Positions 1 through 64,000 of a stretch of 64,000 bases of DNA are shown piece after piece (positions within the stretch are counted from its first letter, which is position 1; each line of letters opens with the position of its first letter). The notes under the pieces were generated by a model. That model saw nothing but the letters and a program-made list of their open reading frames with translations, did no database searches and was not told the DNA's origin. A program made the position numbers and the translations under genes. Location: positions 157,829 through 221,828 of the forward strand of contig NZ_KN266207.1 of the NCBI RefSeq assembly GCF_000766945.1, written 5' to 3'. The DNA comes from Cellvibrio mixtus subsp. mixtus J3-8. GTDB taxonomy: Bacteria; Pseudomonadota; Gammaproteobacteria; Pseudomonadales; Cellvibrionaceae.

Positions 1-2805
1 GCCGAACACTGTTTGCCAATCTTTAATTGAACTCACTGCATTCGTTTTTTCGGTACAGTGTGCAAGCAAGGAAAAGTTATCGGTTTTGAAATCCCGTGAT
101 TTTTCACCCAGCTGTTCAGCGTGTTTAACTAGCCACTCCTGAATCAAAAACACTTTAGGGGCATTATCGCCCAACACTTTTTTATATTCGGCGCGATAAG
201 CCAATGTCATTGCTGGCTCAATGCCGATTAGAGGAATACCTGAGGAAGCAATTCCATTTAACTGTGTAGCATTTGCGTCGGCAGCTTTGGCAAATGCCTT
301 AAGGAAACCGTGAACTTGTAATGGCTTACCATTGGGTTTGAACGGAGCTAATAATGGGATGAATCCCAATTTTTTAAGCAGCTTCAATGTATCAATGACC
401 AGCGGTGTTTCAAAATAACTGGTAAAAGCGTCCTGTACTAAAATGACAGCTTTGTTTTTTTCAGCAGGTGTTAATTGTGCTATGTTTTCCAGTGTTGCAT
501 AGCTAACGCCCAGTTTTTCAGCGGCTTTGTGCAGATTGATACCGGTTAGTAAAGGACTGTCGACCATGCCGATAAAACGCTCCATCACTTTCTGCATAAA
601 TTGCGGTTTCATCAACAAGTTATACGCCCATGGGAATTTGGCGAGAGTTGGAACCATAAATTCCAGTCCACCAATAAAATAGTCTTTAAGCGGGCGTAAA
701 TAACGGCTGTAATAAAGCTCAAGGAATTTTGCACGGAATTCTGGCACGTCGACTTTAATAGGACATTGTCCTACGCAAGATTTGCAAGCGAGACAACCAG
801 CCATCGATTCATGTACTTCATGGGAAAAATCGTATTCGCCTTTACGTTTTCCTATTGTATTTGCAATGCGTATTGGCAAATTGAAAATAAAGCTCGCACG
901 TTTTAGTTTTTTACTTTCTTCTATAACGTTAACTCCACGCTCACTCATTTGTTTAAGCCATTCACGCATTAATGATGCGCGGCCTTTAGGGGAGTGTTTG
1001 CGTTCGCGCGTGCCTTTCCAGCTTGGGCACATGGCATCGTTAGGGTTCCAGTTATAACAAAGACCATTGCCGTTACAATGTACACCTTCACTATACCCAT
1101 CCCAAACTTGCACCATAATTTTACGGTCTTGCTGGCCGCGAGTAGGTACGCCATCAATTTTGGATAGTTCAATACTTGCTGCGGGTGTAGCAATTTTGCC
1201 AGGATTTAATTGATTGTACGGATCGAAAACAGCTTTAATACGCTGGATTTGGGGATATAGCTCGCCAAAAAATGCTGGTGCATATTCGGAGCGAACGCCT
1301 TTGCCGTGTTCGCCCCAGAGCAAGCCATTGTATTTTTGAGTGAGGGCGACAACTTTGTCGGTAATGATACGCACCATTTTTTCCTGCGCAGGATCTTTCA
1401 TATCCAGAGCGGGGCGCACGTGCAAAACACCGGCATCCACATGGCCAAACATGCCATACGTTAATTTATGCTCATCCAGAACTGCGCGGAATTCGAAAAT
1501 AAAATCAGCAAGGTTCTCCGGGGGAACCGCAGTATCTTCCACAAACGGGACGGGGCGAATTTCACCTTCGACATTCCCGAGCAGGCCTACGGCTTTCTTG
1601 CGCATCCCCCAGATTTTATTGACAGCATCGCTACCCCAGGCAACGGAGTAGCTGATACGGCCGGTGGTAATATCCAGGGCAAATTGATCAAGCAAATCAG
1701 TGAGTTTTTTTACTTCTGTATTTAGTTCAGCTTCAGAGTCCGCAGTGTATTCGACCAGATTTATACCCTGGATTTTTTCTCCATTCACTGGTGCAGGGAA
1801 AAACTCTGCCACACTGTGCCAGACGATATCATTCATTGCGAGGTTTAATACTTTTGAATCCACAGTTTCAATGGATGTGGGATTCGCTTTCATCAGCTCA
1901 GTAGCATCGCGCAGTGCAACATTAAAGTCGCGATAATTAACGTTGATCAGAGCGCTGAATTTGGGGATAGGTAATAAATTAATTTTTGCTTCGGCAATAA
2001 AACCGAGTGTGCCTTCGCTACCACATAAAATATTGTTTAAATTGAAGCGGCCTTGTTCATCGCGAATGTGTGCAAGGTCGTAGCCTGTCAGGCAGCGATT
2101 GAGCTTTGGAAATTTTTGTTCAATAAGGCCGCTATGTTCGCGCTGGATCGCATCCACCACACGGTGAGCTTCACCTACACGGTCATCTCGTTTCCATAAG
2201 TCTTCCAGTTCACGTTCTTCAACGGCGCTAGATGTCCAGAGGCTGCCATCCAGAAAAACAGTAGTTAGTTCCAGCACATGATCACGGGTTTTGCCATAAC
2301 GGCAAGAGCCTTGGCCGGAGGCGTCGGTGTTGATCATACCGCCGATAGTGGCGCGATTGCTGGTTGATAACTCTGGCGCAAAAAATAATCCATGGGGCTT
2401 AATGGCGGCATTGAGTTGATCCTTAACCACACCGCATTGGACTCTGACCCAACGTTCCTCGGCATTGATTTCCAGGATCTTGTTCATGTACTTGGAGGTG
2501 TCTACTACCAATCCGTCCGTAAGCGATTGCCCATTGGTGCCTGTGCCACCACCACGCGGACTGAGCACTATGGTATGAAACTCCGGTTGCTGGCTAAGTT
2601 TGGCAATCTTTACCAGATCTGCCGTATTGCGTGGGTAAAGCACCCCTTGCGGTAGTACCTGATAAATCGAGTTATCTGTTGCAAGTACTGTGCGGTTGGC
2701 GTAGTCCGGGTTGAGGTCACCACTGAAACCTGCGTCGCGCAGGGCATTAATAAAGCCCAGGTATAAGGTTTGGGTAGGGGAGGTCTGGTTTATACGTGGA
2801 ATCAT
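1..2805 (-). CDS. ydiJ: YdiJ-type D-2-hydroxyglutarate dehydrogenase (FAD + 4Fe-4S), C-terminus cut by window edge
   Basis: The minus-strand frame is open from an ATG at 2805 to the left edge, giving 935 codons. The family is about 1,020 residues, so roughly the last 80 are outside. The N-terminus (MIPRINQTSPTQ, then TDNSIYQVLPQG and YPRNTADL) matches YdiJ. The order expected is FAD_binding_4, FAD-oxidase C domain, then an iron-sulfur domain. I read CNGNGLC followed by a CPSWKGTRERKHSPKGRA segment, and further on a GCLACKSCVGQCP cluster typical of a 4Fe-4S ferredoxin-like domain. Known role of the family: cytosolic oxidation of D-2-hydroxyglutarate to 2-oxoglutarate, removing a by-product of serine synthesis. 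It is monocistronic as far as visible, and divergent from an AraC-type regulator. Confidence 0.93.
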   Translation of the reverse strand, partial: MIPRINQTSPTQTLYLGFINALRDAGFSGDLNPDYANRTVLATDNSIYQVLPQGVLYPRNTADLVKIAKLSQQPEFHTIVLSPRGGGTGTNGQSLTDGLVVDTSKYMNKILEINAEERWVRVQCGVVKDQLNAAIKPHGLFFAPELSTSNRATIGGMINTDASGQGSCRYGKTRDHVLELTTVFLDGSLWTSSAVEERELEDLWKRDDRVGEAHRVVDAIQREHSGLIEQKFPKLNRCLTGYDLAHIRDEQGRFNLNNILCGSEGTLGFIAEAKINLLPIPKFSALINVNYRDFNVALRDATELMKANPTSIETVDSKVLNLAMNDIVWHSVAEFFPAPVNGEKIQGINLVEYTADSEAELNTEVKKLTDLLDQFALDITTGRISYSVAWGSDAVNKIWGMRKKAVGLLGNVEGEIRPVPFVEDTAVPPENLADFIFEFRAVLDEHKLTYGMFGHVDAGVLHVRPALDMKDPAQEKMVRIITDKVVALTQKYNGLLWGEHGKGVRSEYAPAFFGELYPQIQRIKAVFDPYNQLNPGKIATPAASIELSKIDGVPTRGQQDRKIMVQVWDGYSEGVHCNGNGLCYNWNPNDAMCPSWKGTRERKHSPKGRASLMREWLKQMSERGVNVIEESKKLKRASFIFNLPIRIANTIGKRKGEYDFSHEVHESMAGCLACKSCVGQCPIKVDVPEFRAKFLELYYSRYLRPLKDYFIGGLEFMVPTLAKFPWAYNLLMKPQFMQKVMERFIGMVDSPLLTGINLHKAAEKLGVSYATLENIAQLTPAEKNKAVILVQDAFTSYFETPLVIDTLKLLKKLGFIPLLAPFKPNGKPLQVHGFLKAFAKAADANATQLNGIASSGIPLIGIEPAMTLAYRAEYKKVLGDNAPKVFLIQEWLVKHAEQLGEKSRDFKTDNFSLLAHCTEKTNAVSSIKDWQTVFG

Positions 2806-3544
2806 GGGACTTAAACAACCAACAAAAAAGAAAGTTCATAAAGGCAAAAGTAGGTGCGCATTCTACCTTGATAGAGTGCCAAAGTCGCCTCGGTAATAAG
2901 TCAGTGTAGTGCTGTTTGCGTGTTTTTTGATCTGCTGTTGTGTGCGGATTGGGTAGAGGGGGGGCGTCAAAAAGCATCTCCTAAGGGAAATGGGCATATT
3001 GTTGTAAAACGTCTCATTACCCCCCAGTCTTATGCTTTTACTAAAGACAGAGAAGCTTAATAAGCTTTTAAAACTATTGGGGGTGAACACCTCGCTGGTC
3101 TTAAATGCGCGATAAAAAATATGTGAATATTTTTGTTCTTTTATATTTCAAAAACGAATATTGAATTAAAGAAAATAAGTTTCTTTAAAAGAAGTGTTTG
3201 CTAAACATTGATAGGTTCGGGCGATTGCTAATGATCACGGTATTGGCTTGATCACCCTTTATATATCGGATATTGATGCTTCTTTATGCGTCAAATGCAG
3301 GTCAAAACCAAAAAGGAAAGTGCAAAAATAATTACGACTAATTTGATTTTTGTCGCTTCTTTTAAGGTTGCAACGAAGATATATCTCATTTGGCAATTAT
3401 CCCGCGCCGCTTAAGTAGCTAGAGACTGCATCAAAATGATTATGTTATGATCGGGCCAAGCGCAGTATGCAGTTTTTTGATGCAACTGCAGGGATTGTCT
3501 CGATTGGTTTTCATATTTACCTAAAGATGTAAGGAGCGGCTTAA
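2806..3544. other. 739-bp intergenic region between divergent ydiJ and AraC-type gene
   Basis: I find no convincing gene here; the short frames lack family features and good ribosome binding sites. The stretch is AT-rich from about 3100 and should hold the divergent promoters. A small palindrome (AAGCTTAATAAGCTT, around 3053) and G/C-run inverted segments near 3020 and 3080 are the only other structure I noticed. A small RNA cannot be excluded. Confidence 0.5.
3427..3484. promoter_or_regulatory. Inverted repeat upstream of AraC-type gene (candidate operator)
   Basis: TGCATCAAAA at 3427-3436 is repeated as its exact reverse complement TTTTGATGCA at 3475-3484, separated by 38 bp. It ends 60 bp before the start codon of the AraC-type gene. 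The spacing is unlike a terminator hairpin and fits two half-sites for a regulator, but the binding protein is unknown. Confidence 0.4.
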
Positions 3545-3985
3545 ATGATTCAGCTACAACGCAACTACGGTAACGCTCTGCTTGATGGGGAGCTGTCCCA
3601 ACCGCCTATTCATACGTATCAGGAGTATTTGACTCTGGCGCAAATTCCTCACTGTGAGGGTGTTTCTGCGCGGGTTGTTGATGCATTGCATCAACGTGTT
3701 GGGCGTACTGATTTATCAATAGAACAAATTGCATCGGACCTGCATTTAACCAAGCGTACATTGCAGCGCCGTTTACAAAGTCAAAATACCAATTTTGCTC
3801 AATTGCGTGACGATCTGCGGTTTCATTATGCTATCAAATATCTTATTGATGACAATATGAGCGTTGATCTTGTATCCAGGGCACTGGACTTTTCTGACAG
3901 AACCAGCTTTACCAATGCCTTCAAGCGTTGGACAGGATTATCTCCCAGTACATTCCGTAAACTGTTCAGAGATTATCAGGCTTGA
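3545..3985 (+). CDS. Stand-alone AraC-family DNA-binding domain protein
   Basis: This 146-residue protein is essentially only the AraC C-terminal double helix-turn-helix (about residues 45-143). The first HTH is around IEQIASDLHLTKRTLQRRL and the second around SVDLVSRALDFSDRTSFTNAF, followed by the family's WTGLSPSTFRK ending. The usual N-terminal ligand or dimerisation domain of about 150 residues is absent; only some 40 unassigned residues precede the HTH. An AAGGAG ribosome binding site lies 8-9 nt before the ATG. It is probably a transcription factor, whose target could be the divergent ydiJ or its own promoter. It may be a natural short form or the remnant of a longer regulator. Confidence 0.8.
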   Translation: MIQLQRNYGNALLDGELSQPPIHTYQEYLTLAQIPHCEGVSARVVDALHQRVGRTDLSIEQIASDLHLTKRTLQRRLQSQNTNFAQLRDDLRFHYAIKYLIDDNMSVDLVSRALDFSDRTSFTNAFKRWTGLSPSTFRKLFRDYQA

Positions 3986-4027
3986 TTTATTTGTAAGATG
4001 GTAGAGATGGATCTCTTCCCTTACTGG

Positions 4028-5002
4028 TTAATGTAGTATTCCAGTGGGAGCTTTAATCGGTAGGCTGGCTGATGCTGGTGCATCACTAATGACAGCGCAA
4101 TAATAGTTAACCGTTCCCTGTATGCGTGTTGCCGGGTGTATATTCAAAATCGCATTTTCCATTCCTGGTTCGTAAAACCCATCTGCTGTATGAAATAAAG
4201 GCACAAAATTGCGAGATGCAATTGCCTTATAGAGTTCATCTGGCGCCCCTTCTTCTTGTAAAATTTGTACATGCTCCTGAATATCTTCTTCGGTGTAAAT
4301 AACGCAAGAGAACGTTTTTTCATCTCGTGTGCGCAACTCAAATCTGGACGGATTGATAAGATAGTAATATTCGCTGACACCGAGTGTTTCGCATGCCTCC
4401 TCAAAATAGCGAGCTAGCTTAGGGTCGGCAAAAAAAGGAGTGCTGCTATCTATCGCCTCAGTCTTAAGGCTGCTTGACAAATCGTTAAAGTAAGAATGTT
4501 GCAGTTGGTTAATGGCTTCTTTTAGCTCATGCAGCATATTCTCATCATTCTTTTTAAGGTAATAATGAATGGTATTGTTGTTAAATGCCCTGACCGCTTC
4601 TGTTGGCGTTGCATAACCAGTTAATAATATTTTCTTGATTGCTGAATTTTTTATTTTCTCGCAAAACTCAATGCCATTCATTGATGGCATTGAATAATCA
4701 ACTACGAGCACTGACACCTCTTTTATTCGCAGTTCATCAAATCGTTTGATATTTTGATGGGTGAGTACTTGTTTTACCCAAGCGTCTGAGTCGCCCTGCA
4801 GCTTGGGTTTCTCATCGTTGGCGATGAGTTGCGCCTCTCTTTGGTGCTCATTTATATATTTTAAGGCAGCATCTGTATCATCAAAGGATTTGACATTAAA
4901 GTGCTTGGAGAATGTCACGGATAACGTATCCAGAAACTCACGATTATCATCGACAAATACAATTTGCGTTGGATAAAAGTAAAGAGGAATTTTAGATTTC
5001 AC
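4028..5002 (-). CDS. Response regulator with an insertion-containing receiver and no DNA-binding domain
   Basis: 324 residues, with a GTG start chosen because it leads straight into the first receiver strand. Receiver signature residues are all present: acidic pair D18-D19 (IVFVDDN), phosphoacceptor D102 (LVVDYSMPSMNG), T128 (LLTGYAT) and K150 (YYLKK). The gap between acidic pair and phospho-Asp is about 83 residues against roughly 40 in a normal receiver, so around 40 extra residues (about 52-92) are inserted after the second strand. Residues 165-324 form a domain I do not recognise; it lacks an obvious HTH, GGDEF, EAL or HD motif. The gene follows the sensor kinase by 188 bp on the same strand, so it is the likely phosphorylation partner, with output probably by protein contact. 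Confidence 0.8.
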   Translation of the reverse strand: MKSKIPLYFYPTQIVFVDDNREFLDTLSVTFSKHFNVKSFDDTDAALKYINEHQREAQLIANDEKPKLQGDSDAWVKQVLTHQNIKRFDELRIKEVSVLVVDYSMPSMNGIEFCEKIKNSAIKKILLTGYATPTEAVRAFNNNTIHYYLKKNDENMLHELKEAINQLQHSYFNDLSSSLKTEAIDSSTPFFADPKLARYFEEACETLGVSEYYYLINPSRFELRTRDEKTFSCVIYTEEDIQEHVQILQEEGAPDELYKAIASRNFVPLFHTADGFYEPGMENAILNIHPATRIQGTVNYYCAVISDAPASASLPIKAPTGILH

Positions 5003-5190
5003 GCCAGCTATCCCGCAGTGATTGATGATTTAGAAGCTTATATAGTAAGGTAAATAGCTACACTTATGGGAATATTGTATGTCAATTATGGTGAGCTGTG
5101 GAGCCAGCATAAGGATTTTATGGTTGCCTGGTTAACGAGATGCTCATTCTATTTTAATATGCCATCTGGTATGTCAGCAATTTAGTTTGT

Positions 5191-7284
5191 TTATTGACTG
5201 TTTCTTTTTTCAACAAGATAAGTTGCGCGCCGCTCAGCGAGTTCATCTTTAGCTGTTTCACCTTGGGGCTCCTCCAGTGCGATCTGTGTCGCAAAAAAAC
5301 ATAATTTAAATTCTGAACCTTTTTCAAGGCTGCTTTTGACCTCTATGCGTGCATTGTGCTCATCAACAATGCGCTTGATGGCCTGCATCCCAATGCCATT
5401 ACCAAATTTTTTAGCACTAAGGCCAGGCTCCCATAAAGAGGCAAGTTGTTGTTCTGACATTCCCGTGCCATTATCTTTTACAGAAAGAAATATATTTCCA
5501 TCTTCGATCCATGATTTTATATGAAGTACAAGATCGTGGTTATCGCGGCGCGCTTCGGCAGCATTTTTAATCAGGTTAATAAAAAGGATTTTCAGGTCTT
5601 CCGCATCACCTCTGATTTTAGGGGTGCCCCCAAAGTCATATTCAACTTTATCAAATGATTTTTCGAATAAATAAAGACAATCTTGCACCACGGATTCAAG
5701 CGCGCAAGGTTGGATGCGTCGTTTATGTTTTCCACCAAGAATACTTGCCATCGTAGCGATAAGCCGCGATCCACGTTCGACTTGTTCCAATACTATGTCT
5801 CTTTGTTTGTCGCGATCATAAATATCATTTGAAAGTACACCATCGATAATAGCGAAAGGTACTTTAATATCGTGATGGTAATGGTTCATTAAACTGAGCA
5901 TTGATAGGGTCTTTTTGGCTTCACCGAGCTGATCTTGCATGTGGTTCAGGCGAATTAAGCGGCTAAATACTTGTCCTAGCTCCGATTTGAGCCACTCGAA
6001 AATTTTGAGATCTTCGTAACGATAATAGGAAAAGCTCGTGGGATTACCAACGAGTACAATTGCTAATACTTTGTTATCTGAAAATACCGGGAAACATAAA
6101 GATGCGTTATATTTTTTCATTTCAATTTGCAATGCTTCCGGCATCTCATCGGCCATGATCAATTGTGTTTGCAAGGCGCAGTATGCCAGGAGAGGACTAT
6201 CTTCCGAGACGGTGTCAAACAAAAAAACATTGTGGTGGTAGTTACTTTCGCTTGACAGTAAGCCGTCTTGTTGAACCATTAAAATTTTATAGTCATTTAA
6301 TTTTATGATTCGCAGCAGAAGGTGATCCATAACATCTTGCATCATGGAGAAGCTGATTGAATTTTTGAGATCGTATTCAGTTTCTGCTTTGACTTGGTCA
6401 AAATCGTAACTATTTTTTACCAGTATTTTTTTTGCGCTGGGTAGAATCCATTTTAATAATCGGGGGTAGGCTTCTAGCATTAATACAAGAAATGCAAGCA
6501 GGGTTAATACCCCGCCAATAGACTGCGTGTGATCACCTACCACTGAGGTAACAACGAAATACATCCACACAAAAAAAGCTAATAAAATAGCCTTGGTTAA
6601 CCCCAGGCTTAGTGCAAGCCTAATGTCCATCAGGTTGTGTTGAATTGTTGAATAAAATAATAAGGAAACAAAAAGAATGTTAGTAATGATGCCAACAAAT
6701 TTGGATAAGTAAAATTCCAAGCCGGTTGGCATTGAAAACAGGACAATTAAGCCGCAACTAAAACTTACCAGCAGCGTTATAAGTAGCCATTTGAGGCGTT
6801 GTTTTTCCCGGTTTGAAGATGTGTTGTAAGAGAGTCCAACCAAACAAATTGAGCCTACAAAACACCATACCAAATAACCAATAAAAACATAATAAATTGT
6901 ATCTAGCTGAGGAAGGTACCCACTATCAGTTTCTTTCAGTTCAGATGGAAATATGAACATGTTTAAAAACCACAATGCACAACTAAAAAAAGCTCCAAAA
7001 ATTATAAAAACATTTTTAAATTTTTTTGACCTGCCACCGACTAACCTCCAGGTTAATAGAGCAAAGCCAAAAGGAATGAAAAACATACCTCCACGGGTGA
7101 TGTGAAAAAGAATATCCAGTAGATAAACATTGGTTATTGTCGTTAGCAAGAAAAGCTCTAGTAACCAAATACTCAAGGCGAGTAAAAGGAATGCCAATGC
7201 CTTGGCGGCAGGGTTATCTTTTTTGGAAAAAGCTAACCCAGCTAACCCAAGATCAAACAGTGCCGTAATTAAGTACTGGATCAT
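5191..7284 (-). CDS. Multi-TM sensor histidine kinase (PrsK-like layout) coupled to an acyltransferase gene
   Basis: 697 residues. Residues 1-285 contain seven to nine hydrophobic segments, a 7TM-like input module embedded in the inner membrane. Residues about 300-445 look like a GAF-type domain. The dimerisation/phosphotransfer helix carries the likely phosphoacceptor H471 in HHDIKVPF. The ATPase domain follows, with N-box N574 (INLIKNAAEA), G1 box DNGTGMS (D604) and G2 box GNGIGM (about 628-633). The arrangement recalls PrsK-type kinases of exopolysaccharide systems. The start overlaps the end of the acyltransferase gene by 32 bp, which implies translational coupling, so the ligand may be the product of that acyltransferase. 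That link is inference. Confidence 0.85.
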   Translation of the reverse strand: MIQYLITALFDLGLAGLAFSKKDNPAAKALAFLLLALSIWLLELFLLTTITNVYLLDILFHITRGGMFFIPFGFALLTWRLVGGRSKKFKNVFIIFGAFFSCALWFLNMFIFPSELKETDSGYLPQLDTIYYVFIGYLVWCFVGSICLVGLSYNTSSNREKQRLKWLLITLLVSFSCGLIVLFSMPTGLEFYLSKFVGIITNILFVSLLFYSTIQHNLMDIRLALSLGLTKAILLAFFVWMYFVVTSVVGDHTQSIGGVLTLLAFLVLMLEAYPRLLKWILPSAKKILVKNSYDFDQVKAETEYDLKNSISFSMMQDVMDHLLLRIIKLNDYKILMVQQDGLLSSESNYHHNVFLFDTVSEDSPLLAYCALQTQLIMADEMPEALQIEMKKYNASLCFPVFSDNKVLAIVLVGNPTSFSYYRYEDLKIFEWLKSELGQVFSRLIRLNHMQDQLGEAKKTLSMLSLMNHYHHDIKVPFAIIDGVLSNDIYDRDKQRDIVLEQVERGSRLIATMASILGGKHKRRIQPCALESVVQDCLYLFEKSFDKVEYDFGGTPKIRGDAEDLKILFINLIKNAAEARRDNHDLVLHIKSWIEDGNIFLSVKDNGTGMSEQQLASLWEPGLSAKKFGNGIGMQAIKRIVDEHNARIEVKSSLEKGSEFKLCFFATQIALEEPQGETAKDELAERRATYLVEKRNSQ

Positions 7285-7903
7285 TCTTTTCTATGATTTC
7301 CACTTTGCTTCTGATAAAGGCCCTACATTTTTCAACATCGTCACAGATCATCAATACTGTTTTGAAATTGAGGTGAGGGTACGACTTTTCTTCTGATGCA
7401 AGCCTTCCACCGAACATTTGATAAAACTTAATATGCTCAGTGCGAACTGCGACTACAATATTACTGGCTTTTTGCCGTGCTGCTTCCTCAACTGCAGTAC
7501 CCAGAAGCAAGAAACGAGCTTGAATTCCCCCCCTTCTTTGGAATTGAGGGTCTATAACAAATTTGTTGGGTTCTAAAAATACATTGTCATACCCAATTGT
7601 ATTTCGTATTTCCTTTTCGAAACATTCCATGATGGGAATGCCAGCCCCTTTACTTGGATCATATACACATGCTCTTATTGAACCAACGATATTATTTCTA
7701 TGATAAGCCAGAAAGCACACACTGTTAGGCTTTCCATCATATTCGTCAATGAATTTTAGCGACGAATTTTCTTCAATGTACCCTTCTGCGCCATAACTTT
7801 TGTAACGCATGGAATATACCCTGTCTAGCATAGGGCCTTTGGCAACAACGCTATAATAATCGTTTTGGTGAACTTCTTGTCTTTGGATTGCGGAATTTAA
7901 CAT
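7253..7903 (-). CDS. Autoinducer-synthase-like / FeeM-like N-acyltransferase (GNAT fold)
   Basis: 216 residues, preceded by an AAGGGG ribosome binding site. The pattern matches acyl-homoserine-lactone and N-acyl-amino-acid synthases and the exosortase-associated acyltransferases: an early RVYSMRYKSYGAEGY segment, then IDEYDG, a LAYHRNNIVGSIRA strand, and the acyl-CoA/ACP-binding region FVIDPQFQRRGGIQARFLL. The C-terminal part (HIKFYQMFGGRL) resembles the closing GNAT strand. Family members transfer an acyl chain from acyl-ACP or acyl-CoA to an amine such as an amino acid or homoserine lactone. It is first in a three-gene block with a 7TM sensor kinase and a response regulator, suggesting production and sensing of an acylated signal. 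An ordinary metabolic GNAT is the main alternative. Confidence 0.7.
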   Translation of the reverse strand: MLNSAIQRQEVHQNDYYSVVAKGPMLDRVYSMRYKSYGAEGYIEENSSLKFIDEYDGKPNSVCFLAYHRNNIVGSIRACVYDPSKGAGIPIMECFEKEIRNTIGYDNVFLEPNKFVIDPQFQRRGGIQARFLLLGTAVEEAARQKASNIVVAVRTEHIKFYQMFGGRLASEEKSYPHLNFKTVLMICDDVEKCRAFIRSKVEIIEKNDPVLNYGTV

Positions 7904-8286
7904 TTTGATACCCCTTATTTAATTTTTCAGTAGAGTTGTTTGAAAGTCTTTATTTGTAAGTCTTTGTGGATGTTTTAAGCGACATACCAGAAAAAAGTGA
8001 CGCCAGATTTTTTTGATTTGGCGTCGAACTCCATTATGCTTAAAAAATGTTCGCTCTAAAACAATCCTTTTGTAACGAGCATGTAAGTTGTGAAATGATT
8101 TACGAGATGCTGACTTTCGTCAGTTTAAGACAGCGACCAGGGTGAATAAGATGCCTATGCTGTAACAGTTTTTTTGAGAGGGCGATCCAATAATTCTTAA
8201 AAAGGTAGCTATTTGGGACTGTTATCTTTGAAGGGGCAGGGAAAATATTCAGGAATTCGTTAATTCACATCCCATGGTTAGTAACG
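7904..8286. other. 383-bp divergent promoter region of the signalling block
   Basis: The acyltransferase operon (minus) and the second regulator (plus) are transcribed away from this region. It contains a terminator-like hairpin listed separately, and, on the minus strand between that hairpin and the acyltransferase start, the 8-mer AAAGACTT twice. I saw no lux-box-like palindrome. Confidence 0.5.
7999..8025 (-). terminator. Terminator-like hairpin in the leader of the acyltransferase operon
   Basis: Arms 7999-8008 and 8016-8025 pair over 10 bp with one G-U pair and a 7-nt loop. On the minus strand the hairpin is followed by ACTTTTTT, the form of an intrinsic terminator. No minus-strand gene lies upstream; it sits about 95 nt before the acyltransferase start, so it may act as an attenuator. 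Confidence 0.5.
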
Positions 8287-9003
8287 ATGACAGATAAACA
8301 AGATCAATATGAACAACAAAGCGTCGAAACTCTCTTTCATGATATTGCTACGCCATTAGTAATTTCCAAAATGAAGGCCGAGCTTCTAGCCAAACATTTG
8401 CCAGCAATTATCACCACGTTGGTGCAATCTCCGGAGCTGCGTCATTTGTTACCAAATGATGAAACGTTGATCGATGCCCTCCTAACGGCACCTGACATAA
8501 TGCAATCAAATTTGCAGCTCGTTCAAAAAAAAATAAACCTGTTATCTGCCTCGATGTTGCACCAGGCCAATAATTTTGCCTCTGTTACGAATCCTCCCGA
8601 GTTTGACGGTGGATCTGGAATACCAGTAAGGACTGTTGCAATTAGAACTGTCTTGTTAGTGGATGATGAAGCTGTCCATCGCGATATAGGTGAGAGTTTA
8701 CTGACACCGCTTTATGACGTGGACTTTGCTAAAAATGGATTGGAAGCCATTAGTTTGTGTGAGCAAAAGCATTACGACTTGATTTTGATGGATTTGCACA
8801 TGCCTAAAATGAACGGTGAGCAGGCTACCATTGCGCTGCGTCCCCGTATCAGCAGTGAAACGATTATCATCGGTTTGACCAGTTTGCCTATAGGTGCCAA
8901 TCGATCCGGATTGTTAGCCATGGGGTTTACTGATTTCCTCGAAAAACCGCTAACCCTAAAGAGCTTACAAAAGTTATTGCGATCCCAATCACTAAATGCG
9001 TAA
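8287..9003 (+). CDS. Response regulator with N-terminal DHp-like helix (HDIATPL) and C-terminal receiver
   Basis: 238 residues. The N-terminal 100 residues are helical and include FHDIATPLVISKMKAELL, which resembles the H-box of a histidine kinase dimerisation domain with H18 as potential phosphoacceptor; no ATPase domain follows. After a linker the receiver (about 120-235) has all key residues: D126-D127 (LLVDDE), D169 (LILMDLHMPKMNG), T198 and K220 (EKPL). The protein could be a phosphorelay intermediate that accepts phosphate at the receiver and hands it to or from H18, or a kinase remnant reduced to DHp plus receiver. It is divergent from the acyltransferase-kinase-regulator block and 56 bp upstream of a TonB receptor gene on the same strand. 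Confidence 0.75.
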   Translation: MTDKQDQYEQQSVETLFHDIATPLVISKMKAELLAKHLPAIITTLVQSPELRHLLPNDETLIDALLTAPDIMQSNLQLVQKKINLLSASMLHQANNFASVTNPPEFDGGSGIPVRTVAIRTVLLVDDEAVHRDIGESLLTPLYDVDFAKNGLEAISLCEQKHYDLILMDLHMPKMNGEQATIALRPRISSETIIIGLTSLPIGANRSGLLAMGFTDFLEKPLTLKSLQKLLRSQSLNA

Positions 9004-9059
9004 CATCTCCAGTTCATCTTTAAGCGACAAAACTGTAAAGCCGGGGGCACCGTTCGTTC

Positions 9060-11219
9060 ATGGGTATAACAATTAAAAGAATCCTGTCTTCAAAAGGTTT
9101 TTGTCTGGCCGGTCTACTAGTTGGTTCCTCCTCCAGCACGATGGTGTGGTCTCAAGCTGCGCCAGTTGTGGATGAAGTTCTGGTTACAGCGCAAATGCGT
9201 GAGGAGTCCGTTCAAAATATTCCCCTGGCTATTGGCGTTTATGACAAGCAATTGATTGATCGGGTTGGTGCCAGTTCGCTAACGGAAATGGAAGGCGCTA
9301 TACCGTCGTTAAATTTTGGCAGTGGTGACAGGAATACCCGTGGTGAAATTACCATCCGGGGAGTTGGTGACTACGCGCGGAATATTGGCACCAACGCGCG
9401 GGTTGCTGTTTATGTCGATGGCGTATTAACCGGACGTTCTTCCAGCTTTGATCAGGGGCTGCTGGATGTTGCCCACATAGAAGTATTGCGCGGTCCCCAG
9501 GGAACCTTGTCTGGCACCAATGCCCTGGCGGGTTCTATTAATATAATTACCCAAAAACCGGAAGATACGTTTAGCGCCGAATTGCTGGCCAATACCGGGA
9601 ATTATGGTTTGGCTGCTGTTACCGGGAAAGTTAATGCGCCGCTCTCGGATGATCTTTTTGTCAGCGTGTTGTTAGGCACGAGTGAACAGGATGGTTACAT
9701 CCGTAATATTACGCTTGATCGCGAATTGCAGGGCGCCAACCGCGATACCGCAAAATTAAAGTTTCGTTATGTTGGTGTTGATCAGTTAATTGTCGATATT
9801 GGTTTTGATTATTTAAAGGATGAAGATAAGTCGACCAATGCCGAGGCCCTTGGTAATGGAATGTTTAATGGTTTTACGCTTGCGCCGGAGCCTTTTGTCG
9901 TAGCGCACAACGCCGATGAATTTGAACAACGTGAATTGAAAGGTGCAACCATCGAAGCCGTCTATGAAACGCCGGAAAATTATAAATGGACATCTATTAC
10001 CGGTTTTCGTAGTAATGAATTTCGTGAGTTGAGTGAAGAGGATTATTCGCCATTAAATGTAGCGGTTAGCATTTTTGATGAGCAAAGTGACCAAATCAGC
10101 CAGGAAATCAGATTGGCTTCACCCAAAAATGAGTCGTGGGATTATGTGGTCGGTGCTTATTTTCTCAATCAGGATATTTCTACTGAGCGGCAGGCGATTA
10201 CCGGTCCGGTATTTCTGTTGGCTCCCAACGGGCGAGTGCAAACACCTGCATCAGCGGAGGTAGAATCTGCCTCTATGTTTCTTCACGGCAATTATTATTT
10301 TGATGCACGCTGGAGTTTGACTGCGGGTGTCCGCTACGTGAATGAAACAAAAGATATCGATTACTCCAGCATTGACTCAACCAAAATGTTTATAAATACG
10401 AGCCATTTAACCGATCAAAAAACGTTTAACGAATGGTTGCCAAAGCTGGGGCTTAATTTCCAAATAACCCCCGATGTGTTGCTCTATACCAGCGTTGCGC
10501 GCGGCTATAAAAGCGGTGGTTGGAATGCTGATTTTATTACCACGCTGGAGAATTTCCAGTTTGATCCCGAATATGCGGTGAATTATGAAGCCGGAGCAAA
10601 ATCATTATTCTTTGATCGTCGCCTTACGGTGAATGTGTCTACGTTTGTAACTAAATTCGATGATTTCCAGGTGTTTCAATTTTTACCAACACAGGCAACT
10701 AACGGAACCGTGTTGTCATTGACCAATGCAGGCAAGGTCACCAGTAAAGGCGTTGAACTGGATATTAGTGCGGCACTTACCGAACATTTGCAATTCAGTG
10801 TCAACACCGCCTATACCAGTGCCAGGTTTGATGAATTCCAAAATGGTGGCGGCATAGGGAAAAATTATGACGATCACTATTTGCCTTACGCGCCTAAAAA
10901 TAATTATTTTGTAGCATTGGATTACAGCAGACCGGTATTCAGTGAGGCAAAAATGTATTCCCACATTGATTACGGTTATACCGACGACTACTTTTCCAAC
11001 CCCAACAATCTGCCAGGTAATAGAATTCCCGGTCGCAGCCTCACCAATGCTCGTTTGGGAATCAAGGTTGATGATTCATGGGATATCTCACTGTGGGTGA
11101 AAAACCTTGCTGATGACATCAGTTTGCGGCAGAAGTCAGTATCTTTTTTAGGTGTCCCGAGAGGTGTTTACAATTCGCCTCGCACGTACGGGTTAGAGCT
11201 TAAATACTTTTTCAATTAA
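9060..11219 (+). CDS. TonB-dependent outer-membrane receptor
   Basis: 719 residues: N-terminal signal peptide (about 1-32), a TonB-box-like stretch (VDEVLVTAQ), a plug domain (about 45-165) with IRGVGDYARN, VYVDGVLTGR and the IEVLRGPQGTLSGTNALAGSINIITQKP signature region, and a beta-barrel ending in aromatic residues (YFFN) as outer-membrane proteins do. Such receptors import iron chelates, vitamins or oligosaccharides using TonB energy. Substrate is not readable; proximity to the glucan locus hints at an oligosaccharide, but the signalling block on the other side is closer. The ATG has only a weak ribosome binding site, so the true start could be slightly different. A strong terminator follows. 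Confidence 0.9.
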   Translation: MGITIKRILSSKGFCLAGLLVGSSSSTMVWSQAAPVVDEVLVTAQMREESVQNIPLAIGVYDKQLIDRVGASSLTEMEGAIPSLNFGSGDRNTRGEITIRGVGDYARNIGTNARVAVYVDGVLTGRSSSFDQGLLDVAHIEVLRGPQGTLSGTNALAGSINIITQKPEDTFSAELLANTGNYGLAAVTGKVNAPLSDDLFVSVLLGTSEQDGYIRNITLDRELQGANRDTAKLKFRYVGVDQLIVDIGFDYLKDEDKSTNAEALGNGMFNGFTLAPEPFVVAHNADEFEQRELKGATIEAVYETPENYKWTSITGFRSNEFRELSEEDYSPLNVAVSIFDEQSDQISQEIRLASPKNESWDYVVGAYFLNQDISTERQAITGPVFLLAPNGRVQTPASAEVESASMFLHGNYYFDARWSLTAGVRYVNETKDIDYSSIDSTKMFINTSHLTDQKTFNEWLPKLGLNFQITPDVLLYTSVARGYKSGGWNADFITTLENFQFDPEYAVNYEAGAKSLFFDRRLTVNVSTFVTKFDDFQVFQFLPTQATNGTVLSLTNAGKVTSKGVELDISAALTEHLQFSVNTAYTSARFDEFQNGGGIGKNYDDHYLPYAPKNNYFVALDYSRPVFSEAKMYSHIDYGYTDDYFSNPNNLPGNRIPGRSLTNARLGIKVDDSWDISLWVKNLADDISLRQKSVSFLGVPRGVYNSPRTYGLELKYFFN

Positions 11220-11250
11220 TCTTTTGCATAATTAAAACTCCTTTCATTTG

Positions 11251-11284
11251 AACCCGGATTGGCTAGCCAATCCGGGTTTTTCAC
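11251..11284 (+). terminator. Intrinsic terminator after the TonB receptor gene
   Basis: A perfect 28-nt palindrome (AACCCGGATTGGCT and its reverse complement, 11251-11278) runs into a T-rich tail. It lies 31 bp after the receptor stop codon. Confidence 0.9.
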
Positions 11285-11353
11285 CTATTTCCCTGCAATA
11301 TCAACTGCTTATTGGCTGTTCAAAAAATACTCCAGAAAAACCTTGCAAAATAA

Positions 11354-11393
11354 TACTGTGTGTAACATAGTAATTACTGTGTATTGCATAGTA
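11354..11393 (+). promoter_or_regulatory. Tandem palindromic operators upstream of padR-type gene
   Basis: Two 19-bp copies of TACTGTGTNNNNCATAGTA occur at 11354-11372 and 11375-11393, each an imperfect palindrome (TACT...AGTA) and spaced 21 bp start to start, two helical turns. The second copy ends 13 bp before the chosen ATG. The form fits PadR-family operators and implies autorepression. Confidence 0.7.
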
Positions 11394-11406
11394 TATGAGG
11401 CACAGT

Positions 11407-11751
11407 ATGTCGGATGAACAGTTTGAAAAACTCAGGCAGGAGTTGCGGCGCGGGATTTTGGTATTGGCAGTATTGGGGTCTTTACGGAAACCACATTATG
11501 GCTATTCCTTGCGCAAGCAATTACAAGATGTTGGTTTGGATATTGATGAAGGAACACTTTATCCCTTGGTGCGCCGTTTGGCTGACCAGGGATTGTTAAC
11601 CAGTGAATGGCAACAGGGGGAGGGGCGAGAGCGTCGCTATTACCAGTTATCCCCTGAAGGTGCGGGTTTGCTGGAAAGCCTGACTGCCGAGTGGCAGCAG
11701 TTGAACAATCACGTGAGCAAAATATTGGAGGCCGGAAATGGACCTGATTGA
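11407..11751 (+). CDS. PadR-family transcriptional regulator
   Basis: 114 residues from the ATG at 11407; a GAGG ribosome binding site 6 nt upstream favours it over the ATG at 11395, which would add MRHS. The winged-helix region contains the family pattern: RGILVLAVLGSL, HYGYSLRKQL, EGTLYPLVRRLADQGLL and RRYYQLSPEG. PadR proteins are dimeric repressors, often released by small ligands or modulated by membrane partners. The stop overlaps the next gene by 14 bp, so the two are translationally coupled. Tandem palindromes directly upstream suggest it controls its own operon. Confidence 0.9.
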   Translation: MSDEQFEKLRQELRRGILVLAVLGSLRKPHYGYSLRKQLQDVGLDIDEGTLYPLVRRLADQGLLTSEWQQGEGRERRYYQLSPEGAGLLESLTAEWQQLNNHVSKILEAGNGPD

Positions 11752-12682
11752 TCGTTATATGAATGCGGTAGCGCAAGCATTACCGGAAAGCCGTCGCGAT
11801 GAAATTACCCGCGAACTGCGCGCCAACATCCTCGATAAGCTTGAAGCTATTTCTGAAGAGCAGGGGCGTGCACCCACTGATGCTGAGATATCGGCTGTTT
11901 TGGTTGCACTCGGCCATCCGCAAAAAGTGGCGGGAAGTTTTTTGACTGGCCAACAGTTGGTCAGCCCTGAACTCTTCCCTCTTTATAAGAGAGCATTGCA
12001 TTACGGCTTGATCCTGGTATTTATCCTCGCTTTGATTCAATTCGGCGTGCATTTTCTCAATAGCGGGAATTTGGCGATATGGAACTTTGTTCATGAAATC
12101 ATCGGCAAAGCACTGATTATGTTTGCTTCGGTGACGGGCGTATTTTATCTGCTGAGTAACCCGGTTGGTGGTAAACCGTATTTCGACCCTTATCAGTGCT
12201 GGTCACCAGAAAAGTTGCCGCCGGTAACGCGCGGTTGGCAGAGAATCAGCGCGTGCGAACAAAGTGTCGATTTCACAACTGATTTATTTTTCCTGTTGTT
12301 GCTGAACTACGCCTTATGGATTCCATCGGGCCAATTGGCCAACCTGACAATCGCCTTTACTGAACCGGTACAACAATGGATTCCGATCTTGTCGGCAATC
12401 ATTATTGCCTCTTTGATCGTTGGGTTGTGGAAACTGGTTTACCGGTACTGGATGGTTTCGACCTTAATAATAGAAGCAGCAATCAATGGTGCTATCGCGA
12501 TACCTTTGCTGCTCGTTAGCCGCTTGAAACCCATCGTTGTTGATACCTCTACTACACAAGAACATGTGGAAGCCCTGAGGATTGGCAATGAAGTTATTGG
12601 AATCGGCTTGTTCTGGGTTGGTATATGGTTGGTGTTTATGGCGGGTTGGAGTATGTATCGCGCCTGGCAGCTGTCACGATAA
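11738..12682 (+). CDS. HAAS-type multi-TM membrane protein paired with PadR
   Basis: 314 residues with a GGAGG ribosome binding site inside the padR gene. Residues 1-65 form a helical, charged N-terminal domain (RYMNAVAQALPESRRDEITRELRANI, then APTDAEISAVLVALGHPQKVA), the HAAS/DUF1700-type prefix usually found beside PadR regulators. Residues about 85-312 hold five to seven hydrophobic segments. The known pairing suggests the membrane protein controls or is controlled by the PadR protein, possibly in envelope stress sensing; the signal is unknown. A 14-bp overlap with padR makes this a two-gene operon. Confidence 0.75.
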   Translation: MDLIDRYMNAVAQALPESRRDEITRELRANILDKLEAISEEQGRAPTDAEISAVLVALGHPQKVAGSFLTGQQLVSPELFPLYKRALHYGLILVFILALIQFGVHFLNSGNLAIWNFVHEIIGKALIMFASVTGVFYLLSNPVGGKPYFDPYQCWSPEKLPPVTRGWQRISACEQSVDFTTDLFFLLLLNYALWIPSGQLANLTIAFTEPVQQWIPILSAIIIASLIVGLWKLVYRYWMVSTLIIEAAINGAIAIPLLLVSRLKPIVVDTSTTQEHVEALRIGNEVIGIGLFWVGIWLVFMAGWSMYRAWQLSR

Positions 12683-12773
12683 TAAATGGCTCGATAATGA
12701 TTGTTGTCAGAGAAATCACGTGATCGGGATAACAAAACCATAAAGTGGGACGCTTTAGTTGCAAGCAAAATAG

Positions 12774-12809
12774 GGCTGGTTTGCGGAGTTCGGATGCCGC
12801 AAACCAGCC
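12774..12809. terminator. Stem-loop after the padR-HAAS operon
   Basis: GGCTGGTTTGCGG at 12774-12786 and its exact reverse complement at 12797-12809 form a 13-bp stem with a 10-nt loop. The following bases are A/T-rich but lack a clean T-run, so termination on the plus strand is probable rather than certain. Confidence 0.55.
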
Positions 12810-12961
12810 AAACCTAAAATAATTTCAACGATCCTTTCAGTAGAACGCCTGTGGTGGAAATCGGGTGGAAACTCTCATCATCGACTTAACTGCACCAACG
12901 GTTAATCGAGCAGAGAGAACCACTAATAAAAGCAATCCAATAACCATAAACAGGTATTACC

Positions 12962-15900
12962 ATGAAAACTCCCTTGCGGTTATTAACACCGGGCATCCTC
13001 GCCCTGAGTGTTGGTTTGGCAGCGGCCAATAGCTATGCACAATCGCCCATCTGGGCAGACGAATTCAACGGGACTCGAATCGATAACTCAACCTGGTCTT
13101 ACAAAGTCGGCGGCGATGGCAACGGTAACGGCGAACTCCAGTACTACACCGCGCGCAGTGAAAACGCCTATATAGAAGATGGCAAACTGGTTATCGAAGC
13201 CAAACGCGAAGCCTATGAAGGCAAACAATTTACCTCTGCGCGTTTGCACACCAATGGCCGTGTTGCGTTTAAATACGGAACCCTGGAAGCGCGCATCAAA
13301 ATCCCGCGTCTTGATAACGGCCTCTGGCCCGCATTCTGGATGTTGGGTACCAACTTCGGCCTGGATGGCTGGCCCAAATCCGGCGAGTGGGACATCCTCG
13401 AAGCCGGTTATAAATCGGCACAAACCAACGGCACCGTAAACAAATCTGTTTCTGCCGCGCTGCACTGGTGGCATGAATCGGGAACCTGGAGTGACTGGCT
13501 ACAGGCGGATAGCGCCGCATCTACCACATTGCCCGTCAACCTTTATGAGGATTACCACACCTACAAACTCGATTGGACACCGAGCAAGGTGACCATCAGT
13601 GTGGATGGCAACCCCTATTTCACCATGGATATCACCGATCCGAACATGGCGGAATTCCGCGATAACCCGGCCTCCATTATTTTGAACCTGGCTGTGGGCG
13701 GGTTTAATTTTGTAGAGATCACCGACCCCGCGCAAATCACCGCGCCATTTCCTGCAAAAATGTACATCGATTACGTTCGCCTCTATGCAAATGCCAATAC
13801 CGAATTAACGGTGGCGAGCGATGATTTGCCCAGCGGCAACTTCGGTGTAAGCACAGAAACCACTCCGGTATTGAACGAGTTGAACTGGGGGGATCGCACC
13901 AGCCTTTACGTTTGGAACAATATGACCAATATCGCCATCACACCGTCGGAAGGCAGCGGTGCATTGGCGTATTCGATTGCACCGGGCAACTGGTGGGGCA
14001 TGGGGTTGGTCCACAAAGACTACAACATGCGCAACTACAAACACGGCTATTTGCACCTGGATATCAAAACCAGTTCCACCAGCAGCTTCAGCATCGGTAT
14101 GGCGAGTACTTCCGGTGGTGATGGCAAAGTGGATTTCAATGAAGGTGGCGATCAATACGGATTGGTGCGCGATGGCAACTGGCATCACGTTGCAATTCCG
14201 CTGAGCAAATTTTGCAACCTGGATTTTGAAACCATCAAAACATTTTTCAGCGTATTTGGCCCGGCACCAGCCGCCGCCATGGAAATTGCCTTCGACAATA
14301 TTTATCTGACCGAAAGCATCGCGTTGCAAGCGCCTGAATTTGGTAATTTCGGTATTTACACTGAAACACCCGATCACAAAAACGCGGGTGAATTTGCGTT
14401 TGGTGTGAGCGGCGATTTATTCCTGTGGGACAACACCCTCACACTGGAAACCGGTGCCAATAAAGAAGGCAATTCGGCATTGCATTTGAAATCTACCGGC
14501 AAAGGCTGGTACGGCATGGGCTTGACCGCGCGCGATGGTTTTAACCTCACGGCGTTTGATAATCCCAACGCGAAATTGCATTTCTCGTTAAAAACTACCC
14601 ATACCGGCGATTTCCAGATCGGATTCAAAAGTGGGCCATTGAATGGCATCGGCCAGAAATGGATTAATTTCAAAGCCGGCAACGATCCTTACGGTTTTGC
14701 ACGCGATGGCCAATGGCATGAAATCCAAATCCCGGTGAGTGAACTCGCGAAAGACCTGGATTTATTTGATGTGCGCCAGTTGTTGCAAGTGCTTGGTGGT
14801 GGTGAAACGGCGGGTATCAGTATCGATGATGTTTATCTCTCTGGCGGTCAAGCGGCGAAAGATCCGGGCACCAACGGCACTGTGGTAAATCGCGCTCCAT
14901 CGGCAGCGGTAAAAACCTCCATTATGGGCGGTATTGCGCCAGCAATTGTTACGTTTGATGGCACTAAATCGGTTGACGTAAATGGGGATGCATTAACCTA
15001 TAGTTGGGATTTTGGTGATGGCAGTACCGGCACTGGTGCAACCACAAACCACACCTACACCAGTGAAGGTTCTTATCACGTAATGCTGACGGTAAGTGAT
15101 GGCGAATTAAATTCAACTGCAAAAACCGTAATCTTTGTTGATAAAGATTTCGGTAAAACTGGCAAAAGTAAAAAACGCGGCTTGGGTTACGGCACGCACT
15201 CCGTAGAAGATCTTGCAGTAATTTCCAAAGGCATCAGCTGGTGGTACAACTGGAGCCACAGTCCGGACCTGGCAGTGAAAGATGTGTACCAACAATACGG
15301 TGTTGAGTTTGTGCCGATGGCATGGAACGGAAATTTCAATGATCAAGCGATGCGCGCATATATTGCCGCACATCCGGATGTGAAATATATCCTCGCGTTC
15401 AACGAACCGAACTTTATCGATCAAGCAAACATGACGCCATCGCAAGCGGTTGCACAATGGCCGCGCCTGGAAGCAATCGCCAATGAATTCGGTTTGAAAA
15501 TTGTCAGCGTAGCGATGAACTATTGCGGTAATTGCGTAACGGAAAATGGCACTACCTATTACAGTCCATTCGATTACTTCGATGATTTCTTCCGGCTCTG
15601 CCCAACCTGTAAAGTGGATGCAATTTCTATCCACGCTTATATGCCAGATGTTAACGGTGTTGAGTGGTACGTGAATGAATTTAAAAAATACGGCAAGCCA
15701 ATCTGGATGACTGAATTCTCCGCGTGGGAAACCGTAAAAACATTGGACGACCAAAAACGCATGCTGATTCAAGTGGTGGATTCATTTGAAAACAATGCAG
15801 ATATGCAACGTTACGCCTGGTTCACCGGTCGTCGTAATGGCCATCCATTCAACGGTTTGTTTGATTATCGTCAATCCGGTGTGTTAGCTGAGCTCGGTAA

Positions 15901-17356
15901 TATTTATGTGAATATGCCCGTTCACGGCGATACTAGCGTTCACACATTACCGAAACTGGTGCAAGCAGAAAATTACGCAACCCGTAACGGCATTCGTGTA
16001 GAAGAAACCAAAGACGTTTCCGGTTTCCTTAACCTGAGTGATGTTGCTGCCGGTGAGTGGGTGGAATATAACGTGACGGGTTCTGCTGCAAATTACGATG
16101 TGAATTTGCGTGTTGCGAGTGAAGCATCCGGCACCATAAATGTGTTGGTAGATGGTGTGCAAAAAGCGGTAATCAATGTTGCATCAACCGGCGGATTGCA
16201 AACCTGGGCTACCGTAAATTCACAACTCGCCTTAACGGCGGGCGCACACAAATTGCGTTTGGTATTTAACCAGGCGATTAATGTGAACTGGGTGAAATTT
16301 ACTGTTGCTTCTGCAAGCAGTTCCAGCGTGGCAACGTCTTCATCACGAAGCGCCAGCAGTGTTTCTCTCAGCTCATCCAGTAAAAGTTTGAGCAGCTCGT
16401 CGGTAAAAAGCTCATCAAGTTCCGTTGTGAGTTCTTCAAAATCATCATCGCCAGTTGCCAGTTCGTCCAGCAGCGTGACGGTAACTCCGTTTGGAAACCT
16501 TGCATTAAATCGCCCGACAGTTGCATCAACAACTGAGGGCGAAACCTGGGCCGCCGGTAATGCAACCGATGCGAGCACAACAACACGTTGGGCAAGTATT
16601 TCTGCTGATCCGCAATGGATTATGGTAGATCTGGGCGCGAGCCACAGCTTCAACCAGATCGTATTGCAATGGGAGTCTGCTTACGGCAAAAGCTACTCAA
16701 TCCAGACATCAACCAATGGTGCGAGCTGGACAACTATTTACCAAACCACCACAGGTGTTGGTGGTCGTGAAGTGTTGAATGTTTCCGGCACTGGTCGTTA
16801 TGTGCGTGTGTATGGAACTGAGCGCGGCACCGGTTACGGTTATTCGCTGTATGACTTCCAGGTGAATAATATTGCTGTTGCCTCAAGCTCATCAAAAAGC
16901 TCAATTAGTGTCGCGAGTAGTTCTGTTGTTAGTAGTTCCGTCGTTAGTAGTTCTGTTGTTAGCAGCGCGGCGGGCACTGTGAATCTCGCATTGAATCGCC
17001 CGGCTGTTGCCTCATCAGACGAGTGGGGTGGTAACTCGGCACCACAAGCTGTCGATGGCAATACGGGTACGCGTTGGGCCAGCCAATTTATCGATAACCA
17101 ATGGATTTACGTGGATCTTGGCAGCAGCAAAACCATTTCGCGCGTATTTCTGAAATGGGAAGGTGCCTACGCCAAAGCCTATAACATCCAGGTGTCTAAC
17201 GATGCGACTAATTGGACCACAATAAAATCTGAAGCGAATAGCGACGGTGGTGTGGATGACCATGCGGTCTCCGGTACTGGCCGTTATGTGCGCATCCTCG
17301 GTATAACCCGCGCTAACGGTTACGGAATTTCATTGTGGGATTTTGAAGTTTATTAA
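12962..17356 (+). CDS. Secreted two-catalytic-domain beta-1,3-glucanase: GH16 + two accessory modules + PKD + GH128 + CBM6 + two F5/8C
   Basis: 1,464 residues. Signal peptide about 1-26 (SYA-Q). GH16 laminarinase domain 28-277 with the catalytic motif EWDILE (E142, D144, E147). Two related beta-sandwich-like modules of about 175 residues each (about 290-452 and 460-628; both open with FG(V/I)-TET and contain W(W/Y)GMGL and RDG-W(H)). PKD domain 645-727 (WDFGDGS). GH128-type (Glyco_hydro_cc) domain 735-992, with acid/base candidate E815 (FNEPN) and nucleophile candidate E918 (MTEFS). CBM6-like module 998-1115 (QAENY, GEWVEYNV). Two poly-serine linkers separate two F5/8C (discoidin-like) modules (1179-1302 and 1340-1464). 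Both GH families cut beta-1,3-glucans, so this is an extracellular laminarin or curdlan enzyme with two active sites. Monocistronic, with its own terminator. Confidence 0.92.
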   Translation: MKTPLRLLTPGILALSVGLAAANSYAQSPIWADEFNGTRIDNSTWSYKVGGDGNGNGELQYYTARSENAYIEDGKLVIEAKREAYEGKQFTSARLHTNGRVAFKYGTLEARIKIPRLDNGLWPAFWMLGTNFGLDGWPKSGEWDILEAGYKSAQTNGTVNKSVSAALHWWHESGTWSDWLQADSAASTTLPVNLYEDYHTYKLDWTPSKVTISVDGNPYFTMDITDPNMAEFRDNPASIILNLAVGGFNFVEITDPAQITAPFPAKMYIDYVRLYANANTELTVASDDLPSGNFGVSTETTPVLNELNWGDRTSLYVWNNMTNIAITPSEGSGALAYSIAPGNWWGMGLVHKDYNMRNYKHGYLHLDIKTSSTSSFSIGMASTSGGDGKVDFNEGGDQYGLVRDGNWHHVAIPLSKFCNLDFETIKTFFSVFGPAPAAAMEIAFDNIYLTESIALQAPEFGNFGIYTETPDHKNAGEFAFGVSGDLFLWDNTLTLETGANKEGNSALHLKSTGKGWYGMGLTARDGFNLTAFDNPNAKLHFSLKTTHTGDFQIGFKSGPLNGIGQKWINFKAGNDPYGFARDGQWHEIQIPVSELAKDLDLFDVRQLLQVLGGGETAGISIDDVYLSGGQAAKDPGTNGTVVNRAPSAAVKTSIMGGIAPAIVTFDGTKSVDVNGDALTYSWDFGDGSTGTGATTNHTYTSEGSYHVMLTVSDGELNSTAKTVIFVDKDFGKTGKSKKRGLGYGTHSVEDLAVISKGISWWYNWSHSPDLAVKDVYQQYGVEFVPMAWNGNFNDQAMRAYIAAHPDVKYILAFNEPNFIDQANMTPSQAVAQWPRLEAIANEFGLKIVSVAMNYCGNCVTENGTTYYSPFDYFDDFFRLCPTCKVDAISIHAYMPDVNGVEWYVNEFKKYGKPIWMTEFSAWETVKTLDDQKRMLIQVVDSFENNADMQRYAWFTGRRNGHPFNGLFDYRQSGVLAELGNIYVNMPVHGDTSVHTLPKLVQAENYATRNGIRVEETKDVSGFLNLSDVAAGEWVEYNVTGSAANYDVNLRVASEASGTINVLVDGVQKAVINVASTGGLQTWATVNSQLALTAGAHKLRLVFNQAINVNWVKFTVASASSSSVATSSSRSASSVSLSSSSKSLSSSSVKSSSSSVVSSSKSSSPVASSSSSVTVTPFGNLALNRPTVASTTEGETWAAGNATDASTTTRWASISADPQWIMVDLGASHSFNQIVLQWESAYGKSYSIQTSTNGASWTTIYQTTTGVGGREVLNVSGTGRYVRVYGTERGTGYGYSLYDFQVNNIAVASSSSKSSISVASSSVVSSSVVSSSVVSSAAGTVNLALNRPAVASSDEWGGNSAPQAVDGNTGTRWASQFIDNQWIYVDLGSSKTISRVFLKWEGAYAKAYNIQVSNDATNWTTIKSEANSDGGVDDHAVSGTGRYVRILGITRANGYGISLWDFEVY
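16916..16960 (+). repeat. Three 15-bp tandem repeats encoding a serine/valine linker
   Basis: The unit AGTAGTTCTGTTGTT occurs three times in a row (16916, 16931, 16946), the middle copy differing at two third-codon positions. It encodes SSSVV repeats in the second poly-serine linker of the GH16/GH128 enzyme, the kind of region expanded by replication slippage. Confidence 0.8.
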
Positions 17357-17383
17357 TCTGCAATAACGTCAGTGCTGTAACAA

Positions 17384-17420
17384 AAAAACCGCGCGAAAAC
17401 TCATTTCGTGCGGTTTTTTA
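17384..17420 (+). terminator. Terminator after the GH16/GH128 gene
   Basis: AAACCGCGCGAAA (17386-17398) pairs with TTTCGTGCGGTTT (17404-17416) over 13 bp including one G-U, followed by T's. The A-run on the left side makes it potentially bidirectional. Confidence 0.85.
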
Positions 17421-17456
17421 TTTGGTTTCGGATATTATTTTCCTGGAAATTTTGTC

Positions 17457-17673
17457 ATGTTACGGTTCGCAAGCTCAGCCCACCACAACCTACAATTTCG
17501 CGCGTAATTTGATGCAAGGTGCTTCGTAGGTTGCTGGTGAGGAACGAACCGCAACATGATCATGCCTCCGCAACCGCTAAACCAAAATACGTGTGCTGTT
17601 AATTGATTTTTTATTCATAAACGGTGCCATCTGTGAGCACGAATGTTGCGGTTCGTTCCTCACCGGCAACCTA
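17457..17673. repeat. REP-like inverted repeat in the intergenic region
   Basis: A 31-bp arm at 17527-17557 recurs as its reverse complement at 17643-17673 with one mismatch, separated by 85 bp; the core is TTGCGGTTCGTTCCTCACC. A weaker third copy (ATGTTACGGTTCG...ACAACCTA) starts near 17457. No coding frame uses it. It resembles REP/BIME-type or small palindromic mobile elements between convergent genes. Confidence 0.65.
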
Positions 17674-17748
17674 CAGTGTGAGCATTTTTGCAGGTAGGGG
17701 TGGGCCTCACGACTCCCCAGAAAAAAGCGATTTTTTTAACACCCACCA

Positions 17749-18912
17749 CTACTGCGGCAAATGTGCCTGACGATATTCCGAAGGCGTTTGCCCCACGTGT
17801 TTCTTGAAAAACGTATTGAATACCGATTTGCTGTTAAAGCCCGCATCCAGGTAAATGTGGGTGATGGTTTTGGTTTTATGCTTTGGATCGGCGAGCATTT
17901 TTTGTGCTTCCTCGATGCGATAGCGGTTAATAAATTCGTAGAAGTTGCTGTCAAAATGGCGGTTGAAGACCAGTGATAGATCGCGCGCAGGGATATCCAG
18001 TGCTTCTGCCAGCATATCCAATGTCAAATCCGGTTGCAGATGGGGTTTATGTTCGCGCATGGCGGCGTCGATGCGTTCGGCAAAACCGGTGTTGAGTAAT
18101 TTCTCTTCGGCCGGTTTTTTATGCTGGTCTTTTTGATTAACGGCGATAAAGCCGGAAAAGTAACGCATGCTGGTAAATACCAGTGCGAGCACCAGCACGA
18201 ACACCACGTAGTAACCGGTGAGGCCAATAATTTCGAACCAGTGCGGATGGAAACCGATAAACAGATGCAGGATTTTTGCACAGGCAAGTGAGGCTTCGGT
18301 CACCACAATAATCAGGAAGCCGATGACTAACGATACCAGCCAGCGAATATCCACTCGCTCAATATTGGAGTGGGTGGTTTTTAATTGATCGCGATATTTT
18401 GCAATCAGCCACAAACACGCAACGCAATAACCGATACGCGCGGCTTTGCATAAAAAATCCACAATTAAATAAGCCGGGCTGTACATGTAAATATCATCAT
18501 CAATCAGCATGATGCGTTCTTGCAGGCTGTGATTATAAAAAGTGAGGCCGAGGAACAAGGCAAAGCACCCGAGCGGAATCAAATGCAGGGCGTCGCGTTT
18601 GCGCAGGGTGAAATCCTGGTACACCAGGGATTTGATATAGAGGTACAGCAATACCGCATCCACGTAATAGCCAAAGCCAATCCACAAAAACAAACGCGGA
18701 TAATTATCGAGCGCGATCATTTTGAAATCGGCACCCCACAGCACCAGTTCATGGATGGGGATAAAGGCATGGGCGAGCAAAAACGCCGCCAGGAAATAAT
18801 TGCTTTTATTTTGTGGGGGATTGGTGACAAGTAGCAGCACTGCGAAGCAGGCACATTGCACGGCGGTCATCATCAGGACCAGGTCGTGAATATTAAAAAT
18901 AGTTTCGTTCAT
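17749..18912 (-). CDS. Membrane-anchored AraC-family regulator (7TM + HTH)
   Basis: 387 residues. Residues 1-255 carry seven hydrophobic segments, and residues about 280-385 form an AraC DNA-binding domain with two helix-turn-helices (LTLDMLAEALDIPARDLSLVF and ITHIYLDAGFNSKSVFNTFF) ending in GQTPSEYR. The architecture fits a regulator that senses at the membrane and binds DNA directly. It lies between two beta-1,3-glucanase genes, is divergent from the GH5 gene and convergent with the GH16/GH128 gene, so control of this glucan locus is the natural inference. It has the same design as the regulator at 25948-27126. Confidence 0.88.
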   Translation of the reverse strand: MNETIFNIHDLVLMMTAVQCACFAVLLLVTNPPQNKSNYFLAAFLLAHAFIPIHELVLWGADFKMIALDNYPRLFLWIGFGYYVDAVLLYLYIKSLVYQDFTLRKRDALHLIPLGCFALFLGLTFYNHSLQERIMLIDDDIYMYSPAYLIVDFLCKAARIGYCVACLWLIAKYRDQLKTTHSNIERVDIRWLVSLVIGFLIIVVTEASLACAKILHLFIGFHPHWFEIIGLTGYYVVFVLVLALVFTSMRYFSGFIAVNQKDQHKKPAEEKLLNTGFAERIDAAMREHKPHLQPDLTLDMLAEALDIPARDLSLVFNRHFDSNFYEFINRYRIEEAQKMLADPKHKTKTITHIYLDAGFNSKSVFNTFFKKHVGQTPSEYRQAHLPQ

Positions 18913-19290
18913 GTTGACCGGTGATCAGGTTGGTTATCGTTATAGTTTGGCCGCATGCGGTGCGTTTGAGTATAGAGCAATCACCCGCTACGGAGAGAAA
19001 ATTGCCGCACAAATCATCTCGTCATTATTGCCCATCCATCATCGCGTATGACAATTCTTTACAGCAGAGTGTTTTTTCTGCGAATCCGCTAAATCCTTGT
19101 TTATTCATTTCTTTTTTCTATTTGTACCAGTTTCTCCACGACAGTATGTCAAAACTGGGAGGTAAATGCGTTCGGCTGGGCTTTATTCGAACGCTTATGT
19201 AGCTGTAGATAACTAAACTGGCATCACAAAAATCCCTTACGCCATAAAATTATTAGTAAGGGGGCAATAAATGCAGTAAGAGGTATTTTT
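18913..19290. other. 378-bp divergent promoter region (7TM-AraC / GH5)
   Basis: No credible gene found. The region must contain both promoters and is where I would expect binding sites for the AraC-type regulator, but I could not recognise a clear repeated motif. Confidence 0.4.
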
Positions 19291-21063
19291 GTGAAATCGA
19301 TTAAGTGCACAGTTCTTCAATCCATCGTTCTCCTGGGTTTCAGTTTCATTGTCAGTGTTTATGCCAATGCGCAAAGTTTTTTGCGCGCAGAAGGTCATTA
19401 CATCGTGAACGAGCAGGGCGAAAAAGTGTTGCTGCGCGGTATGGGATTGGGCGGTTGGATGCTGCAGGAGGGTTACATGCTCAAGCTGGGTAATCTTGGG
19501 CAGCAGCATGTGATACGTGCAAAATTTGAAGAGCTGGCTGGTAAAGAAGCGACGGACGAGTTTTATAACGCCTGGCTCGCCAATCACACCACCAAAGCCG
19601 ATATTGATGCGATGGCGCAATGGGGATTTAATTCAGTGCGCCTGCCCATGCATTTCAACCTCTATACCTTGCCGATTGAACAGGAGCCGGTCGCCGGACA
19701 AAACACCTGGCTGGAGCAGGGTTTTGCGATAACTGATCAATTAATCGCCTGGGCCAAAGCCAATAATATGTATGTGATTCTGGATTTGCATGCTGCACCC
19801 GGCGGGCAGGGCAATGATTTCGCCATTTCTGACCGCAACCCGAACACGCCATCACTCTGGCAAAGTGAAGCCAACCAGCAAAAAATGATCGCGCTCTGGC
19901 GCAAACTTGCGCAACGTTATGCCAATGAACCCTCTGTTGGTGCTTACGACATTATTAATGAACCCAACTGGGGTTTTGAAAACGTCGCCGATAAAAACGG
20001 TTGTAAAGAAACCAAAAATGCGCCGCTGAAAAAATTATTGCAGGATGTAACCAAAGCCATTCGTGAAGTGGATGACAAACACATTGTGATTATTGAAGGC
20101 AATTGCTGGGGCAATAATTACGCTGGCGTTTTGCCCTTGTGGGATAAACAGGAAACAAACAAAAACCTGGTATTGAGTTTCCACAAATATTGGAACAACA
20201 ACACTGTGGCGGATATTAATGGTCATTTGGCGCTGCGTGAAAAATACAACATGCCGGTCTGGCTGGGCGAGTCCGGTGAAAATTCCAATCTCTGGTTTAC
20301 TGATGCGATTGAATTAGTGGAATCACAAGGCATTGGTTGGGCCTGGTGGCCATTGAAAAAACTTGGCTTTAATAATCCACTGGAAGTAAAACCCAATGCA
20401 GACTATGTAAAAATTGTCGACTATTTGAATGGTAAAGGTGAAAAACCATCTACAGCTTTTGCAAAAAAAGCGTTATTGCAATTAGCGGAAGATATTCGTT
20501 TTGAAAATAATCAATTTCACCCGGAAGTGATTGATGCCATGTTCCGCCAGCCTTATTCACACACCAGCATACCGTATAAAAATCATCGCATAAAAAAATC
20601 CGGCGGCACGGTGCTGGCGGTGGATTTTGATATGGGTCGCAGTGGTGTTGCGTATTGGGACCAGGACGCCGCCAATTACCACGTTGCGACCGGTAAAGAG
20701 CGTACGCTGTGGAATCGTGGCACTACTTATCGCAATGAGGGTGTGGATATTGAATTTGATGTGACAAAAAAATCTTATGTTGTTAATCATTTTGAAACAG
20801 CTGAATGGTTGGAATATACAGTACAAGTTGATGAAGCCGGACTTTATGAGTTAAGTGCGGTTGTTAAAGCATCAACAGACGGCGGCAAAATTAATGTGAG
20901 TGTGAATAATCAAAATTCAAATATCGACATAAATGTACCTGCATCACAAAATTATCAATCAGTAACGATTTCAAGTGTCAAATTGTTACAAGGTGCCAAC
21001 AAGTTACGGATTTACTCAAGCGCTGGTGCGTATAATCTCCACTCGTTAGTGTTACACCCTTGA
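19291..21063 (+). CDS. Secreted GH5 glycoside hydrolase with C-terminal CBM6-like module
   Basis: 590 residues from a GTG start with AGAGG 8 nt upstream. Signal peptide about 1-28 (ANA-Q). GH5 TIM barrel about 30-385: LLRGMGLGGW at the entry, the acid/base E224 in IINEPNWG and the nucleophile E327 in WLGESGE. Residues about 455-588 form a CBM6-like beta-sandwich (VDIEFDV, ETAEWLEYTVQV, GANKLRIYSS). The GMGLGGWMLQEGYM pattern resembles exo-1,3-beta-glucanase-like GH5 members, so cleavage of beta-1,3-gluco-oligosaccharides is likely, though GH5 specificities vary widely. It is flanked by GH16 genes and divergent from a 7TM-AraC regulator; a strong terminator follows. Confidence 0.88.
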   Translation: MKSIKCTVLQSIVLLGFSFIVSVYANAQSFLRAEGHYIVNEQGEKVLLRGMGLGGWMLQEGYMLKLGNLGQQHVIRAKFEELAGKEATDEFYNAWLANHTTKADIDAMAQWGFNSVRLPMHFNLYTLPIEQEPVAGQNTWLEQGFAITDQLIAWAKANNMYVILDLHAAPGGQGNDFAISDRNPNTPSLWQSEANQQKMIALWRKLAQRYANEPSVGAYDIINEPNWGFENVADKNGCKETKNAPLKKLLQDVTKAIREVDDKHIVIIEGNCWGNNYAGVLPLWDKQETNKNLVLSFHKYWNNNTVADINGHLALREKYNMPVWLGESGENSNLWFTDAIELVESQGIGWAWWPLKKLGFNNPLEVKPNADYVKIVDYLNGKGEKPSTAFAKKALLQLAEDIRFENNQFHPEVIDAMFRQPYSHTSIPYKNHRIKKSGGTVLAVDFDMGRSGVAYWDQDAANYHVATGKERTLWNRGTTYRNEGVDIEFDVTKKSYVVNHFETAEWLEYTVQVDEAGLYELSAVVKASTDGGKINVSVNNQNSNIDINVPASQNYQSVTISSVKLLQGANKLRIYSSAGAYNLHSLVLHP

Positions 21064-21115
21064 TGTTTTTTCTCGTGCTGTTTAGCAAATCGTTTATCGA
21101 TTGAGCTATCCCCTC

Positions 21116-21139
21116 GGGAGCCTTCGGGCTCCCTTTTTT
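21116..21139 (+). terminator. Terminator after the GH5 gene
   Basis: GGGAGCC (21116-21122), loop TTCG and GGCTCCC (21127-21133), followed by six T's. A textbook intrinsic terminator 53 bp after the stop codon. Confidence 0.93.
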
Positions 21140-21425
21140 ATTTTCCAATTTTTTTGCGCGGCGTTTTTATTTTCCTCTTATTCTTTTGATTTTTGAATTG
21201 TTGCCCACTAGTGGTGTGAACAATTACAAAATAATGTGCGTTTGTTTGGCGGCAAGCAAACGAACCATTTTTTTTGCGTTCGTTGTTGCTGTTCGAACGC
21301 GCTGCTGTTTTTTTATTTGCACAATTTTTGCGATTCAACAATAACAGGAGTTGCTGTTGATGCACTGGCACCAAAAGTGTTTAACTTTTTTGCCACAAGA
21401 CCAAAAATGACAGCAGGAACATAAG

Positions 21426-23690
21426 ATGAATAACATGAAACAGACCCGCTTAAAAAAGTATATGCGCCGCTTATTGCCCCTGGCGATTGCCTTATCAACG
21501 TTTGGCGCCGCAACTGCACACGCACAAACATTAATATGGAGTGATGAATTTAACGGTACCCGGTTGGACTTGAACGCCTGGAATATCGAAACCGGTACGG
21601 GTATTAATGGTGACTGGGGTACAGGCCAATTGGATCGCGCAACGGATCGCCCGGAAAATATCAGCATTAAACAGGGCATCGCCGGCGCAGACGGTGGTGC
21701 CTTGGCTATCACGACACGCAAGGAATTTTATATCGATAAGGATTACACCAGCGGCCGTATCAATACCGCCGGCAAAGTGGCGTTCGGCCCCGGTTATAAA
21801 ATTGAAGCGCGGGTATGGGCGAAAGATGTGAAATATAAAGGGCAGGGCTTTGCGTTCTGGATGATGCCCAATGAAATTCCAGCAGGGGAAGATCACCTGA
21901 TGTGGCCACAAGGTGGCGAAGTGGACATTATGGAATATGTCGGTTCAATTCCCTTCCACAATTTGGGTACAGTGCATTACGCCTGGTTCTGGGAAAATAA
22001 TGCGTACCAGGATTGGAATCATGGTCATCTCGGCGGTTATTACAGCTTTAAAGACAAACAAGGTCCCGACGAGCCCGAGTGGATTCAAGTTGATTTAGGC
22101 AGCGCACAAGCGTTCAATCAAGTGGTGTTAAATTGGGAAGGCGCTTACGGAAAAACTTACAAAATTCAAATTTCCAATGATCAAGTGAATTGGACTGATG
22201 TGTATTCCACTACAACGGGTGACGGCGGCATTGATGTTATCAACGCAAATGGCAATGGCCGTTACGTACGCATGTATGGCACCGAGCGCGCGACAGAGTG
22301 GAGTTATTCGCTGTTTGAATTTGAAATTAAAAATTCAGCGGGCACTAATCTCGCATTGAATCGTCCTGTTACTGTTTCTTCTTTACAAGCTCCGGATTTA
22401 TCGGCAGCAAATGCCGTGGATGGCCAAACCTCCACGCGCTGGAGCAGTAATTTGCGTAACCCCGGCTACGGTAATTATCCGCCAGCAGCGAATGATCAAA
22501 ACGCAGGAAGCTGGGGCTGGCACACTTACGGTGTGAATTGGCATAACGACCGCATCGAATTTTATGTGGATGGCAATGTGTACCACATCCATTATTTAAA
22601 TGATGGCGGCGCATTCCCACCGGCCGATGGCAACGATTCTGCGCGCACGGAAATTCGCAACGGCAAACGTACATATATTTCAGAATATTCCAACCACTTT
22701 CCTGAATGGCATCCGTTCGAACACCAAATGTATTTGATTTTAAGTTCGGGTGTCGGTGGTCAATCCGGGTTCACTTATGGCGGTGGAATTGTTCCTGAAG
22801 CGGTTTTCCCAGCATCTACCTTAATTGATTGGGTGCGTGTGTATTCATTGGGCGGCGGTAAACCACCGGTGCTGCCTCCAACTACGCCCAATCAACCGGG
22901 AGACAACACCAATCTCGCGTTAAATAAACCCGCCGTTGCCTCATCATCGGAAAATGACGGCATGTCCGCAACGCAAGCGGTGGATGGTAATACTAATTCA
23001 CGCTGGGCCAGCCAATGGACCGATGCACAGTGGATTTATGTGGATCTCGGCAGCAGCAAAACCATTAATCGCGTGTTATTAAAATGGGAAGCGGCTTATG
23101 GCAAGTCCTATCAAATCCAGGTGTCGGAAGACAAAGTGAATTGGACCACTATCTATTCCACTACAACCGGTGACGGCGGTGTGGATGATATTACTGCATC
23201 AGGCACTGGCCGCTATGTGCGCTTGAACGGCACACAACGCGGAACCGGTTATGGCTATTCCCTGTTTGATTTTGAAGTGTATGGCAGCGGTGGAATTACT
23301 CCCCCCGCTAACACCAACAAAGCATTGAATAAACCGGCAACATCCTCGAGCGATGAAGGTGCGGCATGGAATGCCGCGCAAGCTGTCGATGGCGATATAA
23401 ATACCCGTTGGGCAAGCCAATGGAGTGATCCGCAATGGATTAAAGTCGATCTCGGTTCAGTGCAAAGTATTAGCCGGGTAAAGCTTAATTGGGAAGGCGC
23501 TTTTGGAAAAAACTATCAAGTGCAAACATCAGCAGACAATGTGACCTGGACAACCATCCACACAGTCACCAATGGCGATGGTGCAATTGATGAGTTAACC
23601 GTAAGTGGTTCGGGTCGTTACGTACGCATCAATGCTACGGCGCGCGGTACGGGCTACGGTTATTCGTTATGGGATTTTGAAGTGTATTGA
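21426..23690 (+). CDS. Secreted GH16 beta-glucanase with an internal, apparently circularly permuted F5/8C insertion and two C-terminal F5/8C modules
   Basis: 754 residues. Signal peptide about 1-34. The GH16 domain starts at residue 36 (LIWSDEFNG) and has catalytic E165, D167 and E170 (GGEVDIMEYVG). After about residue 212 it is interrupted. Residues 218-302 read as the second half of an F5/8C domain (WIQVDLG ... SLFEFEIK) and residues 308-345 as the first half (NLALNRPV ... STRWSS), after which GH16 resumes (HTYGVNWHNDRIEFYVDGNV) to about 476. Two normal F5/8C modules follow (496-620 and 631-754). GH16 of this kind cuts beta-1,3- or mixed-linkage glucans outside the cell. The frame is open throughout. 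The order of the inserted halves is what is odd; see findings. Confidence 0.9.
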   Translation: MNNMKQTRLKKYMRRLLPLAIALSTFGAATAHAQTLIWSDEFNGTRLDLNAWNIETGTGINGDWGTGQLDRATDRPENISIKQGIAGADGGALAITTRKEFYIDKDYTSGRINTAGKVAFGPGYKIEARVWAKDVKYKGQGFAFWMMPNEIPAGEDHLMWPQGGEVDIMEYVGSIPFHNLGTVHYAWFWENNAYQDWNHGHLGGYYSFKDKQGPDEPEWIQVDLGSAQAFNQVVLNWEGAYGKTYKIQISNDQVNWTDVYSTTTGDGGIDVINANGNGRYVRMYGTERATEWSYSLFEFEIKNSAGTNLALNRPVTVSSLQAPDLSAANAVDGQTSTRWSSNLRNPGYGNYPPAANDQNAGSWGWHTYGVNWHNDRIEFYVDGNVYHIHYLNDGGAFPPADGNDSARTEIRNGKRTYISEYSNHFPEWHPFEHQMYLILSSGVGGQSGFTYGGGIVPEAVFPASTLIDWVRVYSLGGGKPPVLPPTTPNQPGDNTNLALNKPAVASSSENDGMSATQAVDGNTNSRWASQWTDAQWIYVDLGSSKTINRVLLKWEAAYGKSYQIQVSEDKVNWTTIYSTTTGDGGVDDITASGTGRYVRLNGTQRGTGYGYSLFDFEVYGSGGITPPANTNKALNKPATSSSDEGAAWNAAQAVDGDINTRWASQWSDPQWIKVDLGSVQSISRVKLNWEGAFGKNYQVQTSADNVTWTTIHTVTNGDGAIDELTVSGSGRYVRINATARGTGYGYSLWDFEVY

Positions 23691-23713
23691 TCCTGGCGTT
23701 GGTTCTTAAGGAG

Positions 23714-23736
23714 AGGCGGCTTTTGCCGCCTTTTTT
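23714..23736 (+). terminator. Terminator after the GH16 gene
   Basis: AGGCGGC, loop TTTT, GCCGCCT, then T's. Intrinsic terminator about 23 bp after the stop codon. Confidence 0.93.
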
Positions 23737-23874
23737 GTATCTGCAATAAAAGTAATGGATTTAATATCCGGTATTTATTGTCCGTGTAGAAACGCCTGGA
23801 ATTTATATCGCTAACAGCTCCAGATAACGTCAGTGTTTGTTGAATTTATTAATTTCTATCCGAGGTGAGTGCCA

Positions 23875-24270
23875 ATGAATCTTCTTATTAATATCGATGT
23901 GCCCGATCTGCAGCGCGCTATTGATTTCTATACTTCAGCGTTTAATCTGCAACTTAACCGGCAATTAGACGATGATGTTGCGGAACTGGCAGGCGCATCG
24001 GCAACCATTTACCTTTTAAAAAAAGATGAAGGTTCTGCATGCTCAAAATATTCCACGGAAACCCGCCACTACCAACGGCACTGGACACCCATTCACTTTG
24101 ATGTAGTAGTTGATGATATTTGGCAAGCCACTGAACGCGTCGTAAGCGCAGGTGCAATCATTGAATCAGAATGCAGTGAATGGCTGCATTCAAAATGCAT
24201 TACCTTTTCAGATCCTTTCGGCCATGGTTTTTGTTTGATTGAGTTTGAAAAGGATACTTACAGCACGTAA
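23875..24270 (+). CDS. VOC (glyoxalase/bleomycin-resistance) superfamily protein
   Basis: 131 residues from the ATG at 23875, which has AGGTGA at a good distance; a GTG two codons earlier is the alternative. The start (LLINIDVPDLQRAIDFYTSAFNLQLN) and the paired beta-alpha-beta-beta-beta units with FSDPFGHGFCLIEFE at the end are typical of one-domain VOC proteins, which use a metal centre in isomerase, dioxygenase or resistance reactions. Potential metal ligands include H93 region residues and the C-terminal E. Substrate cannot be read. A second, unrelated VOC gene follows 231 bp on. Confidence 0.82.
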   Translation: MNLLINIDVPDLQRAIDFYTSAFNLQLNRQLDDDVAELAGASATIYLLKKDEGSACSKYSTETRHYQRHWTPIHFDVVVDDIWQATERVVSAGAIIESECSEWLHSKCITFSDPFGHGFCLIEFEKDTYST

Positions 24271-24448
24271 ACCACTTGCTTGCATGGTGGAATAACTTAC
24301 TACAATTTATTGTTTTGGCAAGCAGATAAATGCCGGAAATAATTTTCTAAATTAATTTTTCAATGCGGTGTCGAATCCAGGTCCAGTGAAACGACTACTG
24401 AATACCATCGTTATGGTTATCTGCGTTTTTCATAATAGGGGATTCATT

Positions 24449-24490
24449 ATGTCCACTAATATCGTGCATTTTCACCGTATAATTTTATAA
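24449..24490 (+). pseudogene. 13-codon fragment resembling the N-terminus of an SRPBCC/AHSA1 protein
   Basis: An ATG with a GGGGA ribosome binding site opens MSTNIVHFHRIIL then stop. The first residues resemble the conserved opening of SRPBCC (AHSA1-type) proteins, which are often encoded just upstream of VOC/PhnB-like genes as found here. The rest of such a gene is absent, so this may be what an in-place deletion left behind, or simply a leader peptide. Confidence 0.3.
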
Positions 24491-24501
24491 GGAGACTTGA
24501 T

Positions 24502-24987
24502 ATGACTACTCCAGCAAAAAATACAATTTGCCTTTGGTACGATCGTGACGCAGAAGAAGCGGCGCGATTTTACGCTGAAACATTTCCTGATTCATTTGTG
24601 AGCGCGATTAACCTGGCACCGGGTGATTATCCATCAGGTAAGCAAGGGAGTGTGCTAACTGTTGAGTTCACGGTGTTAGGAATCCCTTGTCTCGGTTTAA
24701 ATGGTGGCCCTACGTTCAAACACAGTGAGGCGTTTTCATTTCAAATCGCCACCAAAGACCAGGCTGAAACAGACCGTTACTGGAATGCTATCGTTAATAA
24801 TGGTGGCCGGGAAAGTGAATGCGGCTGGTGCAAGGACAAGTGGGGCATTTCCTGGCAAATCACACCAACTATATTATCCCGGGGCGTTACTCATCCTGAT
24901 TCCGTTGTTGCCAAACGCGTGTTTGATGCGATGATGACCATGCAAAAAATTGATGTCGCTTCAATTGAAAAAGCGCTTCGTGGTTGA
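24502..24987 (+). CDS. VOC family protein, PhnB / 3-demethylubiquinone-methyltransferase-like type
   Basis: 161 residues; AAGGAGA lies 6 nt before the ATG. The sequence KNTICLWYDRDAEEAARFYAETFPDS, the central LGLNGGPTFKHSEAFSFQI and the CGWCKDKWGISWQITP segment are the hallmarks of the PhnB-like VOC family (formerly annotated 3-demethylubiquinone-9 3-methyltransferase domain). The family is structurally well known but its reactions are poorly defined; a methyltransferase role is not supported by the fold. It probably stands alone, following a short SRPBCC-like fragment. Confidence 0.85.
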   Translation: MTTPAKNTICLWYDRDAEEAARFYAETFPDSFVSAINLAPGDYPSGKQGSVLTVEFTVLGIPCLGLNGGPTFKHSEAFSFQIATKDQAETDRYWNAIVNNGGRESECGWCKDKWGISWQITPTILSRGVTHPDSVVAKRVFDAMMTMQKIDVASIEKALRG

Positions 24988-25010
24988 AAACCTGTACCAG
25001 CAATCATAAG

Positions 25011-25036
25011 AAAAAAGCGGCCGTCCTGTTAGCCGC
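25011..25036 (-). terminator. Terminator of the PEBP lipoprotein gene (minus strand)
   Basis: On the minus strand GCGGC (25032-25036) and GCCGC (25017-25021) form a short stem, followed by TTTTTT. It lies 38 bp after the stop codon of the gene at 25074-25811. The loop is 10 nt, so the call is moderate. Confidence 0.5.
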
Positions 25037-25073
25037 GAAAATATTAAGCGAAGGGTTTTATTAGCAGATATGT

Positions 25074-25811
25074 TTATTTGTATAAATAGCTGCCAGTAAT
25101 TTCAGCTTTCTGGATTATCGCGCTGGCATATTGGGTTTCAAAGTCATTGCGGCGCATGGGGCGACTGGTGTTCACCGGAAGACTCTCTTTATTTAATGCG
25201 TAAAGTGCAAAGAAATAACGATGAGTGCCAGTTCCTTCCGGTGGGCACGGCCCTGAATATTTAGGTACACCGTCATCATTTACACCTTCCACGCTGCCAC
25301 CGGGCATCGCGCGCAGGGTTGCTCCTTCAGCGATGGTGCGGGTATCCGCTGGAATGTTGTATATGTTCCAGTGAACGTAGGGATAACCTACCAGGGCAAT
25401 TGCATCGTAATCTTCCATGATGAGCACAAAACTTTTTATTTCAGACGAACTGATATCCCATTGCAATTGCGGGCTCAGCTCGCCACCGAAACACGAATAC
25501 TGAAGCGGAATTTTTCCTCCGGATACAAAACCAGAGGACGTAAATGTGAACGGGATAGCATCGGATAAGCTGCTTTGGGATGATGAAAGTGCTGAACTAA
25601 AGCTGCTGTTGATAGTGGAGCTATTGTTGGACGAAAAACTGGATATCGACAAGCTACTTTGCGTGAAGCTACTGTCGCCAGAGGAACCTGATATCAAAGA
25701 AGATGAGCTGCTGGTAGACAATATTGGCGACTTTTCACCGCCACTACCGCCGTTACCGCCACAACCAATGATAAATACAGAAAGTGATATCGAAAAAAAC
25801 AAATGTCTCAT
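25074..25811 (-). CDS. Lipoprotein with poly-serine tether and YbhB/YbcL-type PEBP domain
   Basis: 245 residues. An N-terminal signal with lipobox (FIIGC, Cys at about 17) indicates a lipid-anchored protein. Residues about 30-88 are a low-complexity serine-rich linker, the same type used in the glycanases. Residues about 90-245 are the phosphatidylethanolamine-binding-protein (Raf-kinase-inhibitor-like) fold: IPLQYSCFGGELSPQLQWD, VHWNIYNIPADTRTIAEG, YSGPCPPEGTGTHRYFFALYAL. Bacterial YbhB/YbcL proteins are usually small, soluble and of unclear function; a serine-tethered lipoprotein form is unusual. It follows the 7TM-AraC gene by 136 bp on the same strand. Confidence 0.85.
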   Translation of the reverse strand: MRHLFFSISLSVFIIGCGGNGGSGGEKSPILSTSSSSSLISGSSGDSSFTQSSLSISSFSSNNSSTINSSFSSALSSSQSSLSDAIPFTFTSSGFVSGGKIPLQYSCFGGELSPQLQWDISSSEIKSFVLIMEDYDAIALVGYPYVHWNIYNIPADTRTIAEGATLRAMPGGSVEGVNDDGVPKYSGPCPPEGTGTHRYFFALYALNKESLPVNTSRPMRRNDFETQYASAIIQKAEITGSYLYK

Positions 25812-25947
25812 AGTGCAACCTTGCTGGATTGAGATTCGGAGGTTGCAGACTAAAAACCTTGAAACTAAAAAAGGTCTCTTTTTATAAAAAAGGACTCATT
25901 AAACCCGCCGATGTTGGCGGTAAACTGTCTGCCTATGAAATTTTATC

Positions 25948-27126
25948 TCAGGTTTCCATTGCACCAGCAGATTGTACTGCTGCCAGAATCTTTGCCCTGT
26001 ACTGGTTTGGTGTGACTCCCAGATTTTCTTTGAAGGCTCGATAAAAAGAATTCTTATTGTTATAGCCAGCCTCAAATGCAATATCCAAAATACGCAAATG
26101 GCATTGTGGGTCTGACAACAGACAGCAGGCATATTTCAGCCGATAGTCATTCACGTAATCGTAAAAACTCAAGCCAGCATGCACATTTAATAATTCAGAT
26201 ACCTGATTTACGCTGATGCCCAAATGGCCCGCCAGGTCAGGCAAAGACAACTCATTCTGGAGATAAACACGTTGCTCCACCATCAGTTGTGTTAGTTGGT
26301 GAATTAATTCCTGCGCAACTGAAGCATCCAGTTCAAGATGCCTTTCTTTTTGAGGGACTGGTTCTGTGTAGGGTATTTCAACCGTTTCGACGCTTTTATC
26401 TTCTTCGTGATGCATCTCACTGCCATTCACTGCATCCCTTTTAAATCCGATAGCGCCAGGCGTTTCGCGAAACAGTAATTCCGGTCGATAAACGCTCAGA
26501 ATTCCTACTGACAATACATAAACAGAAAAAAACGGAAATGCAAAATAATCCAATACGTTGTAGGTGTTTAACGCACCGGACAAAACCAGCGACATAACTA
26601 TAAAATCTACCGTCACCAGGGCCATCACACCGCCAATTACATACAGCAACCAATAGAACGCTGAATTGGGAAATCCATACCACAGGCTGGCCAGGAATGG
26701 ACGCGCCCCGATCAATCGCCATAGTGAAAAAAGCAAATAGCCAAACATATGGGCCATGCCCATAAACATGCACGGCATAAAATACTGTGGAAAGTTTAAC
26801 AATGTAATCAGCACACAAAGCCATGGTAAAAAATGTATTCCAGTACTAACACCAATTTTCTCGCGTGTAAGGACTTTAATAAAAACCCGGATAAAAGGGC
26901 CTTTCAGCCATAAAAAAGTGGATGCCGTTACGGTTAGCTGGAAAATACCTCCAGGAATTATCTGGTTTGCATAGAGGTCCAGTTGCGGAAAGCTCAACGC
27001 AATCAGGAACACCGCAAACCATCGATTCAACAATTTGTTGCCGCGTTTATCTTGCAGCAATAAAAAAACTGTCCATAAGTTAATGACGATGGTTGAAAGA
27101 ACAAAGGTTTTGAATGCTTCATGCAT
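25948..27126 (-). CDS. Membrane-anchored AraC-family regulator (7TM + HTH), second copy
   Basis: 392 residues. Seven hydrophobic segments in residues 1-235, a variable linker (about 236-280, rich in charged residues) and an AraC DNA-binding domain at about 285-385, with LSLPDLAGHLGISVNQVSELL and ILDIAFEAGYNNKNSFYRAF, ending LGVTPNQYR. Same architecture as the regulator at 17749-18912 but clearly diverged. It is divergent from the CBM56/thaumatin-like gene and likely regulates it or neighbouring glucanase genes. Confidence 0.88.
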   Translation of the reverse strand: MHEAFKTFVLSTIVINLWTVFLLLQDKRGNKLLNRWFAVFLIALSFPQLDLYANQIIPGGIFQLTVTASTFLWLKGPFIRVFIKVLTREKIGVSTGIHFLPWLCVLITLLNFPQYFMPCMFMGMAHMFGYLLFSLWRLIGARPFLASLWYGFPNSAFYWLLYVIGGVMALVTVDFIVMSLVLSGALNTYNVLDYFAFPFFSVYVLSVGILSVYRPELLFRETPGAIGFKRDAVNGSEMHHEEDKSVETVEIPYTEPVPQKERHLELDASVAQELIHQLTQLMVEQRVYLQNELSLPDLAGHLGISVNQVSELLNVHAGLSFYDYVNDYRLKYACCLLSDPQCHLRILDIAFEAGYNNKNSFYRAFKENLGVTPNQYRAKILAAVQSAGAMET

Positions 27127-27808
27127 AGTGTGGTTTCGCAGTAGTAATTATTAGGTTGCGGATTAAAACAGTTGGTGCTGGGTTGGACAAGTTTTGGCGA
27201 TGTGTAAGTAATTTCGTTATTCATAAGTAAAATTTGCTTTATAGATGTTAGCCAATATTAATAAATTACAGTCTGTATAGAGGGGGCCTGCACAATGTTG
27301 GCGATGGCCTTTCAGCATCTATGTGTTAACTTAGTCTGGATAGGTGGGCCGCATTCAGTGCCGATATTTCCCAATCACAACATGGCACGCTCACCATTTC
27401 ACATTTCCCGCCAATTGACGTTTCTCTCAACCATTCGCATTTACCCGTGTCAAATTGTTACCCAAATCCGCATTTGAAGTTAATGCCTTCACAGATGTTG
27501 TAACCCTATTTCGCACAAAGGTGATAAATCAGTTTCAGATTACGCTCGAAAAAGTGGGAACCGGATTTTTTCAGGTTCGAGTTTTTTCCGTTTGCGATTT
27601 TTAGCTGGAATAGGCTGATTTATAAGGGTTTTTTGTTTCGTTTGATTCTTTGAGTTTTGGTTGCATTTTTTTATACTCGTGTTCGTGCAACAGCGATGGT
27701 ACACAAAAATAACAAAAACACTGGGCACATTTTCGGTTTAATCATCTGATCTTTCCTATCGGTATGGCTTTTATCCATGCCATGGAGAGCCTTTATCTGG
27801 AGAAAACC
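27127..27808. other. 682-bp divergent intergenic region (7TM-AraC / GH152-like)
   Basis: No supported gene. The region is long for a promoter. It contains a structure at 27545-27587: CTCGAA (27545-27550) pairs with TTCGAG (27576-27581), followed by six T's, which would read as a leader terminator for the downstream gene. Small frames present here have no recognisable features. Confidence 0.4.
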
Positions 27809-29422
27809 ATGCATAACAAACCGTTCATTAACAATAGGGCGACAAGGCTCCACGCAATACAATGTAAAGCAATTAAATCCACGCTGTTGATGTGGTGCTG
27901 TTTATTGCTTTCGCTGTTTTCAATTCAATCTACCTCGGCGGCTTCGGGCCACACGGTATTATCTGCTACCAGCGTCAAGTTTTATGTCACTGCTGCCCCC
28001 TGGGCTGATGTGCATTACACGATTAATGGTGCGAACCAGCAAAATATTCGAATGACGGCGAGTGGTACCAATCACGAATACACCATTACTGCCGCCACCA
28101 ATTCGGTGATCCGTTATTTCTACACTATCGGCAACAATTCCGGTGGTGCCAACGATACGGGCTGGGTGCAATTCACCTTAACGGGTACGACCAATCCGCA
28201 GCCCGGTGGTGTTGCGCGGGTTTACCAGCATTGCAGTTACGGGGGAACGGCAGTGGGTTTGGCTGCGGGGAATTACACCTTGTCGCAATTGCAAGCGTTG
28301 GGTGTGCGCAACGATGATATTTCCTCAGTGCAAGTAAACAGCGGTTACGAAATTGTGCTTTACCAGAATGATAATTTTGGGGGTACATCCGTTATCAAAT
28401 CGGCCAATGATGATTGTCTCGTGAATGACAATTTCAACGATGCAGCCAGCTCGATTATTGTGCGTGCAACCAACACCACCAATCCGGGAACACCGGGTAC
28501 TGCAAATGGTACACACAAACGGTTAAAAATTATTAACGGTTGCGGCGATCCGATGTGGGTGCAATGGTTGACCGCGCCGGGAATTAATTTCAGCGGCCCG
28601 AATCGCCATCGCCTCGCGAGCCTCAATAGTTTTATTGAATACGATATTCCCGATAAAGGTTTGCCGAGCATGCGCTTCTGGCCCGGTTTTGGGTGCGATG
28701 CGAATGGTCACAACTGCCGCGTAGGTGCGAGCGGTGGTCCTGCAAGTTTGGGCTTCACTTGTCCAGCAGGTGGATGTGCACCACCGATCGATTCCAAATT
28801 TGAAGCGTCATTCGGTTGCATCCCTGGTGTGACGGATGCGCAGTGTGTACAAAACCCTTCTGCACCGGGCACACCATTAGGGCGCGGCGATTGGTGGAAC
28901 AATAGTTTTGTGGATGGTTACACCACGCCGATGAAAGTCATCGTGAAAGGTAATTGCCCGGTTGGTCCGCAACCTGCGCCTGTATTTGGCCCCGGTGGTC
29001 CGCCCGGTGGAATTATCGATTGCTCAACTATCCGTATTTCGGATTGCCCAACCAACGAAAACCTCAGCACCGATGGCCGCTACCCCGCGCTCGCCAACGT
29101 GAATTTAATTGCAACCAATCCAATCACGGGGGCGCAAGCAGGTTGCTATTCACCGGCGGCGAAGTTGACGTATCGCCAATGGCCGTCGTCCACACCGGTT
29201 TACAACCCGGCTGATCCGCAAGCGCAAATGTATACCTGCCCGACACCGCCTGTTTCTCCCGAGCAATGCATGGCGGGCCCTGCGGATCGCACTAAATATC
29301 GCAATATGGTGCATTCACATTGCGACACTTACGCCTACGCGTATGACGATGGGGTAGGCCTTTCTAGTTGCCCGGCAGCGACCAACCTGGTTTATGAAGT
29401 GACGTTCTATTGTCCACGTTAA
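27809..29422 (+). CDS. Secreted CBM56 + beta/gamma-crystallin + thaumatin-like (GH152-type) protein
   Basis: 537 residues from the ATG at 27809, which has TGGAGA at the right distance; an ATG at 27764 would add 15 residues before an otherwise normal signal peptide. After the signal (to about 45) come a CBM56-like beta-1,3-glucan-binding domain (about 46-125; VKFYVTAAPWADVHYTING ... RYFYTIG), a beta/gamma-crystallin-like Greek-key domain (136-219; CSYGGTAVGL, QNDNFGGTS) and a cysteine-rich thaumatin-like domain (235-537) closing with the family's CDTYAYAYDDG and YEVTFYCP. Thaumatin-like proteins of family GH152 hydrolyse or bind beta-1,3-glucan. Secreted action on fungal or algal glucan is the inference. 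Confidence 0.82.
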   Translation: MHNKPFINNRATRLHAIQCKAIKSTLLMWCCLLLSLFSIQSTSAASGHTVLSATSVKFYVTAAPWADVHYTINGANQQNIRMTASGTNHEYTITAATNSVIRYFYTIGNNSGGANDTGWVQFTLTGTTNPQPGGVARVYQHCSYGGTAVGLAAGNYTLSQLQALGVRNDDISSVQVNSGYEIVLYQNDNFGGTSVIKSANDDCLVNDNFNDAASSIIVRATNTTNPGTPGTANGTHKRLKIINGCGDPMWVQWLTAPGINFSGPNRHRLASLNSFIEYDIPDKGLPSMRFWPGFGCDANGHNCRVGASGGPASLGFTCPAGGCAPPIDSKFEASFGCIPGVTDAQCVQNPSAPGTPLGRGDWWNNSFVDGYTTPMKVIVKGNCPVGPQPAPVFGPGGPPGGIIDCSTIRISDCPTNENLSTDGRYPALANVNLIATNPITGAQAGCYSPAAKLTYRQWPSSTPVYNPADPQAQMYTCPTPPVSPEQCMAGPADRTKYRNMVHSHCDTYAYAYDDGVGLSSCPAATNLVYEVTFYCPR

Positions 29423-29469
29423 TTGGAATTACCAGTTCGAAAAAATTTTATTGAAGGAACAATAAAAAC

Positions 29470-29503
29470 AACCTGTGCGATTTTTTATCGCACAGGTTTT
29501 TTA
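29470..29503 (+). terminator. Terminator after the CBM56/thaumatin-like gene
   Basis: AACCTGTGCGA (29470-29480) and TCGCACAGGTT (29488-29498) form an 11-bp stem with a 7-nt loop, followed by T's. Confidence 0.93.
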
Positions 29504-29640
29504 CCGAGGGGGAATACTAAAAATAAACACTATAAAAAAATGGCCAGTGCTAAAGAATCGCAGAATATTTTTGTGATTCTCGAAATGGCGTATGAGCTGC
29601 TCATACACTTACTTCAATACCTTATTTAAAGGAGTCCGTT

Positions 29641-30888
29641 ATGAATAATAAAAAATCCGCAACAATGCAATTACTGAGGGCTGCGTTATTGGCGTGCGCC
29701 GGTATTGCGTCGGTTGCCCATGCAGTGGTTTACCAGGCAGAAAATTACAACGCGTTTTACGATACAACTCCCGGCAACAGTGGCGGTGTTTTTCGCGGCG
29801 ATGCAGTGGATATTGAATACACCACTGATAGCGGTGGCGGTTACAACGTAGGTTGGATAGCGCAGGGCGAGTGGCTCGCATTCAACGGATTAACTATTCC
29901 CACGACCGGTAGCTACACCGTGCGTTTGCGTGTGGCATCGCCCAATGGCGCAACAGCATCGGTGGATTTAAATGCGGGTTCGATCCCACTGGGGAATTTT
30001 GCTATTCCCGCTACGGGCGGCTGGCAAAACTGGACCACGGTAACGCGTACGGTAAATTTAAATGCGGGCACTTATAATCTCGGCGTATTCGCACAATCGG
30101 CGGATTGGAATTTCAATTGGATTGAAATTGTTCCGAACACTACCAATCCGGGCCGTACGCTGGTGTGGTCAGATGAATTCAATAACATCAATACCGCTAA
30201 CTGGACCTTTGAAACGGGCGGTGGTGGTTGGGGCAATAATGAATTGCAGTATTACACCAATGGCCAAAATGCATTTATCCAGAATGACCCACAAGCCGGT
30301 GGAAACGTATTGGTCATTGAAGCGCGCCGCAACAATCCATCCAATTACGGTTGCTGGTACGGCACCTGTACTTACACATCAACGCGCATGATTACGCGCG
30401 ATAAAAAAACTTTTAAATACGGCCGTATTGAAGCGCGTTTGAAATTGCCGCAAACACAAGGCATCTGGCCGGCATTCTGGATGTTGGGCAGTAACCTCGG
30501 GCAAGTGGGTTGGCCGCAATCAGGTGAGATCGATATTATGGAGCACGTCGGTTTTGAACCGACAACTACCCACGGTGCTTTGCACGGTCCGGGTTATTCT
30601 GGTAACACCCCGATCATGGGAACCCACAACCTCGGTGAATATGTGGATGTGAATTACCATGTGTATGCGGTGGAGTGGGATACGAATGGCATTCGCTGGT
30701 TCCGCGATAATATCCAGTTTTATTCCGTAACGCGCGCGCAAGTGCAGAACTACGGTACCTGGGTATTTGACCAACCGTTCTTCCTGTTGCTGAACGTAGC
30801 CGTGGGCGGCACCTGGCCGGGTAGCCCCAATGCCAGCAGTGTATTTCCGCAACGGATGTACGTGGATTACGTGCGTGTTTATCAATAA
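29641..30888 (+). CDS. Secreted CBM6-GH16 beta-1,3-glucanase
   Basis: 415 residues. Signal peptide about 1-28 (AHA-V). CBM6 at about 29-165 (YQAENYNAF, NVGWIAQGEWLAF, WNFNWIEI), then GH16 at 172-415 starting LVWSDEFN, with catalytic E296, D298 and E301 (SGEIDIMEHVG) and the WPAFWMLG and MYVDYVRVYQ signatures. The GEIDIMEHVG motif with GALHGPGYSG is typical of endo-beta-1,3-glucanases (laminarinases). Unlike the other GH16 enzymes here the binding module is N-terminal and there is no serine linker. An AAAGGAG site precedes the ATG and a terminator follows. Confidence 0.93.
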   Translation: MNNKKSATMQLLRAALLACAGIASVAHAVVYQAENYNAFYDTTPGNSGGVFRGDAVDIEYTTDSGGGYNVGWIAQGEWLAFNGLTIPTTGSYTVRLRVASPNGATASVDLNAGSIPLGNFAIPATGGWQNWTTVTRTVNLNAGTYNLGVFAQSADWNFNWIEIVPNTTNPGRTLVWSDEFNNINTANWTFETGGGGWGNNELQYYTNGQNAFIQNDPQAGGNVLVIEARRNNPSNYGCWYGTCTYTSTRMITRDKKTFKYGRIEARLKLPQTQGIWPAFWMLGSNLGQVGWPQSGEIDIMEHVGFEPTTTHGALHGPGYSGNTPIMGTHNLGEYVDVNYHVYAVEWDTNGIRWFRDNIQFYSVTRAQVQNYGTWVFDQPFFLLLNVAVGGTWPGSPNASSVFPQRMYVDYVRVYQ

Positions 30889-30906
30889 TTTATACGCAAT
30901 AAAAAT

Positions 30907-30929
30907 CGGCAGCCCAGGCTGCCGTTTTT
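30907..30929. terminator. Terminator between CBM6-GH16 gene and convergent chemoreceptor gene
   Basis: CGGCAGCC, a 2-nt spacer and GGCTGCCG, then five T's; A's on the other side make it usable from both directions. Confidence 0.88.
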
Positions 30930-30946
30930 GTATTGCAGAAAAATAT

Positions 30947-33088
30947 TTACCGCGAAGTGACTTGAAACACGCCTGCCAGTTGATGCAATTTGGTGGCAGT
31001 ATTTTTCAAGCGATCTGAACTGGTGTGCAGCGCGCGCACCACTTTATTCATCGTTTGGCTTGCATTTGCCACTTCACGCACATGGTGTCCATGTTGCTGG
31101 CTGTTGTTATCGATGTGATGAATAATATCGAACATACGCTCAACAATGTTGTGTAGTTGCGAATTGTCCGTAGACGCCTCTTCCGCCAGGCGTAAACCCC
31201 GATCCACATCGGCCACACTGGTTTCCATATAAGTGGCTGCTGTTTGCGATTCCTGGCGAATGGCTTCAATTTTTTCACCAATTTCCTGCGCAACAATTGC
31301 CGTGCGGCTGGCAAGGTTGCGCACTTCTTCGGCCACAACTGAAAAACCACGGCCATGTTCACCGGCACGCGCTGCTTCGATTGCTGCATTCAACGCGAGT
31401 AAATTGGTTTGGCTGGTGATGTCGCTGATTAGCGAAACCATATTACCAATTTCAGCGGTACGATTATTTAGTGTATGAATCGTGCGCGCTGAAGTCTCTA
31501 CCACATCGCGAATACTTTGGGTTCCGGTACGTACAGATTCAAACTGGCTGCGCGCTTGCTCCACTACATTTTCCATCACCTTTTTCATATCGCTCGCAGT
31601 GCCGGACGCATTGCTGATTTCCTGTAACTGGTTGTGCATTAACTCCAGCATTTTTTCCATGGAATTGGAAACGTGGTTCGATGATTGGTTGGCTTCGTTG
31701 TTGCGTTTAAGTAAGGTATCGCTATTTTTCATGACCTCGTCTGCGGCGCGAATCACTTCACCCACTATATGATCGAGGTTATCGATAAAACTATTTGTCC
31801 ATTTTCCCAGATCACCGGTTTCATCATTGGCCAATTTGTGCGTATCCAGACGCTGTTGCAAATTTCCGCCACCTTCGGCGATGGTATGAATCACTTCAGT
31901 CATTTTTCCCAGCCGCCGGGCAAGTCGCCGTGGTCCGCGTTGTTGGAAAATTTTGCCACCAATAATTAATGCAAGCAGGGTTAATAAATTAATGAATGTA
32001 TTCGACCAATCGGTAAATTCATGCAGGCTGGCATTTAATAAAAACGCGCTACCAACGCAGGCAGTGTAGATGTTCATAAATTTAAAACTGAGTGAGCGAT
32101 GGCGGTAGACCTCTTCCAGGTCCGCTTCGCACATCATGCCCCAGGTATCCGGCGAACCTTGTAAACTGAAGGTCACACCTTTGCCTACTACAGGGATGTG
32201 CCGGTAATCAGAATAGCCGGGATAAGTGACAAATAAATTGCTGCCTTTGCGAATTGTTTCGCGTACGCCGGGGTGTAAATCATTGGTGGCGGGATCGGTA
32301 AAGCGAATCTCAAATTCAGTATGTTGCTGGATTTTAACTACACCCCAATCGGTATTTACCCCGGATTTTAAATTTTCACCGTGGGTAAAGGTCGCGTCTT
32401 CAAAGCGTGAGCGTGATAAGGCCGTGCCACTCTTAATATACGGATCAAAAACCGATTTCACCATAAACAAATAATTATCACCGGATTCGCTAAAAATATG
32501 TCCGGCTTCCCGTTGGATTAAATCACCCAGCACATCATTCGGAATGCGCGCACAAAGGCAACCTTTATTACCCGGCACTAATTCAACCGGTAAATAAAAC
32601 ATCAATGTGACCTGATCATGAAATGCAGAACTGCGTTTTCCTATCCCTAATGTTTGTGGATCTTTATATGGGCCATGCAAAAAAGGCGCTGCAAAACCTG
32701 CTTTAACTGCGTGCGAATGCAAATCCTGTTTTCCAGTGCGTTGGGCATAAGTGGATGCGATAACCACACCCTGTTCATCAATTAGAAATAATTCAGTACA
32801 GTCGCCCATGGCTTGCCAGGATTTGCGCAGAATGTTTTCAGCTGAATCATCCAGTAATTGCAGTTGGCTGCGGCAGGATTCAAGTTGGGCCCATTGTCGT
32901 TTGACCCATTGTTGTAAAAGTTTGATGCGCGTGTTAGCGATACTTTCAAATGTTTGCTCCATGACGGCATAGCGATTGCGATTTAACCAGCACGCCCACC
33001 CCATGGATAATTTTCCGGTTTTTCCTGACCAATTCAGCCAGCCTCGCTCCGCGGGTGACAATTGCATTGAGTCACTGTGTAAATGCAT
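30947..33088 (-). CDS. Methyl-accepting chemotaxis protein with an N-terminal sensor domain and no N-terminal TM helix
   Basis: 713 residues. The C-terminal signalling domain is unmistakable: the hairpin tip [40 protein letters not shown] at about 560-605. Two hydrophobic segments lie at about 345-400 ([14 protein letters not shown] and [14 protein letters not shown]). The first 340 residues, which look like a Cache-type ligand domain ([23 protein letters not shown]), are not preceded by a TM segment; an in-frame stop codon lies just upstream of the ATG, so the start cannot be extended. As written the sensor would be cytoplasmic. The gene ends the glucan locus, convergent with CBM6-GH16, which suggests but does not prove taxis to glucan products. 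Confidence 0.88.
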
Positions 33089-33459
33089 AGGTCTTCTTCA
33101 CCTGTGTCTAGAGTGTTTTAGTAGTTGTAGCGGGATAAACTTTTATTTGTTGTAGAAGGGGTGAGGCAGAATGCGTGCCAGTTCACATTCCACTGTGCAA
33201 TCGCTATCCGATGGTGGGCTGATGATTTTTTATGGTAATTATTGGTGCGTTGGCGGGGTTATTTTGGTGCTGTAGCGTCAGAATGGTGCAATAAAAAGAA
33301 AAATAAAAATCAAAACGCAGTTCTAGCCTGAATGGATTTTTATATGTAGCAAAAAGGTGCAGCACTTTTTGAGCGCTGCTTTTACTGTGATCGTTTGCAG
33401 AGCGCGATGCCTGTCGGGCTTTATGCAGATAGCTTACACACATAGCTTACACAGATAAA
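33089..33459. other. 371-bp intergenic stretch with short repeats at its right end
   Basis: No gene found. At the right end ATAGCTTACACA occurs twice (33429-33440 and 33442-33453), and the end of the DUF971 gene (TTATGCAGATA, from 33460) is repeated at 33421, so the last codons appear duplicated downstream. The rest should hold the chemoreceptor promoter. Confidence 0.45.
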
Positions 33460-33747
33460 TTATGCAGATAAGTTATGCAAATAACTCCACGGATAAATGC
33501 CGCGATCATGGCCATCGCTAAACACCATTTGTAACCCGTATCCCATGGGATTCATCGCAATTAATTTTACATCGGTATCCACCAATACAATTTTTCCCTG
33601 GATGCGTGCTGCGCGACATTTGGCACAAGGGCAGGCTCCGCGCAGGCGTTGGTGACTGATCGTTTGAATATCATTGTCCGGCCATGTCACAACTATTTGT
33701 TGCAATGTTTGCGAATTGTTTAACGATAAGGGCGCGATGTTATGCAT
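33460..33747 (-). CDS. DUF971 domain protein (gamma-butyrobetaine-hydroxylase N-terminal-like)
   Basis: 95 residues. The fold is recognisable from QQIVVTWPDNDIQTISHQRLRGACPCAKCRAARIQ: a W-x-D turn, the LR(G)xCPCAxC motif, then the closing LQMVFSDGHDRGIYPWSYL. DUF971 proteins often bind a metal through the cysteines and occur as the N-terminal part of gamma-butyrobetaine hydroxylases or as free proteins of unknown function. Last gene of the eight-gene operon, 9 bp after the HEAT-repeat gene. Here it may assist the iron-sulfur or oxygenase chemistry of the operon; that is inference. Confidence 0.82.
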   Translation of the reverse strand: MHNIAPLSLNNSQTLQQIVVTWPDNDIQTISHQRLRGACPCAKCRAARIQGKIVLVDTDVKLIAMNPMGYGLQMVFSDGHDRGIYPWSYLHNLSA

Positions 33748-33756
33748 GGCAGTACC

Positions 33757-34722
33757 TCAATTCTTATCCAGTTGTGCCAATGCAATACGCACTGCTTTGC
33801 GCACTTCAGGATCACTATCGTTCTCCGCATTACGCAATGCAGGTAATGCTGCAGGGTTGCCTAATTCACCTAGCGCCAGCGCCGTTTCTTTACGTAAATT
33901 ACTAATACTGTGGCCGAGTAGCTCCAGGAGGCCATTGGTCGCAGGTATATACCTGACTTTTCCCAACGCGCGCACTGCTTGCAAACGCACTTGCCAGTAA
34001 GAATCGGCAAGCGCAGAAATTAAATAATCACCGCTCGCTGCTAAACGTAATTTTCCGAGTGTGCTGGCAGCCTCCTCGCGCACTTGCCATTCTGCATCGC
34101 CAAGTGCACTGCGCAATGCTGGTAAGACACTGTCGTTATTGGCCAAGCCTAATGCACCGGTTGCAGCGCGGCGTACTTCAATTGCTGAATCATTGCTTGC
34201 TAAACGCGCAAGCTCGGGTAAAGCATCGGTATATTTTAACCAACCTAAAACACCTACGGCTTCGCGCCGCACGTTGGCATTTTCATCGTATAAGGCATGT
34301 AATGCATCCGGTGCGGATGCCGCTAAACGCAATTCACGCAATGCCCGCCACGCATGTTTGCGCACATCGGGATTTTCATTTTTTACCCAGCGTAAAATAA
34401 TATGGCCAAGTTCAGCGGTTTTTAATTGGCTTAAACTTTGCGCTGCAATTTCACTGACCGTTTCATCGCTATCAGTCAAGGCTGTGCTTAGCGCTTCAAC
34501 AACGTCTGGTTCTTCCCAACCCTCTAATAAACGCGCTGCTTCACGGCGTACTTCTGCATTGGTATCAGCAGTTAATGCGTGAGTAAGCCAGGGCAGGGAA
34601 TCAGGGTCTTCAAGGTCTGCCAGTTCAATCAATGCAATGCGGCGCGTGCTGGCATCGCTGTCTTGCAGGCGTGATTGCAAAATTACAATATCGGGATTAT
34701 CGGTTGTCAGTTGTGTTGTCAT
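33757..34722 (-). CDS. HEAT-repeat protein
   Basis: 321 residues made almost wholly of about nine 31-residue helical repeats with the motif D-x-(x)-EVRREAA-x-xLG (for example DTNAEVRREAARLL, NANVRREAVGVLG, DAEWQVREEAASTLG). This is the bacterial HEAT/PBS-lyase-like type, which acts as a scaffold or as an accessory factor in cofactor attachment. No signal peptide, so cytosolic. It lies 54 bp after the ABC ATPase gene and 9 bp before the DUF971 gene in the same operon. A role in maturing or holding the flavoprotein-ferredoxin pair is possible; nothing in the sequence proves it. Confidence 0.88.
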   Translation of the reverse strand: MTTQLTTDNPDIVILQSRLQDSDASTRRIALIELADLEDPDSLPWLTHALTADTNAEVRREAARLLEGWEEPDVVEALSTALTDSDETVSEIAAQSLSQLKTAELGHIILRWVKNENPDVRKHAWRALRELRLAASAPDALHALYDENANVRREAVGVLGWLKYTDALPELARLASNDSAIEVRRAATGALGLANNDSVLPALRSALGDAEWQVREEAASTLGKLRLAASGDYLISALADSYWQVRLQAVRALGKVRYIPATNGLLELLGHSISNLRKETALALGELGNPAALPALRNAENDSDPEVRKAVRIALAQLDKN

Positions 34723-34776
34723 ATCTTCAATTCTTCTTGTTCAATGCTGTTTGGACGTGATTACTTGCCAATAATG

Positions 34777-35676
34777 TTAAACGGCAATACGCGTTTCCGG
34801 TGGCAAACCCAATGGTGAAAGTCGGGGTAGTTGCCTGCCTTCTTCATGATTTAATAAGTCCAGGCAGTGGCGTTTTAACTGCATAAACTCCGGTGTTGTT
34901 ACCAATCCGGTTGTGCGTGGCCGTGCAAAATTCACCGGCAGGTTTTTGATAAATCTGCCGGGGCGCGGGCTCATCACCAGAATACGATCCGCGAGAAAAA
35001 GTGCTTCATCAATATCATGGGTAACAAACACCAATGTGGTGCGGATACGGCTCCAGATATCAAGCAACAATTGCTGCATCTTCAAGCGTGTTTGTGCATC
35101 CAGGGCACCAAAGGGTTCATCCATTAACAACAGTCGCGGTTTATTAATTAATACACGTGCAATTTCCACTCGCTGCTGCATACCGCCAGAAAGTTGGCTT
35201 GGCCAGCGTGTTGCAACATCGTGCAAACCAACTTGCTGCAACATTTCCAGCGCTTGTGCGTGGCGCTCGGCTTTGTTAACGCCGCGCATTTTCAAACCGA
35301 AGGCAACATTGTCCACAATATTCAGCCAGGGAAATAAGGTGTGGTGCTGGAAGACCATACCGCGCTCCGGCGATGGTCCGGTAATCGCTTGTCCATCGAC
35401 TTCAAGCACACCGCTGGCTGGAATAATATGGCCGGCAAGCGCACCTAATAATGTGGATTTTCCGCAACCGGAAGGGCCGAGCAAGCACACAAATTCGCCG
35501 GGCTGGATATTGAAATCCACCGCTTGTACGGCTTCAAATTCGCTCGCGCCAGTGCCGAGGCGAATCGATAATTGTTGTGCATTAATTTCACCCAATGCTA
35601 CCGCAGGTTTTTTTCCATCGGTTTCTGTTAGCTGGTTTTCATAACTCGATGATTGTTTTTCAAAAATAGTCATCAT
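34777..35676 (-). CDS. ABC transporter ATP-binding protein, NitT/TauT (SsuB/TauB-like) type
   Basis: 299 residues from the ATG at 35676, which overlaps the permease stop as ATGA and has AAGGA upstream. A longer frame with about 65 extra residues runs back inside the permease gene and is unlikely to be used. The ATPase core shows Walker A GPSGCGKST, Q-loop VFQHHTLFPW, signature LSGGMQQRVEIARVL, Walker B LLLMDEPFGALD and the H-loop VTHDIDEALFL. The short C-terminal extension is typical of nitrate/sulfonate/taurine importers. Forms the importer with the permease and binding protein upstream. Confidence 0.9.
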   Translation of the reverse strand: MMTIFEKQSSSYENQLTETDGKKPAVALGEINAQQLSIRLGTGASEFEAVQAVDFNIQPGEFVCLLGPSGCGKSTLLGALAGHIIPASGVLEVDGQAITGPSPERGMVFQHHTLFPWLNIVDNVAFGLKMRGVNKAERHAQALEMLQQVGLHDVATRWPSQLSGGMQQRVEIARVLINKPRLLLMDEPFGALDAQTRLKMQQLLLDIWSRIRTTLVFVTHDIDEALFLADRILVMSPRPGRFIKNLPVNFARPRTTGLVTTPEFMQLKRHCLDLLNHEEGRQLPRLSPLGLPPETRIAV

Positions 35677-36482
35677 GATTTTCCTTGCAGTCGATACCAG
35701 GGTGTTAACCAATCGCCAATACGTTTTATTAACCAGCTGCTGCCCATGCCAAGTAAACCGATTAACAACATACCCACCACAATGTCGGCGTAATTTTGAA
35801 TCACGTAGGAGGACCAGGTGTAATAACCGATTCCCCATTGGCCGGAAATCATTTCTGCTGTTACCAGGCAAAACCAGGATGTGCCCATACCAATTGAAAG
35901 CCCGGTAAAAATGCTGGGCAATGCGCCAGGTAAAACCACTTCACGTAAAATTGCCCGCGGTGATGCCCCCAGGCTGCGCGATGATGCAATTAACCGCGGA
36001 TCAACCGCTTCAACACCGTGAATCGTGTTTAATAAAATAGGAAATAATGCACCGGTAAAGGTAATAAAAATCATTGATGCTTCTGAAGAAGGAAACATCA
36101 ATATCGCCAATGGAATCCAGGCAACGGCTGGAATAGGGCGCAACAATTCCAATGGTGGCATTAACCAGTTTTCCGCTTTACGCGAGCGGCCAATGAGCAA
36201 GCCCAACGTAACACCTGCCACAGCTGCCATTAAATAACCGCTAAAAACCCGTGCAAGGCTGCTACCCAAATGTGGTAGCAGCGCGTTGGATTGCAGCAAT
36301 TGCCAAATTGCGCTGATAACCGCTTGCGGCGTAGGCACATTGGAAAAAGTGATGACTCCCAAATCAATTCGCAATGTGGATGCAAAATGCCACAGCAACA
36401 CACACGCGGCGACAGAACCTAACTGCATGCCCGCTGTGGTAAAACGAGAGGGCCGTGCATTGGTCTTTTTAAAACTGGCCAT
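35673..36482 (-). CDS. ABC transporter permease, NitT/TauT (SsuC-like) type
   Basis: 269 residues from the ATG at 36482 with GAGA upstream; a TTG four codons earlier overlaps the previous stop and is less likely. Six hydrophobic segments and the permease EAA-type loop (SSRSLGASPRAILREVVLPGALPSIFTGL) place it in the BPD_transp_1 family, closest in pattern to SsuC/TauC. It would form the inner-membrane channel as a dimer. The stop overlaps the ATPase start by 4 bp and the start follows the binding-protein stop by 8 bp, so translation is coupled. Confidence 0.9.
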   Translation of the reverse strand: MASFKKTNARPSRFTTAGMQLGSVAACVLLWHFASTLRIDLGVITFSNVPTPQAVISAIWQLLQSNALLPHLGSSLARVFSGYLMAAVAGVTLGLLIGRSRKAENWLMPPLELLRPIPAVAWIPLAILMFPSSEASMIFITFTGALFPILLNTIHGVEAVDPRLIASSRSLGASPRAILREVVLPGALPSIFTGLSIGMGTSWFCLVTAEMISGQWGIGYYTWSSYVIQNYADIVVGMLLIGLLGMGSSWLIKRIGDWLTPWYRLQGKS

Positions 36483-36490
36483 AATATTTC

Positions 36491-37924
36491 TCAACGTAAT
36501 GTTGCCGATTGCTCATTCAGTGCACTAACAGTCTGTTCACGCAATGCGCTGAAAGCCAATGCTTTGCCACCGTGTTGTTTGGCAAAGTTTTCTGCTTGAT
36601 CTTTTAACAGGAATGCATCTAACTGGCCGTTACTGCTTTGAACAAACCAGGCCTGGTTAGCAAGTAACTTAATACCACTGTCAGATGCCTGTGCGTAAAT
36701 CGCACGGATATCAGTACCGGCTTCTTCCAGTTTTTGTAGTTCAGCCAACGCATCTTTAAACGATGCGTAATGACGAACCAACGGTTCGCCGCGCACCCAG
36801 AGTTGCGCAAGGTGTTTGAAATCGGTAATGGTTTTTCCGCTAACAGCGTCTTTGGCATCCAGTGAAAGTGGTGAATAATCTTTTAGTGCTGCTTCATAAT
36901 CGCGGCCGGATTGTTTAAACGCTTCACGCAAATATTTATCGTTGATAAACGTCGTTACATCCAAACCTTTGTCGGTTCTTTTTAACAACTTTAAAGTTTC
37001 TATCGCGGTTGATGTGGCTTGGCGATATTCCGGTTTCCAGGTTAAATCGCGGGTTTGCAAACCGAGCGGACCATGGAACAAGTAATTTACTTCAGCTTCA
37101 ATGCCGGTTAGTTTTTCAATCAGCTCGCTGTATTTTTCCGGCTCGGCAGCGATCAAGCGATCAGCCTCAATCGCTGCACGCAAATAGGCCACCACAATTT
37201 CCGGGTATTTTTTTGCATAGGCCTCATCGACCAAAGTGCCATGATAGGTGGGCGCGTTTGCTTGTGATCCATCGTAAATTTTGCGTGCAAAACCGCGATT
37301 GGGAAATAATTCAGCAAAGGGTACAAAGTCCGCATGGGCATCAATACGATTGCTTTTTAATGCCGAGCCGGCAATTTCCGGTGCTTGTGCAATAATGCGT
37401 ACATCTTTATCCAGGTCCCAGCCTTGCGCTTTCACCGCGCGTAACAGCATGCCGTGGGATGTGGAAGCAAAAGGCACTGAAATAGTTTTGCCTTTTAATT
37501 CAGCAAGTGATTGCACCGGTGAAGCCGCGGGAACAACAATACCGTTGCCGCTACCTTTAATGCTGCCGGACAGTACACTGATAAAAATACTGCGCTTGCC
37601 GGCGGCTTCGTGGGCTACACCGTTGAATGAGCCGGGAAAATCGGCCATCGCACCAAAATCCAGTTTGCCCGCAACCATTTCATTGGTCAGCGGTGCGCCA
37701 CTGGTAAAGTTTTTCCATTCAATTTCGTATTTTGCATCTTTGTATTTGCCATCTTTCGGTAAATATTTTTCCAGCAGTTTTAATTCGCGAATCAATAAGC
37801 CACCAGTCGCGCAATTGATAGTGGTGTCCTGCGTGCCTATGGCAATGCGAATGGTTTCGGCATGCGCAGCTACACTGGTTAATACCAGCGATAAGGCCAG
37901 GGCTAAACGGGTTATAAAACGCAT
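36491..37924 (-). CDS. Periplasmic substrate-binding protein, NitT/TauT family
   Basis: 477 residues. Signal peptide about 1-22 (AHA-E). The mature start ETIRIAIGTQDTTINCATGG and the stretches DFGAMADFPGSF, GKTISVPFASTSHGMLLRAVKAQGWD are those of nitrate/sulfonate-type binding proteins. At about 455 mature residues it is clearly longer than SsuA or TauA (about 320) and nearer to the NrtA length, with extra C-terminal helices. Probable substrate is an organosulfonate because of the asf-like flavoprotein and ferredoxin genes upstream; nitrate is the alternative. Confidence 0.86.
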   Translation of the reverse strand: MRFITRLALALSLVLTSVAAHAETIRIAIGTQDTTINCATGGLLIRELKLLEKYLPKDGKYKDAKYEIEWKNFTSGAPLTNEMVAGKLDFGAMADFPGSFNGVAHEAAGKRSIFISVLSGSIKGSGNGIVVPAASPVQSLAELKGKTISVPFASTSHGMLLRAVKAQGWDLDKDVRIIAQAPEIAGSALKSNRIDAHADFVPFAELFPNRGFARKIYDGSQANAPTYHGTLVDEAYAKKYPEIVVAYLRAAIEADRLIAAEPEKYSELIEKLTGIEAEVNYLFHGPLGLQTRDLTWKPEYRQATSTAIETLKLLKRTDKGLDVTTFINDKYLREAFKQSGRDYEAALKDYSPLSLDAKDAVSGKTITDFKHLAQLWVRGEPLVRHYASFKDALAELQKLEEAGTDIRAIYAQASDSGIKLLANQAWFVQSSNGQLDAFLLKDQAENFAKQHGGKALAFSALREQTVSALNEQSATLR

Positions 37925-38081
37925 TGTTATTTCCTCTTCACGGTTCCAGGCCTGTAAGCCGTTTTTGTAAAGTCGTTTTCTTCTCAGGTAGAGGTAGGCA
38001 ACGAGAGGTTATTGAGTTAAATGGCATCTGAAGGCAGGTTCAGGTAGCACAATTTTTTAAATCAAAAGGAGCAAGGTTAAA

Positions 38082-38327
38082 TCAACGCAATAAGTAAGGA
38101 ATTTCCACTTTTACTGCGCCGGTCGGGCAATCCGTTTCACAGGGCATGCAATACCAGCATTCATCAAATTGCATAAATGCTTTATTGGTTTCCGGATGAA
38201 TGGCTAATAAATCCATCGGGCAAACTTCCACGCACACGGTGCAACCTTTGTGTGCAGTACATTTTTCTTCGTCGACGGTGACCGGCGCATTACTGCGAAA
38301 AAAAATACTTTGTTGTTGCTGGGCCAT
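38082..38327 (-). CDS. 4Fe-4S dicluster ferredoxin (AsfB/AprB-like)
   Basis: 81 residues from the ATG at 38327, which has GGAGAT 7 nt upstream; an upstream TTG would overlap the flavoprotein gene. Two cysteine clusters are visible: CTAHKGCTVCVEVCP and CWYCMPCETDCP, enough for two 4Fe-4S clusters. It follows the AprA-like flavoprotein by 10 bp, the same order as the alpha/beta pair of adenylylsulfate reductase and the asfA-asfB pair of Pseudomonas arylsulfonate desulfonation. It should carry electrons to or from the flavoprotein in the cytosol. Confidence 0.9.
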   Translation of the reverse strand: MAQQQQSIFFRSNAPVTVDEEKCTAHKGCTVCVEVCPMDLLAIHPETNKAFMQFDECWYCMPCETDCPTGAVKVEIPYLLR

Positions 38328-38337
38328 GAAATATCTC

Positions 38338-40095
38338 CTAGCTATTGGCAACTTTTAGACGTAAGCCCTGGTAGGCGATTTCTTCTTGCGCATTTAAGTG
38401 AATCAGGTAAGGCTCAACAGCGCGTTTGAAACTGACCATATTGCCGTGTGCGTCTTTCTTTAAATGGCAGTGATAAAACCATTCGTTGTCATTGCGTTTG
38501 GGATAATCCACGCGATAGTGATACAAGCCCCAACGGCTTTCCTTGCGAAACAGCGATGCGCGCGCGGCCATTTCGGCACAGTCGCGAATTACGCTCACTT
38601 CCATTGCGCGCATTAGTTCATGTGGATTATTGGCTTTGATTTGCTCGATATCCTGTTCGATCATTGCAAAACGTTCCAAACCAATTTCCATTTTTTTGGT
38701 CACTTTTGGTGGTTGCAAATAATCGTTCACAAAGCGACGCAACTTGTATTCAACTTGCGCGGGGGGTAATCCCTGTTCGCGCAGCAACGGGGCATAAACG
38801 CGTTGTTTTTCGTTGGCAACTTGCTCTGCATTTAAATCACTGTGTACACGTTCTGCTACATAATCGGCCGCGTTTACGCCGGCAAACCAGCCGTATGTAA
38901 ATGCTCCAAGCATATAGTTATGCGGTACGGCGGCCATATCACCGGCGGAATATAAACCTTTCACTGATGTTTCCGCGTGTTCATTTACCCAAACACCGGA
39001 TGCACTATGGCCAGAGCAAAAACCAATTTCAGAAATATGCATTTCCACCATTTTCTCGCGGTAATCAGTACCGCGATTGGCATGGAACTGGCCACGACTC
39101 GGGCGCTCGTTGCTGTGCAAAATGGTTTCAATATTCTGGATGGTTTCTTCGGCCAGGTGATCCAGTTTTAAAAAGACCGGACCATTACCGCCTTCCAATT
39201 CCTGGTAAAACTCCCACATCATTTGCCCGCTCCAGTAATCGCATTCAATAAAGCGTTCCCCTTTATTATTGGCGGTGTAACCACCGAGGGGACCTGTAAC
39301 GTAAGCACAAGCAGGGCCGTTGTAATCCTTAATCAGTGGATTGATTTGAAAACATTCCAGGTTCGCCAATTCAGCCCCGGCGTGATAAGCCATTGCGTAA
39401 CCGTCACCGGCATTGGTGGGGTTTTCATAGGTGCCCATCAAATAACCGGAAGCCGGTAAACCTAAACGTCCTGCCGCTCCACAACATAAAATTACGGCTT
39501 TTGCGCGAATTACGTGGAAATCTGCGGTGCGGCAATCAAATCCCAAAACACCATTCACCGCGCCTTCGTCGTCGGTTAATAAACGTGTGCTAACGATGCG
39601 ATTAGTGATGGAAATTTTTGCACGCTTTAATTGGCGATAAAGCACTTTTTTAATATCGTGTCCTTCGGGCATCGGCAATACATAAGAACCCATGTGATGA
39701 ACTTTTTTTACTGCGTAATCACCTGTTTCATCTTTTTCAAATTTCACGCCCCAGCGATCCAGTTGTTCGATGGTTGCGAAACTGTTTTTTGCATACGCAT
39801 ACACCGCTGCCTGGTTCACAATGCCGTCATTTGCAATGGTAATCTCTTTGGTGTATTGCTCGGGGGTGGCGTGGCCGGGAATGACGGCATTGTTTAAACC
39901 GTCCATGCCCATGCTAATTGCGCCCGAACGTTTTACATTGGCTTTATCGAGCAATAAAATGTTTAACGCCGGATTTTTTTCTTTGGCTTTTATCGCTGCC
40001 ATTGGGCCAGCGGTGCCGCCGCCGACAACAACAATGTCGTACTCTTGCTCGATGTGTTTTACATCATCGATACTATTGAAGTTTTCCCAGACCAT
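38338..40095 (-). CDS. AprA-like / AsfA-like FAD-dependent oxidoreductase
   Basis: 585 residues. FAD-binding motif at the N-terminus (YDIVVVGGGTAGPMAAIKAKEK, G25-x-G-x-x-G region), the fumarate-reductase-type flavin domain (LLLDKANVKRSGAISMG; AGDGYAMAYHAGAELANLE), the second FAD motif GLYSAGDMAA and an AprA-like C-terminal segment (ESRWGLYHYRVDYPKRND). It belongs to the fumarate-reductase/adenylylsulfate-reductase alpha family. With ferredoxin and sulfonate-type importer in one operon, it most resembles the AsfA reductase needed for arylsulfonate desulfonation in Pseudomonas. Direct substrate is unknown. Second gene of the operon, 14 bp after the GntR gene. Confidence 0.85.
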   Translation of the reverse strand: MVWENFNSIDDVKHIEQEYDIVVVGGGTAGPMAAIKAKEKNPALNILLLDKANVKRSGAISMGMDGLNNAVIPGHATPEQYTKEITIANDGIVNQAAVYAYAKNSFATIEQLDRWGVKFEKDETGDYAVKKVHHMGSYVLPMPEGHDIKKVLYRQLKRAKISITNRIVSTRLLTDDEGAVNGVLGFDCRTADFHVIRAKAVILCCGAAGRLGLPASGYLMGTYENPTNAGDGYAMAYHAGAELANLECFQINPLIKDYNGPACAYVTGPLGGYTANNKGERFIECDYWSGQMMWEFYQELEGGNGPVFLKLDHLAEETIQNIETILHSNERPSRGQFHANRGTDYREKMVEMHISEIGFCSGHSASGVWVNEHAETSVKGLYSAGDMAAVPHNYMLGAFTYGWFAGVNAADYVAERVHSDLNAEQVANEKQRVYAPLLREQGLPPAQVEYKLRRFVNDYLQPPKVTKKMEIGLERFAMIEQDIEQIKANNPHELMRAMEVSVIRDCAEMAARASLFRKESRWGLYHYRVDYPKRNDNEWFYHCHLKKDAHGNMVSFKRAVEPYLIHLNAQEEIAYQGLRLKVANS

Positions 40096-40109
40096 TAATT
40101 GCTCTCCGC

Positions 40110-40877
40110 TTAATTTTTTTGACTGTCAGCGCGTTGGCGATCAATACGGAAACGGTATTGGAAGGCATCGCCACGGTAATAAAGGAATTCAAAATCAATG
40201 GGGTTGCCATCGGCAGTGTGTGTTAGCCGCTCAATTCGCATAATGGGCGCCCCTTTTTCTACGTTTAACGCTTTGGTTAGTTCGCTATCGGCCAGAATTG
40301 CGTCAATGGCGAGGTCAGCATGGCCGAGGTTAAGCTGTAAATCGTTTTCGAGGATCAGGAAAATATCGCGTGTAATCAGATCCGCCTTTTGTAATTTCTC
40401 CCCGATGTCGGCGAGTACATAAGAAATTTCCAGCGAGACCGGTTCGCGGTTGATAAGGCGCACGCGTTTTATTTCTGCAACCTTATCGCCTTCATTGAGT
40501 TGCAAGCGTTCTGCAATACGCGCGTCAGCGGCAATAAATTTCACACTGAGTAGTTGGTTAATAACTTCATGACCCCATTGTGATAACGATTCAGCCAAAC
40601 CTTTTAACGTGCTGACGTTTTGAAATGCTTTTGGCTTTGCAACAAAGGTACCTTTGCCGTGGATTTTAAAAATGAGCCCTTCTTTTTGCAGATCCCCTAG
40701 CGCTTGGCGCACAGTAATACGGCTTACCTGGAATTGATCACCCAATTCGCTTTCCGATGGCATGCGGCTTTCGGCGGGGTAGGTGCCATCCAGAATTTGC
40801 GCGCGCAATAATTCTTTCAATTGGTTGTAAAGTGGAACTGGTGCGAAGGGAACCAGTGGTGAGTTTTTTTTATTCAT
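40110..40877 (-). CDS. GntR-family (HutC-type) transcriptional regulator
   Basis: 255 residues from the ATG at 40877; a TTG further upstream gives an unlikely 13-residue extension. N-terminal winged helix (about 10-80): VPLYNQLKELLRAQILDGTYPAESRMPSESELGDQFQVSRITVRQALGDLQKEGLIFKIHGKGTFVA. C-terminal UTRA-type ligand domain (about 95-245) with VAEIKRVRLINREPVSLEISYV and DFEFLYYRGDAFQYRF. First gene of the operon, so it probably autoregulates the operon; a palindrome sits just upstream. The Pseudomonas asf locus is said to use a LysR-type regulator, so this is a different control scheme. Confidence 0.9.
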   Translation of the reverse strand: MNKKNSPLVPFAPVPLYNQLKELLRAQILDGTYPAESRMPSESELGDQFQVSRITVRQALGDLQKEGLIFKIHGKGTFVAKPKAFQNVSTLKGLAESLSQWGHEVINQLLSVKFIAADARIAERLQLNEGDKVAEIKRVRLINREPVSLEISYVLADIGEKLQKADLITRDIFLILENDLQLNLGHADLAIDAILADSELTKALNVEKGAPIMRIERLTHTADGNPIDFEFLYYRGDAFQYRFRIDRQRADSQKN

Positions 40878-40925
40878 CAAATGTCCGGCTAATTTATAAA
40901 GTCTGCAATAAGACAACTCATTACT

Positions 40926-40941
40926 ACTTGTTATGACAAGT
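40926..40941 (-). promoter_or_regulatory. Candidate GntR/HutC operator
   Basis: ACTTGTTATGACAAGT is a 6-bp perfect inverted repeat around a 4-bp centre, 49 bp upstream of the GntR start codon. It matches the general ACTTGT...ACAAGT form of HutC-type operators. No second copy was noticed. Confidence 0.6.
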
Positions 40942-41188
40942 TGCGGCGAGTATATAAATGGCCATCTGGATTAGAAAAATAATTTAATTTTATATCGTTA
41001 TAACTTTTAAAATTTAAAGTGTTGTAATTTGAACAGCTGTTGGCGGGTGGGTTATGGGGAACAGATTGAAGTTCTTGCCAATCCTGGCTTTCAGGATAAT
41101 TGATGTGTTGATTTTAGAGCAGTTCGTTTTATTATTTGGTTGCTATCGGCACCATTTTTTTTTCAGTATTTTCAAAAAAGTCGCAAAA

Positions 41189-41220
41189 AAATCCCGCACA
41201 GAAACTGTGCGGGATTTTTT
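41189..41220. terminator. Bidirectional terminator downstream of yggL
   Basis: AAATCCCGCACAG (41189-41201), loop AAA, CTGTGCGGGATTT (41205-41217): 13-bp perfect stem with T-runs on both strands. Serves the minus-strand yggL gene, whose stop is 20 bp away. Confidence 0.92.
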
Positions 41221-41239
41221 CAGCCGCTTGTGCGATTAA

Positions 41240-41608
41240 TTAGAGGTAGTAATTTGCATCAATAATTTCGCCCAGTTCTACAGTGGCAACCTGTGGTTGC
41301 GCTTTAAGCCATGCGAGTAATTTTGCTTTATCGGCTTCAGTGGTAGAACCATAACGTTGGTTTGAGCCAATAAAACCGGACAGGCGTTTACTGGATAAAC
41401 CGCCGCCAAAGGCCAGGCCTTCAGCATTGATGGCATCAATAAAAAAACTGTCTACAAATTGGCTAATGACTTCTTCCGTCAAGTCTTCTTTAAATTCACA
41501 TTCCAGTTCAAAACCAAAAGTGGCGAATTCGTCCTGAAATAATTTTTTACGCAAACGTTTACTGCGTTGGGGGGCTTTTTTGGTGTTTGCGTTATTTATT
41601 GCGGTCAT
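41240..41608 (-). CDS. yggL: YggL family (DUF469), 50S ribosome-binding protein
   Basis: 122 residues. The core SKRLRKKLFQDEFATFGFELECEFKEDLTEEVISQFVDSFFIDAINAEGL is the YggL/DUF469 signature, followed by SSKRLSGFIGSNQRYGSTTEADKAKLLAWLKAQP. Family members associate with the large ribosomal subunit in Escherichia coli; their exact job is not settled. Slightly longer than usual because of a basic N-terminal tail. It follows yceH by 62 bp on the same strand and has a bidirectional terminator downstream. Confidence 0.9.
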   Translation of the reverse strand: MTAINNANTKKAPQRSKRLRKKLFQDEFATFGFELECEFKEDLTEEVISQFVDSFFIDAINAEGLAFGGGLSSKRLSGFIGSNQRYGSTTEADKAKLLAWLKAQPQVATVELGEIIDANYYL

Positions 41609-41670
41609 GAGGTTTACCTTATTACATTAAAAAATTACGGGTGTTGCATTAAAGATTACGGGTGGTTGAA

Positions 41671-42453
41671 TCAGGTTAAATCGGCGTTGCTAACACCGTT
41701 CAAATCCATCAGTGCAGCGACTTGTTTTTCCAATAATTCAATACGGCTTTCCAATTGCCGGATTTTTTGTTCGAGTTGCGCGACTTGCTCGTCATTACCA
41801 CCACCACTTTTATTTGTGCTGGCGTTTGCGCTTTGCAACGCTGCAATCGCGGTCAGGTCGGGTTGGCCGCAAAGCAGGTGGGTATAACGGTCTTCCCGCT
41901 GGCCGGCCTGGCGGGGAATGTGCACAACCAGGGGTTTGGTTTTGGCGCAAAGGCTTTGCAGTTTTTCTTCTAATGCCTGTGGAGATCCAAATTCAACCAT
42001 GCGCTGGGTGCGAGTCAGGATTTCCGCCAGGGTTTGGGCGCCGCGCAATAAGAGTACTGTCAGGATCGCCTGGGTGGCTTTGTCCACGCTCAATACCCGG
42101 GTGAGGCGCTGGTCGTAACGGGCCGCGCGGGAACCGTAATCGACGGCAATCAACTGGCGATCCTGCAATTCACTTACGCAACGTTGCAATGGCCCTGAAT
42201 CGTAGTTACTGACCGGTTCGCGGCTGGTTTTCTGGTTACAGGCGAGTTGCAGGCTGTTCAGGGTCAGGGGGTATTGGTCGGGCGTCGTCAGTTGCTTTTC
42301 CATTAACGAGCCCAGAACCCGGGCCTCCATGGCATTGAGCAGGGCCTGTTCTTCAGAGGGCGCATCGGTAGTTGGGATGTTTTCGGTATCCATAAATCTC
42401 GTCTCTGCCAATTTTTGTGGGGCCACTGTACGCCGATAGGGGGTAAATTTCAT
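41671..42453 (-). CDS. yceH: YceH family protein (DUF480)
   Basis: 260 residues from the ATG at 42453, preceded by GGGAGG at a good distance; an internal ATG at 42393 (MDTENIP) matches the family's usual length better but has a poorer site. Two winged-helix-like units carry the DUF480 pattern: LNAMEARVLGSLMEKQLTTPDQYPLTLNSLQLACNQKTSREPV, VLSVDKATQAILTVLLLRGAQTLAEI and LVVHIPRQAGQREDRYTHLL. A leucine-rich coiled coil (QLEQKIRQLESRIELLEKQVAAL) ends it. Molecular function unknown in the family. Confidence 0.9.
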   Translation of the reverse strand: MKFTPYRRTVAPQKLAETRFMDTENIPTTDAPSEEQALLNAMEARVLGSLMEKQLTTPDQYPLTLNSLQLACNQKTSREPVSNYDSGPLQRCVSELQDRQLIAVDYGSRAARYDQRLTRVLSVDKATQAILTVLLLRGAQTLAEILTRTQRMVEFGSPQALEEKLQSLCAKTKPLVVHIPRQAGQREDRYTHLLCGQPDLTAIAALQSANASTNKSGGGNDEQVAQLEQKIRQLESRIELLEKQVAALMDLNGVSNADLT

Positions 42454-42572
42454 CTTTTACCTCCCGGGCCATTCGTTATTCTGTTTTTTTATGACGAGGA
42501 GGTTAAATCTGCCTATATTTTAAACACAGGTGGTTTGAGTATTTTTTGGGTAATCGCGCCGAGGAAGACTTT

Positions 42573-43751
42573 ATGGATGCTCTATGGTTATTGGCTGGTC
42601 CAGACCGTTGCTATCGTGTTCCGGATCGTAGAATTATTGTGGATAAGCGCGGCAGTTTGCTGGATGGTGCGGAACAGTTCCTGATCAATAAACCCGATGT
42701 GGAGTTTACAGAAAATACGTTGGCTGCACTCTTTGACCAGGTCGATGTCGTTATCCTGGTTGCGGGCAGCGAGCTATTAAACAAGCAATGGCTGGAGTCG
42801 ATTCCGGCAAAGTTCCCGAAAGTCGGGTTCCTGTACGAGACAAGTACGCCTGAAGCGCGTTTGCAACTCACGGTTATCGGTGTTGATGGTTATATTTCGG
42901 TTTCCATGACCCAACCGGATTTTGAAGTGGTATTACAAAAAATCCATGAAGAAAAACAATCTATCAATAATTTGCTGGAGGAGCTGAAAAATTTTTCAGC
43001 GATTGCGTTTACGGCTATGTCATCCGCTTCGGAAATGGGTACCGTCGCGGTATTTGCTGAAAAAGTACAATCCTGCATGGAGTTGCACCGTTTAGCCAAT
43101 TTGATCCAGGTTAGCTTGGGGGATTTGGGACTGGATTGCATTGTGCAATTTATTTTTGAAAACGATATTACAATTTTTCCAGTGGATGTACCCGTGTCCT
43201 ATTTGCGTTTATTGCAAAGCGCAAACGAATCAGAAACTCGCATTATTTCCCATGGCCGGTTTTTATTATTCAGTTTTGAACATGTGCAATTATTAGTGAC
43301 TAATGCCCCCCACCTTGACCAGGAACGCTATGGGCGTTTGCGCGATGTTCTGGCGCATGTGGTTTCTATTGCCGAGGCGCGTGCAAAAACCCTTAAGGTC
43401 AATACACTGCTAAAAATCCAGCAGGATAATGCACGTATGGTGATGATGTTGCTGGAAATGGCGGCCGTTGATAATCGCACGGCAGTTAAAACGATTATGA
43501 CGGAATTATCAGACTCCCTGCGCGTGATGGCGACTGGTTTTGATTTAAATATGGAGCAGGAATCGCAACTTTTAACCTTGTCCGAAAGGGCATTAAACTC
43601 ATTGGAAGGCTTGCAGGAAACAACGATGGCGGTTGAGGTGCATTTTCGTAGCTTACTGCAGCAATTGGATGAAGCTTCCAATTTACTGCAGCCACCACAA
43701 GAGCATGAGCAGGAAATAGAAAGCTTCGACAGCAAGATCGAATTGTTTTAG
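42573..43751 (+). CDS. Protein with degenerate receiver-like and GAF-like domains
   Basis: 392 residues from the ATG at 42573, which follows GAGGAAG closely; a TTG at 42546 is the alternative. Residues about 1-130 have receiver-like alternating strands and helices (VDVVILVAG, KVGFLYET, VDGYISV) but I see no acidic pair, phospho-Asp in the usual MDxxMPxMNG context or conserved Thr. Residues about 145-290 (AFTAMSSASEMGTVAVFAEKVQSCMELHRLANLIQVSLGDLGLDCIVQFIF) resemble the GAF-like output domain seen after receivers in some Pseudomonas-type regulators. The C-terminal 100 residues are helical with coiled-coil character. Likely a phosphorylation-independent signalling protein. It stands alone, divergent from yceH. 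Confidence 0.7.
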   Translation: MDALWLLAGPDRCYRVPDRRIIVDKRGSLLDGAEQFLINKPDVEFTENTLAALFDQVDVVILVAGSELLNKQWLESIPAKFPKVGFLYETSTPEARLQLTVIGVDGYISVSMTQPDFEVVLQKIHEEKQSINNLLEELKNFSAIAFTAMSSASEMGTVAVFAEKVQSCMELHRLANLIQVSLGDLGLDCIVQFIFENDITIFPVDVPVSYLRLLQSANESETRIISHGRFLLFSFEHVQLLVTNAPHLDQERYGRLRDVLAHVVSIAEARAKTLKVNTLLKIQQDNARMVMMLLEMAAVDNRTAVKTIMTELSDSLRVMATGFDLNMEQESQLLTLSERALNSLEGLQETTMAVEVHFRSLLQQLDEASNLLQPPQEHEQEIESFDSKIELF

Positions 43752-43795
43752 TGGCTGCTCGTTATTGAGCAAGTAATCAGATATTTACCATTGGC

Positions 43796-44332
43796 TCAAG
43801 CATCCTGCGCCGCTGCAAAATCTTCTGCTTCCTGGCAGATAACTTCATCCACCAATTGCTCCTGGTTTTTGCCACTGCAGTCAATCACTATGTCTGCATA
43901 GCGTAAATACAACGGACGGCGCTCGGCATAAATCTCTGCAAATGTTTGCCCGGCTGCACTGGCAATGCCGCGAGTACTGAAATTATGAAGCCGTTGTTCC
44001 AACTCCTGGATGGTTACATCCAGAAAAATAACCGGGCCAAATTTTTTTAGATGTTGCATGGCTTTTGCGCTATAAACAGCGCTGCCACCGGTGGCAATAA
44101 TGTGATTGGAATGATGGATATTGAGCAGTATTTTTTCTTCGTGCTCACGCAATGCGAGATAACCTTGTTCATGCAAGATATCTTGCAAGGTTTTGCGGTG
44201 CTCCAGTTGGATCAGCAAATCAGTATCTACAAAATCTTTAGCCAGATGTTTGGCGAGCAGCAAGCCGATGGTGCTTTTTCCTGCACCGGGCATTCCAATA
44301 AGGGTCAGGCTCTGATGATAGGGATTATTCAT
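43796..44332 (-). CDS. Shikimate kinase-like protein (AroK/AroL type)
   Basis: 178 residues from the ATG at 44332 with GGAGAG upstream; a longer frame with 20 extra residues has no better site. Walker A GMPGAGKST, the shikimate-binding D-x-D (VDTDLLIQ), an R-E-H-E-E segment matching the conserved Arg (ALREHEEKIL) and the ATGGSAVY loop identify the family. The reaction would be phosphorylation of shikimate at O3 in aromatic amino-acid synthesis. Unlike the usual aroK there is no adjacent aroB, so it may be a second copy or a kinase for another substrate. Confidence 0.82.
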   Translation of the reverse strand: MNNPYHQSLTLIGMPGAGKSTIGLLLAKHLAKDFVDTDLLIQLEHRKTLQDILHEQGYLALREHEEKILLNIHHSNHIIATGGSAVYSAKAMQHLKKFGPVIFLDVTIQELEQRLHNFSTRGIASAAGQTFAEIYAERRPLYLRYADIVIDCSGKNQEQLVDEVICQEAEDFAAAQDA

Positions 44333-44544
44333 AAGCGCTCTCCAGCGGGTGAAGGTCAATACGGCTATTGCGGGCGGGGTGGAGCCTCCCAACTATAATC
44401 CAGTTTCAACGATTAATGAACTTTAGTGGGAGCTGGGTTGACCGCGCCAGTGGTTGCACGATTATTAGAAGGAAGTATTACAACACGTCGCGATAGCACC
44501 TGGAGTGCTTAATCCTGATTTACAAGTGAGTACGAAACGTATTG

Positions 44545-44832
44545 CTATTCGTTACATAGATCTTCAAACGCATCTACCACCGATTCTTCATCGGCCTCAG
44601 ACAATTCTGCCAGATCCATGATACTGGGTTCGCTAATACCTAACAGATCCTCAATTTCCTCAAAACTCAAATGTGCAGCCAGGGCGTGTTTAACATAGGT
44701 TCTTATTGCATCATGGAGTGCGGTTTCGTTATCGCGTGCAGCTTGCAAGGCAGAGACTGTCTGGCTGGTTAACCATTGGAAAAAGGCAGCGCGATCTTCA
44801 GGGGAGTTGTTGGTTTGGGCATCAAAATTCAT
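44545..44832 (-). CDS. Small acidic protein of unknown function
   Basis: 95 residues, predicted helical and strongly acidic towards the C-terminus (DLAELSEADEESVVDAFEDLCNE). The segment LSFEEIEDLLGISEPSIMDL looks like a small helix-turn-helix or a receptor-like helical pair but has no basic recognition residues. No signal peptide or membrane segment. I do not recognise it. It lies between an HD-GYP gene 54 bp upstream on the same strand and the shikimate kinase gene. Confidence 0.65.
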   Translation of the reverse strand: MNFDAQTNNSPEDRAAFFQWLTSQTVSALQAARDNETALHDAIRTYVKHALAAHLSFEEIEDLLGISEPSIMDLAELSEADEESVVDAFEDLCNE

Positions 44833-44886
44833 GGGAATGTCTCGCAGGGCAAATGAATTGCAAGTATATCCCAGCTACTACTTGTG

Positions 44887-46194
44887 TTACACCGGCACGG
44901 CGTCTTGTAAATCGATTGTCTGCAAGCTGGTGGAGAAATTTTTGTAGTGCTCATGCCCGTCATCAAGCGATTCAAGCAGGCGCTCCATCAGATTCTTCAA
45001 ATGGATTAATTGATCATAAATCTGGTCTTGCATTACGCTGATTTCAATCAGCGATAATGCTTCACTATTATTGTGCTCATCAAAATGTTCCAGCCATTCC
45101 TCTTGTTCCGGTTGCAATATTCCGCTGCGCACTACTGAAATGGCCAGCCGGCCCATAGCGGCGCTGATAGACCGACTAAAAGATGAACCATGCAATTGTG
45201 CAACCAATTGTTGGGCGAGTTGTTTGGCCAAACCAAATTGATTGCGCAATTTTTTTTGCCGGGCTAATAGTTTTTTGGCGGATGCTAATTGTTGGATAGC
45301 CTCGGTAGGTAAGGGGGCCTCTTTAAATAACAGGCTGGCTGCGTCATATACCGATTCAAAATAAATGTTATCACTCAGTTTTAAGGCTGATAACAGCATG
45401 GCATGAGCATGTACACCGTAATCTTCATAACGGCTGTGGTTATAGATGATGGTGTCAGTTGCGGCAATAATCTGGCTTACCAGGGAAATTTTATCGCCGA
45501 ATAAATGCCGTGGATAACCCGTGCCATCAATACGTTCATGGTGATCGATAATTGCCTGGCCGATATCTTTTGGCAAGCCAGGGACCATGTCCAGAAAACG
45601 TTGGGCAATTAATGGGTGCGCTTGCAAGGCTTTCCATTCGATGGATAAAAAATCCTGTTTTTTCTCACGCAAATCGGCGGGCAAGTACAAAAATCCCACA
45701 TCATGAAATAATCCGGCAATGAAAGTGGCCTGAATTTCCGGCAGGCTTAAATTCAGCTTCCGCGCAATGGCAACACCGGCTAACGCACTGAAAATACCCT
45801 GGAAATAAATGTGCCGTGCGCGTAGTGCAAGAACGGTGAGGTTTTGTCGCAATAGCGGAAATTTTTCATAAAACAAACATGCCAGGCGTAAACTTTTTTG
45901 ATAGCCCTCATTGTTAGTGACTGCATAAAGGCCGGGAAGGTTGCGTGCGAATTTATTCAGGTAATCAAACAGCCGTTGGGCATCCATACTTTCAGCAATA
46001 CCCACGCAATGTTCGAGTGGCTTTAATAATTTGTGTTGCAACAATACTTGCGAGCGTTTTTCATCCAGTGGTGAGCCTTGGGCTAGCAAGAGTACGCCCT
46101 GGTGATTCAGGATGGGCTGGTTAGCAGTGACGGGTTGTTTCTTATTAACTTCAATCAGGTTTAAACAATAATGATGTTGTTCACTATCAAGCAT
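44887..46194 (-). CDS. HD-GYP domain phosphodiesterase (cyclic di-GMP)
   Basis: 435 residues with AGGA 7 nt before the ATG. N-terminal part (about 15-70) contains a PilZ/DUF3391-like strand set (KKQPVTANQPILNHQGVLLLAQGSPL). The catalytic domain follows at about 130-320: LFHDVGFLYLP (HD metal site), HPLIAQRFL, and the HD-GYP signature HHERIDGTGYP, then ATDTI. Such proteins hydrolyse c-di-GMP to GMP or pGpG. The last 120 residues are helical. A MASE1-GGDEF cyclase is encoded 3 kb away, an opposing activity. Confidence 0.9.
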   Translation of the reverse strand: MLDSEQHHYCLNLIEVNKKQPVTANQPILNHQGVLLLAQGSPLDEKRSQVLLQHKLLKPLEHCVGIAESMDAQRLFDYLNKFARNLPGLYAVTNNEGYQKSLRLACLFYEKFPLLRQNLTVLALRARHIYFQGIFSALAGVAIARKLNLSLPEIQATFIAGLFHDVGFLYLPADLREKKQDFLSIEWKALQAHPLIAQRFLDMVPGLPKDIGQAIIDHHERIDGTGYPRHLFGDKISLVSQIIAATDTIIYNHSRYEDYGVHAHAMLLSALKLSDNIYFESVYDAASLLFKEAPLPTEAIQQLASAKKLLARQKKLRNQFGLAKQLAQQLVAQLHGSSFSRSISAAMGRLAISVVRSGILQPEQEEWLEHFDEHNNSEALSLIEISVMQDQIYDQLIHLKNLMERLLESLDDGHEHYKNFSTSLQTIDLQDAVPV

Positions 46195-46565
46195 GCTGCT
46201 TTCCTATCAAATAATGTTATTTTTACCTCCCTGCTGCTGGTTAATCGGTGGATCAGTTATTCATGCCTGAATTTACTAATAAAAAACGATAATGCCGGAC
46301 AAGGTAAATTTCCGGACGCGTTATTCAACACAAGTTTTCTGACTATAGATCAGCTAAAAAGAAATGCCACAAAAAAGCGCAAAGAATTTTCAGTTTGAGA
46401 AAACGTATGAAACGCAGGTGTTTTTACCAGCGATCTGGCGTTGTAATGAGGTGTAATTGCGTGAGCAGAGTGGATGTTACGAAAAAAAATTTCTGGAAGG
46501 AAAGGTTACCTGGGTATAACAATAACGTTATCAGATGGCTTACACCATCTGATAACTTTTCAAAC
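46195..46565. other. 371-bp intergenic region upstream of the HD-GYP gene
   Basis: No supported gene; AT-rich. It contains the HD-GYP promoter and, at its right end, the terminator of the FMN reductase gene. The frames in it lack features. Confidence 0.5.
46527..46560. terminator. Stem-loop downstream of the FMN reductase gene
   Basis: GTTATCAGATGG (46527-46538) and CCATCTGATAAC (46545-46556) make a perfect 12-bp stem with a 6-nt loop. The T-run is on the plus side; the minus-strand gene ends 9 bp before it. Confidence 0.75.
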
Positions 46566-47105
46566 TTACTTCTTAAGTTGTCTGGCCCACTCAACCAAAG
46601 CAGTCAATTGATTGTTGATGTTGCCCTGAATTTTTTCATCTACCAAATTGCCATCATTATCAAAGGAATTCGTGAATGCATTAGCAAACACTTCTGGTCT
46701 GTTGAGCGGATGCAAATTTAAATACACACACACTTGACGCAAATGGTATTGCGCACGCGATGTACCCATGCCACCACCTGCACCCATGATTGCAACAGCT
46801 TTACCGCTCAGGAGCTTATTGTCCGGTTCCCGTGAGGCCCAATCGAGGGCATTTTTCAATGCCGGCGCAATCGAGTAATTATATTCGGGGCAACCAAAGA
46901 TTAACGCGTCTGCCGCTTCAATTTGTTGCAATAATTGTTTAACAGCTTCCGGTTTTTCGGTAATGTCTGCATTATAAAAGGGCACTGCCGATAAATCGGC
47001 AATTGTAATGCTGCTTCCTGCCGGTGCATGCGCTTGTGCATAACGCAACAACCCCAGGTTAGTGGACTTTTTACGCAGGCTGCCGCCAATCGCTAAAATA
47101 TTCAT
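46566..47105 (-). CDS. NADPH-dependent FMN reductase family protein
   Basis: 179 residues. Flavodoxin-like fold with FMN phosphate-binding loop GGSLRKKSTNLGLL at the N-terminus, the FGCPEYNYSIAPALKNALDWASRE motif of the YieF/ArsH-type quinone reductases and GAGGGMGTSRAQYHLRQV. Members reduce FMN, quinones, azo dyes or chromate with NAD(P)H and protect against oxidative stress. Single gene, 105 bp downstream of the RidA gene with the same orientation but probably separately transcribed. Confidence 0.9.
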   Translation of the reverse strand: MNILAIGGSLRKKSTNLGLLRYAQAHAPAGSSITIADLSAVPFYNADITEKPEAVKQLLQQIEAADALIFGCPEYNYSIAPALKNALDWASREPDNKLLSGKAVAIMGAGGGMGTSRAQYHLRQVCVYLNLHPLNRPEVFANAFTNSFDNDGNLVDEKIQGNINNQLTALVEWARQLKK

Positions 47106-47210
47106 CGTACTACTCCATAGTCAATAATTAATAGTTAACAACCAAACAAGTTACATCATGAAAAAGATGATTGGGCCATAACTCATCACCGCAGAAACTA
47201 CTAGCTTCTG

Positions 47211-47636
47211 CTATTTACGCTGAACAATCAATTCCACTTCCAGTAAATCACCCGGTGAATAAAGCCGACTAATCTGCACCCAGGTGGCCGCAGGGTACTT
47301 GTCGGAATTAAAAAAGCTTTTACGGGTAGGAATGGCTTTGATTAGTGCTTCAATGTCAGTGGTATAGACCGTTTCCTTAATGATCTGATCACTGGTGACA
47401 TTATATTTTTTGAGTATTTCATGAACGGTGGTATAGCAATACTTGACGGCTTCTTCCATGTTTTTACCCGCACAGGCAATACCGGAAATGAATAATTGGT
47501 TATTAACTTCTACCACGCCGCTATAACCTATGTCTTTTTCCCACTCGCCCAGGTGATGGCGTTTGAGCGCGGGGCCATCGGCCGCAACGGCAGTAAGTGA
47601 TGTTATTAATAGGACAGATAATAAAACAAAACGCAT
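47211..47636 (-). CDS. RidA/YER057c/UK114 family protein with signal peptide
   Basis: 141 residues. A hydrophobic N-terminus with an AxA-type site (LLITSLTAVAA) indicates export to the periplasm. The rest is RidA-like: HHLGEWEKDIGYSGVVEVNNQLFISGIACAG, YCYTTVHEILKKYNVTSDQIIKETVYTTDIEAL, FNSDKYPAATWVQISRLYSPGDLLEVELIVQRK. Cytosolic RidA removes reactive enamine/imine intermediates; the catalytic Arg of that class sits in an R-x-(x)VEV region, here apparently not R but L, so the deaminase activity is doubtful. A secreted form is less common. Confidence 0.85.
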   Translation of the reverse strand: MRFVLLSVLLITSLTAVAADGPALKRHHLGEWEKDIGYSGVVEVNNQLFISGIACAGKNMEEAVKYCYTTVHEILKKYNVTSDQIIKETVYTTDIEALIKAIPTRKSFFNSDKYPAATWVQISRLYSPGDLLEVELIVQRK

Positions 47637-47730
47637 AGTGACCTCCTGGTAATTAATGGAGGCCGCAGTCTAGGTGATTCAAACAATAAAATATCGAAAG
47701 CTTTTGTTAATTAGCGCTGTGAAGTGCTAA

Positions 47731-48894
47731 TTACGCAAAACCACCACCGGCTTTCAGGAAAGGCAACAGGCGCAAGCTGATGTTATGGGGATGATGGGCA
47801 AGTAATTGTTTGATGCAGGTGTCGGCTTTCAAATAGGTGTCATAGTAAACCTGTGCCGCGTTGCGCATGGATATTATTTGCTCTGCGGGCATTGCGATGG
47901 CTTGCCGGATTTTTTCCAGCAACTCCTGTTCATTATTAAATACCAGGCAATTTTTGCCATCTTCCAGGGCTGGAAAAAACATTTCCGGGTACTGGGTAAT
48001 TGGAATGCTACCTACTGCCAATGCCTCAATTAAATTGTGTGACATTGGATAGCGCACACCGGGGCAAGCGAGAAAAAAATTGCTGTTAGCTAATGTCGCT
48101 AACCAATTGATCGGCTCTACTTTACACTTGCGTGTGTTCATTACTACTAATCCATTAATAGTTTTATTACGTATTTTATCCAATTCTGTATTGCTGTGTA
48201 ATTCCCGATAAGAGCCCTGGCAATCCAGGTTGTTGCGCATTACATCCAGAATTTGTGCGCGACTTAATTTTGCGTAAATATCACGAATGGAATTTTTATT
48301 GTATTTTTCAGGATTCGCATCGCCACCAAAAAAAATATTCCAGGGACGTGCTTGCTGCCGATATTGCTTGAGATGCAGATCCTGCTGATGCGCATATACT
48401 GGTGGAAACATCGGGAATGGCATGGGAAAGCAAGTGGAATCCGGTGAATAATCCGATTGGTAATTCAGGGTAATAACTTGCGATGCGGAACGGGATAAAC
48501 TTGAGCACCATTTGTCAGTCACCAAAACATATTCAGCAGGTAGTGACGATTGTGCGTGGCGCAGTATCGACAATTTTTCCTGCAGGCACAGTTTTTTGTA
48601 TTTATCTTGAATATTGCCCAGGAAAAAATAATTTTCGCGCAGCAGGGGATAAAACCCCGCCCGAACAAAAAAAATAAACAGGCAATAAAAACGTCGTCCC
48701 TGGGGGCCATCAATGCGTGAATCGCGGAAATCAAATACCACTAACGGCTGATCATGCGGGATTATGGTGTTTTGTTGCTTGAGCCAGCGGCGATAATCCA
48801 TATACCGTTGTGGATAAAACGCCGCTTTATAGCGGTTCAGAGCACCGTCCAGTTGGTGGCCGTATTTTGCCAATTGAAGCAGTGTGCTAGCCAT
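47731..48894 (-). CDS. Glycosyltransferase-like protein (exostosin/GT10-like region)
   Basis: 387 residues, no signal peptide. The C-terminal half has the sugar-nucleotide-binding look of exostosin- or fucosyltransferase-like enzymes (FFLACPGVRYPMSHNLIEALAVGSIPITQYPEMFFPALEDGKNCLVF), where the HNLIEALAVGSIPI stretch corresponds to the conserved E of that fold. The N-terminal half (VVFDFRDSRIDGPQGRRFYCLF) is less familiar. It probably adds a sugar to a surface glycan, acceptor unknown. Monocistronic and divergent from the GGDEF gene. Confidence 0.75.
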   Translation of the reverse strand: MASTLLQLAKYGHQLDGALNRYKAAFYPQRYMDYRRWLKQQNTIIPHDQPLVVFDFRDSRIDGPQGRRFYCLFIFFVRAGFYPLLRENYFFLGNIQDKYKKLCLQEKLSILRHAQSSLPAEYVLVTDKWCSSLSRSASQVITLNYQSDYSPDSTCFPMPFPMFPPVYAHQQDLHLKQYRQQARPWNIFFGGDANPEKYNKNSIRDIYAKLSRAQILDVMRNNLDCQGSYRELHSNTELDKIRNKTINGLVVMNTRKCKVEPINWLATLANSNFFLACPGVRYPMSHNLIEALAVGSIPITQYPEMFFPALEDGKNCLVFNNEQELLEKIRQAIAMPAEQIISMRNAAQVYYDTYLKADTCIKQLLAHHPHNISLRLLPFLKAGGGFA

Positions 48895-49174
48895 AACCTG
48901 AGCCTGATGTAGCCGGGATAATCAATATAATGCGGGAATTTTATCCTTGGCATATGACATTACGATTTCAATCGACCTGTAATAATTGTCGACAGCCCTA
49001 CCTCTTTTTGTGTTAGTGCATAAAAAATCCAAACCCTAATAACCTTTTAATCCTGTAGCCTGCAAATATCTGCAATACATTTAATATTCATTGGGAGCAG
49101 CGCAGCTTTTGGCGCCATTCGCCTATATACTAAAAGTATTCCGAAGCCTTCATTTTCCATGCGTGGAGACAAAT

Positions 49175-50617
49175 GTGTCAGGTGTTTTCTTGCGAACCGG
49201 TTGGTCGGCCCTGGCTTGGCAAAAGGCAGTTGTATTGGTATTGCTTTACGTTTTGCTGGGTTACCTCAGTGTTCATGGTGCGACTTTTCCTGGCACTTTC
49301 TTTGCGCAAGTCTGGCTGCCTTCCGGTATTGGTTTGATTATGTTTTGCCGGTTTGGCAAGCGTGCTTTTTGGCTGGTGTTATTGGCATCCTTAATGGTCA
49401 ATGGGCCACATGCGTTACGGCAACTTCCTGAAAATGGTGCGGTGACGACCTGGTTGCTGATTTTCTTCAGTCCTTTACTGGATGCATTCCAAAGTTTCCT
49501 GGCGTGGCGCTTTTGGCGATTGGATCGCGAGCCGCGTTTGAGTCGCCTGGGTTTCCAACGGTTTTTAATTGCCATTTTATTAGCGGTAGGCATCAGTGTT
49601 TTATTGATGGCTAATGTGCATTTGTTGTTGGGATTAATTGAACCGGCAGATTTTATAACGCGTTTCGCGATGATGGCGCTCGCGGATTTACAGGGATTAT
49701 TTTTATTGGTGCCGTTATGGCTGGCGATGCGCCGGGCCCAGCGTGATTTGTTGAGTTACCCATTAATAGTGAGTGCACTGGTCGTCCCTATACCTTTATT
49801 GCTGGCTCGTATTGAGCATTCGCTGGCTGCGCTTTTATTTCCACTCGTTGCGGTAATTATTATTCGCTTGCGTTTTGTCGGCGCTGCGCTCGCGATGTTC
49901 ATTGCGGGTTTCTGCGTCGTTATTATGGTGGCAGTGGGGCACGATCCGCTACAAATGGGGCAAGGCGTTGAGGCATTCAGTCGCTGGGCGTTAATTGTTC
50001 TCGCGCTGGGTACGCCCTTGTTATTAATGGGAATTATTTTAGAAGACAGCCACGATTACCAGACCCATTTGGAGGCGCGTGTTAACGAGCGTACGCAAGC
50101 ATTGCAAGATGCATTGGCCGCTGCACATGTGTTGGCAATCACCGATTCACTGACGCGTGCATTTAATCGCCGCCAAATGGAAACACTGGTGCACGATGAA
50201 GTTGAACGCGCCCAGCGCTATCACCAACCTATGTCGTTAATTATTCTGGATATCGATCACTTTAAAGCAGTGAATGATAATTACGGCCATCCGGTGGGCG
50301 ATAAGGTGCTGCGACAAGTTAGCGATATCCTGGCGAGTAGCTTGCGTCAATCAGATTCATTGGGGCGCTGGGGGGGAGAAGAATTTTTAATCTTGCTGCC
50401 ACAAATCCATGTCGATGCTGCTGCGAGCGTTGCCGAAAAATTACGGCTCGGTATTTACAGCCATGATTTTGGTTTGAAAGCACCGGTATCCATTAGTCTC
50501 GGTGTTGCAGAATTGCAGCCGGGCGAATCTGCCGGTGAATGGATAACACGCGCAGATAATGCTTTGTATCTGGCTAAGGATCGCGGGCGCAATCAATTGG
50601 TTGCGGCGGATGAATAA
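49175..50617 (+). CDS. Membrane diguanylate cyclase (MASE1-like + GGDEF)
   Basis: 480 residues from a GTG at 49175 with GGAGA 5 nt upstream; a TTG at 49091 would add 28 residues of no clear membrane character. Residues about 15-310 contain eight or so hydrophobic segments and the MASE1-type pattern (AQVWLPSGIGLIMFCRFGKRAFW). After a short coiled coil the GGDEF domain (about 330-480) has DSLTRAFNRRQ, LDIDHFKAVNDNYGHPVGD, the active-site variant RWGGEEF (GGEEF) and the closing KDRGRN. It synthesises c-di-GMP from two GTP. An inhibitory RxxD is possible but not clear. Followed by a strong terminator. Confidence 0.87.
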   Translation: MSGVFLRTGWSALAWQKAVVLVLLYVLLGYLSVHGATFPGTFFAQVWLPSGIGLIMFCRFGKRAFWLVLLASLMVNGPHALRQLPENGAVTTWLLIFFSPLLDAFQSFLAWRFWRLDREPRLSRLGFQRFLIAILLAVGISVLLMANVHLLLGLIEPADFITRFAMMALADLQGLFLLVPLWLAMRRAQRDLLSYPLIVSALVVPIPLLLARIEHSLAALLFPLVAVIIIRLRFVGAALAMFIAGFCVVIMVAVGHDPLQMGQGVEAFSRWALIVLALGTPLLLMGIILEDSHDYQTHLEARVNERTQALQDALAAAHVLAITDSLTRAFNRRQMETLVHDEVERAQRYHQPMSLIILDIDHFKAVNDNYGHPVGDKVLRQVSDILASSLRQSDSLGRWGGEEFLILLPQIHVDAAASVAEKLRLGIYSHDFGLKAPVSISLGVAELQPGESAGEWITRADNALYLAKDRGRNQLVAADE

Positions 50618-50647
50618 AAAACGCGCGAACTTTGCGCGCGTTTTTTT
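50616..50647 (+). terminator. Terminator after the diguanylate cyclase gene
   Basis: ACGCGCG (50621-50627) pairs with CGCGCGT (50635-50641), with A- and T-runs on either side, overlapping the stop codon region. Likely bidirectional for the convergent small gene. Confidence 0.88.
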
Positions 50648-50666
50648 GTTGGGTTACCGCATGGTG

Positions 50667-50897
50667 TTATCGGCGGGATTTTTTGTTTTTATGTGAATGT
50701 TTTTCACTGCGTACCGGCGCTTGTTTAGCCAGCAACAACTGAAAGCCACCAAATACAATCGCCAGCAAACCGATCAGGGCAGAGAATACGTAAGCCCCGC
50801 CATCGGCAGCAAAATAGAGGCCGATGATTAACAACAGGCCGAATAAAATAAAACCATAACCCAGTTTTTGTTGTAATTGAGCACTTTGAGTTTGCAT
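50667..50897 (-). CDS. Small two-TM membrane protein of unknown function
   Basis: 76 residues with two hydrophobic segments (YGFILFGLLLIIGLYFA and YVFSALIGLLAIVFGGFQLLL) and a basic C-terminal tail rich in K, R and H. An AAGGTGA-like site precedes the ATG. Convergent with the diguanylate cyclase gene across a bidirectional terminator. No family recognised. It could be a regulator of a larger membrane complex. Confidence 0.65.
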   Translation of the reverse strand: MQTQSAQLQQKLGYGFILFGLLLIIGLYFAADGGAYVFSALIGLLAIVFGGFQLLLAKQAPVRSEKHSHKNKKSRR

Positions 50898-51170
50898 AGC
50901 ATCACCTTGTTAACAAGAGGACATACCAGACGAATTCGCCGTCTTGCAGTTATCAAGCGCATGATCAGCTGCGTTTGTGCGGCGCGTTTATTATCGGTTC
51001 TGATTATCGGCAGGATACTTCTGTGGTGCAAGTCCCTAATACTCTGCTAAATCAAGTCGCACCAACTCCTTGGGTAGATGTCTCATGCAAGGCTATAATC
51101 GCAGCCCATAGCTGGTTGGCGTTTGTGAAGCTTTACTGATCGCAGCGCCCTTGATAAAAGAGAGTCCCCC

Positions 51171-52127
51171 TTGGATAAATCGAAATCCCCCCAATTCCAT
51201 CGCAGTTTTTTAAAACCACGCTTTTGGCCTACCTGGTTGGCACTGGGTTTCTTCTGGTTTATCGCCCAGTTGCCGGTAGCATTAAACCAGGCGATTGGTC
51301 GGTTTTTGGGCTTTTTGTTGTATCACCTGGCGCATTCGCGCAAACGTTATGCTGAGATCAATATCGCGTTATGTTTTCCCGAACTGGACGCCGCTGCGCA
51401 AGCGAAAATGGTGCGTGGGGTGATTACATCATGCGGTTTGAGCATTGCTGAAACCGCCATGGGGCTGTGGGGACAAGAAAACAAAATGCGCAACCGCTAT
51501 ACCATTACAGGGTTGGAACATATCGAAAAAGCACAAGCGGAAGGCAAAGGTATTTTGCTCTGCGGTAGCCATTTAACGACGATCGATATCAGCGGGCGCA
51601 TCATGGCATATCACGTAGTGGCGGATGTGTTGTATCGCCCCGATCCCAACCCATTGATGTCCTATGCGATTGCCAGTGCGCGCAATCGCGTGAATGACGG
51701 GGCGATTCATCGCAGTGACACGCGCCAGTTAATTAAAAACCTGCGTGCAAAGCATATTGTCTGGTATGCACCGGATCAGGATTACGGCCCCGCCCATAGC
51801 ATCTTTGCCCCGTTTTTTGGTGTACCGGCGGCAACGGTGGTTGCCACATCGCGTATCGCTAAAATGTCAGGTTGCGCAGTCATTCCATTTTTTTGTTTCC
51901 GCGAGCCCAAGGGCCGCTATCGTTTGGAAATTCACCCCGCATTGGATAATTTCCCCAGCGGTGATGATCTGGCTGATGCTACCCGGGTGAATAAAATTAT
52001 CGAAGATGCGGTGCGCCAGGCGCCTGACCAATACCTGTGGGTCCATCGCCGTTTTAAAACGCGGCCTGAAGGTGAGCCCAGCCTTTATCCCCCCAAGAAA
52101 AAGCGCAAAGAGCGTCCGCAAGTTTAA
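51171..52127 (+). CDS. lpxL: LpxL-type lipid A lauroyl/acyl transferase
   Basis: 318 residues, probably starting at TTG 51171 (GAGAG 6 nt upstream); the FHRSFLKPRFWPTWLALGFFW opening is the conserved LpxL N-terminus, so no later start is plausible. One membrane helix (about 20-45), catalytic H134-x4-D139 (GSHLTTID), then VLYRPDPNPLM, VWYAPDQDYGPAHSIFAPFFGVPAATVVATSRIAKMSGCAVIPFF and the ending LWVHRRFKTRPEGEPSLYP all match. The enzyme adds a secondary acyl chain from acyl-ACP to the lipid A precursor at the inner membrane. Confidence 0.93.
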   Translation: MDKSKSPQFHRSFLKPRFWPTWLALGFFWFIAQLPVALNQAIGRFLGFLLYHLAHSRKRYAEINIALCFPELDAAAQAKMVRGVITSCGLSIAETAMGLWGQENKMRNRYTITGLEHIEKAQAEGKGILLCGSHLTTIDISGRIMAYHVVADVLYRPDPNPLMSYAIASARNRVNDGAIHRSDTRQLIKNLRAKHIVWYAPDQDYGPAHSIFAPFFGVPAATVVATSRIAKMSGCAVIPFFCFREPKGRYRLEIHPALDNFPSGDDLADATRVNKIIEDAVRQAPDQYLWVHRRFKTRPEGEPSLYPPKKKRKERPQV

Positions 52128-52157
52128 TTTTTCAAGATGTTAATGAGGGCAGTAAAT

Positions 52158-53411
52158 ATGGATGCATGTGTTCAACCGGGTTTACTGCCAGTGCATGATG
52201 CAATTGCCCGGATTATTGCCGCATTGGAGCCAACCACAGCAACCGAAACCGTGTCGCTGTTCGATGGCCTTGATCGCGTTCTTGCAGAAAATATTATCGC
52301 GCCAATCAATGTGCCGGGCGCCGATAATTCGGCGATGGATGGCTACGCCGTACGCCTGCAGGATGGTGGCGATGAATTAACGCTCATCGGCGAATCATTT
52401 GCCGGTCATGCTTTTAGCGGTGATATTCGTGCAGGGCAAACGATTCGTATTATGACCGGCGGTTTAATTCCCGCCGGTGCGGACACAGTCGTAATGCAGG
52501 AAAATGTAACGCGGCGGGGCGATAGCATTCGCATCAATAAATTGCCTGATGTTGGCGAAAATATTCGTCGCGCCGGGGAAGATATCGCGGTGCAATCGCT
52601 CGTGTTATCCAAAGGCCACCTGCTTACTGCGGTGGATATCGGTTTGCTCGCCTCATTGGGTATCCATCAGCTCCGGGTTTTTCAGCGTATTAAAATTGCA
52701 TTACTTACTACGGGTGATGAATTGCTCGCGCCGGGCGATGTTTATCAGCCTGGCAAAATCTATGACAGCAATCGCCCGCTATTACACGCGCTATTGAAAC
52801 GCTTGCCGGTTGACGTGAAAGACTTTGGCATAGTGCCGGATAATCCGGAAGCGTTGCGCAAGGTTTTTTTATCCGCGCGTGAATATGCCGACCTGGTGAT
52901 TTCAACCGGTGGTGTCTCGGTCGGCGATGCAGATTACACCAAAGAAATTTTGTCGGAACTCGGTGAAGTTAATTTCTGGAAAATTGCGATGAAGCCGGGC
53001 AAACCTTTTGCCTTTGGTTTATTGGGAAATAGCCTCGCGGAAAAAACGCGTGCGACAAAATGCTGGTTTTGCGGTCTACCCGGTAATCCCGTTTCAACCG
53101 CAGTGACCTATCACCAGTTGGTGGTACCGGCGGTGCGGTACCTGGCGGGTGAAAATCCTGTTGAACCCATTGTTATTAAAGCAGTTGCAGCAAAGCCGTT
53201 AAAAAAACAACCGGGCAGGATGGATTTCCAGCGCGGCATTTTTTCAATTATTGATGGTGTGAATTCGGTGAGCAGTGCAGGCTTGCAAAGTTCTGGCGTA
53301 CTTAGTGGGATGGGCAAGGCGAATTGCTATATTCGGTTGGAGGCCGGGCGCAGTTCAGTCGCTGCAGGTGAAAGTGTGGACGTGATTTTATTTGACCGCT
53401 TTATTCGCTGA
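52158..53411 (+). CDS. moeA: Molybdopterin molybdotransferase MoeA
   Basis: 417 residues from the ATG at 52158 (GAGGG about 9 nt upstream); an ATG at 52137 would add 7 residues. MoeA signatures in order: LLPVHDAIARI, the domain with NVPGADNSAMDGYAVRL, GQTIRIMTGGLIPAGADTVVMQE, the MPT-binding domain LLTTGDELLAPG, YDSNRPLL, STGGVSVGDADYTKEIL and GLPGNPVSTAVTYHQLV. It inserts molybdate into adenylylated molybdopterin to make the cofactor. It follows lpxL by 30 bp and precedes the metallopeptidase by 26 bp, so possibly co-transcribed. No other moa/mob gene is in the window. Confidence 0.94.
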   Translation: MDACVQPGLLPVHDAIARIIAALEPTTATETVSLFDGLDRVLAENIIAPINVPGADNSAMDGYAVRLQDGGDELTLIGESFAGHAFSGDIRAGQTIRIMTGGLIPAGADTVVMQENVTRRGDSIRINKLPDVGENIRRAGEDIAVQSLVLSKGHLLTAVDIGLLASLGIHQLRVFQRIKIALLTTGDELLAPGDVYQPGKIYDSNRPLLHALLKRLPVDVKDFGIVPDNPEALRKVFLSAREYADLVISTGGVSVGDADYTKEILSELGEVNFWKIAMKPGKPFAFGLLGNSLAEKTRATKCWFCGLPGNPVSTAVTYHQLVVPAVRYLAGENPVEPIVIKAVAAKPLKKQPGRMDFQRGIFSIIDGVNSVSSAGLQSSGVLSGMGKANCYIRLEAGRSSVAAGESVDVILFDRFIR

Positions 53412-53437
53412 TTTTATTTTTTCTGCAACAAGAGGCC

Positions 53438-54343
53438 ATGATTATGGATTGGAAAGGTGGTCGCCGTAGCGACAATATCGAAGACAGGCGTGATTATTCG
53501 TCAGCAGGCGCAGGTGCGGGATTAGGATTACTGTTGCGTTTTTTGCCTTTTTTATTGCAAACCAAATTCGGGCGAAGTTTATTGTTGGTTGGTGTTGTGG
53601 GATATTTCGGGCTGAAGGCATTGGGTATTGATGTGCTGAATCTGGCTGCACCACCAACGGATAAAGCGGCAATGCAACAAATATCGGCAGGGGAAAAAGA
53701 AGTGGTGGATTTTGTTTCCGTTGTGCTCGCTAATACGGAAGATATCTGGACAACCTTATTCCAACAAATGGGGCGTCAATATCAAAAGCCCAAACTGGTT
53801 TTATTTCGCGATGGCGTTTCATCGGCATGTGGTTTTGCGCAATCGGCAATGGGGCCTTTCTATTGCCCCGGCGATAATAAATTGTATATCGACTTGTCGT
53901 TTTTCCAGGAAATGAAAAACAAATTGGGTGCGCCCGGTGATTTTGCCCAGGCTTATGTCATTGCCCATGAAGTAGGGCATCACGTACAAAATTTATTGGG
54001 CATAGCGGCCAAAGTAAATCAATTGCAACAGGGTAAAGACAAGGTTGCGGTTAATCGCTTGTCGGTGAAGCAAGAGTTGCAGGCAGATTGTTTTGCCGGG
54101 ATTTGGGGGCATTATGCCAACAAAGATTTCCGCATGATTGAAGATGGCGACCTGGAGGAAGCGTTGAATGCGGCCTCAGCTATTGGCGATGATCATTTGC
54201 AGGAACAAGCGCAAGGTCGTATCCGTCCGGAAGCATTTACCCACGGCACATCGAAGCAGCGTATGGAATGGTTTAAGCGCGGAATGGATACCGGCGATGT
54301 CAAAGCCTGCAATACTTTTGCAGGCCCTGAGTCGTCGGAATGA
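53438..54343 (+). CDS. Neutral zinc metallopeptidase family protein (YpfJ/KPN_02809-like)
   Basis: 301 residues with AAGAGG upstream. N-terminal charged region (MDWKGGRRSDNIEDRR), a membrane segment around 44-66, then a metallopeptidase domain with the zinc motif H177-E178-x-x-H181 (VIAHEVGHHVQNLLG), the CGFAQSAMGPFYCPGDNKLYIDL strand and LQADCFAGIWGHYA, whose acidic residues often supply the third ligand. The C-terminus GTSKQRMEWFKRGMDTGDVKACNTF is characteristic. Physiological substrates of the family are not known. Downstream of moeA in the same direction. Confidence 0.9.
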   Translation: MIMDWKGGRRSDNIEDRRDYSSAGAGAGLGLLLRFLPFLLQTKFGRSLLLVGVVGYFGLKALGIDVLNLAAPPTDKAAMQQISAGEKEVVDFVSVVLANTEDIWTTLFQQMGRQYQKPKLVLFRDGVSSACGFAQSAMGPFYCPGDNKLYIDLSFFQEMKNKLGAPGDFAQAYVIAHEVGHHVQNLLGIAAKVNQLQQGKDKVAVNRLSVKQELQADCFAGIWGHYANKDFRMIEDGDLEEALNAASAIGDDHLQEQAQGRIRPEAFTHGTSKQRMEWFKRGMDTGDVKACNTFAGPESSE

Positions 54344-54363
54344 TGAAGATGGTCAGTGAAGCG

Positions 54364-54921
54364 TTATTGAAGCGTTTTGAAATTATGCAGGATCTGTAAA
54401 TCTACCTGATCAAATACCGGTAGTGGATAGTTTAGTTGCAAATAGTTCAAGCCCACATCGATATGGAAAGGAATTGTTGTCATCTCAATGGTGCCATTAG
54501 ATTGTTTATCCAATACCCGAAAACCATTTTTAACATACCAGTCCACCGCAATGGATGGCGCGAAGGTGTGTAAATCCTTATCACCTTTGGCTGCACGCAA
54601 GAGCATTTTCCCTATACCATTATTGCGAAAACGACGGCTAACAATCAGTGCGTCAATCCGGCGCACAGGTTTGTCATCGGCTTCGGTGTAAATAATCATC
54701 CCAATTGGCGTGCCGGAATAAAGTTTGGCAAGCAACATTTCAGACTTTCCCTGATCAATCATCACTTGTGCTTTGATTAATTCCGTATAGCGATGCTCGT
54801 TGGACCATTGAAGCGCCGATTGCATTTCAATACCAAAGTACATACTAATCATCATAGACACACATACATCGGTGTTTAAATCTTCTTTTCTGATCAGTTG
54901 GATGTAACTGTTTTTTATCAT
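54364..54921 (-). CDS. GNAT-family N-acetyltransferase
   Basis: 185 residues, AAGGGG 8 nt before the ATG. The acetyl-CoA-binding motif A is visible as VRRIDALIVSRRFRNNGIGKMLLRAAK (R-x-x-G-x-G type), followed by a VDWYVKNGFRVL strand-turn. The N-terminal 60 residues are unassigned. Substrate unknown. Convergent with the metallopeptidase gene; its stop is 21 bp from that gene's stop. Not related in pattern to the autoinducer-synthase-like protein at 7.3-7.9 kb. Confidence 0.85.
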   Translation of the reverse strand: MIKNSYIQLIRKEDLNTDVCVSMMISMYFGIEMQSALQWSNEHRYTELIKAQVMIDQGKSEMLLAKLYSGTPIGMIIYTEADDKPVRRIDALIVSRRFRNNGIGKMLLRAAKGDKDLHTFAPSIAVDWYVKNGFRVLDKQSNGTIEMTTIPFHIDVGLNYLQLNYPLPVFDQVDLQILHNFKTLQ

Positions 54922-55357
54922 TGTACATTCCCCTTGTTTTACTACTGCAATTTTTAATTTTGTTGTTGTTCGATTTTTGTTTTGGGCATAACGGCAGGGC
55001 TTTTGCTTATAAAAAGCATGTACAGAAGCTTATATCGCGAATTCGATTCGACAATAGAGTCAAAATTATTTGCACGACATTTATTCAAATCGAATCAATA
55101 ATTTGCAGTCTGGTTCACAAAGTTAGATCGATAAAAGCGGAAATTAAAAACGCTAATGAACAATGGTTAGTAAAAAATTTGTTTGGCAGTGTTAGTACTT
55201 TTGGCGCGGCTTTTAATATAAATTCAATCTATCGAAGCCGGTGCTGTGCGAAAGCCAGTTTGCTAATCTGTTACTGAAGGACTGGCTTTAGTTGGTCTGG
55301 AAAATATTGGGTAGTTCTTCCAGTATGCACGTCATCTTTGACTGTAGGATTGATGAT
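54922..55357. other. 436-bp intergenic region
   Basis: Between divergent GNAT and small membrane protein genes. The long frame here is AT-rich with no family features, and I do not call it. No hairpin of note. Confidence 0.5.
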
Positions 55358-55507
55358 ATGAAAACCGAAGCTCATCATGATCTTCACGAACTCGCTCATG
55401 CTAATTCTGAAAATGATGGCATGGGAGAAAGCGTGTTAACAGTTTTGATTCTTCTATCCGCACTGTTTATTCCGTTTGCGTTTATAGTGCATTTTTTCCC
55501 TGGGTAG
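55358..55507 (+). CDS. Small single-TM membrane protein
   Basis: 49 residues from the ATG at 55358 (AGGA about 9 nt upstream); upstream in-frame codons exist but lack a site. The N-terminal half is polar with several histidines (MKTEAHHDLHELAHANSEN) and the C-terminal half is one hydrophobic helix (SVLTVLILLSALFIPFAFIVHFF). No family recognised; such tiny bitopic proteins often regulate larger membrane enzymes. A good terminator follows. Confidence 0.6.
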   Translation: MKTEAHHDLHELAHANSENDGMGESVLTVLILLSALFIPFAFIVHFFPG

Positions 55508-55542
55508 GACCAGTCGGCAGCAGCTAAGAGATAAACAACAAT

Positions 55543-55587
55543 AAAAAAGGTGTCGATGTATGTAATGCACGACATCTTTTTTTTGTT
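55543..55587 (+). terminator. Terminator after the small membrane protein gene
   Basis: AAAAGGTGTCG (55545-55555) pairs with CGACATCTTTT (55570-55580), one G-U, followed by T's. The loop is 14 nt. Confidence 0.8.
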
Positions 55588-55805
55588 TTTCTAAAAATAT
55601 CTCTGGTTAACAGCCGCCCTGGTCAATCAAAAAGACAGGCAATTAATTGCCAGATGTTTTTTACGCCGCAAATCTTCCAGTTGGTACCCGATGTAAGTAC
55701 CAGGTATAAGTAACCTGCTACACATTACGAATTTGCTTATTTATTTTTCTTCCAACTCACTGTATTACCAATAAATGACAACTGATTTTAGCCAGTTGGT
55801 CGGGT
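55588..55805. other. 218-bp intergenic region after the small membrane gene terminator
   Basis: No gene seen. The plus-strand gene terminates before it and the minus-strand DUF1304 gene ends at 55806. Confidence 0.5.
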
Positions 55806-56168
55806 TCATATTTGCAGCCATAATAAAATGATCGCAACACACGCAGGAAATGTTTGGATATAAAGAATTTTCCTGGCTGCTGTAACTGCACCAAAAACAC
55901 CAGCGATAGCAATACAGCCGAGAAAGAATAATTTGATAGAGAAACTACTTTCATCGGCAACTAACCCCCACACTAACCCGGCTGCCAAAAAACCATTATA
56001 AAGCCCCTGGTTTGCGGCTAATACACGTGTTAATGCCGCTTTCTCCGGGGTGTTGCGGAATGCACGCAAACCGCTTGGTTTTTCCCACAAAAACATTTCC
56101 AGTACCAATATATACACATGCAAAAGAGCAACTAATCCGATAAGGATATTGGCAAGCGAGAAATCCAT
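55806..56168 (-). CDS. DUF1304 family membrane protein
   Basis: 120 residues with four hydrophobic segments and the family markers (VALLHVYILVLEMFLW near the N-terminus, ANQGLYNGFLAAGLVWG in the middle). DUF1304 is widespread, short and unstudied; it probably acts in the inner membrane. It follows the TMEM220-like gene by 51 bp on the same strand, and the two may be one unit with the methyltransferase gene upstream. Confidence 0.9.
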   Translation of the reverse strand: MDFSLANILIGLVALLHVYILVLEMFLWEKPSGLRAFRNTPEKAALTRVLAANQGLYNGFLAAGLVWGLVADESSFSIKLFFLGCIAIAGVFGAVTAARKILYIQTFPACVAIILLWLQI

Positions 56169-56219
56169 GGCGAGGCTCCAGGGTAGAGTTGGGTGTAATT
56201 ATGATTGTTGTGGCGGTGG

Positions 56220-56603
56220 TTAACGGTGTTTTGCCTTGCGCCCAAGCCAGTAGCTTATGCTAATCATAGTTAATGCGATCAACGTTCCTAAAAATTCCCG
56301 GGCCTCTTCAATATAAGGCTTGTCGGGGTTCATGGACTGCATCAGTGCCTCTTCATTGCTATGCAAATAATAAGTGTAAGCGCCATGGGTATAAATTCCT
56401 AAATCGATAATACATAACGATACTGCAATCCAGAATACGTAGCGGTTACGCCTGTTAACCAGCTCGAGGAGTGGTACAACTGCGCAGATTAAATAGAATG
56501 TGGTCCAGACTAACGGATCGGGATCATTAAGTTGCAAGTAGGCAAATGCAATCAACGTAAGCGCAAAAATGCTGTGAATTATTCTAGTGAATAGCGCAGG
56601 CAT
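56220..56603 (-). CDS. Transmembrane 220 (TMEM220) family protein
   Basis: 127 residues with four hydrophobic segments. The N-terminal FALTLIAFAYLQLNDPDPLVWTTFYL stretch is the TMEM220 signature, shared with a mammalian protein of unknown function. The central polar loop (YYLHSNEEALMQSMNPDKPYIEEAREFLG) matches the family layout. Inner membrane presumed. It lies between the methyltransferase gene (66 bp upstream) and the DUF1304 gene. Confidence 0.88.
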   Translation of the reverse strand: MPALFTRIIHSIFALTLIAFAYLQLNDPDPLVWTTFYLICAVVPLLELVNRRNRYVFWIAVSLCIIDLGIYTHGAYTYYLHSNEEALMQSMNPDKPYIEEAREFLGTLIALTMISISYWLGRKAKHR

Positions 56604-56669
56604 AATGAGTGAACCCTTAATTAACAGTAGTCGATGTGGTAAGTGTTGTAATGGAATTCCAGCCGCTTA

Positions 56670-57413
56670 TTATTTTTTTATCCCCACAAAAAGTGCATTT
56701 CCCGAGGTTTGATTCCAGGGCAGGATAGTGCGGTAGTCATGCTCAAAAATATGCACTTCAAAAAATGGTTCCAGCAACTGCTGCAATTGTTGAAAATCCA
56801 ATGCGACCATCGGATGCCGGTCATGCCAGATCTCGGTGTGCCCATTGGTTATTTTCTCAATACACAGTTGCAATTGTTGTTGCTCACCTTCACCCGGATA
56901 ATACCAGTTTGACTGGAAACAAAAATCGCTCTCACCTTGCTTGAGGTTGCGCTTGATACCGGGGCGATTATCAATCAGGTTTTTATCCACCGAGTTAAAA
57001 CAGAACATTCCGCCGGGTGTTAATGCAGCATGGACACTCCGGATGCACTCGGCGAGTTTTGCAATGCCCTGGTTGTAATGGATGGAATACAAAAAGCAGC
57101 TGATTAAATCCAGCGGTGATTCCACCTGCAAGGCACTCATATCCTGCCGGAAAAAATTCGCTTCAGGACAACGTAATTGGGCGATGTCCAGCATCGGCTG
57201 GTTAATATCCACACCGCTGGCGTTATACCCAAAATCAATAAAATGCCGGATATGCGGCCCTGTCCCGCAAGCTATATCCAGATATTCCTTTCCTTCATTC
57301 CCCAATAGTTGATGCAACCTGCGCACATGTTGTGATTGTTCGCGGTAATCAATATCCGCGCACATTAAATCGTAATAGGCGGAGAGGTCGGTATATAAAG
57401 CGGTGGAGGGCAT
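56670..57413 (-). CDS. Class I SAM-dependent methyltransferase
   Basis: 247 residues. Motif I EYLDIACGTGPHIRHF with the glycine-rich loop, acidic motif II VDIN, motif III FFRQDM and LISCFLYSIHY place it in the methyltransferase 11/25 group. The N-terminus YTDLSAYYDLMCADIDY is typical of small-molecule enzymes of this group. Substrate unknown. It may be co-transcribed with the two downstream membrane protein genes. Confidence 0.9.
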   Translation of the reverse strand: MPSTALYTDLSAYYDLMCADIDYREQSQHVRRLHQLLGNEGKEYLDIACGTGPHIRHFIDFGYNASGVDINQPMLDIAQLRCPEANFFRQDMSALQVESPLDLISCFLYSIHYNQGIAKLAECIRSVHAALTPGGMFCFNSVDKNLIDNRPGIKRNLKQGESDFCFQSNWYYPGEGEQQQLQLCIEKITNGHTEIWHDRHPMVALDFQQLQQLLEPFFEVHIFEHDYRTILPWNQTSGNALFVGIKK

Positions 57414-57920
57414 AGGGTTAAGGTGTCCGGAAAAAGTGCGGCGATTATACCCTCGATGCGGATAACGATCCCTTTCTCTTGCTATTAGTTAACGTTTTTA
57501 TCTTTCCCGTCGTATTCATGGCTAATTTTTCGGCGCTTCATTTTTGCTTTTCAATATTAATGAATACAAAAAACTCCATAAAAATCATAACTTTACCAAA
57601 GTGATTCACTTTTCTGCCGAAACTGAGCCGGAGCATTTTGCGTGTGGCGCCAAAGTGAAGCGACGGTTTTTTGGGAGCGGGCGAGTATGGCTCCACTGAT
57701 ATCGGAAACAGATACCGGCCGGCGCTAGTTAGCGAATGGGTGATGCCCGGCTACACAAATTGATAAGGAATATTTTCGGAGTTGTGCATTCGTACTGCCT
57801 ACACTGGCTAGAGACCTGTGGGTTGGTTCAGCAGCTCCAATAACAAGACCACTACCAGCAAAAAAAGACAATTAATTACAAGAGCTAACCAACTAGAAAA
57901 GGTCCGAGGAGGACGGTGTT
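57414..57920. other. 507-bp divergent promoter region before the large TonB receptor
   Basis: No supported gene. It should contain the promoters of the methyltransferase gene (minus) and the TonB receptor gene (plus). I noticed no clear repeat beyond GC-rich palindromic patches near 57716. Confidence 0.45.
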
Positions 57921-60749
57921 ATGTTCATGAAATCAAGAATGTCGATGGCGGTGATTGCCGCTATGACATCGACATTGGCACTTGGTAGTGCACAGGCCGC
58001 AGAAACGGATGCCGGTGACAACCTGGAAGAAATTGTGATTACCGGTATCGCAGCCAGCTTAAGCCGCAGCATTGATAAAAAACGCGATTCCGATCTGGTG
58101 AGTGACAGTATCACCGCCGAGGACCTGGGCAAATTTCCTGACAACAATGTCGCTGACTCGTTACAGCGTATCCCCGGGGTAGCGATTGACCGCTCGGGTG
58201 GTGAAGGTCGTTTTGTGAGCATCCGTGGTCTCGGCCCCGATTTTACGGCGGTATCAATTAACGGCCGTTCACCCGCCACTGAAAACGAAGACCGCGCCTT
58301 CAGTTTCGATACCCTCGCCTCTGAGTTGGTGCGTACCGTTGATGTATTCAAAACCTCCAATGCTGCGCTGAAAGAGGGTGGGTTGGGCGGCACTATTAAT
58401 ATCGTAACCGCGCGTCCTTTTGATTTTGATGGCTTTCACGCTGCCGGCAGTATCAAAGGTATTTATGAAGAGAACAGTGAGGATACCAGCCCCCAAGGCT
58501 CCCTGGTTATCAGTAATACTTTCAACGATGCCAAATTCGGTGTCCTTGCTTCTTTGACTTACCAGGAACGTTCCAGTGCTAAATACACCGTTGAAAACGA
58601 ACATATCTCCAAAACTACCGAAGAGCCATTTTTAAATTTCACCAATCCTTCACAAGGTTGGGCGGGCGGTTACGCTTACTCGGGTGATGGCCTGGAAGAA
58701 GACACTTATCGTATCCAGAGTTTGTACGCGGGTATTACCAATGAAACACGTGAGCGTATTGGCGGTAATTTGGTGCTGCAATTACAAGCTACTGATGATC
58801 TGGTATTGACGGCCGATATTATCCATTCGAAGTACGATACTTCCACGAAAAAATATTCCACCGGCTCTTACATGTGGGCGCCAACGTTATCGCCGTTGAA
58901 CCATGTTGATGAGCACGGTTTCTACAATGTGATCAACCACGGTTACGATGCTGGTTACAACATCACCGGCTATGCGCATTTACTGAATACTACCGAGCGT
59001 CCGACTGAATCCAACGTGGGCGGGTTAAACGCGGCCTGGGATATTTCTGACGAATGGAAAATGATTGCTGATATTTCCATGTCCGATGCGATTAACGATA
59101 ACCGCGGTTTGGATCGCATGTACATCGTGGAATTTTTGGATAGGCCCGGATACATCATGACGTCCAATGGGGGTATTCCTACCTTGGAATACGCAGATCC
59201 AGCGGCAATCACACCGGAAATGGGCAGCGCCAACATGCGCGATTTGCGCGCACGTATTAATTCCAACGATGGTATTTACAACAAAGCCAATAACCATGAA
59301 TTCAAACTGGATTTCGAATGGGCACCGGCTGATTCCTTCCTTACCAAAGTAAAATTTGGTGCGAACAATACGGTTGCAGAAAAAACTACCGAATACTGGT
59401 CAACACCGGATTTGATTCGTCGTATGTACCACAGCCTGGCAACACAACAAGTTATGGATACCGATTCCATCATTAAAGGTGTTTTAAAACCGGGTAACGT
59501 ATTCGGTGGCCTCAACGGCGATGTTTATATGATTGACCCGGTTGCCTACCGCAATTGGATGGCAGAAAACATTGATGGCCGTACCCGTGCCAATACACCG
59601 GCTGGTATTGCATCAAAAGCAGCGTTCATTGCGAATGGTAATAGTTGGGATGCCGTTAAATCCAACGACTCTTCCACTATCGAAGAAGACGTGACTTCTT
59701 TCTATATAGATGCTGCAGCTGACACTGAAGTTTTTTCAATGCCGTTGCATTTGTCGGGTGGTGTGCGTTACACCGAAACCGCATTAACCTCATCAGGCAC
59801 TACACAAGTATTGATCGGCCTTGAGCGTGAAGCCGCTGAGCCGGGCAGGCCACCATCACCCTGGTTGGTGCAGCACTTTGCCGATGAAGCCGGCACGGCG
59901 GTGGCGATGAAAAATGATTACGACAATTGGCTGCCATCACTCAATGCACGCCTTGAAGTCACTAATGATTTTTATGTTCGCGCTGCATTCAGTGAGACAT
60001 TGACTCGTCCAACACTGACCGCGTTGGCTCCCTATACGTCATACGGTACAACGACTACCTCAGTTCGCACCGCGCGCGGTAATAACCCGAACCTCAAACC
60101 ATTTTTATCGCAAAACCTGGACTTGTCATTTGAGTACTACTACGGCGATGCCAATATGTTTGCTGTGGCTTTGTACAAAAAAGAAATTGATGATTACATC
60201 GTGACGATGAGTTTGCCGGAAACGTTTGAGAGCATTGTTGACGTTGAAGATCCTGATTGGAAAACCTTCACGGTTACGCGCCCCCAAAATGGCGAATCAG
60301 CCACGATTGAAGGTGCTGAACTTAACTGGACCCATGTGTTTGAAAATGGTTTCGGTTTCTCGGGTAACTACACGTTTGTAAACAGCAATGCATCACTCAG
60401 CGCTGCAGGTGCAATCCAGACATTTGCATTGCCAGGTATCAGCGACACGGGAAACGCTACCGTTTTCTACGATAAAAATGGGCTGCAATTGCGTGTTGCC
60501 TACAACTATCGGACTGAATTCCTCGGTCGGGTATCTAACGGACCAAGTAGTGAACCCGTTCACTACGACGCTTACGGCGCGTTTGATGTGAGTGCCAGTT
60601 ACGATCTGACTGACAATGTCACTGTGTTTTTAGAAGGCAGCAACGTCACCGGTGAAACGGTCAATAAATATGGCCGTTACAAAAACCAGTTCATTGGTTT
60701 TGAAGATACCGGTGCACTCTACACCTTCGGTGTGCGCGCCAAATTCTAG
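57921..60749 (+). CDS. Large TonB-dependent receptor (glycan-type, TIGR01782-like)
   Basis: 942 residues, GAGGAGG about 8 nt before the ATG. Signal peptide about 1-28 (QAA-E), TonB box (DNLEEIVITG), then the plug with the KRDSDLVSDSITAEDLGKFPDNNVADSLQRIPGVAIDR and SIRGLGPDFTAVSINGR segments that mark the subgroup common in Caulobacter, Xanthomonas and Cellvibrio, usually importing oligosaccharides. The barrel ends in YTFGVRAKF. It starts a second glycan locus, with a TIM-barrel-like secreted protein and a GH20 hexosaminidase downstream; chito-oligosaccharide or GlcNAc-containing substrate is the reasonable guess. Confidence 0.93.
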   Translation: MFMKSRMSMAVIAAMTSTLALGSAQAAETDAGDNLEEIVITGIAASLSRSIDKKRDSDLVSDSITAEDLGKFPDNNVADSLQRIPGVAIDRSGGEGRFVSIRGLGPDFTAVSINGRSPATENEDRAFSFDTLASELVRTVDVFKTSNAALKEGGLGGTINIVTARPFDFDGFHAAGSIKGIYEENSEDTSPQGSLVISNTFNDAKFGVLASLTYQERSSAKYTVENEHISKTTEEPFLNFTNPSQGWAGGYAYSGDGLEEDTYRIQSLYAGITNETRERIGGNLVLQLQATDDLVLTADIIHSKYDTSTKKYSTGSYMWAPTLSPLNHVDEHGFYNVINHGYDAGYNITGYAHLLNTTERPTESNVGGLNAAWDISDEWKMIADISMSDAINDNRGLDRMYIVEFLDRPGYIMTSNGGIPTLEYADPAAITPEMGSANMRDLRARINSNDGIYNKANNHEFKLDFEWAPADSFLTKVKFGANNTVAEKTTEYWSTPDLIRRMYHSLATQQVMDTDSIIKGVLKPGNVFGGLNGDVYMIDPVAYRNWMAENIDGRTRANTPAGIASKAAFIANGNSWDAVKSNDSSTIEEDVTSFYIDAAADTEVFSMPLHLSGGVRYTETALTSSGTTQVLIGLEREAAEPGRPPSPWLVQHFADEAGTAVAMKNDYDNWLPSLNARLEVTNDFYVRAAFSETLTRPTLTALAPYTSYGTTTTSVRTARGNNPNLKPFLSQNLDLSFEYYYGDANMFAVALYKKEIDDYIVTMSLPETFESIVDVEDPDWKTFTVTRPQNGESATIEGAELNWTHVFENGFGFSGNYTFVNSNASLSAAGAIQTFALPGISDTGNATVFYDKNGLQLRVAYNYRTEFLGRVSNGPSSEPVHYDAYGAFDVSASYDLTDNVTVFLEGSNVTGETVNKYGRYKNQFIGFEDTGALYTFGVRAKF

Positions 60750-60789
60750 TTTTTTACTCTCGTCGTGACTCCCGTCGTGACTTTCCTTT

Positions 60790-60813
60790 GCCCGGTTTCG
60801 GCCGGGCCTTTTT
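60790..60813 (+). terminator. Terminator after the large TonB receptor gene
   Basis: GCCCGG (60790-60795), a 6-nt loop and CCGGGC (60802-60807), then T's. Preceded by a doubled CGTCGTGACT. Confidence 0.85.
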
Positions 60814-60849
60814 ACCCTTTTGCCTGAAATTTATGGGTTTAAAAAATTC

Positions 60850-60970
60850 ATAGTTTCAAAGATTAATAGTTTCAAAGGTTAATAGGTTAAAAATTTAATA
60901 GCTTTCAGAATGTAAAAGTCGACAGGATTTAATCGTTACCAGGATTTAGTAGCTATCAGGATTTAATAAG
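60850..60970. repeat. Degenerate tandem repeat, 16-17 bp unit
   Basis: Units of 16 bp starting ATAG occur at 60850 (ATAGTTTCAAAGATTA), 60866 (ATAGTTTCAAAGGTTA), 60882 and 60898. Three 17-bp units starting CAGGATTTA follow at 60923, 60940 and 60957. They fill most of the space between the receptor terminator and the next gene. Function unknown: variable-number repeat or binding-site array. Confidence 0.6.
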
Positions 60971-61044
60971 CAGTGGACCACATCTTTGCTGTAGATAACG
61001 TCAACTCACACAATAATTTTTTGCTTATCCGATAAAGGTGTTAT

Positions 61045-62652
61045 ATGAAAAATTTATTCGCTCATCGGTTGTTGAAAATATCATGTCTATTTTTTACTGC
61101 ATTGTTGTTAACCAATCTGGTAAAAGCCCAACAAACCTGCAATGCCTTTGTAGGTAATATCTGTACTGAACTGAATGCCATGTATGTAAAGCTGGATTCA
61201 ACTACACGTATCGCCGGGGTATTAGGGGATGCCACTGCAGAAAACGCCATGCTTAAATTCGCGCGCGACAATGGCATTAACTATTTAATTATGTATGACT
61301 TGCAAGGTCTGGTTGCTAATTCCACGCGCGCTACACAATTGGCGTCACTGATTTCCCGTGCAAAGACACAGTACGGTGTACAACAGGTAGGCGCAGCTCT
61401 GGCTGAATCACAATTCGCTGATAATATCGTTGCTTACAATAATAGCCATGCCGCCAATGAACGTATTGATGTATTAAATGTAGAGCGCGAGTTCTGGCGA
61501 TCAACCACCAATCGTGCAGCCGAGTTTGATGCAACGATTAATGTACTGAATTATTTTAAAAATGTTGGCACCGCTAATAATTTAACCACAGAAATTTATA
61601 TCGGCTGGATTACGGCTACTGAAGGCGCGCGTCTGGGTGATGCAGTGGATCGTGTGCTGGTGCATTACTATCGCCAAAATGATACTGACATTGTGAATTA
61701 TGGCATCGAACGTTTGCAGTACCTTGCCGGTGCAAGCCGCAAAGTGAAAGTGATTCCTATTTTTTCCAATGAAGGTCCATCCACTACCGATGATGCTGAA
61801 ACCTATTTTATGGGCAATTGGTTAGCAACCAACCCTAATGATAAAGCGTTTAAAAGCTGGATCGTCGGTTACAACGCACTCACCGGTAATTGGAAAAATA
61901 ATATCGAAGTGATCGGTTCCAATTGGTTTCTCTACAATCATTTTCCGGCAATCTATGCTGCGAAACCCAATCACATTATCAGTAATCCAACCAATCAAAC
62001 GGCGTGCACTGGTCAGTCGCGCACATTTACCGTTGCCAGCTCTGCAACAACTAAAACTTATTGCTGGTTGAAAAATGGAAAATGCCTGGTGGATGGTGGA
62101 AATATTTCCGGTGCACGCACTGCGTCCTTAACGATATCCACTATCAATGCACAAGACTTTACCAATTATGCGGCGCGTGTGATTAGTTATGATTCAGCAA
62201 ATCCAACTAGCTTTACATCAACAGCTGCAACTTTAACGGCTACTGCAAGTTGTGGAGGCTCAAGCAACAATCTCGCGCTGAATAAAACCGTCACTGCCTC
62301 TTCATTTGTTGCCGCTGGTTATGAACCTGCAAAAGTTGTTGATGGCAACACAACAACTACACGTTGGGCCAGTGCATATTCAGGCACACAGTGGATTCAA
62401 GTCGATTTGGGTTCAATCTCTGCGGTAAGCCGTGTGAAATTAACCTGGGACCCGGCTTACGCCATTGATTACCAAATCCTGATTTCCGGCAATGGAAATA
62501 GTTGGACAACACTTCGTTCCATCACCGGTAATACCAATCTCGTTAATAACAATACTGGATTAAACGGATCGGGTCGCTACGTGCGCATTAATGGCACCAC
62601 CAAAGCGCTGCCTGCGTTTGGTTTCTCGTTGTATGAATTGGAAATCTATTAA
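61045..62652 (+). CDS. Secreted protein with TIM-barrel-like domain, Ig-like domain and F5/8C module; function unknown
   Basis: 535 residues, AAAGGTG upstream of the ATG. Signal peptide about 1-28 (VKA-Q). Residues 30-305 alternate strands and helices in the manner of an (alpha/beta)8 barrel: RIAGVLGDA, INYLIMYDLQG, QVGAALAES, IDVLNVEREFW, TEIYIGWIT, DRVLVHYYR, VKVIPIFSNEG, IEVIGSNWFLYNHF. Candidate catalytic residues are E147 or E149 in NVEREFW. I do not recognise the family. Residues about 307-400 look Ig-like with two Cys; residues 408-535 are an F5/8C module like those in the beta-glucanases. Gene order with TonB receptor and GH20 suggests an endo-acting glycanase. Confidence 0.72.
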   Translation: MKNLFAHRLLKISCLFFTALLLTNLVKAQQTCNAFVGNICTELNAMYVKLDSTTRIAGVLGDATAENAMLKFARDNGINYLIMYDLQGLVANSTRATQLASLISRAKTQYGVQQVGAALAESQFADNIVAYNNSHAANERIDVLNVEREFWRSTTNRAAEFDATINVLNYFKNVGTANNLTTEIYIGWITATEGARLGDAVDRVLVHYYRQNDTDIVNYGIERLQYLAGASRKVKVIPIFSNEGPSTTDDAETYFMGNWLATNPNDKAFKSWIVGYNALTGNWKNNIEVIGSNWFLYNHFPAIYAAKPNHIISNPTNQTACTGQSRTFTVASSATTKTYCWLKNGKCLVDGGNISGARTASLTISTINAQDFTNYAARVISYDSANPTSFTSTAATLTATASCGGSSNNLALNKTVTASSFVAAGYEPAKVVDGNTTTTRWASAYSGTQWIQVDLGSISAVSRVKLTWDPAYAIDYQILISGNGNSWTTLRSITGNTNLVNNNTGLNGSGRYVRINGTTKALPAFGFSLYELEIY

Positions 62653-62709
62653 CCATATTCCATTCATTTGCCATCCGGGCGATAACCCGATTGGTTTCCT
62701 GAATGTATA

Positions 62710-62733
62710 GGCTCCCTGTTTTTTTTCAGGGAG
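62710..62733 (+). terminator. Stem-loop between the TIM-barrel-like gene and the GH20 gene
   Basis: GCTCCCTG (62710-62717) and CAGGGAGC (62726-62733) form an 8-bp perfect stem with an eight-T loop. No T-run follows, so it may act as processing or partial termination structure rather than a true terminator. Confidence 0.5.
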
Positions 62734-62754
62734 CTGTAGTAGAGGTAAAAAAGA

Positions 62755-64000
62755 ATGTTGAAACGATGCTTATTAAAGAAAGCCATTTTTAAAAAAACGA
62801 CCTTGTGTTTATGGTTAGCGTTATCAGCGAGCCAGGTATTTGCCAATCTATCGGCAGGTGACCTAAAAAATTTTGGTGATAAAGCGGAATTGCGTTTTGG
62901 TACGGTCAGTAATTTTGGACAGGAAGGAACGTTTGATGCAATTGTGACGCTCAATAACCATTCTGCAATTGCGCTCCCAAAAGGCACAGCGAATTGGAAA
63001 ATCTATATTCATTCAGTGAAGCGTATACTTTCTACAAGCTCCACTGAATTCACGTTCAAACATTTGCAAGGCGATCTTTACGAAATTGCACCAACGGATA
63101 AATTTTCAGGATTGCTGTCTGGTAGTTCATTGAAATTTCCTTACAAAGCGCGTGGCCATATTGTCAGCTACAGCGATTATATGCCGCGTGCATTTATTGC
63201 CAATGCTGCAGGCGATTCCGCGGTATTTGCAAATACTGATACTGAAAACCTTGAACAATTTATAGATCCTTTTGTGAAGCCTGAGCAGTTTTTACGTTTC
63301 GACATTCCCAAAGACCTTTATTCTGTCGTCACACCCAATAGCCGCTATCAAACCAACCTGGCCATTAACCAGCTGGATACAACTAGCGAAGACGTAAAAA
63401 TAATCCCTACACCAAAAAATGTTACTTACAGCAAAGGCAGTGCGCGGATTGACAACAGTTGGAAAATTATAGAAGTCGGTGGGCTTTCCTTCGAATCTGA
63501 CTATTTGCAGCAGCGATTGCGTGATTCGGGGTTATTACTGGAAAAAACAGTTACTACCAATATTCCCAAAAAACAGGTTATCGAACTCAGTATCGATAAA
63601 AAATTTACCAATGCCGAAGCTTACGAGCTGAATATTACGGGTGAAAGAGTTGTTATTTCAGCGGGTGGTGCAACGGGCGTATTCTACGGGGTGCAAAGTT
63701 TCCTGAGCTTGTTGCCTGTGCAAAAAGCCAGTGTTCAATCTGTTCCGGCATTGCGTGTATTTGACGAGCCGCGCGCACCATGGCGTGGTATGCACTACGA
63801 CATAGCGCGCAACTTTCATGGCAAAGATGCTGTGCTGGCATTGGTTGAGCAAATGGGTCGTTACAAGCTTAACAAGCTGCATATGCATATGACGGAAGAC
63901 GAAGGTTGGCGCATTGAAATTCCCGGCTTGCCGGAATTAACCGAAGTGGGTGCGTTCCGTTGTTTTGATCTCACGGAAACTAAATGCCTGATGCCACAGT
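62755..64000 (+). CDS. GH20 beta-N-acetylhexosaminidase (chitobiase-like), 3' end cut by window edge
   Basis: The frame opens at ATG 62755 (AGAGG about 9 nt upstream) and stays open to the right edge, 415 codons of a protein that is usually near 800-900. Signal peptide about 1-28 (VFA-N). Residues about 35-170 look like the CHB_HEX carbohydrate-binding domain of chitobiases, followed by the GH20b domain (IPTPKNVTYSKG ... VISAGGATGVFYGVQSFLSLLP) and the beginning of the GH20 barrel (APWRGMHYDIARNFH, LNKLHMHMTEDEGWRIEI). The catalytic D-E pair lies beyond the edge. Releases GlcNAc from chitobiose or glycan ends in the periplasm or at the surface. Confidence 0.9.
   Translation, partial: MLKRCLLKKAIFKKTTLCLWLALSASQVFANLSAGDLKNFGDKAELRFGTVSNFGQEGTFDAIVTLNNHSAIALPKGTANWKIYIHSVKRILSTSSTEFTFKHLQGDLYEIAPTDKFSGLLSGSSLKFPYKARGHIVSYSDYMPRAFIANAAGDSAVFANTDTENLEQFIDPFVKPEQFLRFDIPKDLYSVVTPNSRYQTNLAINQLDTTSEDVKIIPTPKNVTYSKGSARIDNSWKIIEVGGLSFESDYLQQRLRDSGLLLEKTVTTNIPKKQVIELSIDKKFTNAEAYELNITGERVVISAGGATGVFYGVQSFLSLLPVQKASVQSVPALRVFDEPRAPWRGMHYDIARNFHGKDAVLALVEQMGRYKLNKLHMHMTEDEGWRIEIPGLPELTEVGAFRCFDLTETKCLMPQ

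Follow-up and report, generated by a model that had tools for sequence, protein, structure and literature searches.

A FeeM-type acyltransferase gene and the sensor half of the adjoining histidine kinase gene form an exchangeable cassette in Cellvibrio

Genes and features of the locus

We analyzed a locus of Cellvibrio mixtus within a stretch of 64,000 nucleotides, called here the window. The four open reading frames reported earlier between positions 4028 and 9003 were found at their places, and the 32-bp overlap between the synthase and kinase genes (7253-7284) was confirmed. The module is larger than these four frames; the hairpin-receiver protein HDr (8287-9003) and a TonB-dependent receptor, TBDR, are often part of the set. 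The receptor gene lies outside the span first proposed, starts 56 bases past the end of the HDr gene on the same strand and belongs to the conserved set in 10/17 loci. The features are listed below.

3545-3985 (+): AraC-type regulator adjoining the RR gene, seen in same-genus loci only; membership of the module uncertain
4028-5002 (-): response regulator (RR) of the LqsR family, 324 aa; D102 phosphoacceptor; output domain of about 150 residues
5191-7284 (-): membrane histidine kinase, 697 aa; transmembrane sensor, weak GAF, H-box NHYHHDIK, HATPase
6640-7732 (-): exchange cassette, synthase residues from about 58 to 216 and kinase residues 1-215, with its own tree
7253-7903 (-): candidate signal synthase (216 aa), an N-acyltransferase of the FeeM type with E111 as putative catalytic Glu
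7904-8286 (no strand): divergent intergenic region with a promoter-like conserved block, outside the exchanged cassette
7974-7984 (-): TGTCGCTTAAA copy upstream of the synthase gene, possible shared element
8110-8123: palindrome CTGACGAAAGTCAG, between the divergent genes
8287-9003 (+): helical-hairpin and receiver protein (HDr), 238 aa; H18 (in FHDIATPL) and D169 conserved
9019-9029 (-): TGTCGCTTAAA copy upstream of the TBDR gene
9060-11219 (+): TonB-dependent outer-membrane receptor (TBDR), conserved module member

The earlier note had described the acyltransferase as LuxI/FeeM-type. The FeeM part of this description stood, with a score of 118.9 bits against Pfam FeeM (PF21926, cut-off 27) and a predicted fold that is the FeeM fold, and the sequence comparison thus shows the protein to be FeeM-type. 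Membership of the LuxI family was dropped, since the LuxI-type AHL synthase model PF00765 was absent from the Pfam matches at E 1. Residue E111, conserved in 14/14 aligned rows, aligned with chain index 96 of 2g0b, which we take as FeeM Glu95 on the assumption of one extra residue; the catalytic glutamate is Glu95 in FeeM and Glu103 in Nas354 (PMC4897644). The product would be an N-acyl amino acid or another acyl amide. No curated housekeeping GNAT model matched the protein: NCBIfam listed only the PEP-CTERM acyltransferase model TIGR03694 at E 1 and nothing at 1e-4, and the general Pfam model Acetyltransf_1 reached 20.3 bits (cut-off 20.7).

For the kinase, HisKA_7TM and HATPase_c scored above the Pfam cut-offs and GAF below its own, in agreement with the 7TM-type kinase proposed earlier. 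The HisKA_7TM match spans residues 4-211, and eight hydrophobic peaks lie within residues 1-273, six of them within residues 1-215. The suggested likeness to PrsK and link to exosortase genes did not hold. A PEP-CTERM/exosortase system likewise contains a GNAT acyltransferase and a 7TM kinase, but our kinase reached 76.8 bits against PrsK TIGR02916 (cut-off 300) and our acyltransferase 15.9 bits against TIGR03694 (cut-off 111.95), both far under the cut-offs, and the true PEP-CTERM acyltransferase of the genome is a separate gene on another contig (232 bits). That gene (L037, 9092-9895) is followed by tonB-like and exbB/tolQ-like genes.

As described before, the response regulator lacks a DNA-binding domain: Pfam gave Response_reg and, at E 1, listed no DNA-binding domain. 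Of the 324 positions of the RR profile, 4-306 matched PDB 6sy9 (E 3.1e-66), and the single sequence matched residues 25-331 of 6sy9 by phmmer (E 1.4e-36), so that the similarity runs over the full length and takes in the output domain. We take 6sy9 to be LqsR, the PDB record itself reading just 'Response regulator'. RR D102 aligned with chain residue D128, which would correspond to the Asp108 named for LqsR in PMC5289986 provided that a tag of 20 residues is present on the chain. Relatives of RR were present in 25/369 genomes of the class sample at E 1e-30, and 29 of their loci were inspected. Among four large neighbours scanned with NCBIfam, two were alpha-hydroxyketone autoinducer synthases (NF005526, cut-off 428; 566 bits in L068 and 540 bits in L070), each also with a short kinase nearby. 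Because the D102/D128 alignment and these NF005526 genes back our reading of 6sy9, RR is assigned by sequence to the LqsR quorum-sensing family. LqsR/PhcX orthologues are reported for 310 of 6,937 proteobacterial genomes, with an output function described there as uncertain (PMC10653808).

The divergent second regulator reported earlier corresponds to HDr, for which Pfam gave Response_reg and no DNA-binding domain at E 1. H18 is invariant across 15 rows, and the AlphaFold2 model places helices at residues 2-47 and 59-98, followed by the receiver (pLDDT 79.3, pTM 0.51). On this motif and the predicted helical hairpin, HDr is a candidate phosphotransfer partner. HDr as a proven phosphotransferase, with a hairpin homologous to kinase DHp domains, was not supported: profile comparison with the kinase alignment gave a probability of 1.9% over 19 columns, and receivers took up the matches of the fold search.

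The best NCBIfam relative of the TBDR is the siderophore subfamily TIGR01783, at 159.2 bits and under the cut-off of 223.5. Exactly two copies of TGTCGCTTAAA occur in the 64-kb window, and L023, L027 and L029 have the pair as well, with at most one mismatch per copy. As a genome-wide operator this element was rejected: five exact copies were found in the genome and eight of the reversed control, therefore we saw no sign of a regulon, and only the pair within the module is notable. The palindrome CTGACGAAAGTCAG is kept in L023 and L029, carries one mismatch in L027 and was not found in L024, L025, L026 or L028 allowing up to two mismatches. Rfam at gathering scores gave no known RNA between 3400 and 11400.

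Distribution and gene order among relatives

Relatives of the synthase at E 1e-8 were present in 14/144 genomes of the family and 9/21 members of the genus, own genome included. In the class sample, 3/369 genomes held one at E 1e-15, and in the phylum sample 15/398 (own genome counted in both), the other phylum matches being more distant (E 6e-30 or weaker). Three of the four named relatives are Cellvibrio MAGs, at 82-92% identity. The kinase gene directly follows the synthase gene in all 15 family loci, window included, and in both synthase-kinase pairs of G288, which belongs to another family, so that the adjacency holds in 17/17 loci with a close relative; the 15 include one kinase truncated where its contig ends and one locus with broken frames. 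In the latter (G142, L036 9726-12405), both the synthase and the kinase frames are broken, which reflects either decay of this copy or a fault in the assembly. Around the 14 more distant phylum matches, no kinase BLAST match lay within 1.5 kb of the synthase relative (0/14), three of them (L094, L095 and L100) being less thoroughly examined because the simple ORF caller missed the synthase frame. One distant match, in G333 (L044), had no kinase nearby.

The other module members were seen near part of the 17 pairs: HDr near 14 (at just 25-30% identity in L034, L035, L036 and L042), an LqsR-type gene near 10 (that of G032 via a second contig), and a TBDR near 10. RR and TBDR were unseen near seven pairs, one of these loci ending at a contig edge, and four of the seven genomes lacking a nearby RR hold an LqsR-type gene elsewhere (G031, G140, G141 and G142). 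In G288, no LqsR-type protein was found at E 1e-10 with the profile that matched 25/369 genomes of the class sample. In L030 and L033, from two other genera, RR, HDr and TBDR lie in one run beside the synthase and kinase genes, and the Cellvibrio neighbours AraC, PadR and GH16 were unmatched in the 20-kb stretches examined. Therefore, synthase, kinase, RR, HDr and TBDR appear to travel as a set of five genes.

Co-occurrence among the 144 family genomes (both, synthase only, partner only, neither) was 13/1/2/128 for the kinase, 14/0/9/121 for RR and 10/4/3/127 for the TBDR at 40% identity or more, with Fisher p values of 1e-15 to 3e-10 that are uncorrected for kinship. Kinase, RR and HDr are present without the synthase in G040 and G143, whose loci could be receptor-only listeners or respond to a different ligand. 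Two long-kinase loci lacking the synthase, L052 (9219-15305; RR, HDr, kinase and TBDR) and L053 (9477-13169; RR, HDr and kinase), are possible receptor-only loci.

Inheritance of the synthase and the kinase sensor half

A change of partners within the module was first noticed by eye in the alignments and then measured. Across the seven Cellvibrio species with a complete contiguous module, pairwise identities of the synthase followed those of kinase residues 1-215 with a correlation of 0.95, a value reached by 9 of 5040 relabellings. Against kinase residues 216-300, 301-440 and 441-697, RR, HDr, TBDR and AraC, the correlation was -0.07 to 0.06, and 1643 to 3396 of the 5040 relabellings reached the observed value. 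These other parts went with RR instead, at 0.82-0.95 for HDr, TBDR, AraC and kinase residues 301-697, and at 0.41 for kinase residues 216-300. Three cassette types were distinguished: I (the window, L023 and L025, with L024 added later), II (L026 and L029) and III (L027 and L028). The backbone fell into other groups, namely the window with L023 and L029; L024, L025, L026 and L028; and L027.

Trees were built for eight Cellvibrio species and two outgroup species, the latter on long branches. Bootstrap support was 98-100% for the cassette groups and 100 and 96 for the two backbone groups. The backbone clades were rejected by the cassette alignment (p 8.7e-28 and 3.3e-7) and by the synthase alone and kinase residues 1-215 alone (p 1e-6 to 2.7e-5), and types I, II and III were rejected by the backbone alignment (p 1.4e-4, 1.7e-4 and 8e-9), these AU p values being somewhat flattered because the groups were named after the matrices had been viewed. 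Types I-III were recovered by the synthase alone and by kinase residues 1-215 alone, type II with support of 95/93 and 88/88.

We then counted the columns specific to one of the three cassette groups or one of the two backbone groups. Synthase residues 58-216 and kinase residues 1-215 held 155 cassette and 2 backbone columns (of 157), as against 16 cassette and 230 backbone columns (of 246) in all other parts; these counts, like the sliding comparisons, are descriptive since the groups were read off the same matrices after inspection. Such post hoc grouping has less bearing on the relabelling test and on G032, the species added later, which is split over two contigs. In both protein and DNA comparisons, the crossovers lay at about synthase residue 58 and kinase residue 215, and the intergenic region ahead of the synthase gene went with the backbone. 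Parsimony on the backbone tree required at least four cassette switches. On the evidence of these eight species, the synthase and the transmembrane half of the kinase (residues 1-215) are inherited as one exchangeable cassette relative to the other genes of the locus. Such a pattern would be expected of a synthase and its receptor, and it is the strongest evidence for a pairing of signal and receptor. TBDR, like the GAF region, goes with the backbone, which argues against either as the type-specific reader of the signal.

The mosaic could also be a by-product of linkage, in which recombination within synthase residues 1-57 and kinase residues 216-300 moves the intervening DNA with no functional match between its parts. 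The two genes overlap or adjoin and could thus be moved within a single recombination tract, and the stretch on either side is well conserved, as fits a crossover zone. We nevertheless consider this reading unlikely: three cross-backbone pairs switch at about the same two places (at a resolution of about 100 bp), the inner one coinciding with the end of the sensor domain, little such conflict occurs across the rest of the locus, and at least four switches are needed.

Proposed circuit and related systems

We regard it as probable, judging from the gene content and its inheritance, that the module is a quorum-sensing circuit of the kinase type, in which a FeeM-type synthase stands in for LqsA and synthase and sensor are exchanged together. 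The FeeM-type enzyme would take the fatty acyl group of acyl-ACP and attach it to a small amine that is probably an amino acid, and the acylated product would leave the cell and be recognised by the transmembrane half of the kinase, as the joint inheritance suggests. The kinase may then alter the phosphorylation of the LqsR-type regulator and HDr, which would act via protein contacts because neither has a recognised DNA-binding domain. In the weakest step of this scheme, the TBDR might handle a ligand at the outer membrane that belongs to the same programme and is perhaps the signal. Signal types would diverge between species, and the joint swapping of synthase and sensor would keep them matched. 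Against this scheme count the linkage of the two genes, the seven pairs with neither RR nor TBDR in view, the lack of an LqsR-type match in G288, the synthase-less loci of G040 and G143, and the small number of species behind the mosaic. The cassette and the LqsR-family regulator lend indirect support to the core of the earlier proposal, in which the membrane kinase reads a lipid-like signal made by the acyltransferase. The two findings that would have spoken against that proposal, a housekeeping GNAT match and an unconserved gene order, did not appear. We lean, with less assurance, towards the broader view that FeeM-type synthases make species-specific signals, which the co-inherited kinase half reads and passes on to an LqsR-family regulator, that the exchange is one of pherotype cassettes, and that the module represents a new Gram-negative class of quorum sensing.

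Two readings without a cell-to-cell signal were weighed. The acylated product could be a surfactant or a siderophore-like metabolite, the kinase sensing this product or the membrane so as to regulate its production, and the TBDR re-importing the loaded compound. FeeM relatives yield surface-active N-acyl tyrosines (PMC4897644), and a TBDR, with the siderophore subfamily as its best, though below-cut-off, relative, accompanies 10 of the 17 pairs. This seems quite improbable, as the TBDR tracks the backbone and not the synthase, unlike what is expected of a product-specific receptor, is unseen in the seven other loci, and the LqsR-type regulator points to signalling. Membrane aminolipids are made by some acyltransferases of this superfamily, and an aminolipid-making enzyme beside a kinase that senses the membrane state, with no released ligand, would fit the mostly membrane-embedded sensor suggested by its hydrophobic peaks, but it is very unlikely here given that a general membrane property needs no paired, type-specific divergence of enzyme and sensor and that neither a second acyltransferase nor a lipid gene was seen in the module.

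The quorum-sensing circuit proposed here resembles the Lqs system (LqsA, LqsS/LqsT, LqsR) in having an LqsR-family regulator, a membrane histidine kinase and a dedicated synthase of a presumed acyl signal. It differs in its synthase, a FeeM-type GNAT where Lqs uses the PLP-dependent LqsA, in its long kinase, and in the additional HDr and TBDR. The module is placed outside the Lqs system because an LqsA match is absent: NF005526 had no match in the C. mixtus genome at E 1e-60, and it scored above cut-off in 1/144 family genomes. In Vibrio, LuxM-LuxN and CqsA-CqsS likewise have a synthase gene beside that of a multi-TM receptor kinase, with a relay to LuxO; the logic is the same, and these synthases are unrelated to that of Cellvibrio. 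LuxI-type AHL synthases differ further in that our module has no LuxR-type gene. In the Gram-positive ComX-ComP and Agr pherotype loci, which use peptide signals, the signal maker and the sensor half vary jointly while the kinase half stays. The joint movement is alike here, with an acyltransferase in a Gram-negative bacterium, and the module can be seen as a Gram-negative small-molecule counterpart to these peptide systems.

The FeeM/Nas N-acyl amino acid synthases share the Pfam family, predicted fold and putative catalytic glutamate of the Cellvibrio enzyme; they are described in PMC4897644 as single enzymes, pathway enzymes or PEP-CTERM-linked, with an unclear physiological function, whereas the Cellvibrio synthase is fixed beside a receptor kinase. 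LqsR-family regulators are also re-used with a different synthase in the Phc system, where one member, PhcX, goes with Phc and not Lqs (PMC10653808); Phc is another signal system with other genes, and PhcX sits with the phc cluster. The module is like a kinase-type quorum-sensing pair with Lqs-type output, and is not a member of the Lqs, LuxI or PEP-CTERM/PrsK systems. A literature search, limited for subscription journals, found no paper describing this gene combination.

Overlapping genes and, with more weight, joint inheritance tie the acyltransferase to a receptor kinase and make a signalling role directly testable in environmental bacteria that are harmless. The locus suggests that the LqsR-type regulator is a hub common to several signal chemistries. 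If our broader view is right, LqsR would serve as a general hub for a variety of plugged-in signal synthases, some or all of the N-acyl amino acid synthases that lack an explanation would be signal makers, and the signals would be species-specific, with three types among eight Cellvibrio species.

Other combinations were observed around LqsR-type genes. In 5/5 loci without the synthase, an LqsR-type gene occurs with a short 7TM kinase gene and a 4HBT_2 hotdog thioesterase-like gene (L045 8491-8997, L046 10677-11183, L047 8385-8951, L048 8573-9100 and L051 8729-9214). The short kinases of this set are 56-86% identical to that of L047 and the hotdog proteins 52-93% identical; among three scanned by Pfam, that of L051 was slightly below the 4HBT_2 cut-off. 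The hotdog gene was unmatched in the window and the first 15 relative loci, and these loci may represent a sister system that uses a different signal enzyme. Class-wide, a family of proteins of about 200-260 aa flanks LqsR-type genes: of 16 candidates from the 29 loci, 12 were mutually homologous (L065, L066, L071-L073, L078, L080, L081, L083, L084, L087 and L088). None of five tested had a Pfam match, and by eye these proteins look like HTH repressors.
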